From: Gemmatimonadota bacterium
GTDB taxonomy: Bacteria > Gemmatimonadota > Gemmatimonadetes > Gemmatimonadales > Gemmatimonadaceae
DNA: 51,325 nt
Direction of reading: 5' to 3'
Assembly: GCA_003223455.1 (NCBI GenBank)
Contig: QHVE01000014.1
Span: 11,752-63,076, forward strand
The translations under genes and the position numbers were made by a program. The notes beneath the pieces were generated by a model. That model was not told where the DNA came from. It did no database searches and saw only the letters and a program-made list of their open reading frames with translations. This document shows, piece by piece, positions 1-51,325 of the stretch (its first letter is position 1; every line of letters begins with the position of its first letter).

Positions 1-381
1 CCGAGCAGCGCCGATCGCTCGCGCTTCCTCGTCGAGGTCGCGCCGCGCTACCTCGGACGCAACGATGCCGCGCTGCGCGACGCGTACTTCAAGGTCGCCG
101 CGGACATCCCGTCGAGCGGTGACCGCTCGCGCGTGCTCGAGGGCGCTGTGCCCTATGCGGCCAAGTCACCCGAGATCGCGCGCGCCGTGCTCACGACGGC
201 GGGTACCATCCCTGCGTCGGCCGATCGCGCGCGCGTGCTCGTCACGCTCGCCGGCTCCGGCGCGGTGCGCGGGACGGCGCTCCGCGACGCGTATCTCAAG
301 GTCGCCTCGCAGATCCCGTCCTCGAGCGACATGCGCCACGCGCTCGAAGCGCTCATGGGAACCGACCCCACGCCGCGCTGA
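1..381 (+). CDS. C-terminal fragment of a repeat protein (possible M56-associated tail)
   Basis: The reading frame is open from the first base of the window and stops with TGA at 379-381, so this is the last 126 residues of a longer protein. The visible part is built from units of about 35 residues, each opening with I-P-(S/A)-S-x-D-R-x-R-V-L, seen at residues 1, 37, 71 and 106. Similar 'SSDxxRxxVL' tandem repeats occur, as I recall, at the C-terminus of some M56 membrane peptidases, so this could be the end of a second BlaI/M56-type protein. That is inference; no catalytic domain lies inside the window. Codon use is strongly GC-rich at third positions, as in the neighbours. Confidence 0.75.
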   Translation, partial: PSSADRSRFLVEVAPRYLGRNDAALRDAYFKVAADIPSSGDRSRVLEGAVPYAAKSPEIARAVLTTAGTIPASADRARVLVTLAGSGAVRGTALRDAYLKVASQIPSSSDMRHALEALMGTDPTPR

Positions 382-464
382 CCCACTTCACCCGCGCTCC
401 GCTCGACGCCGACGGAGCGCGGCGAACCCCGAATAACACGCCCACGAGCCGGACAGCCGTACCC

Positions 465-3032
465 ATGAGTGCTAAAAAAATAGCATTATCTCGCCGTTCT
501 CTCGCCGCCGCCGCGCTGCTCGTGGCGCCCATGCCGTGCATTGCTGCGCAGACGGCCAAGTCCAGCGCCGCGCAGCCGGTCGTGGTGGCTGCGAGCGCAC
601 GTGCGGCGGCGAGCGCCGCGCGAGCCGAGCAGGCACCGTCGATCGACGGCCGCGATGACGACGCCGCGTGGCGTGCCGCCGCGCCGATCGCGGGATTCCG
701 GCAGTTCGATCCGGTGGAAGACGCCGAGCCCTCGATGCGCACCGAGGCGCGCGTCACCTACGACGACGCACACCTCTACGTGTTCGTCCGCGCGTTCGAT
801 CCGCGGCCCGACAGCATCATCGCCCTGCTCAGCCGGCGCGACGTGCGCACCGCGTCGGACCAGATCAAGGTGATGATCGACTCCTATCACGATCGCCGCA
901 CCGGCTTCGAGTTCGCCGTGAACCCCGCCGGCGTGAAGCGCGACTACTACACGTACGACGACAGCCAGGAGGACGGTTCGTGGAACGCGGTGTGGGACGT
1001 CGCCACGCACATCGACTCGCTCGGTTGGACGGCGGAGTTCCGCATTCCGCTCAGTCAGCTCCGCTATCCACCCGCCGCGTCGCACACCTTCGGCGTGATG
1101 ATCATCCGCGAGCTCGCACGCCGGAACGAGCGCGTGAGCTGGCCCCTGCTGCGCCGGTCGCGCAACGCCATCGCCTCGCAGTTCGGCGACCTCGGCGGCT
1201 TCGCCGGACTCGGCTCGCCGAGGCGCCTCGAGATCGCGCCGTATGCGCTCGTGCGCAACGTCGGCGCCGTGCGCGCCGACGACATCCGCCGCTCGCAGCA
1301 GGGGACGCTGGGCGCGGACCTCAAGTACGGTCTCACGTCGAATCTCACGATCGACGCGACGATCAATCCCGACTTCGGCCAGGTCGAGGCCGATCCCGCG
1401 CAGCTCAATCTCACGGCGTTCGAGACGTTCTTCGAGGAGCGTCGGCCGTTCTTCCTCGAAGGGATGTCGATCTTCCAGTTCGGCGCCGATCCGGAGCAGC
1501 TCTTCTACTCGCGGCGCATCGGCCGCGCACCGCAGCTCGCCGGCCTCGCCCCCGACGGCGTCGACGTTCCGGGCGCGTCGCGCATCCTTGGCGCGGGGAA
1601 GCTCACCGGCCGCGTGGCCGGCGGCACGTCGCTCGGCGTGCTCGCCGCGATGACCGACCGCACCGAGGCGGGCAGCACGACGATCGAGCCGCGAACGACG
1701 TACGGGCTCGTGCGCGCGACGCGCGAGCTCCGGCAGGGTGAGAGCGCATTCGGCGCCATCGCCACGATCGTCGATCGCGCACTCGGCGTCGGCGAGTCAC
1801 CCTACTTGAGGAGTGGCGCCTACGCGGCCGGCGTCGACGGACGGCATCGCTTCGGCCAGGGGCGGTTCGAGATCACCGGCTCGCTCGCCGCGAGCTCCGT
1901 TCGCGGCTCGGCCGACGCGATCGCGCGGACGCAGCGGTCGTCGGTGCATCAGTATCAGCGCCCCGACGACGATCTCGCCGTCGACACGCTGCGCACGTCG
2001 CTCACGGGCACTTCGCTGCGGCTCATGGCGAAGAAGGTCGCCGGGCTGGTGCGCGGCACCGTCTCGTATCAGCGCGTCACGCCGGGCTACGAGACGAACG
2101 ACTTCGGATTCCTCGCGCGCGCCGACGAGCAGATCCTGAACACCAATCTGCGCTTCATCCCGACGAAGCCGGTCGGTCCGTGGCGCAATGCCTCGCTCGA
2201 GTTCTACCAGCAGCACCACTTCACGACGGCGGGCCTTCCCACGGGCGCGCTGTACGAAGCCTACGCCAACGGCAGCCTGAAGAGCGGCGCCTACATGAGC
2301 GTGGACTCGTGGGTGGACAACGCCGGCGCGGTGTACTGCGACCGCTGCGCGCGCGGTGGTCCCGCGCTGCGGCTCTCACCGACCTTCAACACGCTCGTGA
2401 ACATCGCGGCCGATCCGAAGCGCCGCGTGTCGCCGCAGTTCGCGGCGATCTACACGCTTGGCGACGACGGACGCTCGCTGCTCTGGCGCGTCCGGCCCTA
2501 CGTGATCGTGCGGCCATCGACGCGGCTCGGGATCGAGCTCGGCACGCGCTACCAGTACAACCGCGACAACACCCAGTGGGTCGCCAACGTCGGCCAGATC
2601 GGTGCGGACAGCACGCACTACCTGTTCGGGCGGCTGCACCAGGATCTGCTGAGCTTCACGGGCCGCATGGATCTCACGATCCACCCGGCGCTGTCGCTGC
2701 AGCTCTACGCCGAGCCGTTCGTGACGGCGGGACACTTCACCGACGTCCGCGAGCTCGCCGCGCCGCGCGCGAAGTCGTACGACGCGCGGTTCCGCCCCTA
2801 CGCCGGCCAGGCTCCCGACGCCGACTTCAACGAGAAGAGCTTCCACTCGAGCGTCGTCGCGCGGTGGGAGTATCGTCCCGGCTCCACGCTGTTCGTCGTC
2901 TGGACCCAAGGCCGCGACCAGAGCGACCGCGACGTCGGCAGCTTCGACGCCTCGCGCGACTACCGGAACCTGTTCGCGGCGCGGCCGGAGAACGTGGTGT
3001 TGATCAAGGCGGCGTATTGGATAGGGCGGTAG
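465..3032 (+). CDS. DUF5916 outer-membrane protein with CBM9-like domain
   Basis: This 855-residue protein starts with a signal peptide (K4-K5, hydrophobic stretch to about A28, then AQ). Residues about 57-230 resemble the carbohydrate-binding family 9/DOMON-like sandwich (S-I-D-G-x(5)-AW opening). From about residue 250 onward it matches the DUF5916 pattern: the signature NPDFGQVEAD followed by FFEERRPFFLEG lies near residues 300-330, and the remainder alternates short beta strands as in an outer-membrane barrel. Members often sit beside TonB systems and secreted peptidases; their substrate is not known. No strong ribosome binding site precedes ATG 465, but the signal peptide begins there. 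A run of seven A residues sits in codons 4-6. The gene stands alone and converges on the subtilisin gene. Confidence 0.88.
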   Translation: MSAKKIALSRRSLAAAALLVAPMPCIAAQTAKSSAAQPVVVAASARAAASAARAEQAPSIDGRDDDAAWRAAAPIAGFRQFDPVEDAEPSMRTEARVTYDDAHLYVFVRAFDPRPDSIIALLSRRDVRTASDQIKVMIDSYHDRRTGFEFAVNPAGVKRDYYTYDDSQEDGSWNAVWDVATHIDSLGWTAEFRIPLSQLRYPPAASHTFGVMIIRELARRNERVSWPLLRRSRNAIASQFGDLGGFAGLGSPRRLEIAPYALVRNVGAVRADDIRRSQQGTLGADLKYGLTSNLTIDATINPDFGQVEADPAQLNLTAFETFFEERRPFFLEGMSIFQFGADPEQLFYSRRIGRAPQLAGLAPDGVDVPGASRILGAGKLTGRVAGGTSLGVLAAMTDRTEAGSTTIEPRTTYGLVRATRELRQGESAFGAIATIVDRALGVGESPYLRSGAYAAGVDGRHRFGQGRFEITGSLAASSVRGSADAIARTQRSSVHQYQRPDDDLAVDTLRTSLTGTSLRLMAKKVAGLVRGTVSYQRVTPGYETNDFGFLARADEQILNTNLRFIPTKPVGPWRNASLEFYQQHHFTTAGLPTGALYEAYANGSLKSGAYMSVDSWVDNAGAVYCDRCARGGPALRLSPTFNTLVNIAADPKRRVSPQFAAIYTLGDDGRSLLWRVRPYVIVRPSTRLGIELGTRYQYNRDNTQWVANVGQIGADSTHYLFGRLHQDLLSFTGRMDLTIHPALSLQLYAEPFVTAGHFTDVRELAAPRAKSYDARFRPYAGQAPDADFNEKSFHSSVVARWEYRPGSTLFVVWTQGRDQSDRDVGSFDASRDYRNLFAARPENVVLIKAAYWIGR

Positions 3033-3115
3033 TGGGTGGTGGGTGAAAGCGAACGGCCTCGGGAAGCAATCGCCTCCCGAGGCCGTCGTCCTTCACTCGC
3101 TCACTACTTCACCGC
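3026..3115. terminator. Bidirectional hairpin between convergent genes
   Basis: A perfect 12-bp stem (acggcctcggga at 3053-3064, tcccgaggccgt at 3075-3086) with a 10-nt loop is extended outward by imperfect pairing to about 3026 and 3115. It separates the ends of the DUF5916 and subtilisin genes. No T-run follows on either strand, so a structural or bidirectional terminator is inferred rather than a classical one. Confidence 0.6.
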
Positions 3116-3116
3116 A

Positions 3117-4511
3117 TTACTGTCCCTGCCCCAGCGTTGTCTGCGTCACCGCCCTGTACACGTTCAGGCGACCGCTGCCGAACTTCGTGTCGGTGCCGGG
3201 CGAGCCGAGATCGTCCGCGGTGCTGAGAATGCGAGTCCGCAGCGCCGACCCGCGAAGGCCCGTCTTCGATGCTACGGCAGCGGCTGCCCCGGTTACCTGC
3301 GGTGCCGCCATCGACGTGCCCATCATGTACGCATACGTGCCACTCGTTGGACCGCTATACGTTCTGCCACCCTTGTACCCGCTCACGACCGAACTGAAGA
3401 TGCATCCTTCCTCGGTCGTGTTGGAGTAGCAGTAGCCACCCGGGGCCGAGATATCGAGCCCCGAGCCGGTCTGCGAGTAGGCGGCCACCTGGTCCTGCCA
3501 GTTCGTTGCGGCGACGGAGATCGCGTTCGGGTCGCACGCCGGGCATGCGACCTTACCCGAGCCGGAGTTGCCGGCTGAGGCGATCACGAGCACATCGTTC
3601 TTTGTGGCGCGGAGGATGGCGTTCTTCTCACCCGTAGACTCCGAGTTGCCGCCAAGGCTCATGTTGACTGCCACAACAGGGTTGCCAGCGATCTTGTAGT
3701 CGACGGCGGCGTTGATCGCGTTGATGATGGCCGAAGTCGGGCAGCCGCTGGGTCCACACACGCGCTGCACGTACACCTTTACGTGCGACGATGCACCCGT
3801 GACGCCGGCCACGCCAACATTGGTTCCCGCCATCGTGCCCGTCGTGTGGGTGCCGTGTCCTTCGTCCGGCGTGTCGCTCGGATCCGTGTCGTTCGAGACC
3901 CAGTCCTGCCCAGCGATGAGACGGTCGGTGAACTCCGGATGGCTGAAGTCCACCCCCGTATCGATCGAGCCGACGATGACGTCGCCGCCGCCACTCGCGA
4001 TGCCCTCGATCGCATCCTCGTCGGCATCCGACTTCGACGCGTAGCTCGACCCGATCGTGCCGGTGCGACCGCTCGCGTCGTGGTAGAACGACATGTTCAA
4101 CCCGCCCGGGTTGTAGAACGCCCACAGCCGCCCGTCGATCTCGTCGATCCGTCGGATGTAGTTCGGCTCCGCGTACTCGACGTCGGGATCGGCGGCGAGG
4201 CGGGCAGCCATCGCACGCTCGTTGCCGCGCCCAGTCAGGAGGATCTCGAATGCCTTGCCGTAACCCGTGCGACCTTTTGCCAGGCCATGGCGCGCGCTGA
4301 CGTCGTCGAGCGACGCGTTGTCCTTGAGCTTGACGATCACCTCACCCGCTACGACGTCGTCCTCGGCGGGCGCCTTCGAGACATCCGGCGAGGTCGGGGC
4401 CGGACCCGCGGCGTCCGGTTGAACGGGAATATCGGAGCAGGCGGCGACGGCGAGCGCTGACGCCGCCGCGAGAGCAGTGGCGAGCCGCCCGGTGAACGAG
4501 GTACGGGACAT
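3117..4511 (-). CDS. Secreted subtilisin-family (S8) serine protease, lipoprotein
   Basis: This 464-residue protein has a lipoprotein signal ending at LAVAAC25, then a Pro-rich linker and an inhibitor-I9-like propeptide (residues 54-120, with VAGEVIVKLKD and DVEYAEPNY). The S8 catalytic domain carries Asp184 (SIDTGVD), His219 (GHGTH), oxyanion Asn315 (SAGNSGS) and Ser400 (GTSMAAP), so it should be active. Extra Cys pairs (C252/C257, C323/C326, C361/C370) suggest disulfides for an extracytoplasmic enzyme. The start is supported by AGGAGG (cctcct at 4521-4526 on +) 9 nt upstream of the ATG. It ends at a hairpin shared with the DUF5916 gene. Confidence 0.93.
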   Translation of the reverse strand: MSRTSFTGRLATALAAASALAVAACSDIPVQPDAAGPAPTSPDVSKAPAEDDVVAGEVIVKLKDNASLDDVSARHGLAKGRTGYGKAFEILLTGRGNERAMAARLAADPDVEYAEPNYIRRIDEIDGRLWAFYNPGGLNMSFYHDASGRTGTIGSSYASKSDADEDAIEGIASGGGDVIVGSIDTGVDFSHPEFTDRLIAGQDWVSNDTDPSDTPDEGHGTHTTGTMAGTNVGVAGVTGASSHVKVYVQRVCGPSGCPTSAIINAINAAVDYKIAGNPVVAVNMSLGGNSESTGEKNAILRATKNDVLVIASAGNSGSGKVACPACDPNAISVAATNWQDQVAAYSQTGSGLDISAPGGYCYSNTTEEGCIFSSVVSGYKGGRTYSGPTSGTYAYMMGTSMAAPQVTGAAAAVASKTGLRGSALRTRILSTADDLGSPGTDTKFGSGRLNVYRAVTQTTLGQGQ

Positions 4512-4538
4512 CGACGGAATCCTCCTGAGGAACGAAAG

Positions 4539-4560
4539 CGTCCACTCGGACGAGTGGACG
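4539..4560. promoter_or_regulatory. Perfect inverted repeat upstream of the subtilisin gene
   Basis: Arms cgtccactcg (4539-4548) and cgagtggacg (4551-4560) are perfectly complementary around a 2-nt centre. The repeat lies 28-49 nt upstream of the S8 protease ATG. It could be an operator or a 5'-leader hairpin. Its symmetry is seen directly; the function is inferred. Confidence 0.45.
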
Positions 4561-4667
4561 AAAAACGCTCGGCGCTCGCACCCAACCCGGTCGCGCCAAC
4601 ACGCGGACGGAGTGCGGCAATCCGTTACGGTAGAGCTTGCTGGAGGACGAATCTGTGCGCTGCATCA

Positions 4668-4687
4668 CAAAGCGCTACTGCGCTTTG
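4668..4687. promoter_or_regulatory. Short hairpin (8-bp arms, TACT loop)
   Basis: caaagcgc (4668-4675) pairs perfectly with gcgctttg (4680-4687). It lies in the 276-bp gap between the end of the DUF983 gene and the start of the S8 gene, both on the minus strand. It is not followed by a T-run, so I cannot tell a terminator from an operator. The rest of the gap holds an AT-rich patch (tatacatatgtttatt, about 4732-4747) and nothing else I recognise. Confidence 0.3.
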
Positions 4688-4787
4688 GGCGCGCGGTGCG
4701 GGAGTCCGCCGTCGAGCCCCCACGGGGCCACTATACATATGTTTATTTCCACACGCAAGCGTCGCCGGCGAGTCGCCACCGCGTGGC

Positions 4788-5225
4788 TCAGAGGTGAGGC
4801 AGCTCGTCGCGCTCGTCCATCGTCCCGCCCCGCCGGTGCCAGGCCAGCTCCTCCGGCGAGATGGGACGGAAGATGAGATCCGCCGCCAGCCAGATCGCCT
4901 TCGAGAAGGGATAGCAGAGCACCGCACCCGCGAGCATCAGCACGAGCCCACCCCATTGCAGCAGCGCCCACGGTGTGTCGGGGTACGTCGCCACGAAGAT
5001 CACGCCGAGCACCGCCGCGAACAGCAGCTCGACGGCGACGAGATTGAGCAGGTAGGCGCCGATGAAGTAGTCGCTCTCACCGCGATGCAGTCGAAGACCG
5101 CACTGCGGGCACCGCTCGCGGAGCGCGACGTAGCCGGCAAAGATTCCGCGCGAGCCGCAGTTCGGGCAGCGGCGCAGCAACGCGCGGAGCAGCATCTTCA
5201 TGGCGGAGGGGCGCGCGCGAGTCAT
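4788..5225 (-). CDS. DUF983 zinc-ribbon membrane protein
   Basis: This small protein (145 residues from 5225; 137 from the alternative ATG at 5201) starts with a zinc ribbon, CPNC followed 18 residues later by CPQC. Two hydrophobic helices follow (roughly residues 55-77 and 85-107), then a charged tail. This is the architecture of the DUF983 family, small inner-membrane proteins of unknown role. The internal start at residue 9 (MKMLLRALLRRCPNCG) fits the usual family N-terminus better and leaves 41 bp rather than 17 bp to the divergent permease gene. The choice of start is open. Confidence 0.82.
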   Translation of the reverse strand: MTRARPSAMKMLLRALLRRCPNCGSRGIFAGYVALRERCPQCGLRLHRGESDYFIGAYLLNLVAVELLFAAVLGVIFVATYPDTPWALLQWGGLVLMLAGAVLCYPFSKAIWLAADLIFRPISPEELAWHRRGGTMDERDELPHL

Positions 5226-5242
5226 CGCCTCAAGCTATAGCC

Positions 5243-6484
5243 ATGCACCCGCTCGACGTCATCCGCACCGCGCTGGCCGAGATCCGCGCCAACAAGCTGA
5301 GGAGCTTCTTCACGCTGCTCGGCATCATCGTCTCGGTCGCCTTCCTCGTCGCGGTCGTGGCCGTGATTCAGGGGATGAACGCGTACGTGAAGGAGAACGT
5401 CGCCAACTCGCTGATCGGCACCAACGCCTTCCAGGTGCGGCGGATGCCGATCCAGATCGGCCTGTTCGACGACGAAGCGTACAGGCGGCTCGCACGCCGG
5501 CCCGTCATCACGCGCGCCGAGTTCGAGGCAGTTCGAGCCGACCTGCACGACGCCGCGGCCGTCGCCCTCTCCTCCGGATTCCCGACCCCGCTCTCGAACG
5601 TCCAGTGGCGCGCCCGCGAGGTGGGGGACGTCACCATCCGCGGCATCACTGCGCCGTATCAGGAGGTGCAGGACTACCGCGTCGAGCGCGGCCGTCCACT
5701 CACGGACCTCGACGAGGCCCAGCGCCGCGCCGTCGTCGTGCTCGGGCACGAAGTGGCGGACAAGCTGTTCGAGGCCACCGACCCGATCGGCGAAGAAGTC
5801 CGCCTGAGCGGTGAGCGCTTCGAGGTCATCGGGGTGATCGCGAGCAAGGGCCGCGTGCTCGGCCAGTCGTTCGACGCGATCGCGCTCGTTCCGCTCTCGC
5901 GCTACGAGATGATCTACGGCCACCGCTCCACGACCTCGATCTCGGTGAAGATGTCCGACGCCGCGGACGTGGCCAGCGGGATGTCGCGCGCCGAGGAAGC
6001 GATGCGGCTCGTGCGTCAGCTGCGGCCGGGACAGGAGAACGATTTCTCGGTCGAGACGGCGGAGGCGCTCGTCGCCTTCTGGAAGAGCCTCACCGCGGTG
6101 CTCTTCTCCGTGATCCCCGCCGTCGTCGCGATCGGCGTCGTCGTCGGCGGCATCGTGATCATGAACATCATGCTCATGGCCGTCACCGAGCGCACTCGGG
6201 AGATCGGCATCCGGAAGGCGGTCGGCGCGCGGGCGCGCGACATCGAGCGGCAGTTCCTCGCCGAGGCGATCTCGCTGTCGATGGCGGGCGGGATCGTCGG
6301 CGTCCTCTCCGGCTGGGCGTTCGCGACTCTCGTCAGCGTCGTATCCCCGCTGCCGGCGCGGATCACCTGGTGGTCGGTGGCGCTCGCGGTGTCGCTCGGC
6401 GCGGGGGTCGGCGTGCTGTTCGGCGTGTACCCGGCGCGGCGCGCGGCGCGACTCGACCCGATCACCGCGCTGCGCGCCGAATGA
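5243..6484 (+). CDS. ABC transporter permease, MacB/FtsX type (first of two)
   Basis: This 413-residue protein has a first membrane helix at about residues 21-43, a large periplasmic MacB-PCD-like domain (about 45-275) and three C-terminal helices in an FtsX domain. The FtsX landmarks are visible: TREIGIRKAVGA after the second helix and YPARRAARLDPITALR at the end. Such permeases pair with a cytoplasmic ATPase and move lipids, peptides or drugs, or transmit force, across the envelope. The stop codon overlaps the next start as ATGA (6481-6484), so the two permeases are translationally coupled and may form a heterodimer. No ATPase gene is adjacent. Confidence 0.9.
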   Translation: MHPLDVIRTALAEIRANKLRSFFTLLGIIVSVAFLVAVVAVIQGMNAYVKENVANSLIGTNAFQVRRMPIQIGLFDDEAYRRLARRPVITRAEFEAVRADLHDAAAVALSSGFPTPLSNVQWRAREVGDVTIRGITAPYQEVQDYRVERGRPLTDLDEAQRRAVVVLGHEVADKLFEATDPIGEEVRLSGERFEVIGVIASKGRVLGQSFDAIALVPLSRYEMIYGHRSTTSISVKMSDAADVASGMSRAEEAMRLVRQLRPGQENDFSVETAEALVAFWKSLTAVLFSVIPAVVAIGVVVGGIVIMNIMLMAVTERTREIGIRKAVGARARDIERQFLAEAISLSMAGGIVGVLSGWAFATLVSVVSPLPARITWWSVALAVSLGAGVGVLFGVYPARRAARLDPITALRAE

Positions 6485-7734
6485 TGCGCTTCGTCTCCGC
6501 CGACCAGCTCCGCGAGAACGTCGGCATTGCCGTCGACGCGCTGCGCACGAACAAGCTGCGCTCGAGCCTCACGATCCTCGGCGTCGTGATCGGCGTGTCG
6601 ACCGTGATGACGATGGCGACGATCGTGAAGGGGATCCGCGACCAGATCCTGACGACGATCGCCATCGCCGGTCCGACGACGTTCTATGTAATGAAGATCT
6701 TCTCGTCCACGCCGCTCAACCCCGACCAGCTGCCGAAGTACGTGCGGGTGCGCCCCGATCTCCGCGCCGAGGAAGCGACGCGGATCGCCTCGCTTCCCGA
6801 GGTGGGGTACGCCGGGATCTGGTCACAGGTCCAGGCGCGGATCAGCTATGCCGGCGTGCGCACGCGCGACGTGCTGGTGTACGGCGCCGACGACCGGTAT
6901 CAGGAGACGTTCGGCGGTGAGCTCGTGGCGGGGCGGTGGTTCACCAAGGCCGAGCTGCGGAGTGGCGCGCCGGTCGTCGTCCTGCAGGAGCGCCATGCGC
7001 GGCAGGTGTTCGGGCGCGTGGCCCCGCTCGAGAAGCTCGTGCTGATCGGCGGCCGGCCGGTGCAGGTGATCGGCCTGTATCAGGAGCCGGAGAACATCTT
7101 CGCGCCGCCGGGGCAGGAGATGGGCGCCGTGTTGCCGTTCCAGTTCACCTGGCACGCGTACAACATCGACAAGACGAACGCGCTGTTCATCGTCGTCAAG
7201 CCGCGTCCGGGAGTGAGCGTCGGCCAGGCCGAAGACGCGGTGACGATCGCGCTGCGGGAGATGCGCGGGCTCCGGCCGGCCGACAAGAACAACTTCGACC
7301 TGTTCAGCCAGGACCAGGTGCTCGACGTGTTCACCTCGATCACGGACGTCTTCTTCCTCGTGATGCTCGTGCTCGCGTCGGTGGCGCTCATGGTGGGCGG
7401 CATCGGTGTGATGGCCATCATGATGGTGTCGGTCACGGCCCGTACGCGCGAGATCGGCATCAGGAAGGCGCTGGGCGCGACGCGGCGCGACATCCTCGTC
7501 CAGTTCCTCATCGAGGCCTCGACGCTCACCGGCATCGGCGGGCTGCTCGGCATCGCCTTCGGCCTTGCCGCGGGCCGCGGCGTGACGATGCTCCTGAACG
7601 TTTCCGCCGACGCTCCGCTGCTGCAGACGGGGATCGCGGTCGCGGTGTCGGTGGGGATCGGCCTGGTATTCGGCGTCGTCCCGGCCCGGCGGGCGGCCCG
7701 GCTGGACCCGATCGAGGCGTTGAGGCACGAATAG
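6481..7734 (+). CDS. ABC transporter permease, MacB/FtsX type (second of two)
   Basis: This is a paralogue of the preceding gene, 417 residues, with the same order: an N-terminal helix (about 27-47), a MacB-PCD-like periplasmic domain, and a C-terminal FtsX domain with TREIGIRKALGATRRDI and VPARRAARLDPIEALRHE. I chose ATG 6481 because it overlaps the upstream stop (ATGA) and because MMRFVSADQLRENV aligns with the N-terminus of the partner. The frame continues upstream, but that part lies inside the first permease. The gene ends 16 bp before the promoter of the BlaI-type gene. The ATPase must be encoded elsewhere if one is used. Confidence 0.9.
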   Translation: MMRFVSADQLRENVGIAVDALRTNKLRSSLTILGVVIGVSTVMTMATIVKGIRDQILTTIAIAGPTTFYVMKIFSSTPLNPDQLPKYVRVRPDLRAEEATRIASLPEVGYAGIWSQVQARISYAGVRTRDVLVYGADDRYQETFGGELVAGRWFTKAELRSGAPVVVLQERHARQVFGRVAPLEKLVLIGGRPVQVIGLYQEPENIFAPPGQEMGAVLPFQFTWHAYNIDKTNALFIVVKPRPGVSVGQAEDAVTIALREMRGLRPADKNNFDLFSQDQVLDVFTSITDVFFLVMLVLASVALMVGGIGVMAIMMVSVTARTREIGIRKALGATRRDILVQFLIEASTLTGIGGLLGIAFGLAAGRGVTMLLNVSADAPLLQTGIAVAVSVGIGLVFGVVPARRAARLDPIEALRHE

Positions 7735-7749
7735 GCGCCTCGCGCCCCC

Positions 7750-7797
7750 TTGACAATCTCTCCGCACAGTTGAAATATCAGCATAGCTGATTTTTCA
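7750..7797 (+). promoter_or_regulatory. Promoter with tandem TGA-N4-TCA operators before the BlaI-type gene
   Basis: TTGACA (7750-7755) is followed after 17 nt by AAATAT (7773-7778). Two copies of TGA-N4-TCA lie on or just downstream of the -10: tgaaatatca (7771-7780) and tgatttttca (7788-7797), 17 bp apart. They also form a larger symmetry, gaaatatcagc / gctgatttttc, around ATA (one mismatch in 11). An AT-rich dyad over a promoter next to its own BlaI-type gene is the usual autoregulation layout of that family. Confidence 0.65.
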
Positions 7798-7813
7798 GCA
7801 CCTCCTCTTTCTG

Positions 7814-8218
7814 ATGGTCTCCTCGATGAAGAAGCAGCCCGAGACGCCAGCCCTGTCGCGCCGTGAGCGGCAGGTCATGGATATCCTCCACAAGCATGGC
7901 GAGGCCACGGTGGCCGAGATCATGGCGGACCTTCCCGATCCGCCGACGTACTCCGCCGTGCGCTCCGTGCTGCGCATCCTTGGCGAGAAGCAGCTCATCC
8001 GGTTCAAGGAGGACGGGCCGCGCTACGTCTACTATCCCGCGCAGTCCACCGAGGTCGCGCGCGAGGACGTGCTCGCGCACGTCGTCCAGACGTACTTCGC
8101 CGGCTCCCCCGAGCAGGCGGTCACGGCGCTCCTCCGCATGTCCGACGTCGACGTCGCGGACGGCGAGATCGAGCGGCTCCGCAGCGCCATCCGCCAGGCC
8201 CGCCAGAACGGGAGATGA
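7814..8218 (+). CDS. BlaI/MecI/CopY-family transcriptional repressor
   Basis: This 134-residue protein (130 if ATG 7826 is used) has the family's winged helix at about residues 15-75, with LSRRERQVMDILHKHGEATVAEI at its start and the recognition-helix region PTYSAVRSVLRIL. A C-terminal dimerisation helix region follows. BlaI-type repressors are removed from DNA when a partner M56 membrane protease is activated. Here the M56 gene begins only 7 bp downstream, so the pair forms an operon. The gene is preceded by a good promoter overlapped by tandem dyads, which implies autoregulation. No clear ribosome binding site is visible at either start. Confidence 0.93.
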   Translation: MVSSMKKQPETPALSRRERQVMDILHKHGEATVAEIMADLPDPPTYSAVRSVLRILGEKQLIRFKEDGPRYVYYPAQSTEVAREDVLAHVVQTYFAGSPEQAVTALLRMSDVDVADGEIERLRSAIRQARQNGR

Positions 8219-8225
8219 TCCGCCA

Positions 8226-10451
8226 ATGAACCTCGCCTCCCTCCTCACCTCCGGCGGCCAGAGCCTGAACGTTCCGCTCGTGCTGCTGCTGATCAAGGCG
8301 ACGACGATCCTGCTCGCCGCGCTCGGCATCACGCTCGCCATGCAGCGCGCCTCCGCGGGTGCACGCCATCTCGTGTGGCTCGTGACGCTGGGTGCGCTGC
8401 TGCTCATCCCCGCGCTCACCGCTTGGGGGCCGCTGCGTCTCGAGATCCTGCCCGCTCCTGCTTCGGACGCGGCCTTCGCCGTTCCGGCGGTGCCTGCGAG
8501 TCCCGCGGCGTCGGTCACGCCGGCGCCGGCGGTCGTCATCGATGGTTCGTCGGCCGTCGTCGCGACCGGAGCGCAGATCGCGGCGCCTGCCGCGCCGACG
8601 AGCGTCTCGCGTTCGTCATCCACCGGTCTCGTCGCCTCCGTGCGTGATGCCAGCGTCTGGGTGGTGGCGTTGACGCTGTGGGCCGTCGTCGCACTCGCGA
8701 TCGTCGCCTCTCTCACCTGGTCGTCGCTCGTCGTGCGCCGGCTGGTGCGCCGCAGTGAGCCGCTCGACGATCAGGCGTGGCTCACGCCGCTCTACGAAGT
8801 GTCCGATCGCCTCGGCCTCGACGAGCCGCCGCGCCTCCTCATGAGCCGCGACGCCAAGATGCCGTTCGCCTGCGGTCTCGCGACGCCGACGATCGTGCTC
8901 CCCGCCGAGTGCGAGAGCTGGAGCCACGAGCGCCGGCTCGCCGTGCTGCTGCACGAGCTGGCGCACGTGCGCCGCCGCGACCTGATGGGCCACACCCTCG
9001 GCCGGCTCGTCTGCGCGATCTACTGGTTCCATCCACTCGCGTGGACGGCGGCGCGGCAGCTGCGCGCCGAGAGCGAGCGCGCGTGCGACGACCTCGCGCT
9101 GTCGTGCGGCACGCGGGCGACCGACTACGCCGAGCATCTGCTCGACATCGTGACCTCCGTGCGCCGCGAGGCCACGCCGATGGTGGCGCTGGCGATGGCG
9201 CGGCGGAAGGAGTTCGAGGGGCGCATGCTCGCCATCCTCGACCCCGAGCTGCGGCACTCGACGCCGAGCCGCACGCAGAGCGCCACCCTGATCGGCACGC
9301 TCGCGCTGCTGTCGATCGTCGTCGGCGCGGTGGTGCCGGCGCCGGCGAGCGCGAAGCCCGCCGCGTCGCAGAACGTGGCGACGCACGACGCACGTGAAGA
9401 GCACTCGGTCGTGATGATGCACGCACCCGAGGTCATGAACGACTCCAACGTCGCCAACGACCGCGTGCGGGAGAAGCCGCTCGTGCACGAGCGGGAGCGC
9501 ACGCGCACCTGGACGCAGACGCGCACGAGCCAGTCGACGACGCAGCAGACGCGCACGAGCACGGATTCATCGCCGCTCGAACAGCAGGCGGAGCGCGCAC
9601 TGGAGCACGTCGTCACGTCGGCGGTCGGCGTCGTGATGGAGCGCGTCGTGCCGAACGCGATTCAGAAGGGCACGGACGCGGCCAGCGCAAAGCTGCAGGA
9701 GCTGATCAGGCAGGCTCCGCAGGGCAAGCAGGCGGCCGACGAGCGGCCCGCACTGCTCGCGCGCGTGCTGCGCTCGGACAGCAGCGCGCAGCTGCGGAAG
9801 GTGGCGGCGTGGGGGTTGAGCGAATACGGCGAAGATCCGGTGGCCGTCGACGCGCTCGTCAATGCGGTGCGCCGCGACGCGAGCGAGCCGGTGCGCGAGA
9901 TGGCGGCGTGGTCGTTGTCCGAGAGCGAGCGCTCGACGACGGCGATCGATGCGCTGGCCGCCGCGCTCCGCGACGCGAGCGTGTCGGTGCGGAAGACCGC
10001 GGCATGGTCGCTCGGCAACATCGGGGATCGCCGCGCGGTGGAGCCGCTCGTCGCTGCACTCGCCGACGCGAACGCCGACGTGCGCGCGCGCGCCGTGTGG
10101 GCGCTCGGCAACGTGGAGCCGAAGGACGCGCCGCGGCAGCTCGTCGCAATGCTGAGCGACAAGGACCCACACGTTCGCGAGCTCACCGCGTGGGCGCTGT
10201 ACAACATCGAAGATCCGTCAGCGGCGCCGGCGCTCCAGGCCGCGCTGCGCGCGGAGAAGGACACGGATATCCAGCTCGGTTACATCCGCGCGCTCGCGGC
10301 GATGGGCGAGAAGTCCGTCGACGCGCTCCGGCCGCTCCTCGAGTCGAGCGATCCGAGAGTGAAGTCGATGGCAGTGCACGCCCTCGCCGGTGGTCACGCC
10401 ACCGGCCCGTGGCCGCGTCCCTGGCCGCAGCCGCGGCCGTTCCCGAACTGA
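8226..10451 (+). CDS. M56-family (BlaR1-like) membrane metallopeptidase with HEAT repeats
   Basis: This 741-residue protein has two N-terminal helices (about 17-38 and 48-68), a third at about 141-165, a cytoplasmic zinc-protease domain with H243-E-L-A-H247 and the E284-R-A-C-D motif, and a fourth helix at about 352-372. This is the BlaR1 topology. Where BlaR1 has a penicillin-binding sensor, this protein has a Thr/Gln/Arg-rich linker (about 420-450) and then HEAT repeats (about 515-720, with repeated VR-x(3)-AWAL-G-N). It ends in a Trp/Pro-rich tail (GPWPRPWPQPRPFPN). The expected role is to sense an envelope signal and cleave or release the BlaI-type repressor. The start at 8226 lies 7 bp after blaI; the upstream open frame is a shadow of blaI. 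Confidence 0.9.
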   Translation: MNLASLLTSGGQSLNVPLVLLLIKATTILLAALGITLAMQRASAGARHLVWLVTLGALLLIPALTAWGPLRLEILPAPASDAAFAVPAVPASPAASVTPAPAVVIDGSSAVVATGAQIAAPAAPTSVSRSSSTGLVASVRDASVWVVALTLWAVVALAIVASLTWSSLVVRRLVRRSEPLDDQAWLTPLYEVSDRLGLDEPPRLLMSRDAKMPFACGLATPTIVLPAECESWSHERRLAVLLHELAHVRRRDLMGHTLGRLVCAIYWFHPLAWTAARQLRAESERACDDLALSCGTRATDYAEHLLDIVTSVRREATPMVALAMARRKEFEGRMLAILDPELRHSTPSRTQSATLIGTLALLSIVVGAVVPAPASAKPAASQNVATHDAREEHSVVMMHAPEVMNDSNVANDRVREKPLVHERERTRTWTQTRTSQSTTQQTRTSTDSSPLEQQAERALEHVVTSAVGVVMERVVPNAIQKGTDAASAKLQELIRQAPQGKQAADERPALLARVLRSDSSAQLRKVAAWGLSEYGEDPVAVDALVNAVRRDASEPVREMAAWSLSESERSTTAIDALAAALRDASVSVRKTAAWSLGNIGDRRAVEPLVAALADANADVRARAVWALGNVEPKDAPRQLVAMLSDKDPHVRELTAWALYNIEDPSAAPALQAALRAEKDTDIQLGYIRALAAMGEKSVDALRPLLESSDPRVKSMAVHALAGGHATGPWPRPWPQPRPFPN

Positions 10452-10518
10452 CACCACACCGCACCGGGCGCGCATGAGTCGAAGTAGTCCATGCGCGCCG
10501 GTGCTCACCGCACGTAGT

Positions 10519-10530
10519 GCTGATTTTTCA
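10519..10530 (+). promoter_or_regulatory. Copy of the BlaI-type operator motif before the HEAT-repeat gene
   Basis: The 12-mer gctgatttttca here is identical to 7786-7797 in front of the BlaI-type gene. It lies 26 nt before ATG 10557, in a 105-bp gap that is otherwise GC-rich. A shared operator would place the HEAT-repeat gene under the same repressor. The identity is observed; the regulation is inferred. Confidence 0.5.
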
Positions 10531-10556
10531 CCCTTGAAAGCCCGAGGGCTCATCCC

Positions 10557-11954
10557 ATGGGCGCGATGAACGGAGTGAACATGTTGCGTGTACTCGGAGT
10601 GTTGACGACGGCAGCGCTGATGGCCAACGCGGGGCGCGACCCCTCGGCCGCGGCCGCGCGGTCGGCGTCGTCGGAGACCGTGGCGGCGATCGACGTGACG
10701 GCGCTGCTCGCCGCGGCGCGCGGCGCGCCGCCGCTCATCTGCGGCCTCGCCGCACAATCGATCGGCAACGGGAACTGGGGCTGGTCCGACATGCCGGCCT
10801 CGCCCCTCGGCGCCTCGGCGCGTCCGCTGGATGGCGACCGCCGCGCGATACAGAATCTCCCCGACGCCGACGTGACGCGATTGCTCGACGCACTGTCGTC
10901 GGACGACGCGTGCGTGCGCGAGATGAGCGTCCGCCTCGTCGGGCATCAGGACGAGTCGCGCGTCGCCGCGCCGCTCATCTCGAAGCTCACCGCGCCCGAT
11001 GCCTCGCTGCGTATGGTCGCCGCGCTCGGCCTGGGCCTCGTCGAGCCGCAGCGTGCCGTCGATCCGCTGATCGGGACGCTGCGCGACGCCACCGCCGAGG
11101 TGCGCGCCAACTCCGCGTGGGCACTCGGCCGGATCGAGAACGGGCGCGCGCTCGCGCCCCTCACCGGAATGTTTCGCGACGCCTCGCCGCTCGTACGCGA
11201 GGCGGCGGTGTCGGCCGTCGGACGGTTCGAGTCGACGAGCGCGGTCGCCTCGCTGCTGCGCGTGCTCCAGGAGGATCAGGTGGCGTCGGTGCGCCGCGTG
11301 GCGGCGTGGGCGCTCGGACATCTCGAGTCGCGTGAGTCCGCACAGGCGCTCGCGTCGGTGCTCGCCAAGGAGAGCGATCCGCGCGTGCGCGAGATGACCG
11401 CGTGGGCGCTCGGCCAGATCGAGCAGCGATCGGGATCGGCGGCGCTGCAGCACGCGCTGCGTGAGGACGCCGACGACGGCGTGCGCGAGACGGCGGCGTG
11501 GGCGCTCGCGCAGATGGAGGACCGCACGGCACTCGACGCGCTCACCGCGGCGCTGGGTGACCGCAGCAGTCGCGTGAGAGGTACGGCGGCATGGGCGATC
11601 GGTCAGCTCGCGGACGACGACTCACGCGGCAAGGCGCCGGCGGCGTTGACGCGCCTGCTCAAGGACGACAGCGAGGACGTGCGTCGGAAGGCGGCGTGGG
11701 CGCTGGGGAACGTCGCCGACGTCTCGGCCGTGCCGGCGATCCGCGATGCGATGCGAGTCGAGCAGAGCTCCGATGTGCGGAAGGCGCTGGTGCGCGCGCT
11801 GACGAAATCCGGTGGACGCTCGGAGGCGGTGTTCACCGAGCTGTTGTCGTCGAGCGATCCCAAGGTCCGGGAGGCGGCGGTGCGCGGACTGGCGGGCCAG
11901 AACGCGTTCAATCCGTGGCCGTGGCCGTGGCCGCGTCCCCGGCCGTTCCCGTGA
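10557..11954 (+). CDS. Secreted HEAT-repeat protein with Trp/Pro C-terminal tail
   Basis: This protein (465 residues from 10557; 457 from ATG 10581, which has GGAG 5 nt upstream) begins with a signal-peptide-like stretch (MLRVLGVLTTAALMANA). About ten HEAT/PBS-lyase-type repeats of 31 residues run from about residue 110 to 440, each with the VR-x(2)-AAWALG-x-(I/L)E core. It ends NPWPWPWPRPRPFP, nearly the same tail as the M56 protein upstream, and the residues before the tail also match (AV-x(2)-LAG). It therefore looks like a free copy of the M56 sensor's HEAT region. It could be a partner, decoy or ligand for that protein. The start is uncertain between 10557, 10566 and 10581. Confidence 0.85.
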   Translation: MGAMNGVNMLRVLGVLTTAALMANAGRDPSAAAARSASSETVAAIDVTALLAAARGAPPLICGLAAQSIGNGNWGWSDMPASPLGASARPLDGDRRAIQNLPDADVTRLLDALSSDDACVREMSVRLVGHQDESRVAAPLISKLTAPDASLRMVAALGLGLVEPQRAVDPLIGTLRDATAEVRANSAWALGRIENGRALAPLTGMFRDASPLVREAAVSAVGRFESTSAVASLLRVLQEDQVASVRRVAAWALGHLESRESAQALASVLAKESDPRVREMTAWALGQIEQRSGSAALQHALREDADDGVRETAAWALAQMEDRTALDALTAALGDRSSRVRGTAAWAIGQLADDDSRGKAPAALTRLLKDDSEDVRRKAAWALGNVADVSAVPAIRDAMRVEQSSDVRKALVRALTKSGGRSEAVFTELLSSSDPKVREAAVRGLAGQNAFNPWPWPWPRPRPFP

Positions 11955-12520
11955 GCGCGCCGATGTTCGCGCAGGTGCTGATGCTGGCGTGCGGGCTCGT
12001 GACGTGCGAGCCCGCCGTGGCATTCGCCGCACCGAGCGCGCAGCGGCGACCCGACTGTGCCGAGTGGTGCGCGATGGACTCCACTCGGGCGACGACGGTG
12101 CGGCGGGCGCGGACTGCGACGCGCGACGGCGCATGGAATGAAGCCGCCGAGTTGTGGCGCGACGCGCTGCTCGTCGACGGCCGCCGCGGCGCAGACTGGC
12201 TCGCGCTGGGCGACGTGCTGGTGCACGCTGATCGTCACCGCGAGGCCGCCGCGGCCTATCAGCGGGCGATCCAGGTCGACGCTCGACTGACGGAGCGCGG
12301 CACGCGCAGCGTGGCCCGGGCGTACGCGCAGATGGGCGACGACCGACAGGCGGTGCGGTGGCTCGAGCAGGCGTTGCGGCTCGGCGCGCGACCGGCCGAG
12401 CTGTGGAGCGACGAGAGCTTCCGGCGCTATCGCGACGCGCCACGACTGCAGAGTGAGCTGCGGCGCCAGGTCGGTCGCTCCGACTCCAGCCACCCCGAGC
12501 GAGTGGCGGCATCGACGTGA
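11951..12520 (+). CDS. Small secreted TPR protein
   Basis: The GTG start at 11951 overlaps the stop of the HEAT-repeat gene (GTGA), so translation is probably coupled; ATG 11963 is an alternative. The 189-residue product has a hydrophobic N-terminus ending near AFAAPSAQ, a Cys pair (DCAEWC) just after it, and two to three TPR-like helical pairs (WNEAAELWRDAL, REAAAAYQRAIQVD, RQAVRWLEQALRLG). TPR domains bind partner proteins. The close link to the HEAT gene suggests a common envelope function. I do not recognise a named family. Confidence 0.75.
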   Translation: MSAPMFAQVLMLACGLVTCEPAVAFAAPSAQRRPDCAEWCAMDSTRATTVRRARTATRDGAWNEAAELWRDALLVDGRRGADWLALGDVLVHADRHREAAAAYQRAIQVDARLTERGTRSVARAYAQMGDDRQAVRWLEQALRLGARPAELWSDESFRRYRDAPRLQSELRRQVGRSDSSHPERVAAST

Positions 12521-12554
12521 TGGTCGGCTGGAGCCGCGCCCCAGATAATCGACG

Positions 12555-12604
12555 CGTCAATTGACGGGCTGAGCCTTTGGAGGTAGCATCGCCAAGGCTC
12601 AGCC
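12555..12604 (+). promoter_or_regulatory. Palindrome, hairpin and putative promoter upstream of the TPR/S41/M28 operon
   Basis: CGTCAATTGACG (12555-12566) is a perfect 12-bp palindrome. It is followed by an 11-bp hairpin, ggctgagcctt (12567-12577) and aaggctcagcc (12594-12604). TTGACG (12561-12566) spaced 17 nt from TAGCAT (12584-12589) is a possible promoter lying inside the hairpin. The hairpin could also end transcription from the gene before it. Which function applies cannot be decided from sequence. Confidence 0.4.
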
Positions 12605-12683
12605 TGCCGCGATCTCGTCTCCGAGGTCCGGCAAGCGCTCGCTCCCGCGGGCGACGGGGTGGGCCGTCCCCACCGGCCCCGCC

Positions 12684-13892
12684 ATGCGCCGCCCCTTCGC
12701 GACTCTCGCCCTCGCGCTCACCGCGACAGGCGCTCCGCTGCTAGCGGCGCCGCTCGTGGCGCAGCAGGTCGCCGAGCCGATCCCGCGGCCGAGGCTACGC
12801 GACGTCACCGATACCAACGACGCGCAGGCGTATTTCGACGCCGGCGTCGAGAGCATCCGTTCCGATCCCGCTTACGCCGCGGACGCTTTCTACTGGGCGA
12901 CGCGATTGAACCCGGGCTGGGCGGATCCGCTGTACGGACGTCGCGCAGCGGTGCTGGCACAGAAGCGCGATCTGCTGAACGTCGCCATGGACAGCCGGCG
13001 TCGGTTCAAGCCCGAGCTGCTCGGCCTCGATTCACTGCAGGCGCGCGCGTACATGCTCGACCCGTTCCTGTACCGCCGGCTCGATGCGCTGCTCTTCCTC
13101 GACTACATCGCCGGCGGCGACCGCGTGATGCAGGCGGAGTACGCCCACAGGATCACCGTCTGGCTGCACGATGCGCCGGCCTCGTTCCAGGCGTGGTACG
13201 AATACGCGCAGGGCAACTTCGAGCGCGCGCTGAGCGAATATGCCCGGGCGATCGGACAGGAGCGCGAGACCGCCTGGCTGCATCTCGAGCGCGCCCGCAT
13301 TCTCGGGATGCGCAAGGAGGTGGAGTCGGCGGTAGCCGAGTTCGAGCTCGCGCTCGCCGAGCTCCGCTCCAGGGACGACAGAAAGCTGGTGGTGTTCTAC
13401 GACTCCAAGGCGTTGACCGAGTTCAGCATGGCGACGCTGCTCGAAGGAGCGGGCCAACTGGACAGAGCCAGGGAGGCATACGGACGCGCGCTGCAGGAGG
13501 ATCTCGCGTACTACCCGGCGCACATGCGACTCGGGTTTCTCGCGCTCACCCAGGGTGACAGCTCCGCGGCGATCAGCGAGTTGGCGATGGCGTCGGAGCT
13601 CGCGCCGAACGACGCGTTCGTGCGCTTCATGAACGGCTGGGTGCTCGGCAGGACGCGGCATGCGACGGAGGCGATCGCCGAGTTCACCAGGGCGACCGAG
13701 CTGGAGCCGTACTACGCGTTGCCGAACCTCATGCTCGGCGCGCAGTACGAGGCGCTCGACAACCCGCCCGAAGCGATCGCGGCGTACCATCGCTTCCTCA
13801 CGATGGCGAGCGCGCGCGATCCGCAGCGCCAGTTCGCGACGGACCGCATCGAGGACATCAAGGCCTACCTCGACGCGCCGAGGACGAAATGA
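12684..13892 (+). CDS. Secreted TPR-repeat protein
   Basis: This 402-residue protein has a signal peptide (MRRPFATLALALTATGAPLLAAPLVAQQ) and then tetratricopeptide repeats over most of its length. Helical pairs are visible around YFDAGVESIRSDPAYAADAFYWATRLNP, FERALSEYARAIG, LDRAREAYGRALQEDL and PEAIAAYHRFLTMA. TPRs mediate protein-protein contacts; no enzyme domain is present. Its stop overlaps the start of the S41 protease gene (ATGA at 13889-13892), so it may act as an adaptor for that protease. A possible promoter and hairpin lie at 12555-12604. Confidence 0.85.
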   Translation: MRRPFATLALALTATGAPLLAAPLVAQQVAEPIPRPRLRDVTDTNDAQAYFDAGVESIRSDPAYAADAFYWATRLNPGWADPLYGRRAAVLAQKRDLLNVAMDSRRRFKPELLGLDSLQARAYMLDPFLYRRLDALLFLDYIAGGDRVMQAEYAHRITVWLHDAPASFQAWYEYAQGNFERALSEYARAIGQERETAWLHLERARILGMRKEVESAVAEFELALAELRSRDDRKLVVFYDSKALTEFSMATLLEGAGQLDRAREAYGRALQEDLAYYPAHMRLGFLALTQGDSSAAISELAMASELAPNDAFVRFMNGWVLGRTRHATEAIAEFTRATELEPYYALPNLMLGAQYEALDNPPEAIAAYHRFLTMASARDPQRQFATDRIEDIKAYLDAPRTK

Positions 13893-15478
13893 CGATCCGT
13901 GCCGCGGCGTTGGCGCTGGCGGCGGCGAGCGTCTGCGCGCTCGCGCCGCTCCGCGCGCAGGAGGCGGCGGAGAGCGCGAGCCCGATCAGGAAGCGCACGA
14001 CGTACGATGATCTGCAGCTGTTCGGGCAGGTGCTCAACCAGATCCGCGTCAACCATCCCGACTCGATCGACTCGCACGACCTCTTCCTCGCCGCAGTCGA
14101 GGGGATGGTGCACGCGGCGGATCCGCACTCGTACGTCGTGCCGGCAGTGCGGTTGAACGGCGCGAAGGCGGAGGCCCTGGACAAGGGAAAGCTCTACCCG
14201 GTGCCGATCTCGTTCACCTTCGTGGGAGGCGCGCCAGTGGTCGTGAGCGTGTCGCCAGGCACCGAGGCCAACCAGCTCGGCATCCTGCCGGGAGACGAGC
14301 TGGTGGCGGTGGAAGGCCGGCCAATGGTCGGACACAGCGTGTTCGAGCTGGACGTCGAGCTGAGTGGCGAGAAGAAATCCACCGCGCGGCTGACGTTCGA
14401 GCGGTTGCGCGATGACGGCACGACGGTGCGACTCGAACGTGCGGTCAAGCGCGAGCGCGTCGAAGGCGAGACGGCAGTGCCGGTGGCGACGCTGCTGGAT
14501 TCGCTCACCGGCTACGTGCGCGTCACGACGTTCATGGGCAAGCGCGTGGCGGACGATCTGCACGCCGCGCTCGACCGGTTGGAGAAGCGTGGCATGCGGC
14601 GCCTGCTGCTCGACCTGCGCGACAACGGCGGCGGAAGCGTGGCGGAAGCGGCGGCGGTGGCGGGGGAGTTCCTGCCGCGCGGCAGCATCGTGTACACGGC
14701 GGATGGACGGAAGCCAGAGATCACCGACACGGGGCGCGTGAAGCGCTCGTTCTGGCGATCGGAGCGGCGGTATCCGATCGTGGTGCTCGTGAACGCGGGC
14801 ACGGCGAGCGCGTCGGAGCTCGTGGCCGGCGCGCTGCAGGACGACGACCGCGCGCTGATCGCCGGGCATCCGACGTTTGGCAAGTCGCTGCTCATGCGTG
14901 CCTTCCCGATGCGCGACGGCTCCGTGCTGATGCTGGTCGTGGGCCACGTGCGCACGCCGTGCGGCCGCGTGGTGCAGCGGCAGTACCGCTCGGTCACGCG
15001 GCGCGAGTACTACCGGCTCGCGCGCGCGGAGCGCGACACCGTCGGACGTCCATCGTGTCGCACGGTGGGCGGACGCACGGTGTACGGCGGCGGTGGGATC
15101 TATCCCGATCTCGTCCTCGACGATCGCCCACCGACGCCGCGATGGGCGAGCGGCATCGCCGAGCAGCAGATGCTGCTCGCGTGGAGCGGGAGCTACGTGG
15201 ATTCGCACGCCGCGGCGCTGGGCGACCTCGGCGCCTTCTCCACGCACGAGCTGCCCGCACCGGCGCTGGCCGACTTCCGCGCCTTCGCGGAGAAACAGGG
15301 AGTCGTCGTTCCGGCCGACGGGGACGCATTGCTGCGCGATATGCTCGCGGCGAGCATCGCGTATGCCAGATGGGGCAGCGCGGGAGAGTACGAGGTGATC
15401 GCGCGCCGCGATCCGGCGGTGCAGGAGGCGGCGAAGGGATTCACGCGGGCGGTGAGCCTGATCGCGTGGACGAAGTGA
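13889..15478 (+). CDS. S41-family (C-terminal processing) protease
   Basis: This 529-residue protein has a short signal peptide (to about residue 25), an N-terminal helical region, a PDZ-like domain (about 110-185, with PGTEANQLGILPGDELVAVEGRPM) and an S41 catalytic core. Ser307 (TAS307ASE) and Lys332 (FGK332S) are spaced 25 residues, as in the Ser/Lys dyad of CtpA and Prc. The substrate-groove motif LLLDLRDNGGG precedes them. Such proteases trim or degrade envelope proteins by C-terminal recognition. The upstream TPR gene overlaps by 4 nt and the M28 gene follows after 1 nt, so this is a tight operon of envelope proteolysis. Confidence 0.92.
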   Translation: MTIRAAALALAAASVCALAPLRAQEAAESASPIRKRTTYDDLQLFGQVLNQIRVNHPDSIDSHDLFLAAVEGMVHAADPHSYVVPAVRLNGAKAEALDKGKLYPVPISFTFVGGAPVVVSVSPGTEANQLGILPGDELVAVEGRPMVGHSVFELDVELSGEKKSTARLTFERLRDDGTTVRLERAVKRERVEGETAVPVATLLDSLTGYVRVTTFMGKRVADDLHAALDRLEKRGMRRLLLDLRDNGGGSVAEAAAVAGEFLPRGSIVYTADGRKPEITDTGRVKRSFWRSERRYPIVVLVNAGTASASELVAGALQDDDRALIAGHPTFGKSLLMRAFPMRDGSVLMLVVGHVRTPCGRVVQRQYRSVTRREYYRLARAERDTVGRPSCRTVGGRTVYGGGGIYPDLVLDDRPPTPRWASGIAEQQMLLAWSGSYVDSHAAALGDLGAFSTHELPAPALADFRAFAEKQGVVVPADGDALLRDMLAASIAYARWGSAGEYEVIARRDPAVQEAAKGFTRAVSLIAWTK

Positions 15479-15479
15479 C

Positions 15480-16844
15480 ATGGTGCTAGCTTCCGGGACG
15501 CGCTTCGCGTCCCTCCGCACCCGTTACTCCCTCCTCATGCACCGTCCACTTCGTCTCGCCGCGGCCACCCAGTCCACTGCCACGTACCAGGCGGTGGCCG
15601 ATCGCCTGATCGACGCCGCGACGCGCGACAGTGCGGCGTGGAACCGCATCGCCGAGCTCACCGACACGTTCGGCCATCGACTGAGCGGCTCGGTCGCGCT
15701 GGAGCGCGCGATCGACTGGACGCTCGAGCGCATGCGCGCCGACGGCCTGGAGAACGTGCGCGGCGAGCGCGCGATGGTGCGCCACTGGGTGCGCGGCACC
15801 GAGTCGGCCGAGCTGATCACGCCGCGCCGGAAGCCGCTGGCGATGCTCGCCCTCGGCGGCAGCGTATCGACGCCGGCCGGCGGGATCACCGCGCCGGTCG
15901 TCGTCGTGACGAGCTACGACGACCTCGCGAAGCGCGGTGCGGCGGTGAAGGGGAAGATCGTCCTGTTCGACGTCCCGTTCACGGAGTACGAGGCGACGAG
16001 GCTCTACCGGACCGGTGGTGCGAGCGCGGCGGCGAAGCAGGGCGCGGTGGCGATGCTGCTGCGATCGGTGGCGTCGTTCTCGATCAACTCGCCGCACACG
16101 GGGGGCATCCGCTACGACAGCACCGTGGCGACGCGAATCCCCGCCGCGGCCATCGCGGTGGAGGATGCGCTGCTGCCGACGGTGAAGCTGGTCGTCGGCG
16201 GGCGTGACCTCCCGCTCTCGCCGTCGCGCAACGTCGTCGCCGAGCTGCGCGGACGGGAGAAGCCGGACGAGGTCGTGGTGATCGGCGGCCACATCGACTC
16301 GTGGGACGTGGGACAGGGCGCGATGGACGACGCGGGCGGCGTGGTGGCGGCGTGGGAGGCGGTTCGCGTGATGAAAGCGCTCGGGCTCCGGCCGCGGCGG
16401 ACGGTTCGCGTCGTCGGCTGGACGAACGAGGAGAACGGCGTCGACGGCGGCAGGGCATACCGTACGACGCACGCGGCCGACGTCGACAAGCACGTCTTCG
16501 CGCTCGAGTCGGACAATGGCGTGTTCCGTCCCTCCGGCATCGCCGCCGTCGGCACGGACTCGGCGCTGGCGATGCTGCGACGCATCGCGCCGCTGCTGGC
16601 GCGCATCGGGGCCGACTCGGTGACCCGCGGCGAGGGTGAAGCGGACATCGAGCCGCTGCTGCAGGCGGGCGTGCCGGGCGCCGGCCTCAGCGTCGATGGT
16701 ACGCGCTATTTCTGGTACCACCACACCAACGCCGACACCCCCGACAAGCTCGACCCACGCGACGTCGCGCGCTGCGTGGCGGTGATGGCGGTGTATGCGT
16801 ATGTGCTGGCGGAGATGCCCGAGGTGTTACCGAGGGCCCGGTGA
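15480..16844 (+). CDS. M28-family metallopeptidase (carboxypeptidase Q-like)
   Basis: This 454-residue protein contains a PA-type inserted domain (about residues 130-235) and the M28 zinc core. Expected ligands are visible: GGHIDSWDVGQGAMDDAGG (His and bridging Asp), NEENGVDGG (catalytic Glu then zinc Glu), ESDNG (Asp) and YHHTNADT (final His). The order matches the plasma glutamate carboxypeptidase/carboxypeptidase Q branch, which releases amino acids from dipeptides. ATG 15480 lies 1 nt after the S41 stop; ATG 15537 (MHRPLRLAAATQ) is an alternative. Neither gives a textbook signal peptide, which is unusual for the group. The gene ends at a very long hairpin. Confidence 0.9.
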   Translation: MVLASGTRFASLRTRYSLLMHRPLRLAAATQSTATYQAVADRLIDAATRDSAAWNRIAELTDTFGHRLSGSVALERAIDWTLERMRADGLENVRGERAMVRHWVRGTESAELITPRRKPLAMLALGGSVSTPAGGITAPVVVVTSYDDLAKRGAAVKGKIVLFDVPFTEYEATRLYRTGGASAAAKQGAVAMLLRSVASFSINSPHTGGIRYDSTVATRIPAAAIAVEDALLPTVKLVVGGRDLPLSPSRNVVAELRGREKPDEVVVIGGHIDSWDVGQGAMDDAGGVVAAWEAVRVMKALGLRPRRTVRVVGWTNEENGVDGGRAYRTTHAADVDKHVFALESDNGVFRPSGIAAVGTDSALAMLRRIAPLLARIGADSVTRGEGEADIEPLLQAGVPGAGLSVDGTRYFWYHHTNADTPDKLDPRDVARCVAVMAVYAYVLAEMPEVLPRAR

Positions 16845-17016
16845 GTTGGTGAGTTGGATCGCTGGTTGGCTGGTCGGTTGATTGGTGAGTTGACGGCCCT
16901 GGTCACAACCGGCGTGGAAGCCCCGCTGAGGGATCTCCACGCTGGTTACATCCAGGGCCGTTCCGTTCACTCGCTCACCGTCCAACTAACTAGCTATCCA
17001 ACGCACCAACTCACCG
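16839..17016. terminator. Very long imperfect hairpin between convergent genes
   Basis: Almost the whole intergenic region folds on itself. Outer arms cggtgagttggtg (16839-16851) and caccaactcaccg (17004-17016) are perfect. A middle stem acggccctgg (16893-16902) / ccagggccgt (16952-16961) is perfect. An inner stem at 16907-16918 / 16936-16947 has one G-T pair. The intervening parts are also largely complementary, giving arms of about 80 nt. It separates the M28 and retropepsin genes, so a bidirectional terminator is likely. Confidence 0.7.
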
Positions 17017-17019
17017 CGT

Positions 17020-18498
17020 TCAGTGCACCACCTTCACATCCGGCGATGCACCGACTGGCAGCTCGTTGGCCTCGCTGGCGCGGATGTCGAACACGCCGTT
17101 GGTGAAGTCGAGGTGCATTCGCGTCGCGAGGGCGACGTCGGAGCCGATGACGCCGTCGAAGTTGACGAACGTCCAGCGCTGCGCCGGCATGATCGGGACG
17201 TTGCGCAGCGCGATCGCGTAGTTTCCGTCGCTGAGCGGCACGTTGCGCGCGACCCACGCCGATTTCTTCGACAGCGACGAGCCCTGCTGGGTGCCGCCGA
17301 GTCCGACGAGCGAATTGCGGCGTGCCGCCACCGGCGTACGCGGCAGCTTCGTGAGCAGTGTCGTCGTCACGTACGTGCCTTCGGCGCCGGTGTCGAGACC
17401 GAAGATCACCGGACGCCCATCGCGCGTGACGAGGCGCACGACCGGATAGCCCACCCAGAACAGGTTGCGCGTGCCGCCGTTGTGGCGGCGCGGACGGCTG
17501 AGCGTGATCGTGCCGGCGCGCGCGTCGATCACGACGTCGAGGTGGCGCAGCACGTCGGTGCCGATCATGCCGTCGATCGGATATGTGCGCTTGATCCCGT
17601 TCACCGTCCGCTCGTCGAACCGCAGCACCTCGGGACTCACGAGCGCGGCACCCAGCCCACGTATGACGACGTCGCCCATCGACATCGAGTCGATGTAGAT
17701 GGCGCGCGCCTCGATGTGCCCGCCGACCACCCCGAGGGCGAGCGTGTCGCTCGCGGCGAGCTTGGCGCCGGCGGCGATCGCCACGTCGGTCGAGAGCAGC
17801 GTCATGCTCGCACCGGTGTCGAGCCAGAAGTCGTGCGGCTTGCCGTTGATGCGGATCGTCACGACGGGCGTGCCGATGAAGCTGCGTCGCATCGGGAGTA
17901 CGACATTGCCGCCCGGGATGTCGAACACCGGCGGCGGAACGATGCTCAGCGCATGCGCCCAGCGCTCCACACCGGCGGCGAGCGCGAGCGACCCGGCGAT
18001 GGTGTCGTCAGCCGTCCGCGCGGCGCGGAGCCGCGCCATCGCCGCCCAGTCCGAGTGGTACGACAGCGCCATCGTGAGTCCGACGCGTGCGCGGGCGCGC
18101 ACGAGGGAGTCGTTCGCGGTGCCGTGCAGCAGCTCGAACGCCACGGCGGCGGCCTCGGGCTGACCATCCATCAGCGTGCGAAGCGCCACGGCGAAGGTGC
18201 GCTCCTCCATCGACGTCGCCGCGCGCTCGGCGTTGGGCGTGTCGAGCAGCGAGACGTCGCTCCAGAAGTCGCCGACCCGTTCCGTCGGCTCCGCCCGCAG
18301 CGACCATCTGGCGCGCTGGAGCCCGATCGTCATCGCCGCATCGACGGTGTCCGTGGGCACGACGCCGTTGGCACGCCCTTCCACGATCGCCGAGGCGCTC
18401 ACCATCGGCAGCGCGGTCCCCAGCGAATCGCCGGGCGACCGGTGACACGCGAGAGCGCCGAGAACGGCGCAACCCAGAGGGAGCAGCGAGGAGCGCAT
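17020..18498 (-). CDS. Lipoprotein with two retropepsin-like aspartic protease domains
   Basis: This 492-residue protein has a lipoprotein signal ending LGALAC18, a helical region (about 90-185), then two copies of the retropepsin-like fold. Each has the active-site triad D-T-G-A (Asp227 in FWLDTGASMTLL, Asp369 in FGLDTGAEGTYV) and the second-half motif (GMIGTDVL at 310-317, GVIGSDVA at 449-456). A single chain with two DTG motifs could form an intramolecular dimer, as in pepsins. I chose ATG 18498 because the lipoprotein signal starts there; the frame further upstream is antisense to the TonB gene. It is the last gene of the minus-strand run, 80 bp after the TonB receptor. Confidence 0.87.
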   Translation of the reverse strand: MRSSLLPLGCAVLGALACHRSPGDSLGTALPMVSASAIVEGRANGVVPTDTVDAAMTIGLQRARWSLRAEPTERVGDFWSDVSLLDTPNAERAATSMEERTFAVALRTLMDGQPEAAAVAFELLHGTANDSLVRARARVGLTMALSYHSDWAAMARLRAARTADDTIAGSLALAAGVERWAHALSIVPPPVFDIPGGNVVLPMRRSFIGTPVVTIRINGKPHDFWLDTGASMTLLSTDVAIAAGAKLAASDTLALGVVGGHIEARAIYIDSMSMGDVVIRGLGAALVSPEVLRFDERTVNGIKRTYPIDGMIGTDVLRHLDVVIDARAGTITLSRPRRHNGGTRNLFWVGYPVVRLVTRDGRPVIFGLDTGAEGTYVTTTLLTKLPRTPVAARRNSLVGLGGTQQGSSLSKKSAWVARNVPLSDGNYAIALRNVPIMPAQRWTFVNFDGVIGSDVALATRMHLDFTNGVFDIRASEANELPVGASPDVKVVH

Positions 18499-18578
18499 CG
18501 AGCGGCCCGGAAGAGGGGACCGAAAACCGGTGAAGCTGACGCCGTGTGCGCAGGCGCGTCGAGCGTCCTGCGAACGAC

Positions 18579-20735
18579 CTACGGGATATGGCTCGTGTCG
18601 CGCGCGAGCGCCATACGAACGAGGAGCGTGCGGCCGGGGGCCGGCTCGAAGAACTTTCCGCCCGTGGCGTTCACGCTCACCGATCCTGCGCTCCGCACGT
18701 TCGCGAGGTTCTGCAATGCGACGAGCGGCGAGAGCCGCACTCCGCCGATCCGTACCATGTTCGACAGCGCCAGCCCGAGGATGGTTCTCCCCTTCGCCTG
18801 CGCACTGTTGGCGTCGTCCACGTCGACCGCGGTGGCGACGTCCGCGGTGCCCGACAGGGTGAAGGACCCTGCATGCACTGCCGCGGTTGCCGCCAGGGCC
18901 TGCTCGGGCACGCCGGGGATCCGGTTGCCCGCGTACGAGGTGGTGCCGACGACGTAGCTGACGTACCGGAACCGGGAGTAGCTGTACGCCGCCTGGAGTG
19001 AAAGCCGGCCGATGTCGGCCTCGGCACCGGCCTCGGCGCCGAGTCGGCGCGTGCGGCCAGCGTTGCGGAAGTAGCGCCGGCCGGCGCCACCAGGGATGTC
19101 GAACGGCACGAGCTCGTCGCGCGCGCCGGTCTGGAACGCGGCCACCTCCCAGCGCAGTGCGCTGACGCCGGCGAGCAGACCTTTCGCGCCAATCTCGATC
19201 GAGAGGGCGCGCTGCGGCTGGAGCTCCGGGTTGATCCCGGCCGATCCGTCGGGCTTGTTCCCGAGCTCGGTCGTCGTCGGCGTCTCGAAGCTGGACGATA
19301 CGGTGGCGTAGACCGACGCGAGCGGCGTGGTCCGCCAGACGAGCCCGAACGAGGGACTGACCGCGTGGAGCGTGCGCTCGCCCGAGTCGTCCGGATTGGT
19401 GGCGCTGACGAGGCGGTCGCGCACGCGGAAGCGCACGGCGTCGGCGCGCACGCCGGCGGACGCGAGCAGCGAGGGGACGATCGCGAGCTCGCCACGCACG
19501 AACGGGCCCGCGCTCGACACGAGCTCGCGCTGATCCTTGCGCAGGCGCCCGCGCTGCACGCTCGGCGTGGGACAGGTGGCCGACGCGGTGGCCGCGTCGA
19601 TGCACGCCTCGTACTCCTGCCGATCGTCGTTCTGCCACTGCAGATCGCCACCCGTGGCGAGGCGCACGGCGCGGGTGCCGAGCGTACCATTGCCGCTGAG
19701 TCGCGCCGAGGCGCCACCGCTCGAGCGGCCGACGTTGACGACCGCGAAGGTGAGCGGGTTCTCGAGCGTGCGCACGCTGCCGTACACGGTGGCGTCGAGC
19801 GCGACACGCTGGCCGAACGGCTGCGCGACCGTGAGCGCGAGATCGCCCTGTCGCACGATCTTGCCGGCGCGTTTGCGCACGGAGAGCGGATCGGCCATGC
19901 GGGGCGCGGTGTCCATCTGGGCCTGCGTCAGCGCACCAGGGCTCTCGGCGAGATCGACGTCGGAATACCGCGCGGCGAGCGTGAGTCCGGGAAGGAGGCT
20001 CCCGTCCTCGCGCGGCCGGACGAGACGCAGCGCGCCACGCGTGGCGCGCTGGTCGGAGTAGTCGCGGTAGCCCTGGCCGACGACGCGCGTGACGGACGAG
20101 GTGTAGCCGATCGAGCCGAGCGTGCCCCCGGCGCCGGCGGCGCTGATCGTCGGCACGCGGTCGCCCCCGACGATGCGCGCATACGGCGCCACGCCGACGA
20201 GCGCGGGCGGCGTGCTGCGCACGTCGATCACACCGCCGGCCGCGTTGCCGTAGAGCGACGACGCGCTGCCGCGCACCACCTCAACGCGATCGGCGCCCTC
20301 GATGTCGACGACGTCGACCGGCGTCTGGCCGTCGGGGAGCGTGAGCGGCACGCCGTCCTGCAGCACGCGGACGCCGCGCACGCCGAACGCCGACCGCGCG
20401 CCGAAGCCGCGGATGCTGATGCGCGGATCCTGGGCGGGGTTCTGCCGGTTCGCGAGCGCGACCCCCGGGACGGCGAAGAGCAGCTCGTCGGCGCCGAGCC
20501 GGCGAAGCGCGGCGAGCGAGTCGGGGCGCGTGAGCGTCAGGGCGTAGGGCAGCTCGATCGGCGCCCGCGGCCCCTCCCGCGTGGCGGTGACGACCACGGG
20601 TGCGAGCGTGGGGCTCGACGGCGCGACACGCGACGTATCGCGCGTCGGCTCCTGGGCGGTGAGCGACGAGGCACGGACGAGTGCGGCGGCGAGGGCGAGG
20701 GCGCACGCACCGCCGCGAGGGGGGAACGCACGCAT
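18579..20735 (-). CDS. TonB-dependent outer-membrane receptor
   Basis: This 718-residue protein has a signal peptide, a TonB-box-like segment (VVVTATRE, about residues 47-54), a plug domain (about 60-175, with ISIRGFGARSAFGVRGVRVLQDGVPLTLPDGQ and RVEVVRGSASSLYGNAAGGVI) and a 22-strand-type barrel to the C-terminus. Substrate is not evident from sequence. It lies 8 bp downstream of the YcnI/DUF1775 gene in a run with copC-copD and another TonB receptor, so copper or a copper complex is a reasonable guess. A siderophore-like ligand remains possible. The start at 20735 is where the signal peptide begins. Confidence 0.9.
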   Translation of the reverse strand: MRAFPPRGGACALALAAALVRASSLTAQEPTRDTSRVAPSSPTLAPVVVTATREGPRAPIELPYALTLTRPDSLAALRRLGADELLFAVPGVALANRQNPAQDPRISIRGFGARSAFGVRGVRVLQDGVPLTLPDGQTPVDVVDIEGADRVEVVRGSASSLYGNAAGGVIDVRSTPPALVGVAPYARIVGGDRVPTISAAGAGGTLGSIGYTSSVTRVVGQGYRDYSDQRATRGALRLVRPREDGSLLPGLTLAARYSDVDLAESPGALTQAQMDTAPRMADPLSVRKRAGKIVRQGDLALTVAQPFGQRVALDATVYGSVRTLENPLTFAVVNVGRSSGGASARLSGNGTLGTRAVRLATGGDLQWQNDDRQEYEACIDAATASATCPTPSVQRGRLRKDQRELVSSAGPFVRGELAIVPSLLASAGVRADAVRFRVRDRLVSATNPDDSGERTLHAVSPSFGLVWRTTPLASVYATVSSSFETPTTTELGNKPDGSAGINPELQPQRALSIEIGAKGLLAGVSALRWEVAAFQTGARDELVPFDIPGGAGRRYFRNAGRTRRLGAEAGAEADIGRLSLQAAYSYSRFRYVSYVVGTTSYAGNRIPGVPEQALAATAAVHAGSFTLSGTADVATAVDVDDANSAQAKGRTILGLALSNMVRIGGVRLSPLVALQNLANVRSAGSVSVNATGGKFFEPAPGRTLLVRMALARDTSHIP

Positions 20736-20743
20736 ACCTGAAC

Positions 20744-21343
20744 TTACGCGCGGCGCAGCGCGATGCCGAGGCTGGCGAGAGCGAGCCCGAGCGCGGCGAG
20801 CGCGAAGTAGAACGCCATCGAGCTCGCGCCGCCCCCCGCGCCGGCGGCTGGACGCTCGGTGAGCGTCGTCACCGAGGCTGGCGTCTTGGAGCCCTCGGGC
20901 CCCGTCCACTGCACGACCTCACCTCCCTCGTACGTCTGCGTCGCCGGGAACACGACGCGCTCACCCTCCTTCGGGTTCACGCCAATGAAGGGGAACTCGA
21001 TGAAGCGCTTCGGCGGGAGCGACCCCGTCCACACCGCGCCGGTGACCTTGCCGGCGGAATCGGTGAGGACCTGGAGCTGCCAGCCGGCGACCTCGAGGAA
21101 GGAGGAGATCCGCACTTCGGCCGGGAAGTGAATCTCGACGCGGGTGGTGGGAGTGGTCCGCTCGTTCGGGACGCGCACGACGTAGCGCTCGAACGCGCCG
21201 CGCGCGGCTGAGCGCGGCCAGACGGTGACGTGCGCATTCGCGACCGCGGGGACGAGCGCACCGGCCGCGCAGACGAGCGACGCGACGGCGAGCGCGCGGC
21301 GGAGGGCGCGTGTGCGGCGCTCCGGAGCGGTGCGGTTCGACAT
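20744..21343 (-). CDS. YcnI-like (DUF1775) copper-binding membrane-anchored protein
   Basis: This 199-residue protein has a signal peptide ending ANA, directly followed by His38 (HVTVWP). Cleavage would leave His as the N-terminal residue, which is how YcnI proteins bind Cu(II) through a histidine brace. The conserved Trp region is present (EVVQWTGPEGSKTP, Trp146). A Gly/Ala linker and a C-terminal helix (about 176-195) anchor it in the membrane. It sits between the CopC-CopD fusion (23 bp) and a TonB receptor (8 bp), matching the known neighbourhood of ycnI with copCD. The role is probably periplasmic copper delivery or buffering. Confidence 0.9.
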   Translation of the reverse strand: MSNRTAPERRTRALRRALAVASLVCAAGALVPAVANAHVTVWPRSAARGAFERYVVRVPNERTTPTTRVEIHFPAEVRISSFLEVAGWQLQVLTDSAGKVTGAVWTGSLPPKRFIEFPFIGVNPKEGERVVFPATQTYEGGEVVQWTGPEGSKTPASVTTLTERPAAGAGGGASSMAFYFALAALGLALASLGIALRRA

Positions 21344-21366
21344 GTGTCGGGGGAGGGGAGCGGGGA

Positions 21367-22728
21367 TCAGTGCTGCGGAGGAGGGATATAGGCGAGCAGC
21401 CCGCCGACGAGGATCACGACCGAGATCACCAGCACTTCCTTGCGGAGCGAGCGCGCGAAGTCGTGGACGACGCCCGCCTCGGCGAGCTTCGGCATGACGC
21501 GGTAGCGGTGATACGCGCCGAACAGCACGAGCACGCCGAGCCCGGCGAGCTTCAGGAGCGCGACGTAGCCATAGGGCGAGCGCACCAGGTCGGCCCACTC
21601 GCCGATGAAGAACTTGGTCTGCACGATCCCCGAGACGGTCACCGCGATCACGGCGAGCATCGCGGCCGACGAGACGCGCTGCGCTTCGGTGCCGACGCCG
21701 GCGGCGTTGGACCGGTCGAGGGAGAGCAACCAGAGCAGGCCGCCGAGCCAGACGGAGATGGCAACCAGGTGGATCGCGCGCATCGGTATCGTCCACGCCG
21801 GATGGATCGCGGCGGAGTGTCCCGTCGCGGAGCTCACCGCGATCGCGGCCGCGGCGAAGAGGAGCGCGAGCCGGTTGCGGCGCACGAGCACGAGCGCCCA
21901 GCATCCGAGCACGGCGAGCGATGTCCTCGCGACTTCGATGCGTCCCACTCGGCTGATGAGCATGGCGCTCAGCTGCTCGCCGCCGAGCGACCGGTCGGGC
22001 GAGACGGCGAGCGTCCAGACGAAGAGGTGCAGCACGAGGGTCACCGCCGCCGCGATCGCGAGCGACGACGCGAGTCGTTCGGCGCGCGGCTGACGCGCGC
22101 GATCGCGGCGGGTGCCGAAGAACCAGAGGAGCCCGGCGAACGCGGTCAGGAATCCCACACCGATCCCGCGGAGCGCCGCGGCGAGGAGTGGAACGTCGGC
22201 GAACGCCGATTTCGCGGGCTCGACGGCGACGGCCGGCTCGAGCGCCGTGGAATCGCGTGGCTGCTGGACGGCCGGCGGTGGCGCGAGGGCAGCGGTGCTG
22301 TCCGGGCGAGCGGCCGCGACGACGAAGGTGAAGTCGCCATCGATCGGATGGCCATCCTCGGACACGATGCGCCACTCGACGCGCCAGGTACCCGCGTCGA
22401 GCGGCGTCGTCACCGGCCCCACGAGCGCGGACACGTTGCGTGGGTCGCCGGCCGGCTTGAGCGCGACGACGCGACCACCCGGTCCGACGAGCCGGATGCC
22501 GCCGAGCGACGGCTCGATCTCCTCGCTGAACACGAGGTAGATCCGCGCCGGCGACCTCGCGAGCGTGCTCCCCCTGACCGGTTCCGACGAGATGAGCGTG
22601 GCGTGCATGCGCGCCGCGGGACGTGCGGCGAGCGCTGGACGGGCGTGCCCCGACGCGAGCATCGCGACGGCCGCTCCGAGGAGCAGCGTGCGACGTCGCG
22701 CCGGGCGCGCGAGAGAACGATCGATCAA
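21367..22728 (-). CDS. CopC-CopD fusion, copper uptake membrane protein
   Basis: This 453-residue protein has a signal segment, a CopC domain (about 40-135) and a CopD domain with about eight membrane helices (about 160-450). The Cu(II) ligand pattern of CopC is visible: His42 (MHATLISSEP), Asp125 and His127 (SEDGHPIDGDF). CopC binds periplasmic copper and CopD is thought to carry it across the inner membrane. If the signal is cut after ALA, His42 would not be the N-terminal residue, unlike classical CopC. The gene starts 7 bp after the stop of a TonB receptor and is followed by ycnI, so receptor, carrier and channel appear co-transcribed. Confidence 0.92.
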   Translation of the reverse strand: MIDRSLARPARRRTLLLGAAVAMLASGHARPALAARPAARMHATLISSEPVRGSTLARSPARIYLVFSEEIEPSLGGIRLVGPGGRVVALKPAGDPRNVSALVGPVTTPLDAGTWRVEWRIVSEDGHPIDGDFTFVVAAARPDSTAALAPPPAVQQPRDSTALEPAVAVEPAKSAFADVPLLAAALRGIGVGFLTAFAGLLWFFGTRRDRARQPRAERLASSLAIAAAVTLVLHLFVWTLAVSPDRSLGGEQLSAMLISRVGRIEVARTSLAVLGCWALVLVRRNRLALLFAAAAIAVSSATGHSAAIHPAWTIPMRAIHLVAISVWLGGLLWLLSLDRSNAAGVGTEAQRVSSAAMLAVIAVTVSGIVQTKFFIGEWADLVRSPYGYVALLKLAGLGVLVLFGAYHRYRVMPKLAEAGVVHDFARSLRKEVLVISVVILVGGLLAYIPPPQH

Positions 22729-22735
22729 AGGCGGT

Positions 22736-25015
22736 TCACTCGAATCCGTACTTGAGCCCCGCCACGAAGGTGCGATGTGGGAACGGATGGAAGAGGAAGT
22801 ACTTCCGGTCGAGCAGGTTGTCCACGCCGAGCGACGCGCTCCAGTTGTCGTTCACGCGGTAGTTCGCCTTCGTGTCCATCACGAACCACTCCGAGAAGCC
22901 CTGGTAGGTGTTGTAGCGGACGTCGGCGTTGTCGAGCGTCGTGTAGAGCTTGGAGCTGTAGCGCCCCGCCAGGGTGAAGGTCGTGCGCTCGTTCGGCCGG
23001 TACATCGCCGAGGCCGTGGCCCGCCACTTCGGAATGTTCGGCAGCTGCTTGCCGATCGCCGCGTCGGGCGCGGCGGTGGCGCTCGCGCGGCCGGACATCG
23101 CGAGCGTCTTCGGGTCGACGGCCGTCACGTTCCCGGAGAATGCGAGCCCCTTGAGCAGGACGTCGTTCGTGCCGAATCCGAGCTCGGCACCACGCGCGCG
23201 CACGTGATCGACGTTGGAGATGAACGAGTAGAGCTGTGTCGAGCCGTTGAGCGTGTTGAACTGCGAGATGATCGCGTCGTGCACGTCGTCCTGAAACAGT
23301 GAGAGCTGTACGCTGGCGCGCTCGAACTTGCGCTGCACCCGCAGCTCGGTCGACGTGACGTTGTCCGGCTTGAGGTTCGGGTCGGGCGACGAGAAGGTCG
23401 TACCGGTGGAGACGAGCTGATAGAGCTCGGCCGCCGTCGCGAACCGGTACGCCTTGGCCATTGCCGCGCTGAACGTCCACCTCTCCGACGCGTTCCAGGT
23501 CAGCTGGCCCTTCGGCGAGAACTTCTGGCCTTCCACCGTCGGCTGTACGACGCGGGTCGTGCCGTTGACGTTCAGACCGTCGTAGCCGCGCCAGTCCTCG
23601 TAGCGCCCACCGACGGTGAGCTTGAGCTCGGGGGTGATGTACCACGCGTCCTGCGCCCACAGCGCCTTCGTCTCCGTCTTGCCGTCGCCCTCAGTGAACA
23701 CGCCGGTGCGCGAGCCGCCGTCGGTCCAGCTCGAGGTGTTGTAGGTCGTGTTCTCGAGCGAGTAGTGCTCGTAGTGCACACCGGAGCTCAGCGTGTGGGC
23801 CGAGATCTGCCCGAACGGCTTCCACGTCCCCTTGAGGTCGAGCGTCGCCCAGCCGGTGCCGTCGAGCACCGCGACGCGACCGTTCGGGTTGAAGCTCGCG
23901 CCGCTCGTTGCGACGCTCACGGGGCTGCGCTGCTGGTCGTAATTGAACCGGTACATCGAGCCGACCAGCTCGAGGTCCCAGTCCTTCTTGCGGTCGGTGC
24001 GCAGCGTGAGCGCCTGCGCAGTGTGCCGCTGGTCGAGGTCGTAGAAGCCGCTGGCGAAGCCGGCCTGCCCCGCGAACGTCGGCTGTCCCGCGTTCGTCGT
24101 GTACGCCTGGACGCCGCTGTTGCCGTCGTTCCGCCAGAGCCCGAAGGTGTACGACGCACGTAGCGTCGGCGTGATGTCGTACGCCGCCTTGATCTTGCCG
24201 TTGGTCATGTGCGTGTTCAGCAGGCCGCTCGCACCGAGCACGTTGGCCGGGGCGTTCAACCTGTTGCTGTCCGGATACGTGCCGGTCGTTCCGGCGGGGA
24301 TCGACGCGCTCGTCACGTAGCTCAGCGGCTGGCTGTTGCTCTTCTGATAGTTGCCGCTCGCCCAGATCGCGAGCTTTCCCCACCGGTCGCCGACGCTCGC
24401 GCCGGTCTGCGACGTCATGAAGTTCCGGCGCGTGCCATAGAGGTCGAAGCTCTGGACGGCCTGCGTCTGCTGGATCTGCCCCTCGAGCTTCTGCGGCAGC
24501 CGCGTGGTGATCTCCATGACGGCGCCCATCGAGTTGCCGGCGTAGGCGGCCGAGTAGGGGCCCATCATCATGTCGATGCGCTCCACCTCGGGTGGGGCGA
24601 CGAGCCCCCATCGCGGCCCGCCGACGGTGTTGTTGTTGGCGATGAGCGCAGTGAGCGGCACGCCATCGGCGAAGATGAGCGTGCGTGCGCTCGAGCTCGT
24701 GCCCCACACGCGCGTGGCGAGGGTGGCCTGGGTGTCGCCGTTGTTGCGCTTCCGGAGGAAGACGCTCGGCAGGTACTTCACCGCGTCCTCGGCGTCGACG
24801 AGGTTCACCGTCTCTTCGGCGCGGCGCTGGGAGATGCTGACGGTGACCGGAAGCGTGAGCTGCTGGATCGGCTTGATCGCCGAACGGTCCTCGACCTCCG
24901 CGGTGATGGTGACGGCGCGGAGCGTCTGGACGCTGTCCTTCCTGGGACTGGCTCCCTGAGCATTCACATCGCGCGCGAAGAGCGCTGCCGCAGCGACGAT
25001 GATGAGATATCGCAT
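22736..25015 (-). CDS. TonB-dependent receptor, probable copper operon member
   Basis: This 759-residue protein has a signal peptide (MRYLIIVAAAALFARDVNAQ), a TonB-box-like VTITAEV segment near residue 34, a plug (about 55-165, with RTLIFADGVPLTALIANNN and ERIDMMMGPYSAAYAGNSMGAVMEITTRLP) and a barrel ending in an aromatic-rich strand (HRTFVAGLKYGFE). The C-terminal Phe-x and GLKYGFE pattern is typical of barrel assembly. It is followed after 7 bp by the copC-copD fusion. OprC/NosA-like TonB receptors import copper, so that substrate is inferred from context. The frame extends upstream to 25063, but the signal peptide begins at 25015. Confidence 0.9.
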   Translation of the reverse strand: MRYLIIVAAAALFARDVNAQGASPRKDSVQTLRAVTITAEVEDRSAIKPIQQLTLPVTVSISQRRAEETVNLVDAEDAVKYLPSVFLRKRNNGDTQATLATRVWGTSSSARTLIFADGVPLTALIANNNTVGGPRWGLVAPPEVERIDMMMGPYSAAYAGNSMGAVMEITTRLPQKLEGQIQQTQAVQSFDLYGTRRNFMTSQTGASVGDRWGKLAIWASGNYQKSNSQPLSYVTSASIPAGTTGTYPDSNRLNAPANVLGASGLLNTHMTNGKIKAAYDITPTLRASYTFGLWRNDGNSGVQAYTTNAGQPTFAGQAGFASGFYDLDQRHTAQALTLRTDRKKDWDLELVGSMYRFNYDQQRSPVSVATSGASFNPNGRVAVLDGTGWATLDLKGTWKPFGQISAHTLSSGVHYEHYSLENTTYNTSSWTDGGSRTGVFTEGDGKTETKALWAQDAWYITPELKLTVGGRYEDWRGYDGLNVNGTTRVVQPTVEGQKFSPKGQLTWNASERWTFSAAMAKAYRFATAAELYQLVSTGTTFSSPDPNLKPDNVTSTELRVQRKFERASVQLSLFQDDVHDAIISQFNTLNGSTQLYSFISNVDHVRARGAELGFGTNDVLLKGLAFSGNVTAVDPKTLAMSGRASATAAPDAAIGKQLPNIPKWRATASAMYRPNERTTFTLAGRYSSKLYTTLDNADVRYNTYQGFSEWFVMDTKANYRVNDNWSASLGVDNLLDRKYFLFHPFPHRTFVAGLKYGFE

Positions 25016-25160
25016 GAGTCGATCTACTGGGGTCGAAGAATCCGATGACCCCGCGAGCCACACGCCGGATCGGCGCGAGCGTTCGCGGAAGGATCAGTCG
25101 GACCGGCCATCAGGCCGATCACGACTCGACATCGAATGAGGAGACTGCGAGCGCCGGTCG

Positions 25161-25179
25161 CATGCCCGAGCCGGGCATG
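25161..25179. promoter_or_regulatory. Hairpin between the Cys/His-rich gene and the TonB receptor
   Basis: catgcccg (25161-25168) and cgggcatg (25172-25179) form an 8-bp perfect stem with a 3-nt loop. It lies in the 189-bp gap before the TonB receptor start. It may attenuate or separate transcription of the two genes. I looked for a cobalamin riboswitch in this gap and saw none. Confidence 0.35.
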
Positions 25180-25204
25180 ACGACGCCGCCGCAGGTCGCG
25201 CGGC

Positions 25205-25627
25205 CTAGCTCAGCGCCGGGGCGGGAGGGCCGTTCGCGAAGGGGAGGAGCCGGTCCGGCTCGGCCGTGGGGGCGTGCGCCGGCTCGAGATCGAGCGGGCG
25301 GCGCGGCTCGGGCTCGACGAGCGCGACCCGAAGCGTGATGGCGGCGGGCGTGAGCGCCAGCGGCGCGGCCATCGAGCAGTCGCCGATACAGGTGCAGTGG
25401 CACCCCAGGTCATCGGTTCCGTGCGAGTGCCGATCGCTCCCGTGCGAGCTCGGGGAGACACCTGGCGCCACGTGACCCGTTTCGGTGGCCGTGGCAGCCA
25501 GCCCTGCGCCAAGTCCGTGCATCGTGCACGCCGCGCTCTGCACGCCGCCGAGCAGGATCGCGCTCAGGAGCGCGACCAGCATCAGGGCGGCCTGGAAGTA
25601 GGCAGGGCGGTGGTGCGCGTGTCTCAC
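25205..25627 (-). CDS. Small Cys/His-rich membrane-anchored or secreted protein (DUF2946-like)
   Basis: This 140-residue protein starts at a GTG (25627). A hydrophobic helix at about residues 12-33 is followed by a His/Ser-rich stretch (SSHGSDRHSHGTDDLG) and a Cys cluster, C-H-C-T-C-I-G-D-C. The combination recalls DUF2946-type proteins that occur next to copper TonB receptors and copC-copD genes. The Cys/His content suggests soft-metal binding. The C-terminal half is Pro-rich and looks disordered. It precedes the TonB receptor by 189 bp, so it may lead the copper-uptake operon. The family assignment is by eye and moderate. Confidence 0.7.
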   Translation of the reverse strand: MRHAHHRPAYFQAALMLVALLSAILLGGVQSAACTMHGLGAGLAATATETGHVAPGVSPSSHGSDRHSHGTDDLGCHCTCIGDCSMAAPLALTPAAITLRVALVEPEPRRPLDLEPAHAPTAEPDRLLPFANGPPAPALS

Positions 25628-25795
25628 GGTTGAATGCTATGCGTGTCCGAGGCCACGAGAAAGGGCGGTGAGCGGTTGCCTCGAGCCGACGGTCCATGCC
25701 GGTCTCCTGGAGCCAACCAAGGCGGCCGAGGATCCAAGTTGCTTTCACCGCAACGACTTGGCGCAGCCATTCGATAACGGGGACGGTCCGACGGG

Positions 25796-25808
25796 GGGAA
25801 TAATTCCC
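25796..25808. promoter_or_regulatory. Palindrome in the upstream region of the copper-uptake genes
   Basis: GGGAAT-A-ATTCCC is a perfect dyad and the only strongly AT-containing symmetric site in the 256-bp gap (25628-25883) between copB and the Cys/His-rich gene. It lies about 170 bp upstream of that gene's start. An operator for a metal regulator is possible. An imperfect hairpin (about 25734-25761) lies closer to the gene. I identified no convincing promoter. Confidence 0.35.
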
Positions 25809-25883
25809 GGGCAGGTCCCCCGCCAGCTGTCGCTCGCCGCCGACACCCCCGTAGGCCGTGCCGCACGGCGCGAGTACCTGGCT

Positions 25884-27875
25884 CTAGAGGCGTACCCGTC
25901 GCAGCAGCTGCGCGTTGACCGCGACGATGATCGTGCTGAGCGACATCAGCACCGCGCCGACGGCCGGGCTGAGCACCACCCCTCGACTCTGCAGCACGCC
26001 GGCGGCGAGCGGAATGGCCACGACGTTGTAGCCCGCCGCCCATGCCAGGTTCTGGACCATCTTCCGATAGGTGGCCCGGCTCAGTGCGATGATGCGCGCC
26101 ACGTCGCGCGGGTCGTTGCGCACGAGCACGATGTCCCCGGATTCCGCGGCCACGTCCGTGCCCCCGCCGATGGCCACGCCGACGTCGGCGGTCGCGAGCG
26201 CGGGCGCGTCGTTCACACCATCGCCGACCATCGCCACGCGCTTGCCCTTTAACTGGAGCGCTCGGATCGTCGCTGCCTTCTCCTCGGGGAGTACCTCCGC
26301 GTACGCGCTGTCGATCCCGAGCTGGCGCGCCACCGATTCGGCCACGGCACGCGTGTCGCCCGTGAGCATCACGACCTCGACGCCGTCGTCGCGCAGCCGA
26401 CGCACCGCCTCGCGCGACTGGGGGCGTACCGCATCGGCGACCGCGAACGCCGCGAGAGTGCGCGTCCCTTCGACGAGATAGACGGCACCCTGGCCCTGGG
26501 CGGCGGCGTCGTCGGCGAAGGTGCGGAGCGGCGCAGGCACTACGACGCCAAGCCGCGCGAGCAGGTTCGGTCCGCCGACGGCGAGCCGGCGCCCCTCGAC
26601 GACCGCTTCGACACCGTGCCCCGGGATCGCCTGGACCTCGCTCGCGAGCGGGATCGTCAGCTCGCGCTCCTCCGCGCTCCTCACGATCGCGCGCGCCACC
26701 GGATGCTCCGCGTCGTGCTCGACGCCGGCGGCGAGGCGGAGCGCGTTCGACTGGGCGACGTCGCCGGCCGTCTGGATCGCGACGACGCGGTGCTGGCCGA
26801 GCGTGAGCGTTCCCGTCTTGTCGAAGACGACGGTCTGCAGGCGGCGCGCCTGCTCGAGGCCTCGCCGGTCGCGCACGATCAGGCCGTGCTGGGCACCGAC
26901 GGTCGTGGAGATGGCGACGACGAGCGGCACGGCGAGCCCCAGCGCGTGCGGGCAGGCGATGACGAGCACCGTGACGACGCGCTCGACCGTGAACACCGCC
27001 GGCGCACCGAGCGCGGTCCAGACGATCGCCGTGGCAAGCGCCGATGCGATGGCGACGATCGTGAGGTAGAACGCGACTCGGTCGGCGACGTCCTGCCCGC
27101 GCGAGCGCGAGTGCTGCGCCTGCGACACGAGCCGCATGATCCCCGCGAGCGCGGTCCGGTCGCCGGTTCGTGTCACCTCGATGCGGAGCGCGCCGTCGCC
27201 GTTCACCGTGCCGGCGATCACGCCGCTGCCCGCGCGCTTCTCCACGCGCCGTGACTCGCCGGTGAGCATCGACTCGTCGAGCAGGCTGAATCCCTCACGC
27301 ACGATGCCGTCGGCGGGCACGTTGGCGCCGGGCCGTACGAGCACGAGATCGCCGTCGCGCAGCTCGGCAATCGGCACGTCGACCATGCGTCCCTCCTCGA
27401 GCCGTGTGGCGACGTTCGGCAGCAGCTTCGCCAGCTCCTGGAGCGCGCCCTCGGCCTGCGTGATGGATCGCATCTCCATCCAGTGGCCGAGCAGCATGAT
27501 CGTCACGAGCGACGCGAGCTCCCACCAGAGCGGCATCGCCTCGAAGCCGAGCGTGACGGCGACGCTGAACAGGAAGGCGACGACGATCGCGAGCGAGATG
27601 AGCGTCATCATGCCCGGCGCACGGTTGGCCAGCTCGCGCCGCGCACCGTCGAGGAAGACGAGACCGCCGTAGAGGAACACCGCGGTGCCGAAGACCACGG
27701 GGATCCACCGCGCACCGGGCACCGCGGGAGGCGTGAAGCGGAGCGCGCGGGGGATCATCTCGCCCCAGACGAGCGTGGGGATCGTCAGGAGCAGCGAGAT
27801 CCAGAACCTGTTCCGGAACATCGCGACCGAGTGGCCGGCGTGCTCGTCGTGCCCGGTATGATCGCGATGCGCCAT
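25884..27875 (-). CDS. copB: CopB-type copper/silver P1B-ATPase (CPH motif)
   Basis: This 663-residue membrane ATPase has a His-rich N-terminus (MAHRDHTGHDEHAGH) instead of a Cys-x-x-Cys metal-binding domain, and eight predicted helices. It carries the actuator TGES loop, the transport motif CPH in VIACPHALGL (near residue 307), the phosphorylation site DKTGTLT (near residue 350) and the hinge GDGVNDAPALA. CPH with a His-rich head is the P1B-3 (CopB) pattern, which exports Cu or Ag to the periplasm. A GTG at 27914 is an alternative start. It lies 84 bp after a His-rich lipoprotein gene that overlaps an outer-membrane barrel gene, which suggests a joint efflux unit. Confidence 0.93.
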   Translation of the reverse strand: MAHRDHTGHDEHAGHSVAMFRNRFWISLLLTIPTLVWGEMIPRALRFTPPAVPGARWIPVVFGTAVFLYGGLVFLDGARRELANRAPGMMTLISLAIVVAFLFSVAVTLGFEAMPLWWELASLVTIMLLGHWMEMRSITQAEGALQELAKLLPNVATRLEEGRMVDVPIAELRDGDLVLVRPGANVPADGIVREGFSLLDESMLTGESRRVEKRAGSGVIAGTVNGDGALRIEVTRTGDRTALAGIMRLVSQAQHSRSRGQDVADRVAFYLTIVAIASALATAIVWTALGAPAVFTVERVVTVLVIACPHALGLAVPLVVAISTTVGAQHGLIVRDRRGLEQARRLQTVVFDKTGTLTLGQHRVVAIQTAGDVAQSNALRLAAGVEHDAEHPVARAIVRSAEERELTIPLASEVQAIPGHGVEAVVEGRRLAVGGPNLLARLGVVVPAPLRTFADDAAAQGQGAVYLVEGTRTLAAFAVADAVRPQSREAVRRLRDDGVEVVMLTGDTRAVAESVARQLGIDSAYAEVLPEEKAATIRALQLKGKRVAMVGDGVNDAPALATADVGVAIGGGTDVAAESGDIVLVRNDPRDVARIIALSRATYRKMVQNLAWAAGYNVVAIPLAAGVLQSRGVVLSPAVGAVLMSLSTIIVAVNAQLLRRVRL

Positions 27876-27959
27876 GTGCTGCCGGGATCGGGGGGAGATC
27901 CGTGCCGGGTGCACGTCGCAGGCCCGTCGGCCTACCTCAGGCCGAGAATCGTCGGGCGA

Positions 27960-28961
27960 TCAGCGACAGTCCGCGCTGCTCGCTCCCACCGATGTCGTAT
28001 CCACACCGCCCATGTCTCGGGACATGGACAGCCACTCTTCGCGTGTCGTGGTGAACGCGGTCGCGTCGCGGTAGCGCGCGAGTGCGGTCAGGATCGCCGC
28101 GCGCTTCTCCCCGGACGGCACCCTCGGCGAGGCGAGGATGTCGGACACCACGTCGTGCAGCGAATGCAGGTTGTCGAAGATGGCCGCCGCCTCGGGATAC
28201 CGCTCGGTGAACACGGGTGCGACGGCAGCGGACATCGGCATCACCGTCGGAGCGTATTTCCCGGCCTCCGTGGTCATCCGCATGAACCGCTCGACGTCTC
28301 GTGCGACCACTTCCTGACGCGTCGGGGGATCCGGTGCTCCCAGCAACGCATCGTAGAGCGCCATCTGGAGCCAGTGGTAGGACCAGATCAGACCATTGAA
28401 CTTCGGCGCCGTGTGCCGGAAGGCGAGCGAGTACGGCTGGCCTTCCATCAGCGACATCGACTTCGGTGCGGCGCTCAGCGCGAGATCCGGCCGCGTACGA
28501 TAGTAGCGCAGCGCGGCCGCGACGCGGTCGTCTCTCTCGTCCGTCGAGAACGCCTCGGTCGCGATGACGTCGTAGATCTGGCGATGGAGCATGTGCGCCC
28601 ACTCGAACGTCGCGACCGCTTCGGGAAACGCGGTGCCGTACATCGGACCGACGGCGCGCTCCTCGAGTGGCACCCGGGGCGGATGCCGTAGCACGCCGCA
28701 GGTCAGCTGCCGGTACACGGGCCCCTCCAGTCGTCGCGCGGCGTCCGTCGGATGCCGAACGAGCGTCTCCGACAGGATCGCGTGTCCGTAGTCGAATGCG
28801 TTGAAGAGGCGATCGGCCGCCGGGTACCGATCGCGGAACGACCAGTTGTCCCGGTCGCGCGAATACGACTGCTCGTAGGTGCGAGCGCCGCCGCAGCTCG
28901 ACAGCACCGCGAGACTGCCGCAGGCGAACGCGCGGAACACCATCAGGCGAGGGCTCGTCAT
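27960..28961 (-). CDS. His-rich helical lipoprotein of unknown family
   Basis: This 333-residue protein has a lipoprotein signal with lipobox LSSC23. I do not recognise a family. It looks all-helical and carries His in spaced pairs: FEWAHMLHRQIYD (E120, H123, H126), SYHWLQMALYDALL (H196) and FDNLHSLHDVV (H266, H269), plus H60 in FDYGHA. Repeated E/D-x(2)-H spacing on helices is what metal-binding four-helix bundles show, so copper or iron binding is plausible but unproven. Its start overlaps the stop of the upstream barrel gene (ATGA at 28958-28961), and copB follows. The context points to periplasmic copper handling. Confidence 0.82.
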   Translation of the reverse strand: MTSPRLMVFRAFACGSLAVLSSCGGARTYEQSYSRDRDNWSFRDRYPAADRLFNAFDYGHAILSETLVRHPTDAARRLEGPVYRQLTCGVLRHPPRVPLEERAVGPMYGTAFPEAVATFEWAHMLHRQIYDVIATEAFSTDERDDRVAAALRYYRTRPDLALSAAPKSMSLMEGQPYSLAFRHTAPKFNGLIWSYHWLQMALYDALLGAPDPPTRQEVVARDVERFMRMTTEAGKYAPTVMPMSAAVAPVFTERYPEAAAIFDNLHSLHDVVSDILASPRVPSGEKRAAILTALARYRDATAFTTTREEWLSMSRDMGGVDTTSVGASSADCR

Positions 28962-30049
28962 CGATCGTCCTTCCGCTCGCGGGGGCTGCGCTTGACCGGA
29001 ATCTCGTAGGAGAAGCCGAGGGTCACGGCGGTCGCGCTGGTTGCGCCGAAGCGCCGACTGCCGCCCACGTCGAAGACGAGCTGCGGTGTCAACTGATGTC
29101 GGAGCCCGAGCTCGGCCGTGAAATCGTTCTGGTCGTAGAGGTCGACGAACCGCTCGACGACGAAGTCGGCGGTCACCAGCGTGGAGGCGAGGGCGAACGC
29201 GTGATCGACGCCGATGCCCGCCATGAACCGTGGACCGGAGAGCGCCGCGGTGTCCACAGCCGCCGCTCCCGAAAGAGAGGAGGCGGTGCTCACGACGGCA
29301 GCATTGCCCGGCAGGCAGGCGAACGCGAGGCCCGCGGTCGGCGCGCGATCGCAGGGGGTGTCGGGCACGGTCGGCTGACCGAGGCTGCATCCCGGCGGAA
29401 CGACCGTCCCCGGAGGGGCGACGCGCGGGCAGGTCACCCCGTTGCCGCTCGGCGTCGCTCGAATGCTCCACGATCCGGCCCCCGCGTTCAGATGGAATCG
29501 CGCGAGCGGGAACGTCTTCGTCACGAGCAGACCGGCGGAGTAGGAGCCGGTCTTCGCCGCCATGCTGCCCACCGGGGCGACCCACTCTCCCGACACTGCC
29601 ACCGCTGGAATGGCGCCGGTCTCGATGCTGAGCGCCCGGAGCAGTCCCACCCCCAGGCCGCCAAGCCCCATCGGCACCGGCATGCCCTTGATGCGCGGAT
29701 CGACGGCGAGCAGCGGCACCCGAACCTCGATCTCCGTGTGTGGCGCAACACCCAACGACAGCTTGGTATCGCTGCGCCACCGCACGGTGCCGCCTTCATA
29801 CCGTTCGAATCGAAGCGGAAGGAGCTGGAGATCCAGCGTTCCGCGAGCGGTCGGGAGCGCATCACCGACGCGCACCGGCCGGCCCGGCTCGAGATTGTAG
29901 TACGACTGCGCGATGGCGCGCGTCGGATGCGCGACGAGCAGCGCCATGGTCAGCGACACGACCGGACGTACGCTCGCGAGTGCGGCACGGATCGACCCGA
30001 GCGGTCGCTCGACCGAAGACGTCGGGGGCACGCCTCCTCCTTGCAGCAT
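28958..30049 (-). CDS. Outer-membrane beta-barrel protein (transporter/MetA-like)
   Basis: This 363-residue protein has an N-terminal signal (about residues 25-48, ending RAIAQ) and then a series of amphipathic strands typical of a 12-14-strand barrel, ending SATAVTLGFSYEIPV. A central loop (about 205-250) holds four Cys (TCPRV, PPGCSL, DTPCDR, FACLPG) that could form two disulfides or bind metal. It resembles the loose 'transporter'/phenol MetA family of channels. Translation is coupled to the following His-rich lipoprotein by an ATGA overlap. Together with copB this could make a route from cytoplasm to outside. The start at 30049 has no strong ribosome binding site. Confidence 0.75.
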   Translation of the reverse strand: MLQGGGVPPTSSVERPLGSIRAALASVRPVVSLTMALLVAHPTRAIAQSYYNLEPGRPVRVGDALPTARGTLDLQLLPLRFERYEGGTVRWRSDTKLSLGVAPHTEIEVRVPLLAVDPRIKGMPVPMGLGGLGVGLLRALSIETGAIPAVAVSGEWVAPVGSMAAKTGSYSAGLLVTKTFPLARFHLNAGAGSWSIRATPSGNGVTCPRVAPPGTVVPPGCSLGQPTVPDTPCDRAPTAGLAFACLPGNAAVVSTASSLSGAAAVDTAALSGPRFMAGIGVDHAFALASTLVTADFVVERFVDLYDQNDFTAELGLRHQLTPQLVFDVGGSRRFGATSATAVTLGFSYEIPVKRSPRERKDDR

Positions 30050-30213
30050 GGATCACTCGCCTCGAGGGAGTTTGGTGCCGAGGAAGCGGCGACAGTGCCC
30101 TGGCCTCGGTGCTATCCAGCTCGGAGGAACACCCCGACACGGGCGGGCCTCGTCGGAGAGAGACGAGCCGGGCACAACAAAGTACCTACGCGCGCCACCC
30201 GGACGCACGGGCG

Positions 30214-30579
30214 CTACCGGCTGTGGCGGTACATCAGCTCGACCAGCTCGTCGTACATCGGCTCCGCCGTCTCCGGCCCCGCCTGCAGCGCAGCCGTCGC
30301 GCAGTGCTTGAGGTGGTTCCGCATCAGCTCCCGCCCCACGGAGCGCAGCGCCTCGTGCACCGACGAGATCTGCATGAGGATGTCGGCACAGTAGCGGTCC
30401 TCCTCGACCATCTTCTGCAGCCCGCGCACCTGTCCCTCGATCAGCCGCAGCCGCCGGATGTTGCGCGCCTTCGCGTCGGGGTCGACCGCCACGGCCTTGC
30501 GCTCGCCCTCCTCGGCGTCCTGCACGCCGCAGCCGCATTGGGCGGTGGTGTGGAGGTCGGATTTTGATTGGTGAGACAT
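30214..30579 (-). CDS. csoR: CsoR-family copper-sensing repressor
   Basis: This 121-residue all-helical protein carries the Cu(I) ligand set C64-x(24)-H89-x(3)-C93, the same spacing as Cys36/His61/Cys65 of mycobacterial CsoR. The family core RLRLIEGQVRGLQKMVEEDRYCADILMQI precedes it. A Cys pair near the N-terminus (QCGCG) is an addition. ATG 30579 was chosen because the frame upstream is only translation of a G/T-rich repeat. CsoR dissociates from DNA on Cu(I) binding. A CsoR-like box lies in front of the small-protein/copA operon at 33157-33171, the likely target. The gene follows copA by 94 bp. Confidence 0.92.
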   Translation of the reverse strand: MSHQSKSDLHTTAQCGCGVQDAEEGERKAVAVDPDAKARNIRRLRLIEGQVRGLQKMVEEDRYCADILMQISSVHEALRSVGRELMRNHLKHCATAALQAGPETAEPMYDELVELMYRHSR

Positions 30580-30592
30580 TGGGTTTGAAGGT

Positions 30593-30680
30593 TCGTGGTT
30601 TTTGTGGTTGGTGGTTGGTGGTTTGTGGTTGAATGCCGGAGCGGTTTGGCAGTGAACCACTCACCACTCACCGCTAACCC
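30593..30680. repeat. G/T-rich imperfect hairpin between copA and csoR
   Basis: Tandem gtggttg-type units (30604-30630) face ccactcaccactcaccgc-type units (30657-30674). They flank an inner imperfect stem, ggttgaatgcc (30627-30637) and ggcagtgaacc (30648-30658), with two mismatches in 11. The layout resembles the hairpins at 3026-3115 and 16839-17016. It fills the gap between copA and csoR and may attenuate read-through. Confidence 0.5.
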
Positions 30681-32995
30681 ACTTCGACCGCCCGCAGTCG
30701 CAGACTATTCGTCACCACGCTCACCGAGCTGAACGCCATCGCCGCACTCGCGATCACGGGGCTCAGCAGCCAGCCGAACGCCGGGTAGAGCACCCCCGCC
30801 GCGATCGGGATGCCGACGACGTTGTAGACGAACGCCCAGAACAGGTTCTGCTTCATCGTGCGCATCGTGCGGCGCGAGAGCGTGATCGCGTGAACGACGC
30901 TGCGCAGGTCGCCGCGCATCAGCACGACGTCCGCCGCTTCGGCGGCGATGTCCGTTCCGGTGCCGATCGCGATGCCGACGTCGCTCTGCGCGATTGCCGC
31001 GCTGTCGTTCACGCCGTCGCCCACCATGGCGACGACGCGTCCCGCCTGCTGCAGCCGCTTGATCTCGTCGACCTTGCCCTCGGGGAGCACGCCGGCGACG
31101 ACGCGCTCGATCCCTGCCTCGCGCGCGATGGCGTCCGCCGTGCGCCGAGTGTCGCCGGTCAGCATCACGACGTCGATCCCACGCTCACGGAGCGCAGCGA
31201 TCGCCTCGCGCGACGTGGGCCTGATCGGATCGGCCACGGCGAGCAGTCCCGCGAGCGCGCCGTCGATGGCGACGTACACCGGCGTCTTGGCCTCGGCGGA
31301 CTGCCGCGTCGCCGCCTCACGCAGCGGGGCGACGTCGATCCCGCGCTCGGCGAGCAGCGCCTCGTTGCCGGCGAGCACCTCGTGCCCCGACACCCTCGCC
31401 TCCGCGCCGCGCCCCGTCAGCGACTGGAACCGCTCGGCGCGCGCCAGCGTGAGCTCCGCCTCGCGCGCGCGGCGCACGATCGCATCCGCGAGCGGATGCT
31501 CGCTCGACGACTCGAGCGACGCCACGAGCGCGAGCAACTCGTCGGCCGTGCGCGTCGAGCCTGGAGCGGCGACGACCTCAGTCACCGTCGGGCGCCCCTC
31601 GGTCACGGTGCCCGTCTTGTCGACGACGACGGTGTCGACGATGCCCGCTCGCTGCAGCGCCTCGCCGCCCTTGATCAACACGCCCGCTTCCGCACCACGT
31701 CCCGTCGCGACCATCACCGCCGTCGGCACGGCGAGCCCCATCGCGCACGGGCAGGCGATGATCAGCACCGCGACCGCCGCAGCGAACGCACGCACCGCCG
31801 GCGCCGGCGATCCCGCGACGTCGCCGGCGACGAACCAGACGACGAACGTCGCGATGGCGATCGAGACGACGACGGGCACGAACACGCCGCTGATCCGATC
31901 GGCCAGATTCTGGATCGGCGCGCGCGAGCCCTGTGCGTCGCGCATCAGCTTCACGATCTGTGCGAGCACGCTGTCGGCGCCGAGCGTCGTCGCGCGGTAG
32001 CGCAGCGCACCGGTGCGATTGATCGTACCGCCGATCACGCGCGCACCCGCGGCCTTCGCCACCGGCGCCGATTCGCCCGTGAGCATCGACTCGTCCACCG
32101 CGCTCTCGCCCTCGAGCACCTCGCCGTCCGTGGGAAGTCGTTCGCCAGGGCGAACGACGATCACGTCGCCGCGCCGCACGTCGGCGACCGGCACGTCGAG
32201 CTCCTGGCCGGCACGCACGACGCGCGCCGACGTCGGCTGCAGACCGGCGAGCGCGCGCAGCGCGGCGGACGTCGCCGTCCTGGCGCGCACCTCGAAGGCG
32301 TTCCCGGTGAGGATGAGCGCGATGATGACGATCACCGCCTCGTAGTAGACGTCGGGCGCCACGCCGCGCCGCAGGAAGAATTGCGGCGCCACCGTCGCGA
32401 TGAGGGAGTACACGAACGCCGCGCCCGTGCCGACGGCGATCAGCGTGTTCATGTCGGCCGAGTGGTGACGGAACGCGGCCCACGCCCTCGTATAGAAGTG
32501 CCGGCCGGCCCACGTCATGACGAGAATCGTGAGCGCGAGCAGCACGGCGTTGATCACGCCGTGCGGTACGAGCGGCATCAGCACCATCGGTGCGACCATC
32601 GCGATCGCGCCGCCGGTGCCGCTCACGATCGCCTTGCGCTTGAGGGTCGCGAGCTCCGCGGCCTGCGCCGCGTCGCGTGCCTCCTGTTCGGCGAACGCGT
32701 CTTCCACGGCTGGTGGCAGCTCTGCGCCGTACCCCGTGTCGCGGATCGCCGCGACGAGCTGCTCCGGCGAGACGGCGTCGGGCGAATAGCGCACCGTGGC
32801 GTCGTGCATCATGAGGTTGACGCCGGCGTCGACGACTCCCGGCTGCCGCTGGAGCGTGCGCTGCACGCGCGCCTGACAGGCGGCACACGTCATTCCCGAC
32901 ACGGGGATGCGGATCGTGCGCTCACCGGGAACGGGAGCGGAGGACGCCACCGTGGGCGTCGTGGCGTCGTCGACGATCGAGAGCTGGCGGACCAT
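30674..32995 (-). CDS. copA: CopA-type Cu(I)-exporting P1B-ATPase
   Basis: This 773-residue protein has one N-terminal heavy-metal-associated domain (GMTC37AAC40), eight predicted helices, the actuator TGES loop, the Cu(I) transport motif CPC in [12 protein letters not shown] (near residue 415), phosphorylation site DKTGTVT (near 460), the HP motif (SEHPLADA) and hinge [11 protein letters not shown]. This is the P1B-1 pattern, which moves Cu(I) from cytoplasm to periplasm. It follows a 44-residue membrane protein gene by 7 bp, and both should be transcribed from the CsoR-like promoter near 33157-33200. The stop lies at the edge of the G/T-rich hairpin before csoR. Confidence 0.95.
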
Positions 32996-33002
32996 GACGA
33001 TC

Positions 33003-33137
33003 CTATTCCTCGGCGACCCCAGCCGCGGGCGTCGCTTGGGGAATGTCCGTGCGTCTCGAAGCGACGAAGAAATACCAGTTGACCCACCCGATCGCGGCGA
33101 GCCCCGCGACGATCACCAGCCAATCCGTGGCGGACAT
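33003..33137 (-). CDS. 44-residue single-span membrane protein preceding copA
   Basis: This short gene encodes [20 protein letters not shown] followed by [12 protein letters not shown] and a Pro/Ala/Glu tail. One membrane helix spans about residues 6-26, with Arg28-Arg29 after it. It starts with AAGGAG (33143-33148 on the complement) 5 nt before the ATG and lies 7 bp upstream of copA. It is the first gene after the CsoR-type operator. The helix resembles the N-terminal anchor of some membrane-bound cupredoxins, but no cupredoxin domain follows. It could be a small regulator or partner of CopA. The ribosome binding site and operon position make it very likely real. Confidence 0.8.
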
Positions 33138-33156
33138 GAACTCTCCTTGAACAGGA

Positions 33157-33200
33157 TACCCTATGGGGGTAATCTATAATACCCCCACCCCCTATTGCAA
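33157..33200 (-). promoter_or_regulatory. CsoR-type operator and promoter of the small-protein/copA operon
   Basis: Reading the minus strand, TTGCAA (33195-33200) and TATAGA (33173-33178) are spaced 16 nt and make a plausible promoter. Immediately downstream lies TACCCCCATAGGGTA (33157-33171), an imperfect dyad of the type TACCCC...GGGTA bound by CsoR. A second C-rich tract (ACCCCCACCCCC on +, 33181-33192) lies in the -35/-10 spacer. A repressor here would block copA expression until copper rises. Confidence 0.72.
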
Positions 33201-33322
33201 GCGATGCAACGACGGAACGCGGATCTGAACCGGCGAAATAGCGTTGAACCTCCAACGGCCCATCGAAGCCCCGATCAGACCCCAAACCCCCGAAACGTCG
33301 CATCCGTTCGGTCGTTATCGAG

Positions 33323-34786
<1,464 letters not shown>

Positions 34787-34816
34787 GCAAGTAGAGAGCA
34801 CACCAGGAATAGACGG

Positions 34817-35032
34817 ATGAATTGCGCGAGACCACTACACGAGATCGCCTACTACGGCGCTTCACATAAGACCACCGACGGCACGTCGCATCCCGCACAC
34901 GCGCGCGACGACGTCTATCTGCCGTCCGACGTCGCGGCGCGACTTCTTCCGCCCGACGGATACCACGACGGCGAGCGCATCGTGTGGGATCTCACGGCGC
35001 TGGGTGGAGATCCTCGATCGCGGGCCCATTGA
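34817..35032 (+). CDS. Possible small hypothetical protein
   Basis: This 71-codon frame has AGGA (34805-34808) 8 nt before its ATG, and third-codon-position GC becomes typical of the region after the first twenty codons. I recognise no family; the sequence is hydrophilic with a His/Asp-rich middle and the stretch [28 protein letters not shown]. It overlaps the end of the oppositely oriented Rieske gene by 41 bp, which weakens the case. The stretch would otherwise be an unusually long gap. Confidence 0.45.
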   Translation: MNCARPLHEIAYYGASHKTTDGTSHPAHARDDVYLPSDVAARLLPPDGYHDGERIVWDLTALGGDPRSRAH

Positions 35033-36509
35033 GCACTTTGCCGTAGGGATCGAAGCGCGATCCGTGGCATGGGCAGTCCCAGCTCTTCTCCGCGGTGTTC
35101 CAGTCCACGATGCACTTGACGTGCGTGCACGCGGCCGACCGCTCGTGCACGCGCCCCGCGTCGTCCTTGTAGACCGCGATCTTGTGCGCACCGCGGCGGA
35201 TGACGCGCCCCTGTCCCGGCGCGATCGACGCGATGTCGTCGACCTGGCCGGGCGTGACGTAGTCGCCGTACTGTAGCGCGACGTCGGCGTTCTCCTTCGC
35301 GAGCGTCCCGAGCTCGCGCCCGTGCAGCGTGACGCGCTTCGGGTCGAACTCCTTCGCCCACTCGTGGGCCTTTCCCTCGAGCAGCGTCGGAAGCAGCAGG
35401 CCGGCGATCGTGCCGTGCGTCATGCCCATCCCCGAGTCGCCGGTGGCGATCCACACGTGCTCCGCGCCGTCGGGATTCTTGCCGATGTACGCGAGGTAGT
35501 CGTGCGTCTCGAGCACCTGTCCCGACCACTGCGCGATGCGCGCCCCCGCGCTGGCGAACCGCTGGCGCGTCCACTCCTCCAGGCGGGTGAACCGGTCGCC
35601 GGCGTCGTCCTCGTGCGCCGTCTTGTGATCCTCCCCGCCGACGATGAGCGCATCGCGCGCATCGTCGAGCGGCTGCAGCCGGACGTAGTGGTAGGGATCG
35701 GGAGTGTCCCAGTACAGTGCGTCGGCGATGCTCCGCTTCGGCACCTCGAATGCGACGACGAACGTCCGGTACGGCGCCATCTTCGTGTGCGTCACGACCA
35801 TGTCGCTGATCGGACTGTTCGTGCACACGACGACGTGGTCCGCTCCCACGGTCGCCTGCGTCGACGTCGTCACCATGGCCGGCGAGCCGCCCTCGATCTT
35901 CTCGACGCGCGTGCCGCCGAAGATCTGCCCACCGCGCGACTCGATGGCGCGCGCGAGACCGGCGAGATACTTGAGCACGTGGAAGCGACCCTGTCGCGGG
36001 AAGCGGAGCGCGGGGCCGAGCGTCTTCCCGCGTCCCGGGATCTCCTCGACGCGCGTCACCCCGGTGAGGCCGGCGCGATGCGCCGCCTCGAGCTCGTCGT
36101 CGAGCAACGCCGGCTCGTCGTCGCCGCCGAGGAAGAGGAACCCGTCGAGGCGCGCGAAGTCGCAGTCGATCTCCTCGGCGCGCACCGCTTCCTCGACGAA
36201 GTCGATCGCAGCGCTGTGCGCCGCCGCGGCGATGCGCGACGAGCCGACGCCGCGCGCCTTCTCGAGATAGAGGAAGCGATCGTCGAGCGCGTTCGCGAGG
36301 TGCGCCGTCGTGCGCCCGGACTCTCCGCTGCCGATCTGCTCCTTCTCGAGCACGACGACGCGCTTGCCTGCGCGCGCCAGGGCATAGGCGACGCTCAGTC
36401 CCGCGATGCCGGCGCCGATCACGCAGACGTCGGTCGTGAGGTGATCGCGGAGCGGTGCGCGCTCGGGCACGGTGAAGGTGTCGTGCCAGATGGAGTGGGT
36501 GGAAGGCAT
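34992..36509 (-). CDS. FAD-dependent oxidoreductase with C-terminal Rieske domain
   Basis: This 505-residue protein begins with an FAD-binding Rossmann motif ([10 protein letters not shown], Gly32/34/37) and a DAO-type fold up to about residue 385. It ends with a Rieske [2Fe-2S] domain. The cluster ligands are Cys461-x-His463 and Cys479-x2-His482 (CTHVKC and CPCHGSRF), and Cys466/Cys481 match the disulfide pair of respiratory Rieske proteins. The substrate of these fused DAO-Rieske enzymes is generally unknown; amine or amino-acid oxidation is a family-level guess. No signal peptide is seen, so it is probably cytoplasmic. It diverges from rmuC across a 215-bp region. Confidence 0.92.
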
Positions 36510-36667
36510 GGGGCTCGGTTGTTCGGGGGTCGGGTTGTACGCGGTGCGAAGTGCAGAGGTCGCACCAGCGAACCGCCAGGCGGCCGCCAGCCGGACGCTA
36601 TCGATATGCCTCGGGTCGCTTCATGCCGGTGCGCCCATGCGGCGAATCGCACCAGGACGCATCGGAA

Positions 36668-36721
36668 CAACACCAAGGGGTCAGAGCCCTTGAAAAACGT
36701 TGCCGAGCGGGGGTTTTCGAC
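36668..36721. repeat. REP-like short repeat candidate upstream of rmuC
   Basis: The stretch holds aaggggtcagagccctt followed by gaaaaac...ggttttc, two short stems in a row, just before the rmuC start. The 'ggggtcagagccc' core is, to my recollection, a recurrent intergenic motif in several GC-rich genomes. Only one copy is seen in this window. The remainder of the 36510-36724 gap shows nothing else I can name. Confidence 0.3.
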
Positions 36722-36724
36722 CGC

Positions 36725-37855
36725 ATGTTGCCCGCGATGTCAGCCCTCTCTCTTCTCGCCGTGTTCACCACCGGCCTCGTCGCGGGCGCCCTGCTCGCAC
36801 TGGCGATCGCCTTCCTCGTGCGCCGTGAGCGTCGCGCAGACGAGTCCGCTTCGAGCGCGCATCTGGCCGAGCTCCTCGCGCCGATCCGCACCGATCTCGA
36901 GCGTTACGACAGTCGCCTCGCGGCGTTCGACCGCGAGCGCGCCACCCAGTTCGGCGCCCTCGCGGCTCGCCTCGATCTCGTCGCTGCGGCGAGCGACGGA
37001 CTGCGCGACCAGACGCAGCAGCTCGCCACCGCGCTCCGGTCGCCGAACGTCCGCGGGCGATGGGGCGAGATCCAGCTCAAGCGCGTCGTCGAGCTGGCCG
37101 GCATGACCGAGCACTGCGACTTCGAGACGCAGGTCTCGACGAGCGCGGAGGACGGCGACGGGGACGCGCGGCGCATGCGTCCCGATCTCGTCGTGCGACT
37201 CCCCGGCGGACGCTGCGTCGTCGTGGACGCCAAGGCGCCGCTGCTCGCCTATCTCGACGCAGCGGCGTGCACCGACGAGCGTGAGCGCGCCCGCCTACTC
37301 AGGGCGCACGCCGGTCACCTGCGCATGCACGTCGAGACGCTGAGCCGCAAAGCGTACTGGGAGCAGCTCGGCGCGGGCGCGACGCCGGAGTTCGTCGTCC
37401 TCTTCCTCCCCGGCGAGGCGTTCTTCTCGGCGGCGCTCGAGCACGACGCTGCGCTGCTCGACGAGAGCGCGGCGCGCGGGGTGATCCTCGCCACGCCGAC
37501 GACACTCATCGCGCTGCTCCGCGCCGTGGCGTTCGGCTGGCGCGAGGCGCGCATGGCCGAAGGCGCGCGCGAGATCAGCACCCTCGGCGCGACGCTGTAC
37601 GAGCGGCTCGCGACGCTCGGCACACACATGTCGGAGCTGGGGACGTCGCTCGACCGCGCCGTGTCGAGCTACAACCGCGCCATCGGCTCGCTCGAAGGGC
37701 GCGTGCTCGTGACGGCGCGTCGCTTCCGCGAGCTCGGCGCGGCGGCGGACCGGAGCGAGATCGAGCCCCTCACGCCAGTGGGGACGCGCGCGCGAGGTGT
37801 GCAGGCGCCGGAGCTTGTCGACGCGTCGCACGACCTATCCTCACACCTATCCTGA
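36725..37855 (+). CDS. rmuC: RmuC-family DNA recombination protein
   Basis: This 376-residue protein has an N-terminal membrane helix (about 8-30), a coiled-coil stretch (about 40-95) and the RmuC nuclease-like core. Family landmarks are [42 protein letters not shown] and [17 protein letters not shown]. The D-x(n)-V-x-D-A-K arrangement matches a PD-(D/E)xK-type centre. RmuC limits inversion between short repeats in E. coli and contributes to phage restriction. ATG 36737 is an alternative start. Its TGA overlaps the next ATG (TGATG), coupling it to the M61 gene without an obvious functional link. Confidence 0.92.
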
Positions 37856-39459
37856 TGACCTCGTTCCCAGCGCTCGCGCGACGCTCGTTCGCCTCGTTCC
37901 TGGCGGTCCTTCTCGCCGCTGCATCACTCCGCGCCCAGCAGCTGAGCTACACGGTGGATCTGCGACAGCGAGGCAGTCACTCGATCGACGTGACGCTTCG
38001 AGTGGACTCGCTCATGGGTGGCGACACGCTCTTTCAGTTCGCCGCGACGGCGCCGGGCACCTACCAGACGATGGACATCGGACGCTTCGTGCGCGGCTTC
38101 ACCGCACTCGATGCGCGCGGGCGGACGATCTCGACGCAAAAGATCTCGACGAACCAGTGGCGCATCGCCGCGCCGCGCCGAGTGCGGGTCGTCCGGTATC
38201 GCGTGCACGACAGCTGGCACGCGCCGGAACAGGAGTTCCGTGTGTACCCGATGGCGGGCACCGCGCTCGAGCCGGAGCACGCACTCCTCAACTGGCAGGC
38301 GGTGATCGGCTTTCCCGCCACGCAGCAGGGCTCGCGGTACCGCGTGCGGGTGCTGCGTGCGCTCGACTGGCAGGTAGCCACCGCGTTGCGCGAAGTCGAC
38401 GGCGCCTTCCAGGCCGAGAGCTTCGACGCGCTCGTCGATTCGCCGGTGCTCATGGGCCGACTCACGTTCGAGAGCATCTGCGTGACGGGTGTGCCCGTGC
38501 AGGTCGCCGTATACTCGCCGACGTCGAAGATCACTGCGGCGCAGCTCGCGGATGCGATGCGCGACATGCTGCAGGCGTCCGGCAAGTTCCTCGGCGTGCT
38601 CCCCGTCGACCGGTACGTGTTCCTGTTCGACTTCGCCCCCGTGGCCAAGGACGACGCTACCGGCGCATGGGAGCACGCGTACAGCTCGGAGTATACGCTT
38701 CCGGAGGAGGCGTTCACCGCGGAGGTGGGCGATCGCATCACGTGGATGGCGGCACACGAGTTCTTCCACATCGTCACGCCGCTCCATCTGCATTCGGAGA
38801 TCGTCGAGCGCTTCAACTATCAGCGTCCCGTCCCCTCGCGTCACCTCTGGCTGTACGAAGGCACGACCGAGTGGGCGTCGCAGAAGCTGCGGCTCGAAGG
38901 CGGCCTCGAGTCGCTCGAAGAATATCTCGCCGAGCTGGCCGCGAAGGCCCGGCGCGATCGACAGCAGTTCGATACGACGTACTCGCTCACCGATCTGGCG
39001 CGCACGTCGTACACCGCGGCCGGGGCGCGGCAGTATCCCAACATCTACATGCGCGGCGCGCTCGTCGCCGGCCTGCTCGACATCCGCTTGCTCGAGCTGT
39101 CCGGCGGCGCGCGCGGGCTGCGGTCACTCGTGCTCGATCTGTCGCGGGACTACGGCGTGTCGCGTCCGTTTCCGGAAGACTCGCTGATCGACATCGTCGT
39201 CGCGCGCACCCATCCGGAGATCCGCGACTTCTTCACGCGCTGGGTGGAGGGCGCAGAGCGGCTGCCGCTCACGGAGTACTACGGAAAGCTCGGCATCACC
39301 GTGGAGGAGAACGAGCGTGGCGTGCCGACGCGATTTGCCCCCGCGACGAACGCCACGCCCGAGCAGCTGAAGTTCCGTGAGGCGTGGCTCCGTGGAGGGG
39401 AGCCGCCGCGTGCCGGCTCCACGGCAAATCGCTGCGTCGACTCCGTTCCGGGTCGGTAA
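37855..39459 (+). CDS. M61-family metallopeptidase (glycyl aminopeptidase-like)
   Basis: This 534-residue protein has a signal peptide (to about A27-Q28), an M61 N-terminal beta domain (about 30-210) and the catalytic domain with H301-E-F-F-H305 and E335 in LYEGTTEW. The motif and the following MRGALVAGLLDI segment fit M61 peptidases. Most bacterial members end in a PDZ domain; here the protein stops about 60 residues after the helical region with no complete PDZ, so it may be a shortened version. It is expected to be periplasmic. Its start overlaps the rmuC stop. Confidence 0.9.
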   Translation: MTSFPALARRSFASFLAVLLAAASLRAQQLSYTVDLRQRGSHSIDVTLRVDSLMGGDTLFQFAATAPGTYQTMDIGRFVRGFTALDARGRTISTQKISTNQWRIAAPRRVRVVRYRVHDSWHAPEQEFRVYPMAGTALEPEHALLNWQAVIGFPATQQGSRYRVRVLRALDWQVATALREVDGAFQAESFDALVDSPVLMGRLTFESICVTGVPVQVAVYSPTSKITAAQLADAMRDMLQASGKFLGVLPVDRYVFLFDFAPVAKDDATGAWEHAYSSEYTLPEEAFTAEVGDRITWMAAHEFFHIVTPLHLHSEIVERFNYQRPVPSRHLWLYEGTTEWASQKLRLEGGLESLEEYLAELAAKARRDRQQFDTTYSLTDLARTSYTAAGARQYPNIYMRGALVAGLLDIRLLELSGGARGLRSLVLDLSRDYGVSRPFPEDSLIDIVVARTHPEIRDFFTRWVEGAERLPLTEYYGKLGITVEENERGVPTRFAPATNATPEQLKFREAWLRGGEPPRAGSTANRCVDSVPGR

Positions 39460-39570
39460 GCGACGCGGGCGGATCGAGTCCCACTCCGATCACCCGAGCG
39501 AAGTGGGGCTCGATGTGGCGGATAGCCGGTTTTTCTTGCCCGCGAGAACCGACCCCGGTAGGTTCGCCGC

Positions 39571-41931
39571 GTGACCGTCAGCTCGGAGGCGCAGGAGGGA
39601 TCCCGTCGTCATCGCCTGACGACCTTCGGCACGCTTTCGCTCGCGGGTCCGGAGGGCGACACCGTGCTCGGTGAGCACGGCCATCACCGCCGCCGCCTGG
39701 CGCTGCTGGCCGTGCTGGCGGCGGCGGGTGAGCGCGGCCGAAGCCGTGACCAGCTGCTCGCACTCTTCTGGCCCGAGGCCACCCAGGCCCGCGCCCGTCA
39801 CTCGCTCGACCAGCTGGTCTATGCGCTTCGCGGCACGATCGACGAGTCGGTGTTCGCCGGGGTGAATCCCCTGCGCCTCAATCGCGACGTCATCAGTAGC
39901 GACGTCGACGAATTCAACGAGGCGTTGACGCGTGGCGACGCCCGGGCGGCTGCAGAGGTGTTCCGCAGGCCCTTTCTCGACGGATTCTACCTGAGCGATG
40001 CGCCAGAGTTCGAGCGGTGGGTCGAGAGCGAGCGCTCGCGTCTCGCGTCCAGCCATGTGAGCGCACTCGAACGACTCGCCCGGAGCGCGGACTCGGCCGG
40101 GGAGCACGAGCTGGCGGCGCGCTGGTGGGGCGCGCTCACCGACGTCGAACCGCTGAGCAGCCGACACGCGGCGGGTCGCATCCGCGCTCTCGCCGCCGCG
40201 GGCGACCATGCCGCGGCGCTGCAGTTCGCCAAGCGCCACGAAGCCGTGGTAGCGGAGGAGCTGGGAACACGCGTGGACCCCGCCATCACCACGCTGGTAG
40301 ACGAGCTGAGAGCCAGGGCGCAGCTCACTACGGGAGCCCCGGTCGGCGTGTCGGCGCCGCCGCCGCCGCGGACGCATCCCGCCGGCGCGTCGGACGACGT
40401 GGCGCGTGTGCACGCCGCTCCCGCTCCCGTGCTCGTGACGCCAAGCGGTGCGGCGCCGCGGAACCCGACGACACGACGTCGCGCAGCGGCTGATGCGATC
40501 GCCGCGGTGATGCTCATCGTCTCGCTCACCGCAGCGATGTTCTGGCGCTCGCGAAACGATGAACGCGCGTTGGCCGTCGAGTCGGCGCCTTCGATTGCCG
40601 TCCTTCCCTTCGCCAATCTCGGTGGCGATTCACACGACGCCGCGCTGGTGGATGGACTCAGCGAGGAGCTCCTCGCCGTGCTGGCGAAGCTGGGGCATGT
40701 GCGCGTGATCGCGCACGGCTCCGCCGCCGCGTTCAAGTCGGGTGGCGCCGCTGCTCGCCGCATGGCCGACAGCCTCGGTGTCTCGCACGTGTTGCAGGGA
40801 GGCGTGCAGCGCGCGGGCTCGCGCCTCCGTGTTCAGGTCCGGCTCGTCGATGCACGAGACGGATCGACCCGGTGGGCGGAGACGTACGATCGCGAGCTGC
40901 GCGACGTGTTCGCCGTACAGAGCGACATCGCTGGAGCGGTCGCGCGCGAGCTCGACCTCCGTCTCGGCGCGGCAACGCTGGCGCGGATCGAGCGCGGCCC
41001 GACGCACGACATCGCCGCGTACGAGCTCGCCCTGCGCGGCAACGGCGCGCGCCGTGGGCTGGAGTACTTCGAGCAGGCCGTCGCGCTCGATTCCGGCTAC
41101 GCCGCCGCGTGGGCCGGCCTGTCGCGCATGCAACTCCGCGTCGGCAACAGCAACGACACTACCATGCCGCGCCGTGCTCGGCTGGCGCTCGCCGAGCAGG
41201 CGGCCCTCAGGGCGATCGCGCTCGACGACTCGCTCGCCGAGGCGCATGCATCGCTGAGTCTCGTTCGGAAGGTGAACCTCGACATGGCGTCCTCCGAGGC
41301 TGAGCTGAGGCGCGCGATCGCCCTCGATCCGATGAACGCTCAGCTGCGCGAGTGGCTGGTCCAACTGTCCATCGTCACCGGGCGGCCCGCCCTCGCGCTG
41401 GTCGAGGCACGACGGGCGGTACAGCTCGATCCGCTCTCGGCAACGGCGACTGCGGAGGTCGCACACGCCCTGCAGGCCAACGACCGCTGCGACGAAGCGC
41501 TCGTCCAGCTCGCCGCGCTGCGATCGCTTCGCCCGCCGCTGCTGCGCGCGTCCACCATCGCCGCGCAGTGCTACGTGCGAAAGCGCATGTGGCCAGAGGC
41601 GATCGCGGAAGCGCACCGGATCCTGGGCGTCTCCGGCACGCGCGGCCTTTCGCTCTACGGCTTCGTGCTGGCGCGCGCGGGGCGGGTCGACGAGGCGCGA
41701 CGCGTACTCGCGACGCTGCTCGATCGCGCACAACGTACCGAAGGGAGCGCGATCGACGTCGCGTTGGTCTACGCGGCGCTCGGCGAGAACGACGAGGCGT
41801 TCGCCTGGCTCGACCGTTCGGTCGAGGAGCGCTCGTTCCAGCTGGAGCAGCGGGAAGATCTCATGAAGAGCCTCGAGGCCGATCCCCGCTACGAGAAATT
41901 CCGCGCGAAGCTGGTGCTTCAGAATCGGTAG
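39571..41931 (+). CDS. Winged-helix/BTAD regulator with FlgO-like and TPR domains
   Basis: This 786-residue protein starts at GTG 39571. Residues about 15-85 resemble an OmpR-type winged helix and 90-240 a bacterial transcriptional activator domain (BTAD), as in SARP regulators. One membrane helix lies near 303-323. A FlgO/TolB-N-like module follows (about 335-470, with SIAVLPFANLGGD and LRVQVRLVDARDGSTRWAETYDRELRDVFAVQSDIA), then TPRs to the end. The layout is that of a membrane-spanning one-component regulator with DNA-binding inside and TPR sensing outside. Target genes are unknown; the adjacent Oar-like TonB gene, which overlaps its 3' end by 13 bp, is a candidate. Confidence 0.9.
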   Translation: MTVSSEAQEGSRRHRLTTFGTLSLAGPEGDTVLGEHGHHRRRLALLAVLAAAGERGRSRDQLLALFWPEATQARARHSLDQLVYALRGTIDESVFAGVNPLRLNRDVISSDVDEFNEALTRGDARAAAEVFRRPFLDGFYLSDAPEFERWVESERSRLASSHVSALERLARSADSAGEHELAARWWGALTDVEPLSSRHAAGRIRALAAAGDHAAALQFAKRHEAVVAEELGTRVDPAITTLVDELRARAQLTTGAPVGVSAPPPPRTHPAGASDDVARVHAAPAPVLVTPSGAAPRNPTTRRRAAADAIAAVMLIVSLTAAMFWRSRNDERALAVESAPSIAVLPFANLGGDSHDAALVDGLSEELLAVLAKLGHVRVIAHGSAAAFKSGGAAARRMADSLGVSHVLQGGVQRAGSRLRVQVRLVDARDGSTRWAETYDRELRDVFAVQSDIAGAVARELDLRLGAATLARIERGPTHDIAAYELALRGNGARRGLEYFEQAVALDSGYAAAWAGLSRMQLRVGNSNDTTMPRRARLALAEQAALRAIALDDSLAEAHASLSLVRKVNLDMASSEAELRRAIALDPMNAQLREWLVQLSIVTGRPALALVEARRAVQLDPLSATATAEVAHALQANDRCDEALVQLAALRSLRPPLLRASTIAAQCYVRKRMWPEAIAEAHRILGVSGTRGLSLYGFVLARAGRVDEARRVLATLLDRAQRTEGSAIDVALVYAALGENDEAFAWLDRSVEERSFQLEQREDLMKSLEADPRYEKFRAKLVLQNR

Positions 41932-44900
41932 CGCGCCGCGAGCTGGAGCTGAAACTCCGACTCGCCAGCCACGGTCGTCCACCCGGGACCATCGCCGGCG
42001 AACCGGAAGATCGGCTGCGAGGCCGTTCCGGCCGCCGTGGTCTGGCCGACGTGCTCGAGGAGCGTGGGCACGGCTGCGCGGCGGCGTCCCCAGTCGGCGT
42101 TCACGAGGTTGAGGACGTTGAAGACGTCCAGCTGGATCTCCACCGCACGACCGCGCATGGGAATAACCTGCCGAAGCGACGCGTTCGTCGTGTTCGACCA
42201 CGGCTCGCGACAGCTGTTGCGCTCGAGGATGCGTCCGCGCTGGCGGCGCAGACACGCCGTGCGCGAGACGAATGCGTCGAACGCCGTTCGCTGCGTGCGC
42301 ACACGTTCGGCTTGCGCCGCCGTCGACTTGTCAGCCCCTACGGAGTCCGAGATGCCGCTGACCAGGAGCTCCGTCGGGTCCATCGCGTCGCGCGGCACAT
42401 AGATCGGATCGTTCGTGCTGGCGCCGTCGGCGTTGAGGTCGCCGCGGCCGGAACTGCCGTACGCGACGTACGTGAACGGTCGGCCCGACTCGCCTACGTA
42501 GTAGAACGACAGCGTCGTCGACGCGCGGCTCCAGGGGGCGACCAGGCTGCCGGCGAGGATGACGCGGTGCGGGATGTCGTTGGACGAGACACTCGCGGTG
42601 AGATCGTCATGACGCCCGGACACGACGCGTGCGCTCGCCCACGCCACGGTGCCGCGCGTGTTCGTGCGGGTGGGCGTCTGCACGTCGTGCGCGCGCGAGA
42701 CGGTGTACGACATCCAGCCGGAGACGCGATTTTCGCGCGTGGTCTCCAGTCGTGCGGACAGCTGCTCGGCGTGCCCGCCCGAGGCGCTCCTGGTTTCGAT
42801 GACCTCGGAGAATCCCGATCGACGCCCCCCCGGTGTCACCGTACCGCTCACACCGATCGAGCCGTACATCACGCGTCCCTGTTGGTCCGTGCCCACCGGT
42901 GGCGCCAGGTTGAGGTTCGTCAGCACGGCGTCGGAGAGGGCGCGTGAGACGAGCGCCTCGGTCGTCAGGCGAAGGTCCCACGGCAGCGCACGCTCGTACG
43001 CGAGCGAGCCGCGCGCCACGCGCACGAGCCGCAGGTCGCGGTCGAGCAGGTCCACGTCGCCGCCGTCCGCCGGCGTGACGCGAAAGCCGCCGGAGCACGC
43101 CGTCGGCGCCGCGTGACGGTCGGGCACGAAGGCGGGCGGGTAGCGAACCGTGGCGCCGGTCACGGTGCAGCGCAGCAATCCGCCGACGCCATAGCTCGAC
43201 AAAGCCGTCTGCACCCACGCGAGCGGGTAGCGGCCCGCGAACGTCCCGAGTCCTCCGCGCAGACGGTGACGGTCGGAGCCCGACGGCTCCCAGACGAAGC
43301 CGAGTCGTGGGGAGAGCTCCGGGCGGCGCCGCGGCATCAGGTCCGTCCGCCGACCGAACACCGAGTCGACCACCGCTTGATATGGCGCATGGCCTTCGAT
43401 CGCGAGCAGATCGGCGCGCACGCCACCCGTGATCGCGAAGCGATCGGTGACCTGCCACCGGTCGCCTGCGTACGCATTCCATTGCCATCCGCCCAGCGGC
43501 GTGGTGGCCGTGCCGAAGTCGACGGCCACGTCGTACTGATCGGGAAGGCCGAGCGCCAGCGCGTCGAGGCTCGCGAAGCTCCACGCCCCGTACGATCCCG
43601 CGACGCCTTCCCGGAGGATGCGGAAATGCTCCCCGCCCGCGCCGAGGGTGAGCAGGTGACTCGCGCCGAGTGGAAGCGTGAGGTTGTCGCCGAGCGCGAG
43701 CGACCACGAGTGCACACGAGTCTGCGCGACCTCGGGTGTGCCGCTGTTCAGCAGGACGAGCGTGCCCGACGCTGAAGGCACCGCCACGCGGACGATCGGT
43801 TGATCCACCTCGCCGTGCGGTGCGAGGCCGTCGGCGCGATGCGACAGCAGGAGCTCGTTGTGTCCGCCCGCGGCGCGGCGCAGGGTGGTGTGCAGGTGCA
43901 GCGCGCTCGTACGCGTCGTCGTCGCGCGCGTCACGAGCGCGCTGGAGAGCGAGAAGGTGTCGGCGCGCGTGAACGTCATGTCGTCGCTGCCACCGTAGTT
44001 GGTCCAGCCCACGACGCGGCTGTTCCAGGAGGGCAGCGCCAGGTCGGCTCGCGCAAAGAGGTTGCGCTGCGGACCGCGATTCTCGACCGGGCCCGCCGAG
44101 CCGGCGCTCAGACCGTATGATCGCATGAGCGCGCCGAATCGATCGAGGTCCGCGACGCTGACCGGCACGGCGCGTTCGGCGTCCGCCGGCTGTCCCACGT
44201 ACGGGCCATCGGCGGGAGCAGTCAGGCGCTGCAGCTCGGAGGCGACGAACACGTGCAGTCGATCGCGCACGAGCGGACCGCCGAACGAGACGCCGATCTG
44301 TGCCTGCTCGTAGGGCGAGCGTCCCTCCGAGCTCGGTCGACCGAGACGGTCGCTGCGGCCGTAGGCGAACGCCGAGCCCTGAATGGTGTTCGTGCCCGAT
44401 CGCGTGACGGTGTTGAGGAATGCGCCCGCGAAGTCGCCGTACCGCACGTCGTAGGGCGCGAGCAGCATCTGGTACTCGCGTACGGCGTCGAGCGGGACGG
44501 ATCGGATCCCGCCGGCGGGGCTCGACACACTGCCGCCGAACGTGCGCTGCGAGACGCCGGTGATGAGGAAGTTGTTGAAGCGAAAACCCATGCCTCCCGC
44601 GGAGAAGCCAGGGCTCGCGAGCGAGATCTTCGTCGAGAGCTGGGGGACGAGCCGGACGAAGTCGTAGAGATCGCGGTTCAGCGTGGGCAGGCGATCGAGC
44701 GATCGCTCGGAGATGATGGTGCCCGTGCCGCCGCCCCCGTGCATGCCCTGCACGACCACCACCTTCAACGTGTCCAGCGCGGCTGTGAGGGGACGCAGCG
44801 CGATGTCGATGTCGCGCAACTCGCCCATCGCCAGATAGAGCCCGGCGCTCCTCCACGGCGCGAAACCAAGCGCGCGGACGCTGACGGTGTACGGGCCGCC

Positions 44901-45194
44901 TGGCTCGAGGCCATCGATGACGAATCGGCCCCTCGGCGCACGCACTTCGACCGAGTGTCCCGTCGCGTCGTGGCTCACGCGCACGCGTGCGTCGACCTCC
45001 GATCGGAGCTCGGCACGCACCCGTCCGCGGACGCCGGCGGTCGTCACGCCCTGCGCTTCCGCGCCGACGGCCGCGATAAGCGTCAGCGCCAGGGCCACGA
45101 TCACTCTCGACAGTGCGGCAGCGCCGCGCTCGATCACGCCCACGATGCTCGGCTTTGCGACGTTGACGAGAGGGACCGCGCGCTTCCGCCGCAA
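41919..45194 (-). CDS. Oar-like TonB-dependent receptor with carboxypeptidase-regulatory domain
   Basis: This 1091-residue protein has a signal region ending AEAQ48, a carboxypeptidase-regulatory-like beta sandwich (about 52-135), a plug (about 145-260, with FRFNNFLITGVSQRTFGGS and YDVRYGDFAGAFLNTVTRSGTN) and a large barrel ending in ARYRF. The size and order match Oar/SusC-like receptors, which take up large ligands or export proteins. Two Cys pairs occur in barrel loops. It converges with the BTAD regulator, overlapping its last 13 bp, and diverges from a small secreted-protein gene. Confidence 0.92.
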   Translation of the reverse strand: MRRKRAVPLVNVAKPSIVGVIERGAAALSRVIVALALTLIAAVGAEAQGVTTAGVRGRVRAELRSEVDARVRVSHDATGHSVEVRAPRGRFVIDGLEPGGPYTVSVRALGFAPWRSAGLYLAMGELRDIDIALRPLTAALDTLKVVVVQGMHGGGGTGTIISERSLDRLPTLNRDLYDFVRLVPQLSTKISLASPGFSAGGMGFRFNNFLITGVSQRTFGGSVSSPAGGIRSVPLDAVREYQMLLAPYDVRYGDFAGAFLNTVTRSGTNTIQGSAFAYGRSDRLGRPSSEGRSPYEQAQIGVSFGGPLVRDRLHVFVASELQRLTAPADGPYVGQPADAERAVPVSVADLDRFGALMRSYGLSAGSAGPVENRGPQRNLFARADLALPSWNSRVVGWTNYGGSDDMTFTRADTFSLSSALVTRATTTRTSALHLHTTLRRAAGGHNELLLSHRADGLAPHGEVDQPIVRVAVPSASGTLVLLNSGTPEVAQTRVHSWSLALGDNLTLPLGASHLLTLGAGGEHFRILREGVAGSYGAWSFASLDALALGLPDQYDVAVDFGTATTPLGGWQWNAYAGDRWQVTDRFAITGGVRADLLAIEGHAPYQAVVDSVFGRRTDLMPRRRPELSPRLGFVWEPSGSDRHRLRGGLGTFAGRYPLAWVQTALSSYGVGGLLRCTVTGATVRYPPAFVPDRHAAPTACSGGFRVTPADGGDVDLLDRDLRLVRVARGSLAYERALPWDLRLTTEALVSRALSDAVLTNLNLAPPVGTDQQGRVMYGSIGVSGTVTPGGRRSGFSEVIETRSASGGHAEQLSARLETTRENRVSGWMSYTVSRAHDVQTPTRTNTRGTVAWASARVVSGRHDDLTASVSSNDIPHRVILAGSLVAPWSRASTTLSFYYVGESGRPFTYVAYGSSGRGDLNADGASTNDPIYVPRDAMDPTELLVSGISDSVGADKSTAAQAERVRTQRTAFDAFVSRTACLRRQRGRILERNSCREPWSNTTNASLRQVIPMRGRAVEIQLDVFNVLNLVNADWGRRRAAVPTLLEHVGQTTAAGTASQPIFRFAGDGPGWTTVAGESEFQLQLAARYRF

Positions 45195-45355
45195 CGTTGG
45201 TGAGGCGCGGAGACAGCGTCAAGGAAGCGCCAACCCTGAAGGTGCGGAGATCCTCGCATTGCAACGTGGCCCCCGCGTGCTGCCGGAAGGGGGGATCCGG
45301 CCCTGGACTCGATCAGCGTGCTGGTACACTGGGTGCGGGCCTGGTAGGATGAAAG

Positions 45356-45784
45356 ATGTCGTCGATCCGTGTCCGTGCGCTCGCGACCGCGGTGCTGCTC
45401 GCCGCACCAACGGCCGCGCGGTCGCAACAGCACCAGCAGCGCGACGAGCCGACCGTCTGCCTCGGCTTCACCTTCGGCCCGTGGACGCCCGCGCTCGACT
45501 GGCGCGCCGCGGGCCATGAGTCGCCGATCGATCCGAGCATCCATCAGCGTGCCGACGACGGACGCGACTGGGCGACGACGCAGGCCGTGGAGGACGAGCA
45601 CACGATCATGCTGCTGCCGTCGTGGTGGCCGGCCGGTGTGAGCGTCACGCTCCCCAATCGCGCGCCGGCGCTGGGCGACACCGTCGTCGGCTCGGCGTTC
45701 GCCTTCATCGCCGACGGCCGGAAGAAGGTGCCGACCGCGAAGGTCTGGGCGTGGCGCGTACCGTGCTCCTCACGAGCACGGTGA
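45356..45784 (+). CDS. Small secreted protein of unknown function
   Basis: This 142-residue protein has a clear signal peptide (MSSIRVRALATAVLLAAPTAARSQQ). AGGA (45345-45348) lies 7 nt before the ATG. The mature part is short and Trp-rich (FGPWTPALDW, LLPSWWPAGV, VWAWRVPC) with one Cys pair. I recognise no family. It looks like a single small beta domain. It sits between the Oar-like receptor and the HerA-like ATPase, with no obvious functional link. Confidence 0.65.
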   Translation: MSSIRVRALATAVLLAAPTAARSQQHQQRDEPTVCLGFTFGPWTPALDWRAAGHESPIDPSIHQRADDGRDWATTQAVEDEHTIMLLPSWWPAGVSVTLPNRAPALGDTVVGSAFAFIADGRKKVPTAKVWAWRVPCSSRAR

Positions 45785-45898
45785 CGACCGGCTTGTTCGG
45801 CCCCCGCACGACGGCCAACTTCTCGGCGTTCTGAAAGCGGCTCGTCGTCGATCGACGACCGCTCCGACCTCACGAGCGTTTCACCTGGAGAGTCGTCG

Positions 45899-47449
45899 AT
45901 GGCGATCGATAAGGCCGTGCTCGATGCCGCCCGCGCCGCGTTCCCGTCGGGGAGCAAGGCCATCACCCTCGGGGCCGTCGTGCACGAGAGCCAGTGCGGA
46001 GGCGAGACGCTCGTCGGCATCCCGCTCTCGATGATGAACCGTCACGGACTCATCGCCGGCGCGACGGGCACCGGCAAGACGAAGACGCTCCAGCTCATCG
46101 CCGAGCAGCTCTCGGCGAATGGCGTCCCCGTGTTCCTCGCCGACATCAAGGGCGACGTCTCCGGCATCGCCACCGCCGGCGTGGCGAACGATCGCGTGAC
46201 GTCGCGCGCGAAGGACACCGGCTATGCCTGGCAGCCGAGTGGTTTCCCCGCGGAGTTCCTCAGCCTCACCGGCACGAAGGGCGCGCAGCTTCGCGCGACG
46301 GTGTCGTCGTTCGGGCCGCTCCTCCTCGCAAAGGTGCTCGGCCTCAACGACACGCAGTCGAGCGTGCTGTCGCTCGTGTTCAAATACTGCGACGACAAGC
46401 GGCTGTTGCTGCTCGACCTCTCCGACCTGCGCTCGGTGCTGCAGTATCTCAGCGACGAGGGCGCGGCTGAACTGAAGGACTACGGCGGGATGTCCAAGCA
46501 GACCGTCGGCGTGCTGCTTCGCGAGATGGTGGAGCTGGAGCAGCAGGGCGCGGACCGCTTCTTCGGCGAGCCGCAGTTCGAGTTGTCCGATCTCATGAAA
46601 GCCGCGCCCGATGGGCGCGGCGTCGTGAGCGTCCTCGAGCTGCAGGACGTGCAGGACAAGCCGGCGCTGTTCAGCACCTTCATGCTGTGGATGCTCGCCA
46701 CGATCTATCACGAGCTCCCCGAGGTCGGCGACGTCGACAAGCCGAAGCTGGTCTTCTTCTTCGATGAAGCACACCTGATCTTCGACGAGGCGAGCAAGGC
46801 GCTGCTCGATCAGATCGAGCAGGTCGTGCGGCTGATCCGCTCGAAGGGCGTGGGCGTCTTCTTCATCACCCAGAGCCCGAAGGACGTGCCGGCGACGGTG
46901 CTCGGCCAGCTCGGCCACCGCGTGCAGCACGCGCTGCGGGCGTTTACGCCGGACGACGAGAAGGCGCTGAAGGCAGCCGCGCGCACCTTCCCGAAAACGA
47001 AATTCTACGACATCGAGGAGACGCTGACGACGCTCGGCATCGGCGAGGCGCTCGTGACCGTGCTCTCGCCGAGCGGCGTGCCGACGTCGCCGTTCGCGAC
47101 GCGGCTCATCCCGCCGGCGTCGCGCATGGGGCCACTCACCGACGACGAGATGCAGCAGCGGCTCGCGTCGTCGGCACAGGTGCGCAAGTACGCGACGGCG
47201 ATCGACCGCGAGAGCGCGCGCGAGATCCTGAGCGCGCGCGCCGGCGCCGCGGCAGCGGAAGCCGCCGATGCGGCGGAGCGGGAGGCGCCCGCCCCACAGG
47301 CCCACGCGGGTAAGGCGCCGCCGTCGACGTTCGAGCAGATCCTCAAGTCACCCCTCACGCGCACTGTGGCCGGCGCGGTCACGCGTGGGCTGATGGGCGC
47401 GTTGATGGGATCGCTCGGCGTGTCGGCGGCGCGTCGGCGGCGGCGGTAG
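45899..47449 (+). CDS. HerA-like ATPase (DUF853)
   Basis: This 516-residue protein has Walker A GATGTGKT at residues 54-61, Walker B LVFFFDEAH near 285 and a C-terminal Ala-rich linker ending in a basic tail (RRRRR). The motif FITQSPKDVP and the ALRAFTPDDEKALKAAART stretch fit the DUF853 branch of HerA/FtsK-like ATPases. HerA proteins act as hexameric translocases with the NurA nuclease; no NurA-like gene is nearby, and the function of DUF853 members is not settled. The gene ends directly against the stop of the convergent DUF4440 gene with no gap. Confidence 0.9.
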   Translation: MAIDKAVLDAARAAFPSGSKAITLGAVVHESQCGGETLVGIPLSMMNRHGLIAGATGTGKTKTLQLIAEQLSANGVPVFLADIKGDVSGIATAGVANDRVTSRAKDTGYAWQPSGFPAEFLSLTGTKGAQLRATVSSFGPLLLAKVLGLNDTQSSVLSLVFKYCDDKRLLLLDLSDLRSVLQYLSDEGAAELKDYGGMSKQTVGVLLREMVELEQQGADRFFGEPQFELSDLMKAAPDGRGVVSVLELQDVQDKPALFSTFMLWMLATIYHELPEVGDVDKPKLVFFFDEAHLIFDEASKALLDQIEQVVRLIRSKGVGVFFITQSPKDVPATVLGQLGHRVQHALRAFTPDDEKALKAAARTFPKTKFYDIEETLTTLGIGEALVTVLSPSGVPTSPFATRLIPPASRMGPLTDDEMQQRLASSAQVRKYATAIDRESAREILSARAGAAAAEAADAAEREAPAPQAHAGKAPPSTFEQILKSPLTRTVAGAVTRGLMGALMGSLGVSAARRRRR

Positions 47450-48013
47450 CTACTTCGCCTTCTCCTTTCGCGACGCGAGCTGCCACCGACCGTCCTTCTT
47501 CACCCAGGAGTCGGTGACCTGCATCGTCTCGCCCTTGGCGGGCTTGCCATTCCGGCTCACGTGCCAGTAGAAGGTGAGGTCGGCGGTCGCCGAATCACCG
47601 CTGCCGTTCACGGTGAGATTGCTCACGCTCGACGAATCGGCCTGGAGCATCCCGCCGGCCACCTGTTTCATGAGCGTCGCGCGCGTCACGGTCGACGCCG
47701 GGCCCGTGCCGCCGGCCATCGTGAAGCCCGGCGCGGTGATGCGCCCCAGCTCGACAGTGTCACCCCCGGTCACCGCGATGCGCCACGAGTTCTCGGCGGC
47801 GCGGATGTCGTCGGTGACCGAGGCGGCGCCGGTCGCCGGCGTGGCACCGGTCGCCGATGCGGCGGAATCGGCGCGTGGCATCGTCGCTGCGGTCGCGGAA
47901 TCGGCGCGGGCCGCCGAATCGGCGCGTGCACCGGCGTCCTTGCCGGAGGAACAGCCCGCGAGCATCGCAGCCATGCCGCTCCAGACCAGCGCGACGGCGA
48001 ATCGACCGTGCAT
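47450..48013 (-). CDS. DUF4440 (SnoaL-like) lipoprotein
   Basis: This 187-residue protein has lipobox LAGC21, then a low-complexity linker with RADSA-type repeats (about 30-65), then a SnoaL/NTF2-like DUF4440 domain (about 68-185, with AENSWRIAVTGGD and WVKKDGRWQLASR). The fold often binds small ligands; no catalytic residues are obvious. The stop codon abuts that of the HerA-like gene (47449/47450). The 106-bp gap upstream (48014-48119) shows nothing I can name. Confidence 0.85.
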   Translation of the reverse strand: MHGRFAVALVWSGMAAMLAGCSSGKDAGARADSAARADSATAATMPRADSAASATGATPATGAASVTDDIRAAENSWRIAVTGGDTVELGRITAPGFTMAGGTGPASTVTRATLMKQVAGGMLQADSSSVSNLTVNGSGDSATADLTFYWHVSRNGKPAKGETMQVTDSWVKKDGRWQLASRKEKAK

Positions 48014-48119
48014 GGAACACCTCGGATTGAGAGTCGTGGTTGACCGCGGCCGGCAAGCTCCGGCGGCGAGCGCTACCGAGTGCAGTTTCGTGGCCAGCGG
48101 GATGTGATCGGGCGAGACT

Positions 48120-49556
48120 CTACATCCCCGCGCAGTCCGGCTGGTAGCTCTTGCGGTCGCTCGGCCCGATCGCGTTCGCCGCGCCTCGCTCGACGGTCAC
48201 CGTGTAGCCGCCCCCGGGCGTCCCGGGCGTGCGCAGCGTGATCGTGCCGTTCTGGTCGGTGCGGTACCACGGGATGCCATGGCGCGCGTACGTCGCCTTG
48301 GCCTGCGCGTGCATGTGCCCGTAGTCGTTCACCGCGCCGAGCGACGCGACGACGAGCGCCGGCCGCACGAGATCGAGATACAGGTCCGACACGCCGTCGC
48401 AGCTGCCGTGATGGTTGGCCTTCAGCACGTCGGCGTGCATGCCCGGGGCGCGGGTGTAGCCGGACGCCGTCTGGAACCAGCGGATCGCATCGTGCTCGGC
48501 GTCGCCAGCGAGCCACATCGTGAACGACGCGGAGTCGGGGCCCACGAGCTTGACCGCCGTCGAGCGATCGTTCTCGTCGAGCACGTCGGGCATCGGCCGC
48601 ATGATGTGGAGCCTGGCGCCCCCCTTCAATACGAGCGTGCACACGGAGCGTCCGTCGCCGCACGGATCGTCGGTGTCGTGCACGGTGGTCGTGCGCGCGC
48701 GTGTGTGTGCGGCGAGCGTGTCGGGCAGCCCCGTGAAGGTGAAGTTCGGAGCGGCGTCGCCGTTCCACCACAGCTCGCGCACGGTCATCGGCCGCCGAGA
48801 CGAGAACAGCTCGCGCAGTCCTTCGAAATGGTCCCCGTGCACGTGCGAGAGGATCACGGCGTCGATCGTGTCGCGCACGTGCAGTGCGTCGAGCCAGCGC
48901 CCGAGGGCGCGCCGATCCGGCCCCCCGTCCACGAGCACGGTCGAGCCGCCGTTCTGAATCAGGATCGCGTCGCCCTGGCCGACGTCGAGCACGTGCACGA
49001 CGAGCTCGCGCGCGGTGGCCGGCGGCGCGATCGTCGCGCGAGCGTTCTCCTGAACGCGCACGTCGCCCGCTTCGGCGGTCGCGCGCCGATGCTCGAGCGC
49101 GACGCCGCGCGGCGGCGAGCGCCACGCCAGGGAGTCGCGCGTCGTGCCGTCGGGATCGCGCAGCACGAGCCAATCGGCGCCGTTGCCGAGGATGATGCCC
49201 GTGTACACGAGCGCCGGCCGCGCACCGCGCACGGCGTCTGCAGAGCGCGCGAGCAGCACGGTGCCGCGCGGCGGCACGAGGATGGATCGATGGACGACGT
49301 AGCCCGCGTCGTTCGCCGAGCGCAGCTCCCATCCGAACAGGTCCGCCGCGACGGTGCCGGTGTTCGTGAGCTCGATCCACTCGCCGCGGTCGTCGGCGAC
49401 GGTGGTGGGATCGGCCATCACGCGCGCGATGGCGAGATCCCGTCCGGCCGCCCCGCTCGCTCCGCCGCGCCCTCGGCAGCCGGCGAGCGCGAGGAGCAGC
49501 AAGGTGCGCCCGAGACGTCGATGAGAGCGTGCCAACGGCGACGGCAACAGCTTCAC
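48120..49556 (-). CDS. Lipoprotein with lamin-tail and ComEC-like metallo-beta-lactamase domains
   Basis: Starting from GTG 49556 the protein has 478 residues, with a lipobox at LLLALAGC. A lamin-tail-type beta domain (about 40-145, with GEWIELTNTGTVAADLFGWELRS) is followed by a metallo-beta-lactamase domain like that of ComEC (LDVGQGDAILIQNGGSTVLVDGG, then SHVHGDHFEGL, then NHHGS). Zinc ligands H-x-H-x-D-H are intact. ComEC-like hydrolases degrade DNA during uptake; a secreted lipoprotein form may act as an extracytoplasmic nuclease or phosphodiesterase. The start is doubtful: the GTG sits inside a repeat and lacks a ribosome binding site. The longer frame upstream is antisense to transketolase. 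Confidence 0.85.
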   Translation of the reverse strand: MKLLPSPLARSHRRLGRTLLLLALAGCRGRGGASGAAGRDLAIARVMADPTTVADDRGEWIELTNTGTVAADLFGWELRSANDAGYVVHRSILVPPRGTVLLARSADAVRGARPALVYTGIILGNGADWLVLRDPDGTTRDSLAWRSPPRGVALEHRRATAEAGDVRVQENARATIAPPATARELVVHVLDVGQGDAILIQNGGSTVLVDGGPDRRALGRWLDALHVRDTIDAVILSHVHGDHFEGLRELFSSRRPMTVRELWWNGDAAPNFTFTGLPDTLAAHTRARTTTVHDTDDPCGDGRSVCTLVLKGGARLHIMRPMPDVLDENDRSTAVKLVGPDSASFTMWLAGDAEHDAIRWFQTASGYTRAPGMHADVLKANHHGSCDGVSDLYLDLVRPALVVASLGAVNDYGHMHAQAKATYARHGIPWYRTDQNGTITLRTPGTPGGGYTVTVERGAANAIGPSDRKSYQPDCAGM

Positions 49557-49845
49557 GCGGAGGGCGCGGAGGGGAGTGCGAGCCCGCGGAGAACGACAAC
49601 GGCACCTGCCCCGCGAGCATTCGTCGTCGCGCCGCGGATTCCACGCGGAGGCGCGGAGAACCGACAGAGGCGCCGAGCACGATCTCCGGGTCGAGTCGCT
49701 CGCCCCAGCGCACGGGTCCCCGCCATCCACGACGTCAAAGGCTTTGATGGTCCGGCGGCGAGATCTCTCCGCCCAACTCCGCGCCTCCGCGGGCCGCGGC
49801 GAGCGTTGCTGGCCAAGGCCCACCGCTCCGCGGCCTCCGCGTGAA
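49552..49845. repeat. Nested inverted-repeat element between the MBL and transketolase genes
   Basis: Outer arms of 18 bp (ttcacgcggagggcgcgg at 49552-49569; complement at 49828-49845) differ at one position. Inner arms of 15 bp (cgcggaggcgcggag at 49644-49658; complement at 49777-49791) are perfect. Outside the right arm the gap also carries the second copy of a 14-mer, gagatctctccgcc (49760-49773 and 49889-49902). This accounts for most of the 422-bp gap 49557-49978. No transposase is present, so a non-autonomous interspersed repeat is likely. Confidence 0.65.
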
Positions 49846-49978
49846 ATCCCTTGCGCGAGAAGCTCAGCCTCCGTGCGGCCGCGGCGCAGAGATCTCTCCG
49901 CCGAGGATCCGGCCCGTTCCGCGCCATCGCCGCTCCAGATCCGCGTTCCGTCGTTGTTCCGTCGTTGAAAGAGCCCTC

Positions 49979-51325
49979 CTACCTCGCCGACTCCGCCCCG
50001 ACGAGTCGTTCCGCCGCGTCGACGAGCTTGTCCACCGTGAGCCCGAGCTCCTCGTAGATGCGCTCGTACGGCGCACTCGCGCCGAACCGTTCGACGCCGA
50101 GCACGATTCCCGAGTCGCCCACCCAGCGGTACCAGCTCATCGGGTGCGCCGCCTCGATCGCCACGCGCGGGATGCCCGGCGGCAGCACCGACTCGCGGTA
50201 CGACTCGGGCTGCTTCGCGAACAGCTCGTGGCTCGGCATGCTGACCACGCGTGCCGACACGCCGCGCTCGGCGAGCTTCTCCGCCGCGCTCAGCGCGAGC
50301 GCGAGCTCCGAGCCGCTCGACATCAGCACGACCTGCGGTGCTCCGTCCTTCACGTCGGCGACGGCGTAGCCTCCTTTCGCCACTCCCGCCGCGCTCGCGT
50401 ACTTCTCGCGGTCGATGAAGCCAAGCTTCTGGCGCGTCAGCACGAGACACGTCGGCCCGTTGGCGTGCGTGAGCGCCGTGCGCCACGATTCCGCCGTCTC
50501 CGTCGCGTCGGCGGGACGCAGCACGGTGAGCCCGGGGATCGCGCGCAGCGCCGAGAGCTGCTCGATCGGCTGGTGCGTCGGTCCGTCCTCGCCGAGCCCG
50601 ATCGAGTCGTGCGTGTAGATGAAGATGACGCGCTGCTTCATGAACGCGGCGAGGCGGATCGCCGGCCGCATGTAGTCCGAGAAGATCAGGAAGGTGCCGC
50701 CGAACGGGATCACCCCGTGATGCAGCGCCATCCCGTTCATGATCGACCCCATGCCGTGCTCGCGGATGCCGAAGTGCATGTACCGCTTGTCGTACTCGCC
50801 GGGCGCGAAGTTCTTCCACGACTTCACCGCCGTGCCGTTCGACGGCGTGAGGTCGGCCGAACCGCCCATCAGCTCCGGCAGCACGCCGACGAGCGCATTG
50901 AGCACGACGTTCGACGCGGCGCGGCTCGCCACCGAGCCGTTCTCCTTCGTGAACGAAGGGATCACCTTGTCCCAGCCGTCGGGCAGGGTGCCGGCGAGCC
51001 GCCGGTCGAGCTCCGCCGCGTCGGCCGCGAACGCGGCGCGATACGCGGCGTAGCGCCTCGTCCACTCGGCATGCGCCGCAGCGCCGCGCTCGCGCGCCTT
51101 CCGCCAGTTGGCCAGCGCCTCCTCGGGGACGTAGAAGGTCTCATCGGGACGCGGCCAGCCGAGCGCCTTCTTCGTCGCCACGACTTCGTCGGCGCCGAGC
51201 GGTTCGCCGTGCGCACCGGCGGTGTCCTGCTTCTTCGGGCTCCCGTAGCCGATGTGCGTCCGTGTGACGACGAGCGTCGGCCGCGTGGTGTCCGCCTTCG
51301 CCTCGGCGATCACCTCGTCGATCGC
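49979..51325 (-). CDS. tkt: Transketolase, C-terminal part
   Basis: The frame is open at the window edge; 448 residues of a protein usually about 670 long are visible. The visible part includes the end of the thiamine-diphosphate domain (THIGYGSPKKQDTAGAHGEPLG), the pyrimidine-binding domain (GGSADLTPSN, YMHFGIREHGMGSIMNGMALHHG, YTHDSIGLGEDGPTHQPIEQL, LRPADATETAESW) and the C-terminal domain (YERIYEELGLTVDKLV). Transketolase transfers two-carbon units between sugar phosphates in the pentose phosphate pathway. Key residues appear intact. The stop is followed on its 3' side by the repeat-rich gap. Confidence 0.95.
   Translation of the reverse strand, partial: AIDEVIAEAKADTTRPTLVVTRTHIGYGSPKKQDTAGAHGEPLGADEVVATKKALGWPRPDETFYVPEEALANWRKARERGAAAHAEWTRRYAAYRAAFAADAAELDRRLAGTLPDGWDKVIPSFTKENGSVASRAASNVVLNALVGVLPELMGGSADLTPSNGTAVKSWKNFAPGEYDKRYMHFGIREHGMGSIMNGMALHHGVIPFGGTFLIFSDYMRPAIRLAAFMKQRVIFIYTHDSIGLGEDGPTHQPIEQLSALRAIPGLTVLRPADATETAESWRTALTHANGPTCLVLTRQKLGFIDREKYASAAGVAKGGYAVADVKDGAPQVVLMSSGSELALALSAAEKLAERGVSARVVSMPSHELFAKQPESYRESVLPPGIPRVAIEAAHPMSWYRWVGDSGIVLGVERFGASAPYERIYEELGLTVDKLVDAAERLVGAESAR

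Follow-up and report, generated by a model that had tools for sequence, protein, structure and literature searches.

In a genome of the Gemmatimonadaceae, a family of soil bacteria, positions 7814-12520 of the window of 51,325 nucleotides (Table 1) encode a repressor of the BlaI family, a membrane protease of the M56 (BlaR1) type whose periplasmic sensor is built of HEAT repeats, and a further HEAT protein that is secreted. We think it fairly probable that these form a proteolytic switch of the BlaI/BlaR1 type in which a HEAT solenoid takes the place of the penicillin-binding sensor, the main output being a secreted, soluble paralog of the sensor that ends in the same tail, with this induced twin acting as negative feedback.

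Table 1. Features of the locus, in coordinates of the window.
Feature	Position	Strand	Basis or remark
blaI-M56 promoter: -35 TTGACA (7750-7755), 17-nt spacer, -10 AAATAT (7773-7778) within first operator dyad	7750-7778	+	read from sequence
Operator dyad O1, AGTTGAAATATCAGCA	7768-7783	.	1 mismatch to TGYTGAAAWWTCARCA
Operator dyad O2, AGCTGATTTTTCAGCA, tandem with O1, 17-bp spacing	7785-7800	.	tandem pair kept in most relatives
BlaI-type repressor, 134 aa	7814-8218	+	Pfam PF03965 (Penicillinase_R), E=1.3e-24
M56 (BlaR1-type) membrane metalloprotease, C-terminal periplasmic HEAT sensor, 741 aa	8226-10451	+	Peptidase_M56 1.6e-35, HEAT_2 3e-41
HEAT solenoid sensor domain, about residues 505-722	9738-10391	+	Pfam HEAT_2; AlphaFold2
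Sensor C-terminal tail GPWPRPWPQPRPFPN	10404-10448	+	tail class restricted to a pair of genes in each genome
Hairpin GGCGCGCATG(13 nt)CATGCGCGCC in the gap separating the M56-HEAT and free HEAT genes	10467-10499	+	read from sequence, compared across loci
Operator dyad O3, TGCTGATTTTTCACCC, upstream of free HEAT gene	10518-10533	.	present in 19/19 loci
Secreted free HEAT protein, 465 aa, paralog of sensor domain	10557-11954	+	HEAT_2 2.7e-54
Free HEAT C-terminal tail NPWPWPWPRPRPFP	11910-11951	+	sequence comparison, tail scan
TPR1, small secreted TPR protein	11963-12520	+	Pfam
TPR2	12684-13892	+	
S41	13889-15478	+	
M28	15480-16844	+	
Neighboring TPR2-S41-M28 unit, considered to lie outside the system	12684-16844	+	operator absent, promoter-like site, unlinked in relatives

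The protease and its sensor domain

The winged-helix Penicillinase_R domain of BlaI spans residues 14-128 and scores 87 bits against a cut-off of 22.6. The M56 protein retains the residues of Staphylococcus aureus BlaR1 (residue names taken from PMC9834060), with H243ExxH247 falling on H201ExxH205, D252 on D210, E284xxxD288 on E242xxxD246 and Y301 on Y261. Its HELAH motif occupies residues 243-247, and the HExxH, ExxxD and Tyr of the gluzincin site are all present; judged by these residues, an intact protease site is supported. The predicted structure aligns with BlaR1 (8ext) over residues 15-328 (Z 18.8). The direct sequence alignment between the two is weak (E 0.04); the kinship rests on this structural match together with the Pfam M56 match. 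The NCBIfam BlaR1 model reaches 86 bits where 400 are required, its match ending at residue 372, and a PBP-like (class D lactamase-like, SxxK) sensor domain is absent from the M56 protein, the C-terminal domain being HEAT according to both Pfam and AlphaFold2. An earlier note on this DNA had proposed a BlaI-type repressor with a BlaR1-type M56 protease, HEAT repeats in place of the PBP-like sensor, and a separate HEAT gene after the M56 gene; Pfam matches, catalytic residues and fold bear this out. M56 proteins with other C-terminal domains were found in several phyla.

A shared operator and the extent of the unit

Every readable locus has a dyad operator with the consensus TGYTGAnnnnTCARCA in front of both units: the blaI promoter generally carries two copies, and a single copy precedes the free HEAT gene. 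The tandem dyads cover the blaI -10, and this arrangement, including the TTGACA element, is kept in relatives; they are predicted BlaI sites with a sequence unlike TACAnnTGTA. Shuffling the window yielded a mean of 0.18 sites at ≤3 mismatches, compared with six in the real window, while a site of equal quality is held by 30 of 764 300-nt windows used for comparison, real sites counted in. The motif exceeds its control in relatives with a type A triad of blaI, M56-HEAT and free HEAT genes, and shows no excess over control in relatives without one. In the window, the site before the free HEAT gene departs from the consensus at two positions; only some relatives (L060, L061) show a clear -35 there. 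As in a bla-type operon, the operator is thus common to the regulator pair and the output gene, and in one genome (G024) this holds also in trans. There the operator has changed to GTGCGAANNNNTTCGCAC and the free HEAT gene is unlinked, having been relocated elsewhere; across the 7.5 Mb scanned, GTGCGAANNNNTTCGCAC is matched exactly nowhere but at the tandem pair of blaI and at a single site preceding this relocated gene. Since it shares the operator, the free HEAT gene can be regarded as a target of the repressor and hence as its output, and the distribution of the motif indicates that it is the main target of the predicted BlaI operator system.

The 105 nt between the M56 and free HEAT genes contain a hairpin and the operator. 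A perfect stem of 6-12 bp was present at this junction in all 17 loci examined. In several relatives it is followed by a T-rich stretch, which the window lacks, and a terminator scan of the window found no consensus terminator between the two genes. The sequence supports HEAT(-TPR1) as a predicted transcription unit separate from blaI-M56, and with its own operator after the hairpin the free HEAT gene seems built for strong induction. TPR1, which begins 8 nt after the free HEAT gene and has a match at the equivalent place in six relatives (L045, L048, L050, L053, L054, L055; weak in some), is probably co-transcribed with it.

The order of the row (BlaI, M56-HEAT, HEAT, TPR, TPR, S41, M28) is as the earlier note gave it, but the genes do not form the single chain of overlaps that it described: gaps range from 7 nt (blaI/M56) to 163 nt (TPR1/TPR2), the sole overlap is that of TPR2 with S41 (4 nt), and S41 and M28 lie 1 nt apart. 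A promoter scan of 7600-17100 found a single consensus promoter, a promoter-like site at 12561-12589 in the TPR1/TPR2 gap, ahead of TPR2-S41-M28. Given these gaps, the hairpin and operator, and the promoter-like site, the unit therefore comprises 7750-12520, and TPR2-S41-M28 is a separate neighbor outside the switch. The S41 and M28 proteases had been read as the response to envelope protein damage, a reading that their adjacency on the same strand would favor. However, no operator was found before TPR2-S41-M28 in the window, where the genes have a promoter-like site of their own; they are absent beside the triads of all relatives, and the TPR2-S41 pair sits at unlinked places in three of the 14 triad-bearing relatives. 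With neither the shared operator nor conserved linkage to blaI-M56, S41 and M28 were rejected as members of the circuit, and we consider it most improbable that they are its response. Likewise, of the proposed co-occurrence of M56-HEAT, free HEAT and S41, the pairing of the HEAT gene with M56-HEAT holds in relatives and the linkage to S41 does not.

Accessory genes bearing the operator elsewhere encode CBM9-DUF5916 proteins, MacB/FtsX-type permeases and secreted hydrolases. Since the operator precedes other secreted hydrolases or peptidases in some genomes (PF00144, M16, M1, amidohydrolases), the idea of hydrolases as a response survives in altered form. In the genome of the window itself, a palindromic operator close to the consensus lies 39 nt upstream of a PF00144 gene (L008 2541), whose orthologs (64-70% identity) come after the free HEAT gene in two relatives; PF00144 proteins are mostly not lactamases. 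These sites, along with those at M16 and M1 peptidases and amidohydrolases, could mean that the switch still reports cell-wall or β-lactam stress, indirectly via the HEAT sensor, with operator-bearing PF00144 serine hydrolases, peptidases and permeases as key outputs and the free HEAT protein as an accessory. We judge this improbable, as the hydrolase, peptidase and permease targets differ among genomes whereas the free HEAT gene is constant, and as the sensor is without a PBP-like domain.

The HEAT pair and its tail

The order blaI, M56-HEAT, free HEAT is kept in about 20 related genomes, and no type A sensor with a readable downstream flank lacks a free HEAT gene. In the tree, the HEATs of sensors and those of free proteins separate into two groups whose branching orders largely mirror each other; on this comparison of sequences the two are an ancient, co-inherited pair of paralogs. 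The C-terminus of each protein is a (W-P)n-R-P tail, and in a scan of 19 genomes all 27 matches fell at the ends of sensor and free HEAT genes. The match between the two tails, noted earlier, is real and far from chance, and the link between the membrane sensor and the free protein is well supported by synteny, by the operator in every readable locus and by the private tail. Two other accounts of the tail were rejected: a general sorting signal, as the scanned form occurs in no other gene of the 19 genomes, and recent duplication or gene conversion, as the two HEAT groups split before the family diversified. In the predicted structures, the tail has a pLDDT of about 70 for the free HEAT protein and of 44-62 for the sensor. 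The pairing of tails is altered in L060 and in G024, where the operator-linked sensor is without a tail and the free HEAT protein has one. C62 and C119 of the free HEAT protein are invariant.

In the switch that we favor, a periplasmic ligand would meet the HEAT sensor, whereupon the cytoplasmic zinc protease would cut BlaI; loss of BlaI would open the blaI-M56 and HEAT(-TPR1) promoters, and scattered DUF5916, permease or hydrolase genes, varying by genome, would be induced too. The secreted HEAT twin may bind the ligand of the sensor or the partner of its tail, thereby turning the sensor down, which we liken to BlaZ clearing the lactam in the bla system; by this analogy, the twin probably buffers the sensor's own ligand as negative feedback. 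Co-receptor or effector roles of the free HEAT protein fit the same anatomy.

The free HEAT protein might instead be a resident partner and not a ligand effector, binding the HEAT domain or tail of the sensor and holding it off or presenting the ligand, like RseB on RseA. The paralog pair is ancient and always co-inherited, the matching private tails suggest a common binding partner or mutual binding, and autoregulated expression would likewise yield negative feedback. Yet direct sign of an interface is absent, the operator of its own after the hairpin suggests an output rather than a stoichiometric partner, and G024 pairs a tail-less sensor with a tailed free HEAT protein; we regard such a role as rather unlikely. 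In the RseA/RseB/DegS switch, too, sensing in the periplasm leads to the proteolysis of a regulator, and a soluble protein of the periplasm takes part. The likeness is one of working only, without sequence relation: a repressor is involved here and an anti-sigma factor there, and here one protein both senses and cuts. A further and equally tentative possibility is that the tail itself does the work: the two HEAT proteins would compete either for one partner dedicated to binding the tail or for the groove of each other's solenoid, and the cell would thereby gauge the free pool of the induced twin. If true, this would be a BlaR-type switch sensing internal protein balance, not a drug or metabolite.

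Comparison with known systems

With BlaI-BlaR1-BlaZ (Staphylococcus aureus, Bacillus licheniformis) and MecI-MecR1-PBP2a the locus shares a BlaI-family repressor, an M56 gluzincin with identical catalytic residues, a C-terminal extracytoplasmic sensor, and an operator at both the repressor-sensor promoter and the output gene. The output here is a relative of the sensor, much as the BlaR1 sensor is related to class D β-lactamases. It differs from these systems in its sensor, a HEAT solenoid without the SxxK active site, in its output, a HEAT protein with the sensor's C-terminal tail that is a non-enzyme by sequence, and in its operator, TACAnnTGTA in the known systems. The Mycobacterium tuberculosis homolog combines BlaI with an M56 protease without a PBP-like sensor (PMC9834060). 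A sensor domain is present here and has no equivalent there. We know of no HEAT partner of the mycobacterial homolog.

To our knowledge, BlaR1-type receptors have been studied almost exclusively as antibiotic sensors, and Gemmatimonadota signaling hardly at all; a search of an open-access library of papers for M56-HEAT, BlaI in Gemmatimonadetes and DUF5916 returned nothing relevant. The locus offers a case in which every part of the switch, from sensor and repressor to operator and output, can be identified from sequence, output and sensor being paralogs with the same private tag, and thus a testable model of how a BlaR-type switch functions without a penicillin-binding sensor. It also suggests DUF5916 proteins and MacB/FtsX-type permeases as members of BlaR-type regulons. 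Type B loci (L008, L062, L072) share with the window the row of BlaI, M56-HEAT and HEAT genes, and with CopY/BlaI-family regulators the classic TACAnnTGTA box, which lies before blaI only; they are without the W-P tail and the second operator, and their HEAT gene comes directly next, within the blaI-M56 unit.

Layout and conservation of the triad

Within its 5-Mb genome (G000), the window corresponds to C69:11752-63076, and the close relatives that this locus has in the named collection belong to the Gemmatimonadaceae or Gemmatimonadetes. Our search for M56-HEAT, the protease fused to HEAT repeats, covered 60 relatives. The order blaI, M56-HEAT, free HEAT was evident in all loci of this class (type A) with readable flanks (L044-L060), supporting the coupling of free HEAT to M56-HEAT proposed in the earlier note, and is repeated in further named genomes (L152, L153, L157-L160). 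A TPR1 match follows free HEAT in six relatives only, and TPR2, S41 and M28 directly adjoin the triad in none of the relatives' loci. TPR2 orthologues were found in three of 14 triad-bearing relatives, each adjoined by an S41 gene at a place unlinked to the triad, so that TPR2-S41 is a unit of its own. The system comprises blaI, M56-HEAT, free HEAT and TPR1, with TPR2, S41 and M28 as neighbours. In gene order from blaI to TPR2 the gaps are 7, 105, 8 and 163 nt, and S41 and M28 lie 1 nt apart; of the several 1-4 nt overlaps described previously, the 4-nt one between TPR2 and S41 stands, the others being gaps of 1-163 nt. In L045, L050 and L055 the triad is preceded by a second, distinct PF00144 serine hydrolase gene, which is encoded on the other strand.

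Features of the locus and of related loci (window positions unless prefixed)
Feature	Position
Operator sites	7768, 7785, 10518
BlaI-family repressor	7814-8218
M56 protease fused to HEAT repeats	8226-10451
Secreted HEAT protein (free HEAT)	10557-11954
TPR1, small TPR protein	11963-12520
Promoter-like site of TPR2-S41	12561-12589
TPR2	12684-13892
S41	13889-15478
M28	15480-16844
G024 changed-operator loci	L061 9280-10677; L064 13453-13914
Second PF00144 serine hydrolase	L045 1609-2880; L050 2-697; L055 3289-4434
Second BlaI-M56 system	G000:C69:9161-12131 (L260 337-3329); window 465-3032
Operator across CBM9-DUF5916 gene start	470-485
Type B loci	L008 8139-11913; L062; L068; L070; L072; L073

The sensor and its secreted twin

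In a profile of 17 orthologues, HELAH, ESERACDD and YAEHLL are kept nearly unchanged in M56-HEAT, and alignment with structure 8exs matches its zinc ligands and supporting residues to H201/H205, D210, E242, D246 and Y261 of the S. aureus beta-lactam sensor protease BlaR1 (for the roles of these residues, see PMC9834060). An AlphaFold2 model (pLDDT 76) places long helices at 16-38, 44-67, 144-176 and 349-368, and its residues 15-328 superpose on BlaR1 structure 8ext with Z 18.8 and rmsd 3.4 over 241 residues. Beyond the last membrane helix a low-complexity linker leads to a HEAT solenoid (505-722), whereas BlaR1 carries its penicillin sensor in that place. M56-HEAT scores far below the cut-off of the NCBIfam BlaR1 model, suggesting from sequence a protein that is BlaR1-like in protease and topology but not a beta-lactam sensor.

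Sensor and free HEAT both end in some 14 residues of the form PWPWPxPRPFP and variants (the W-P tail). Across 19 genomes the DNA pattern for P-W-P-W-P-x-P-R-P gave 27 matches, all 27 at the 3' ends of sensor or free HEAT genes; four relatives that lack the triad gave no match. The tree of the HEAT halves separates free and sensor groups with largely mirrored branching, the L056 sensor, L060 and distant types sitting between them. Retention of a common tail in two paralogues that split anciently argues for a shared partner. The N-terminal part of free HEAT holds invariant cysteines at residues 62 and 119, a possible disulfide or redox feature. Orphan HEAT proteins of order-level relatives (L065, L066, L075, L069) carry other alternating tails (VHVRVRPRVKVKP, VHVHPHVKVKP, HPRPKVRFRH), possibly a parallel class of tag.

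Operator sites and the proposed circuit

TTGACA or a near match stands 5' of every type A blaI; in the window the -10 is 17 nt past it and lies within a TGTTGAAATATCAACA-type dyad, and in most type A loci a second dyad follows the first at 17 bp spacing. The same dyad lies between M56-HEAT and free HEAT in 19 of 19 loci, with 0-2 mismatches to TGYTGAnnnnTCARCA and mostly 20-55 nt 5' of the HEAT start; a site of equal quality occurred in 30 of 764 random 300-nt windows from the same loci, real sites included. Triad genomes hold more operator sites than the reversed-pattern control, an excess not seen in seven relatives that lack type A loci. All 17 loci examined carry a perfect 6-12 bp hairpin in the interval from M56-HEAT to the site, and in several of them it has a T-rich tail; from this conserved hairpin before the operator we read free HEAT as probably transcribed separately from a predicted promoter. 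No operator was found before TPR2, S41 or M28 in the window; together with the promoter-like site upstream of TPR2-S41, the sole one found across 7600-17100, and the unlinked position of TPR2-S41 in relatives, this speaks against S41 and M28 as the response of the circuit, as had been suggested.

The strongest single evidence for regulation comes from G024 (7.5 Mb, 4 contigs), where GTGCGAAnnnnTTCGCAC replaces the usual operator in the blaI promoter. A free HEAT gene whose product ends in the W-P tail is on a contig other than that of blaI, and has the changed box directly 5', beneath a TTGACG -35. Exact GTGCGAAnnnnTTCGCAC occurs in the whole genome only at blaI (twice) and free HEAT (once), with one further site, at 1 mismatch, before an apparent permease operon. 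Linkage has been lost and repressor specificity has apparently changed, the tie to free HEAT being retained.

Predicted repressor sites, an intact protease, a secreted twin, a common tail and co-inheritance lend sequence-based support to a circuit in which ligand binding by the HEAT sensor would switch on the protease, which would cut BlaI; the HEAT twin would then be produced, and may take up the same ligand or the tail partner and dampen the signal. Alternatively, free HEAT could be a resident inhibitory partner of the sensor, similar to RseB. In the bla system the output removes the inducer, and the dampening circuit would by analogy follow the same logic. The novelty appears to lie in a closed, operator-defined circuit whose constant output is a tagged paralogue of the sensor; no prior description of such a circuit was found in the literature searched.

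Other candidate targets and related systems

Outside the triad, operator sites precede CBM9-DUF5916 genes in G001, G003 (two), G005, G018 and G022, and DUF5916 genes adjoin the triad in L044, L052 and L056. Further sites stand before MacB/FtsX-type permeases (G028, G022), an M16 peptidase/amidohydrolase pair (G005) and an M1-like protein (G013). A PF00144 serine hydrolase on C105 of the window's genome has a palindromic site 39 nt 5' of it, and its orthologues (64-70% identity) come after free HEAT in L045 and L050. Two amidohydrolases (C104, C23), one of them maybe frame-broken, have 1-mismatch sites. Hydrolases might be the true outputs of what would then be a wall-stress switch. Because the control pattern gave about 0.7 sites per genome, some single 1-mismatch sites will be chance matches, and tandem pairs are safest.

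Just upstream of the window's genes lies a second BlaI-M56 system with a different C-terminal sensor, built of repeated IPSSxDxxxVL units and containing a short masked N run in L260. Its operator, TGCTAAnnnnTTAGCA, occurs twice before blaI and once across the start of a CBM9-DUF5916 gene; as in the triad, a regulator pair is followed by an output that carries a box of its own. The M56-HEAT architecture alone extends past type A, to type B and distant loci. In type B loci the genes for BlaI (with a TACAnnTGTA box), M56-HEAT and a HEAT protein are consecutive, and both the W-P tail and the second box are absent; the window's own genome also has one type B copy.
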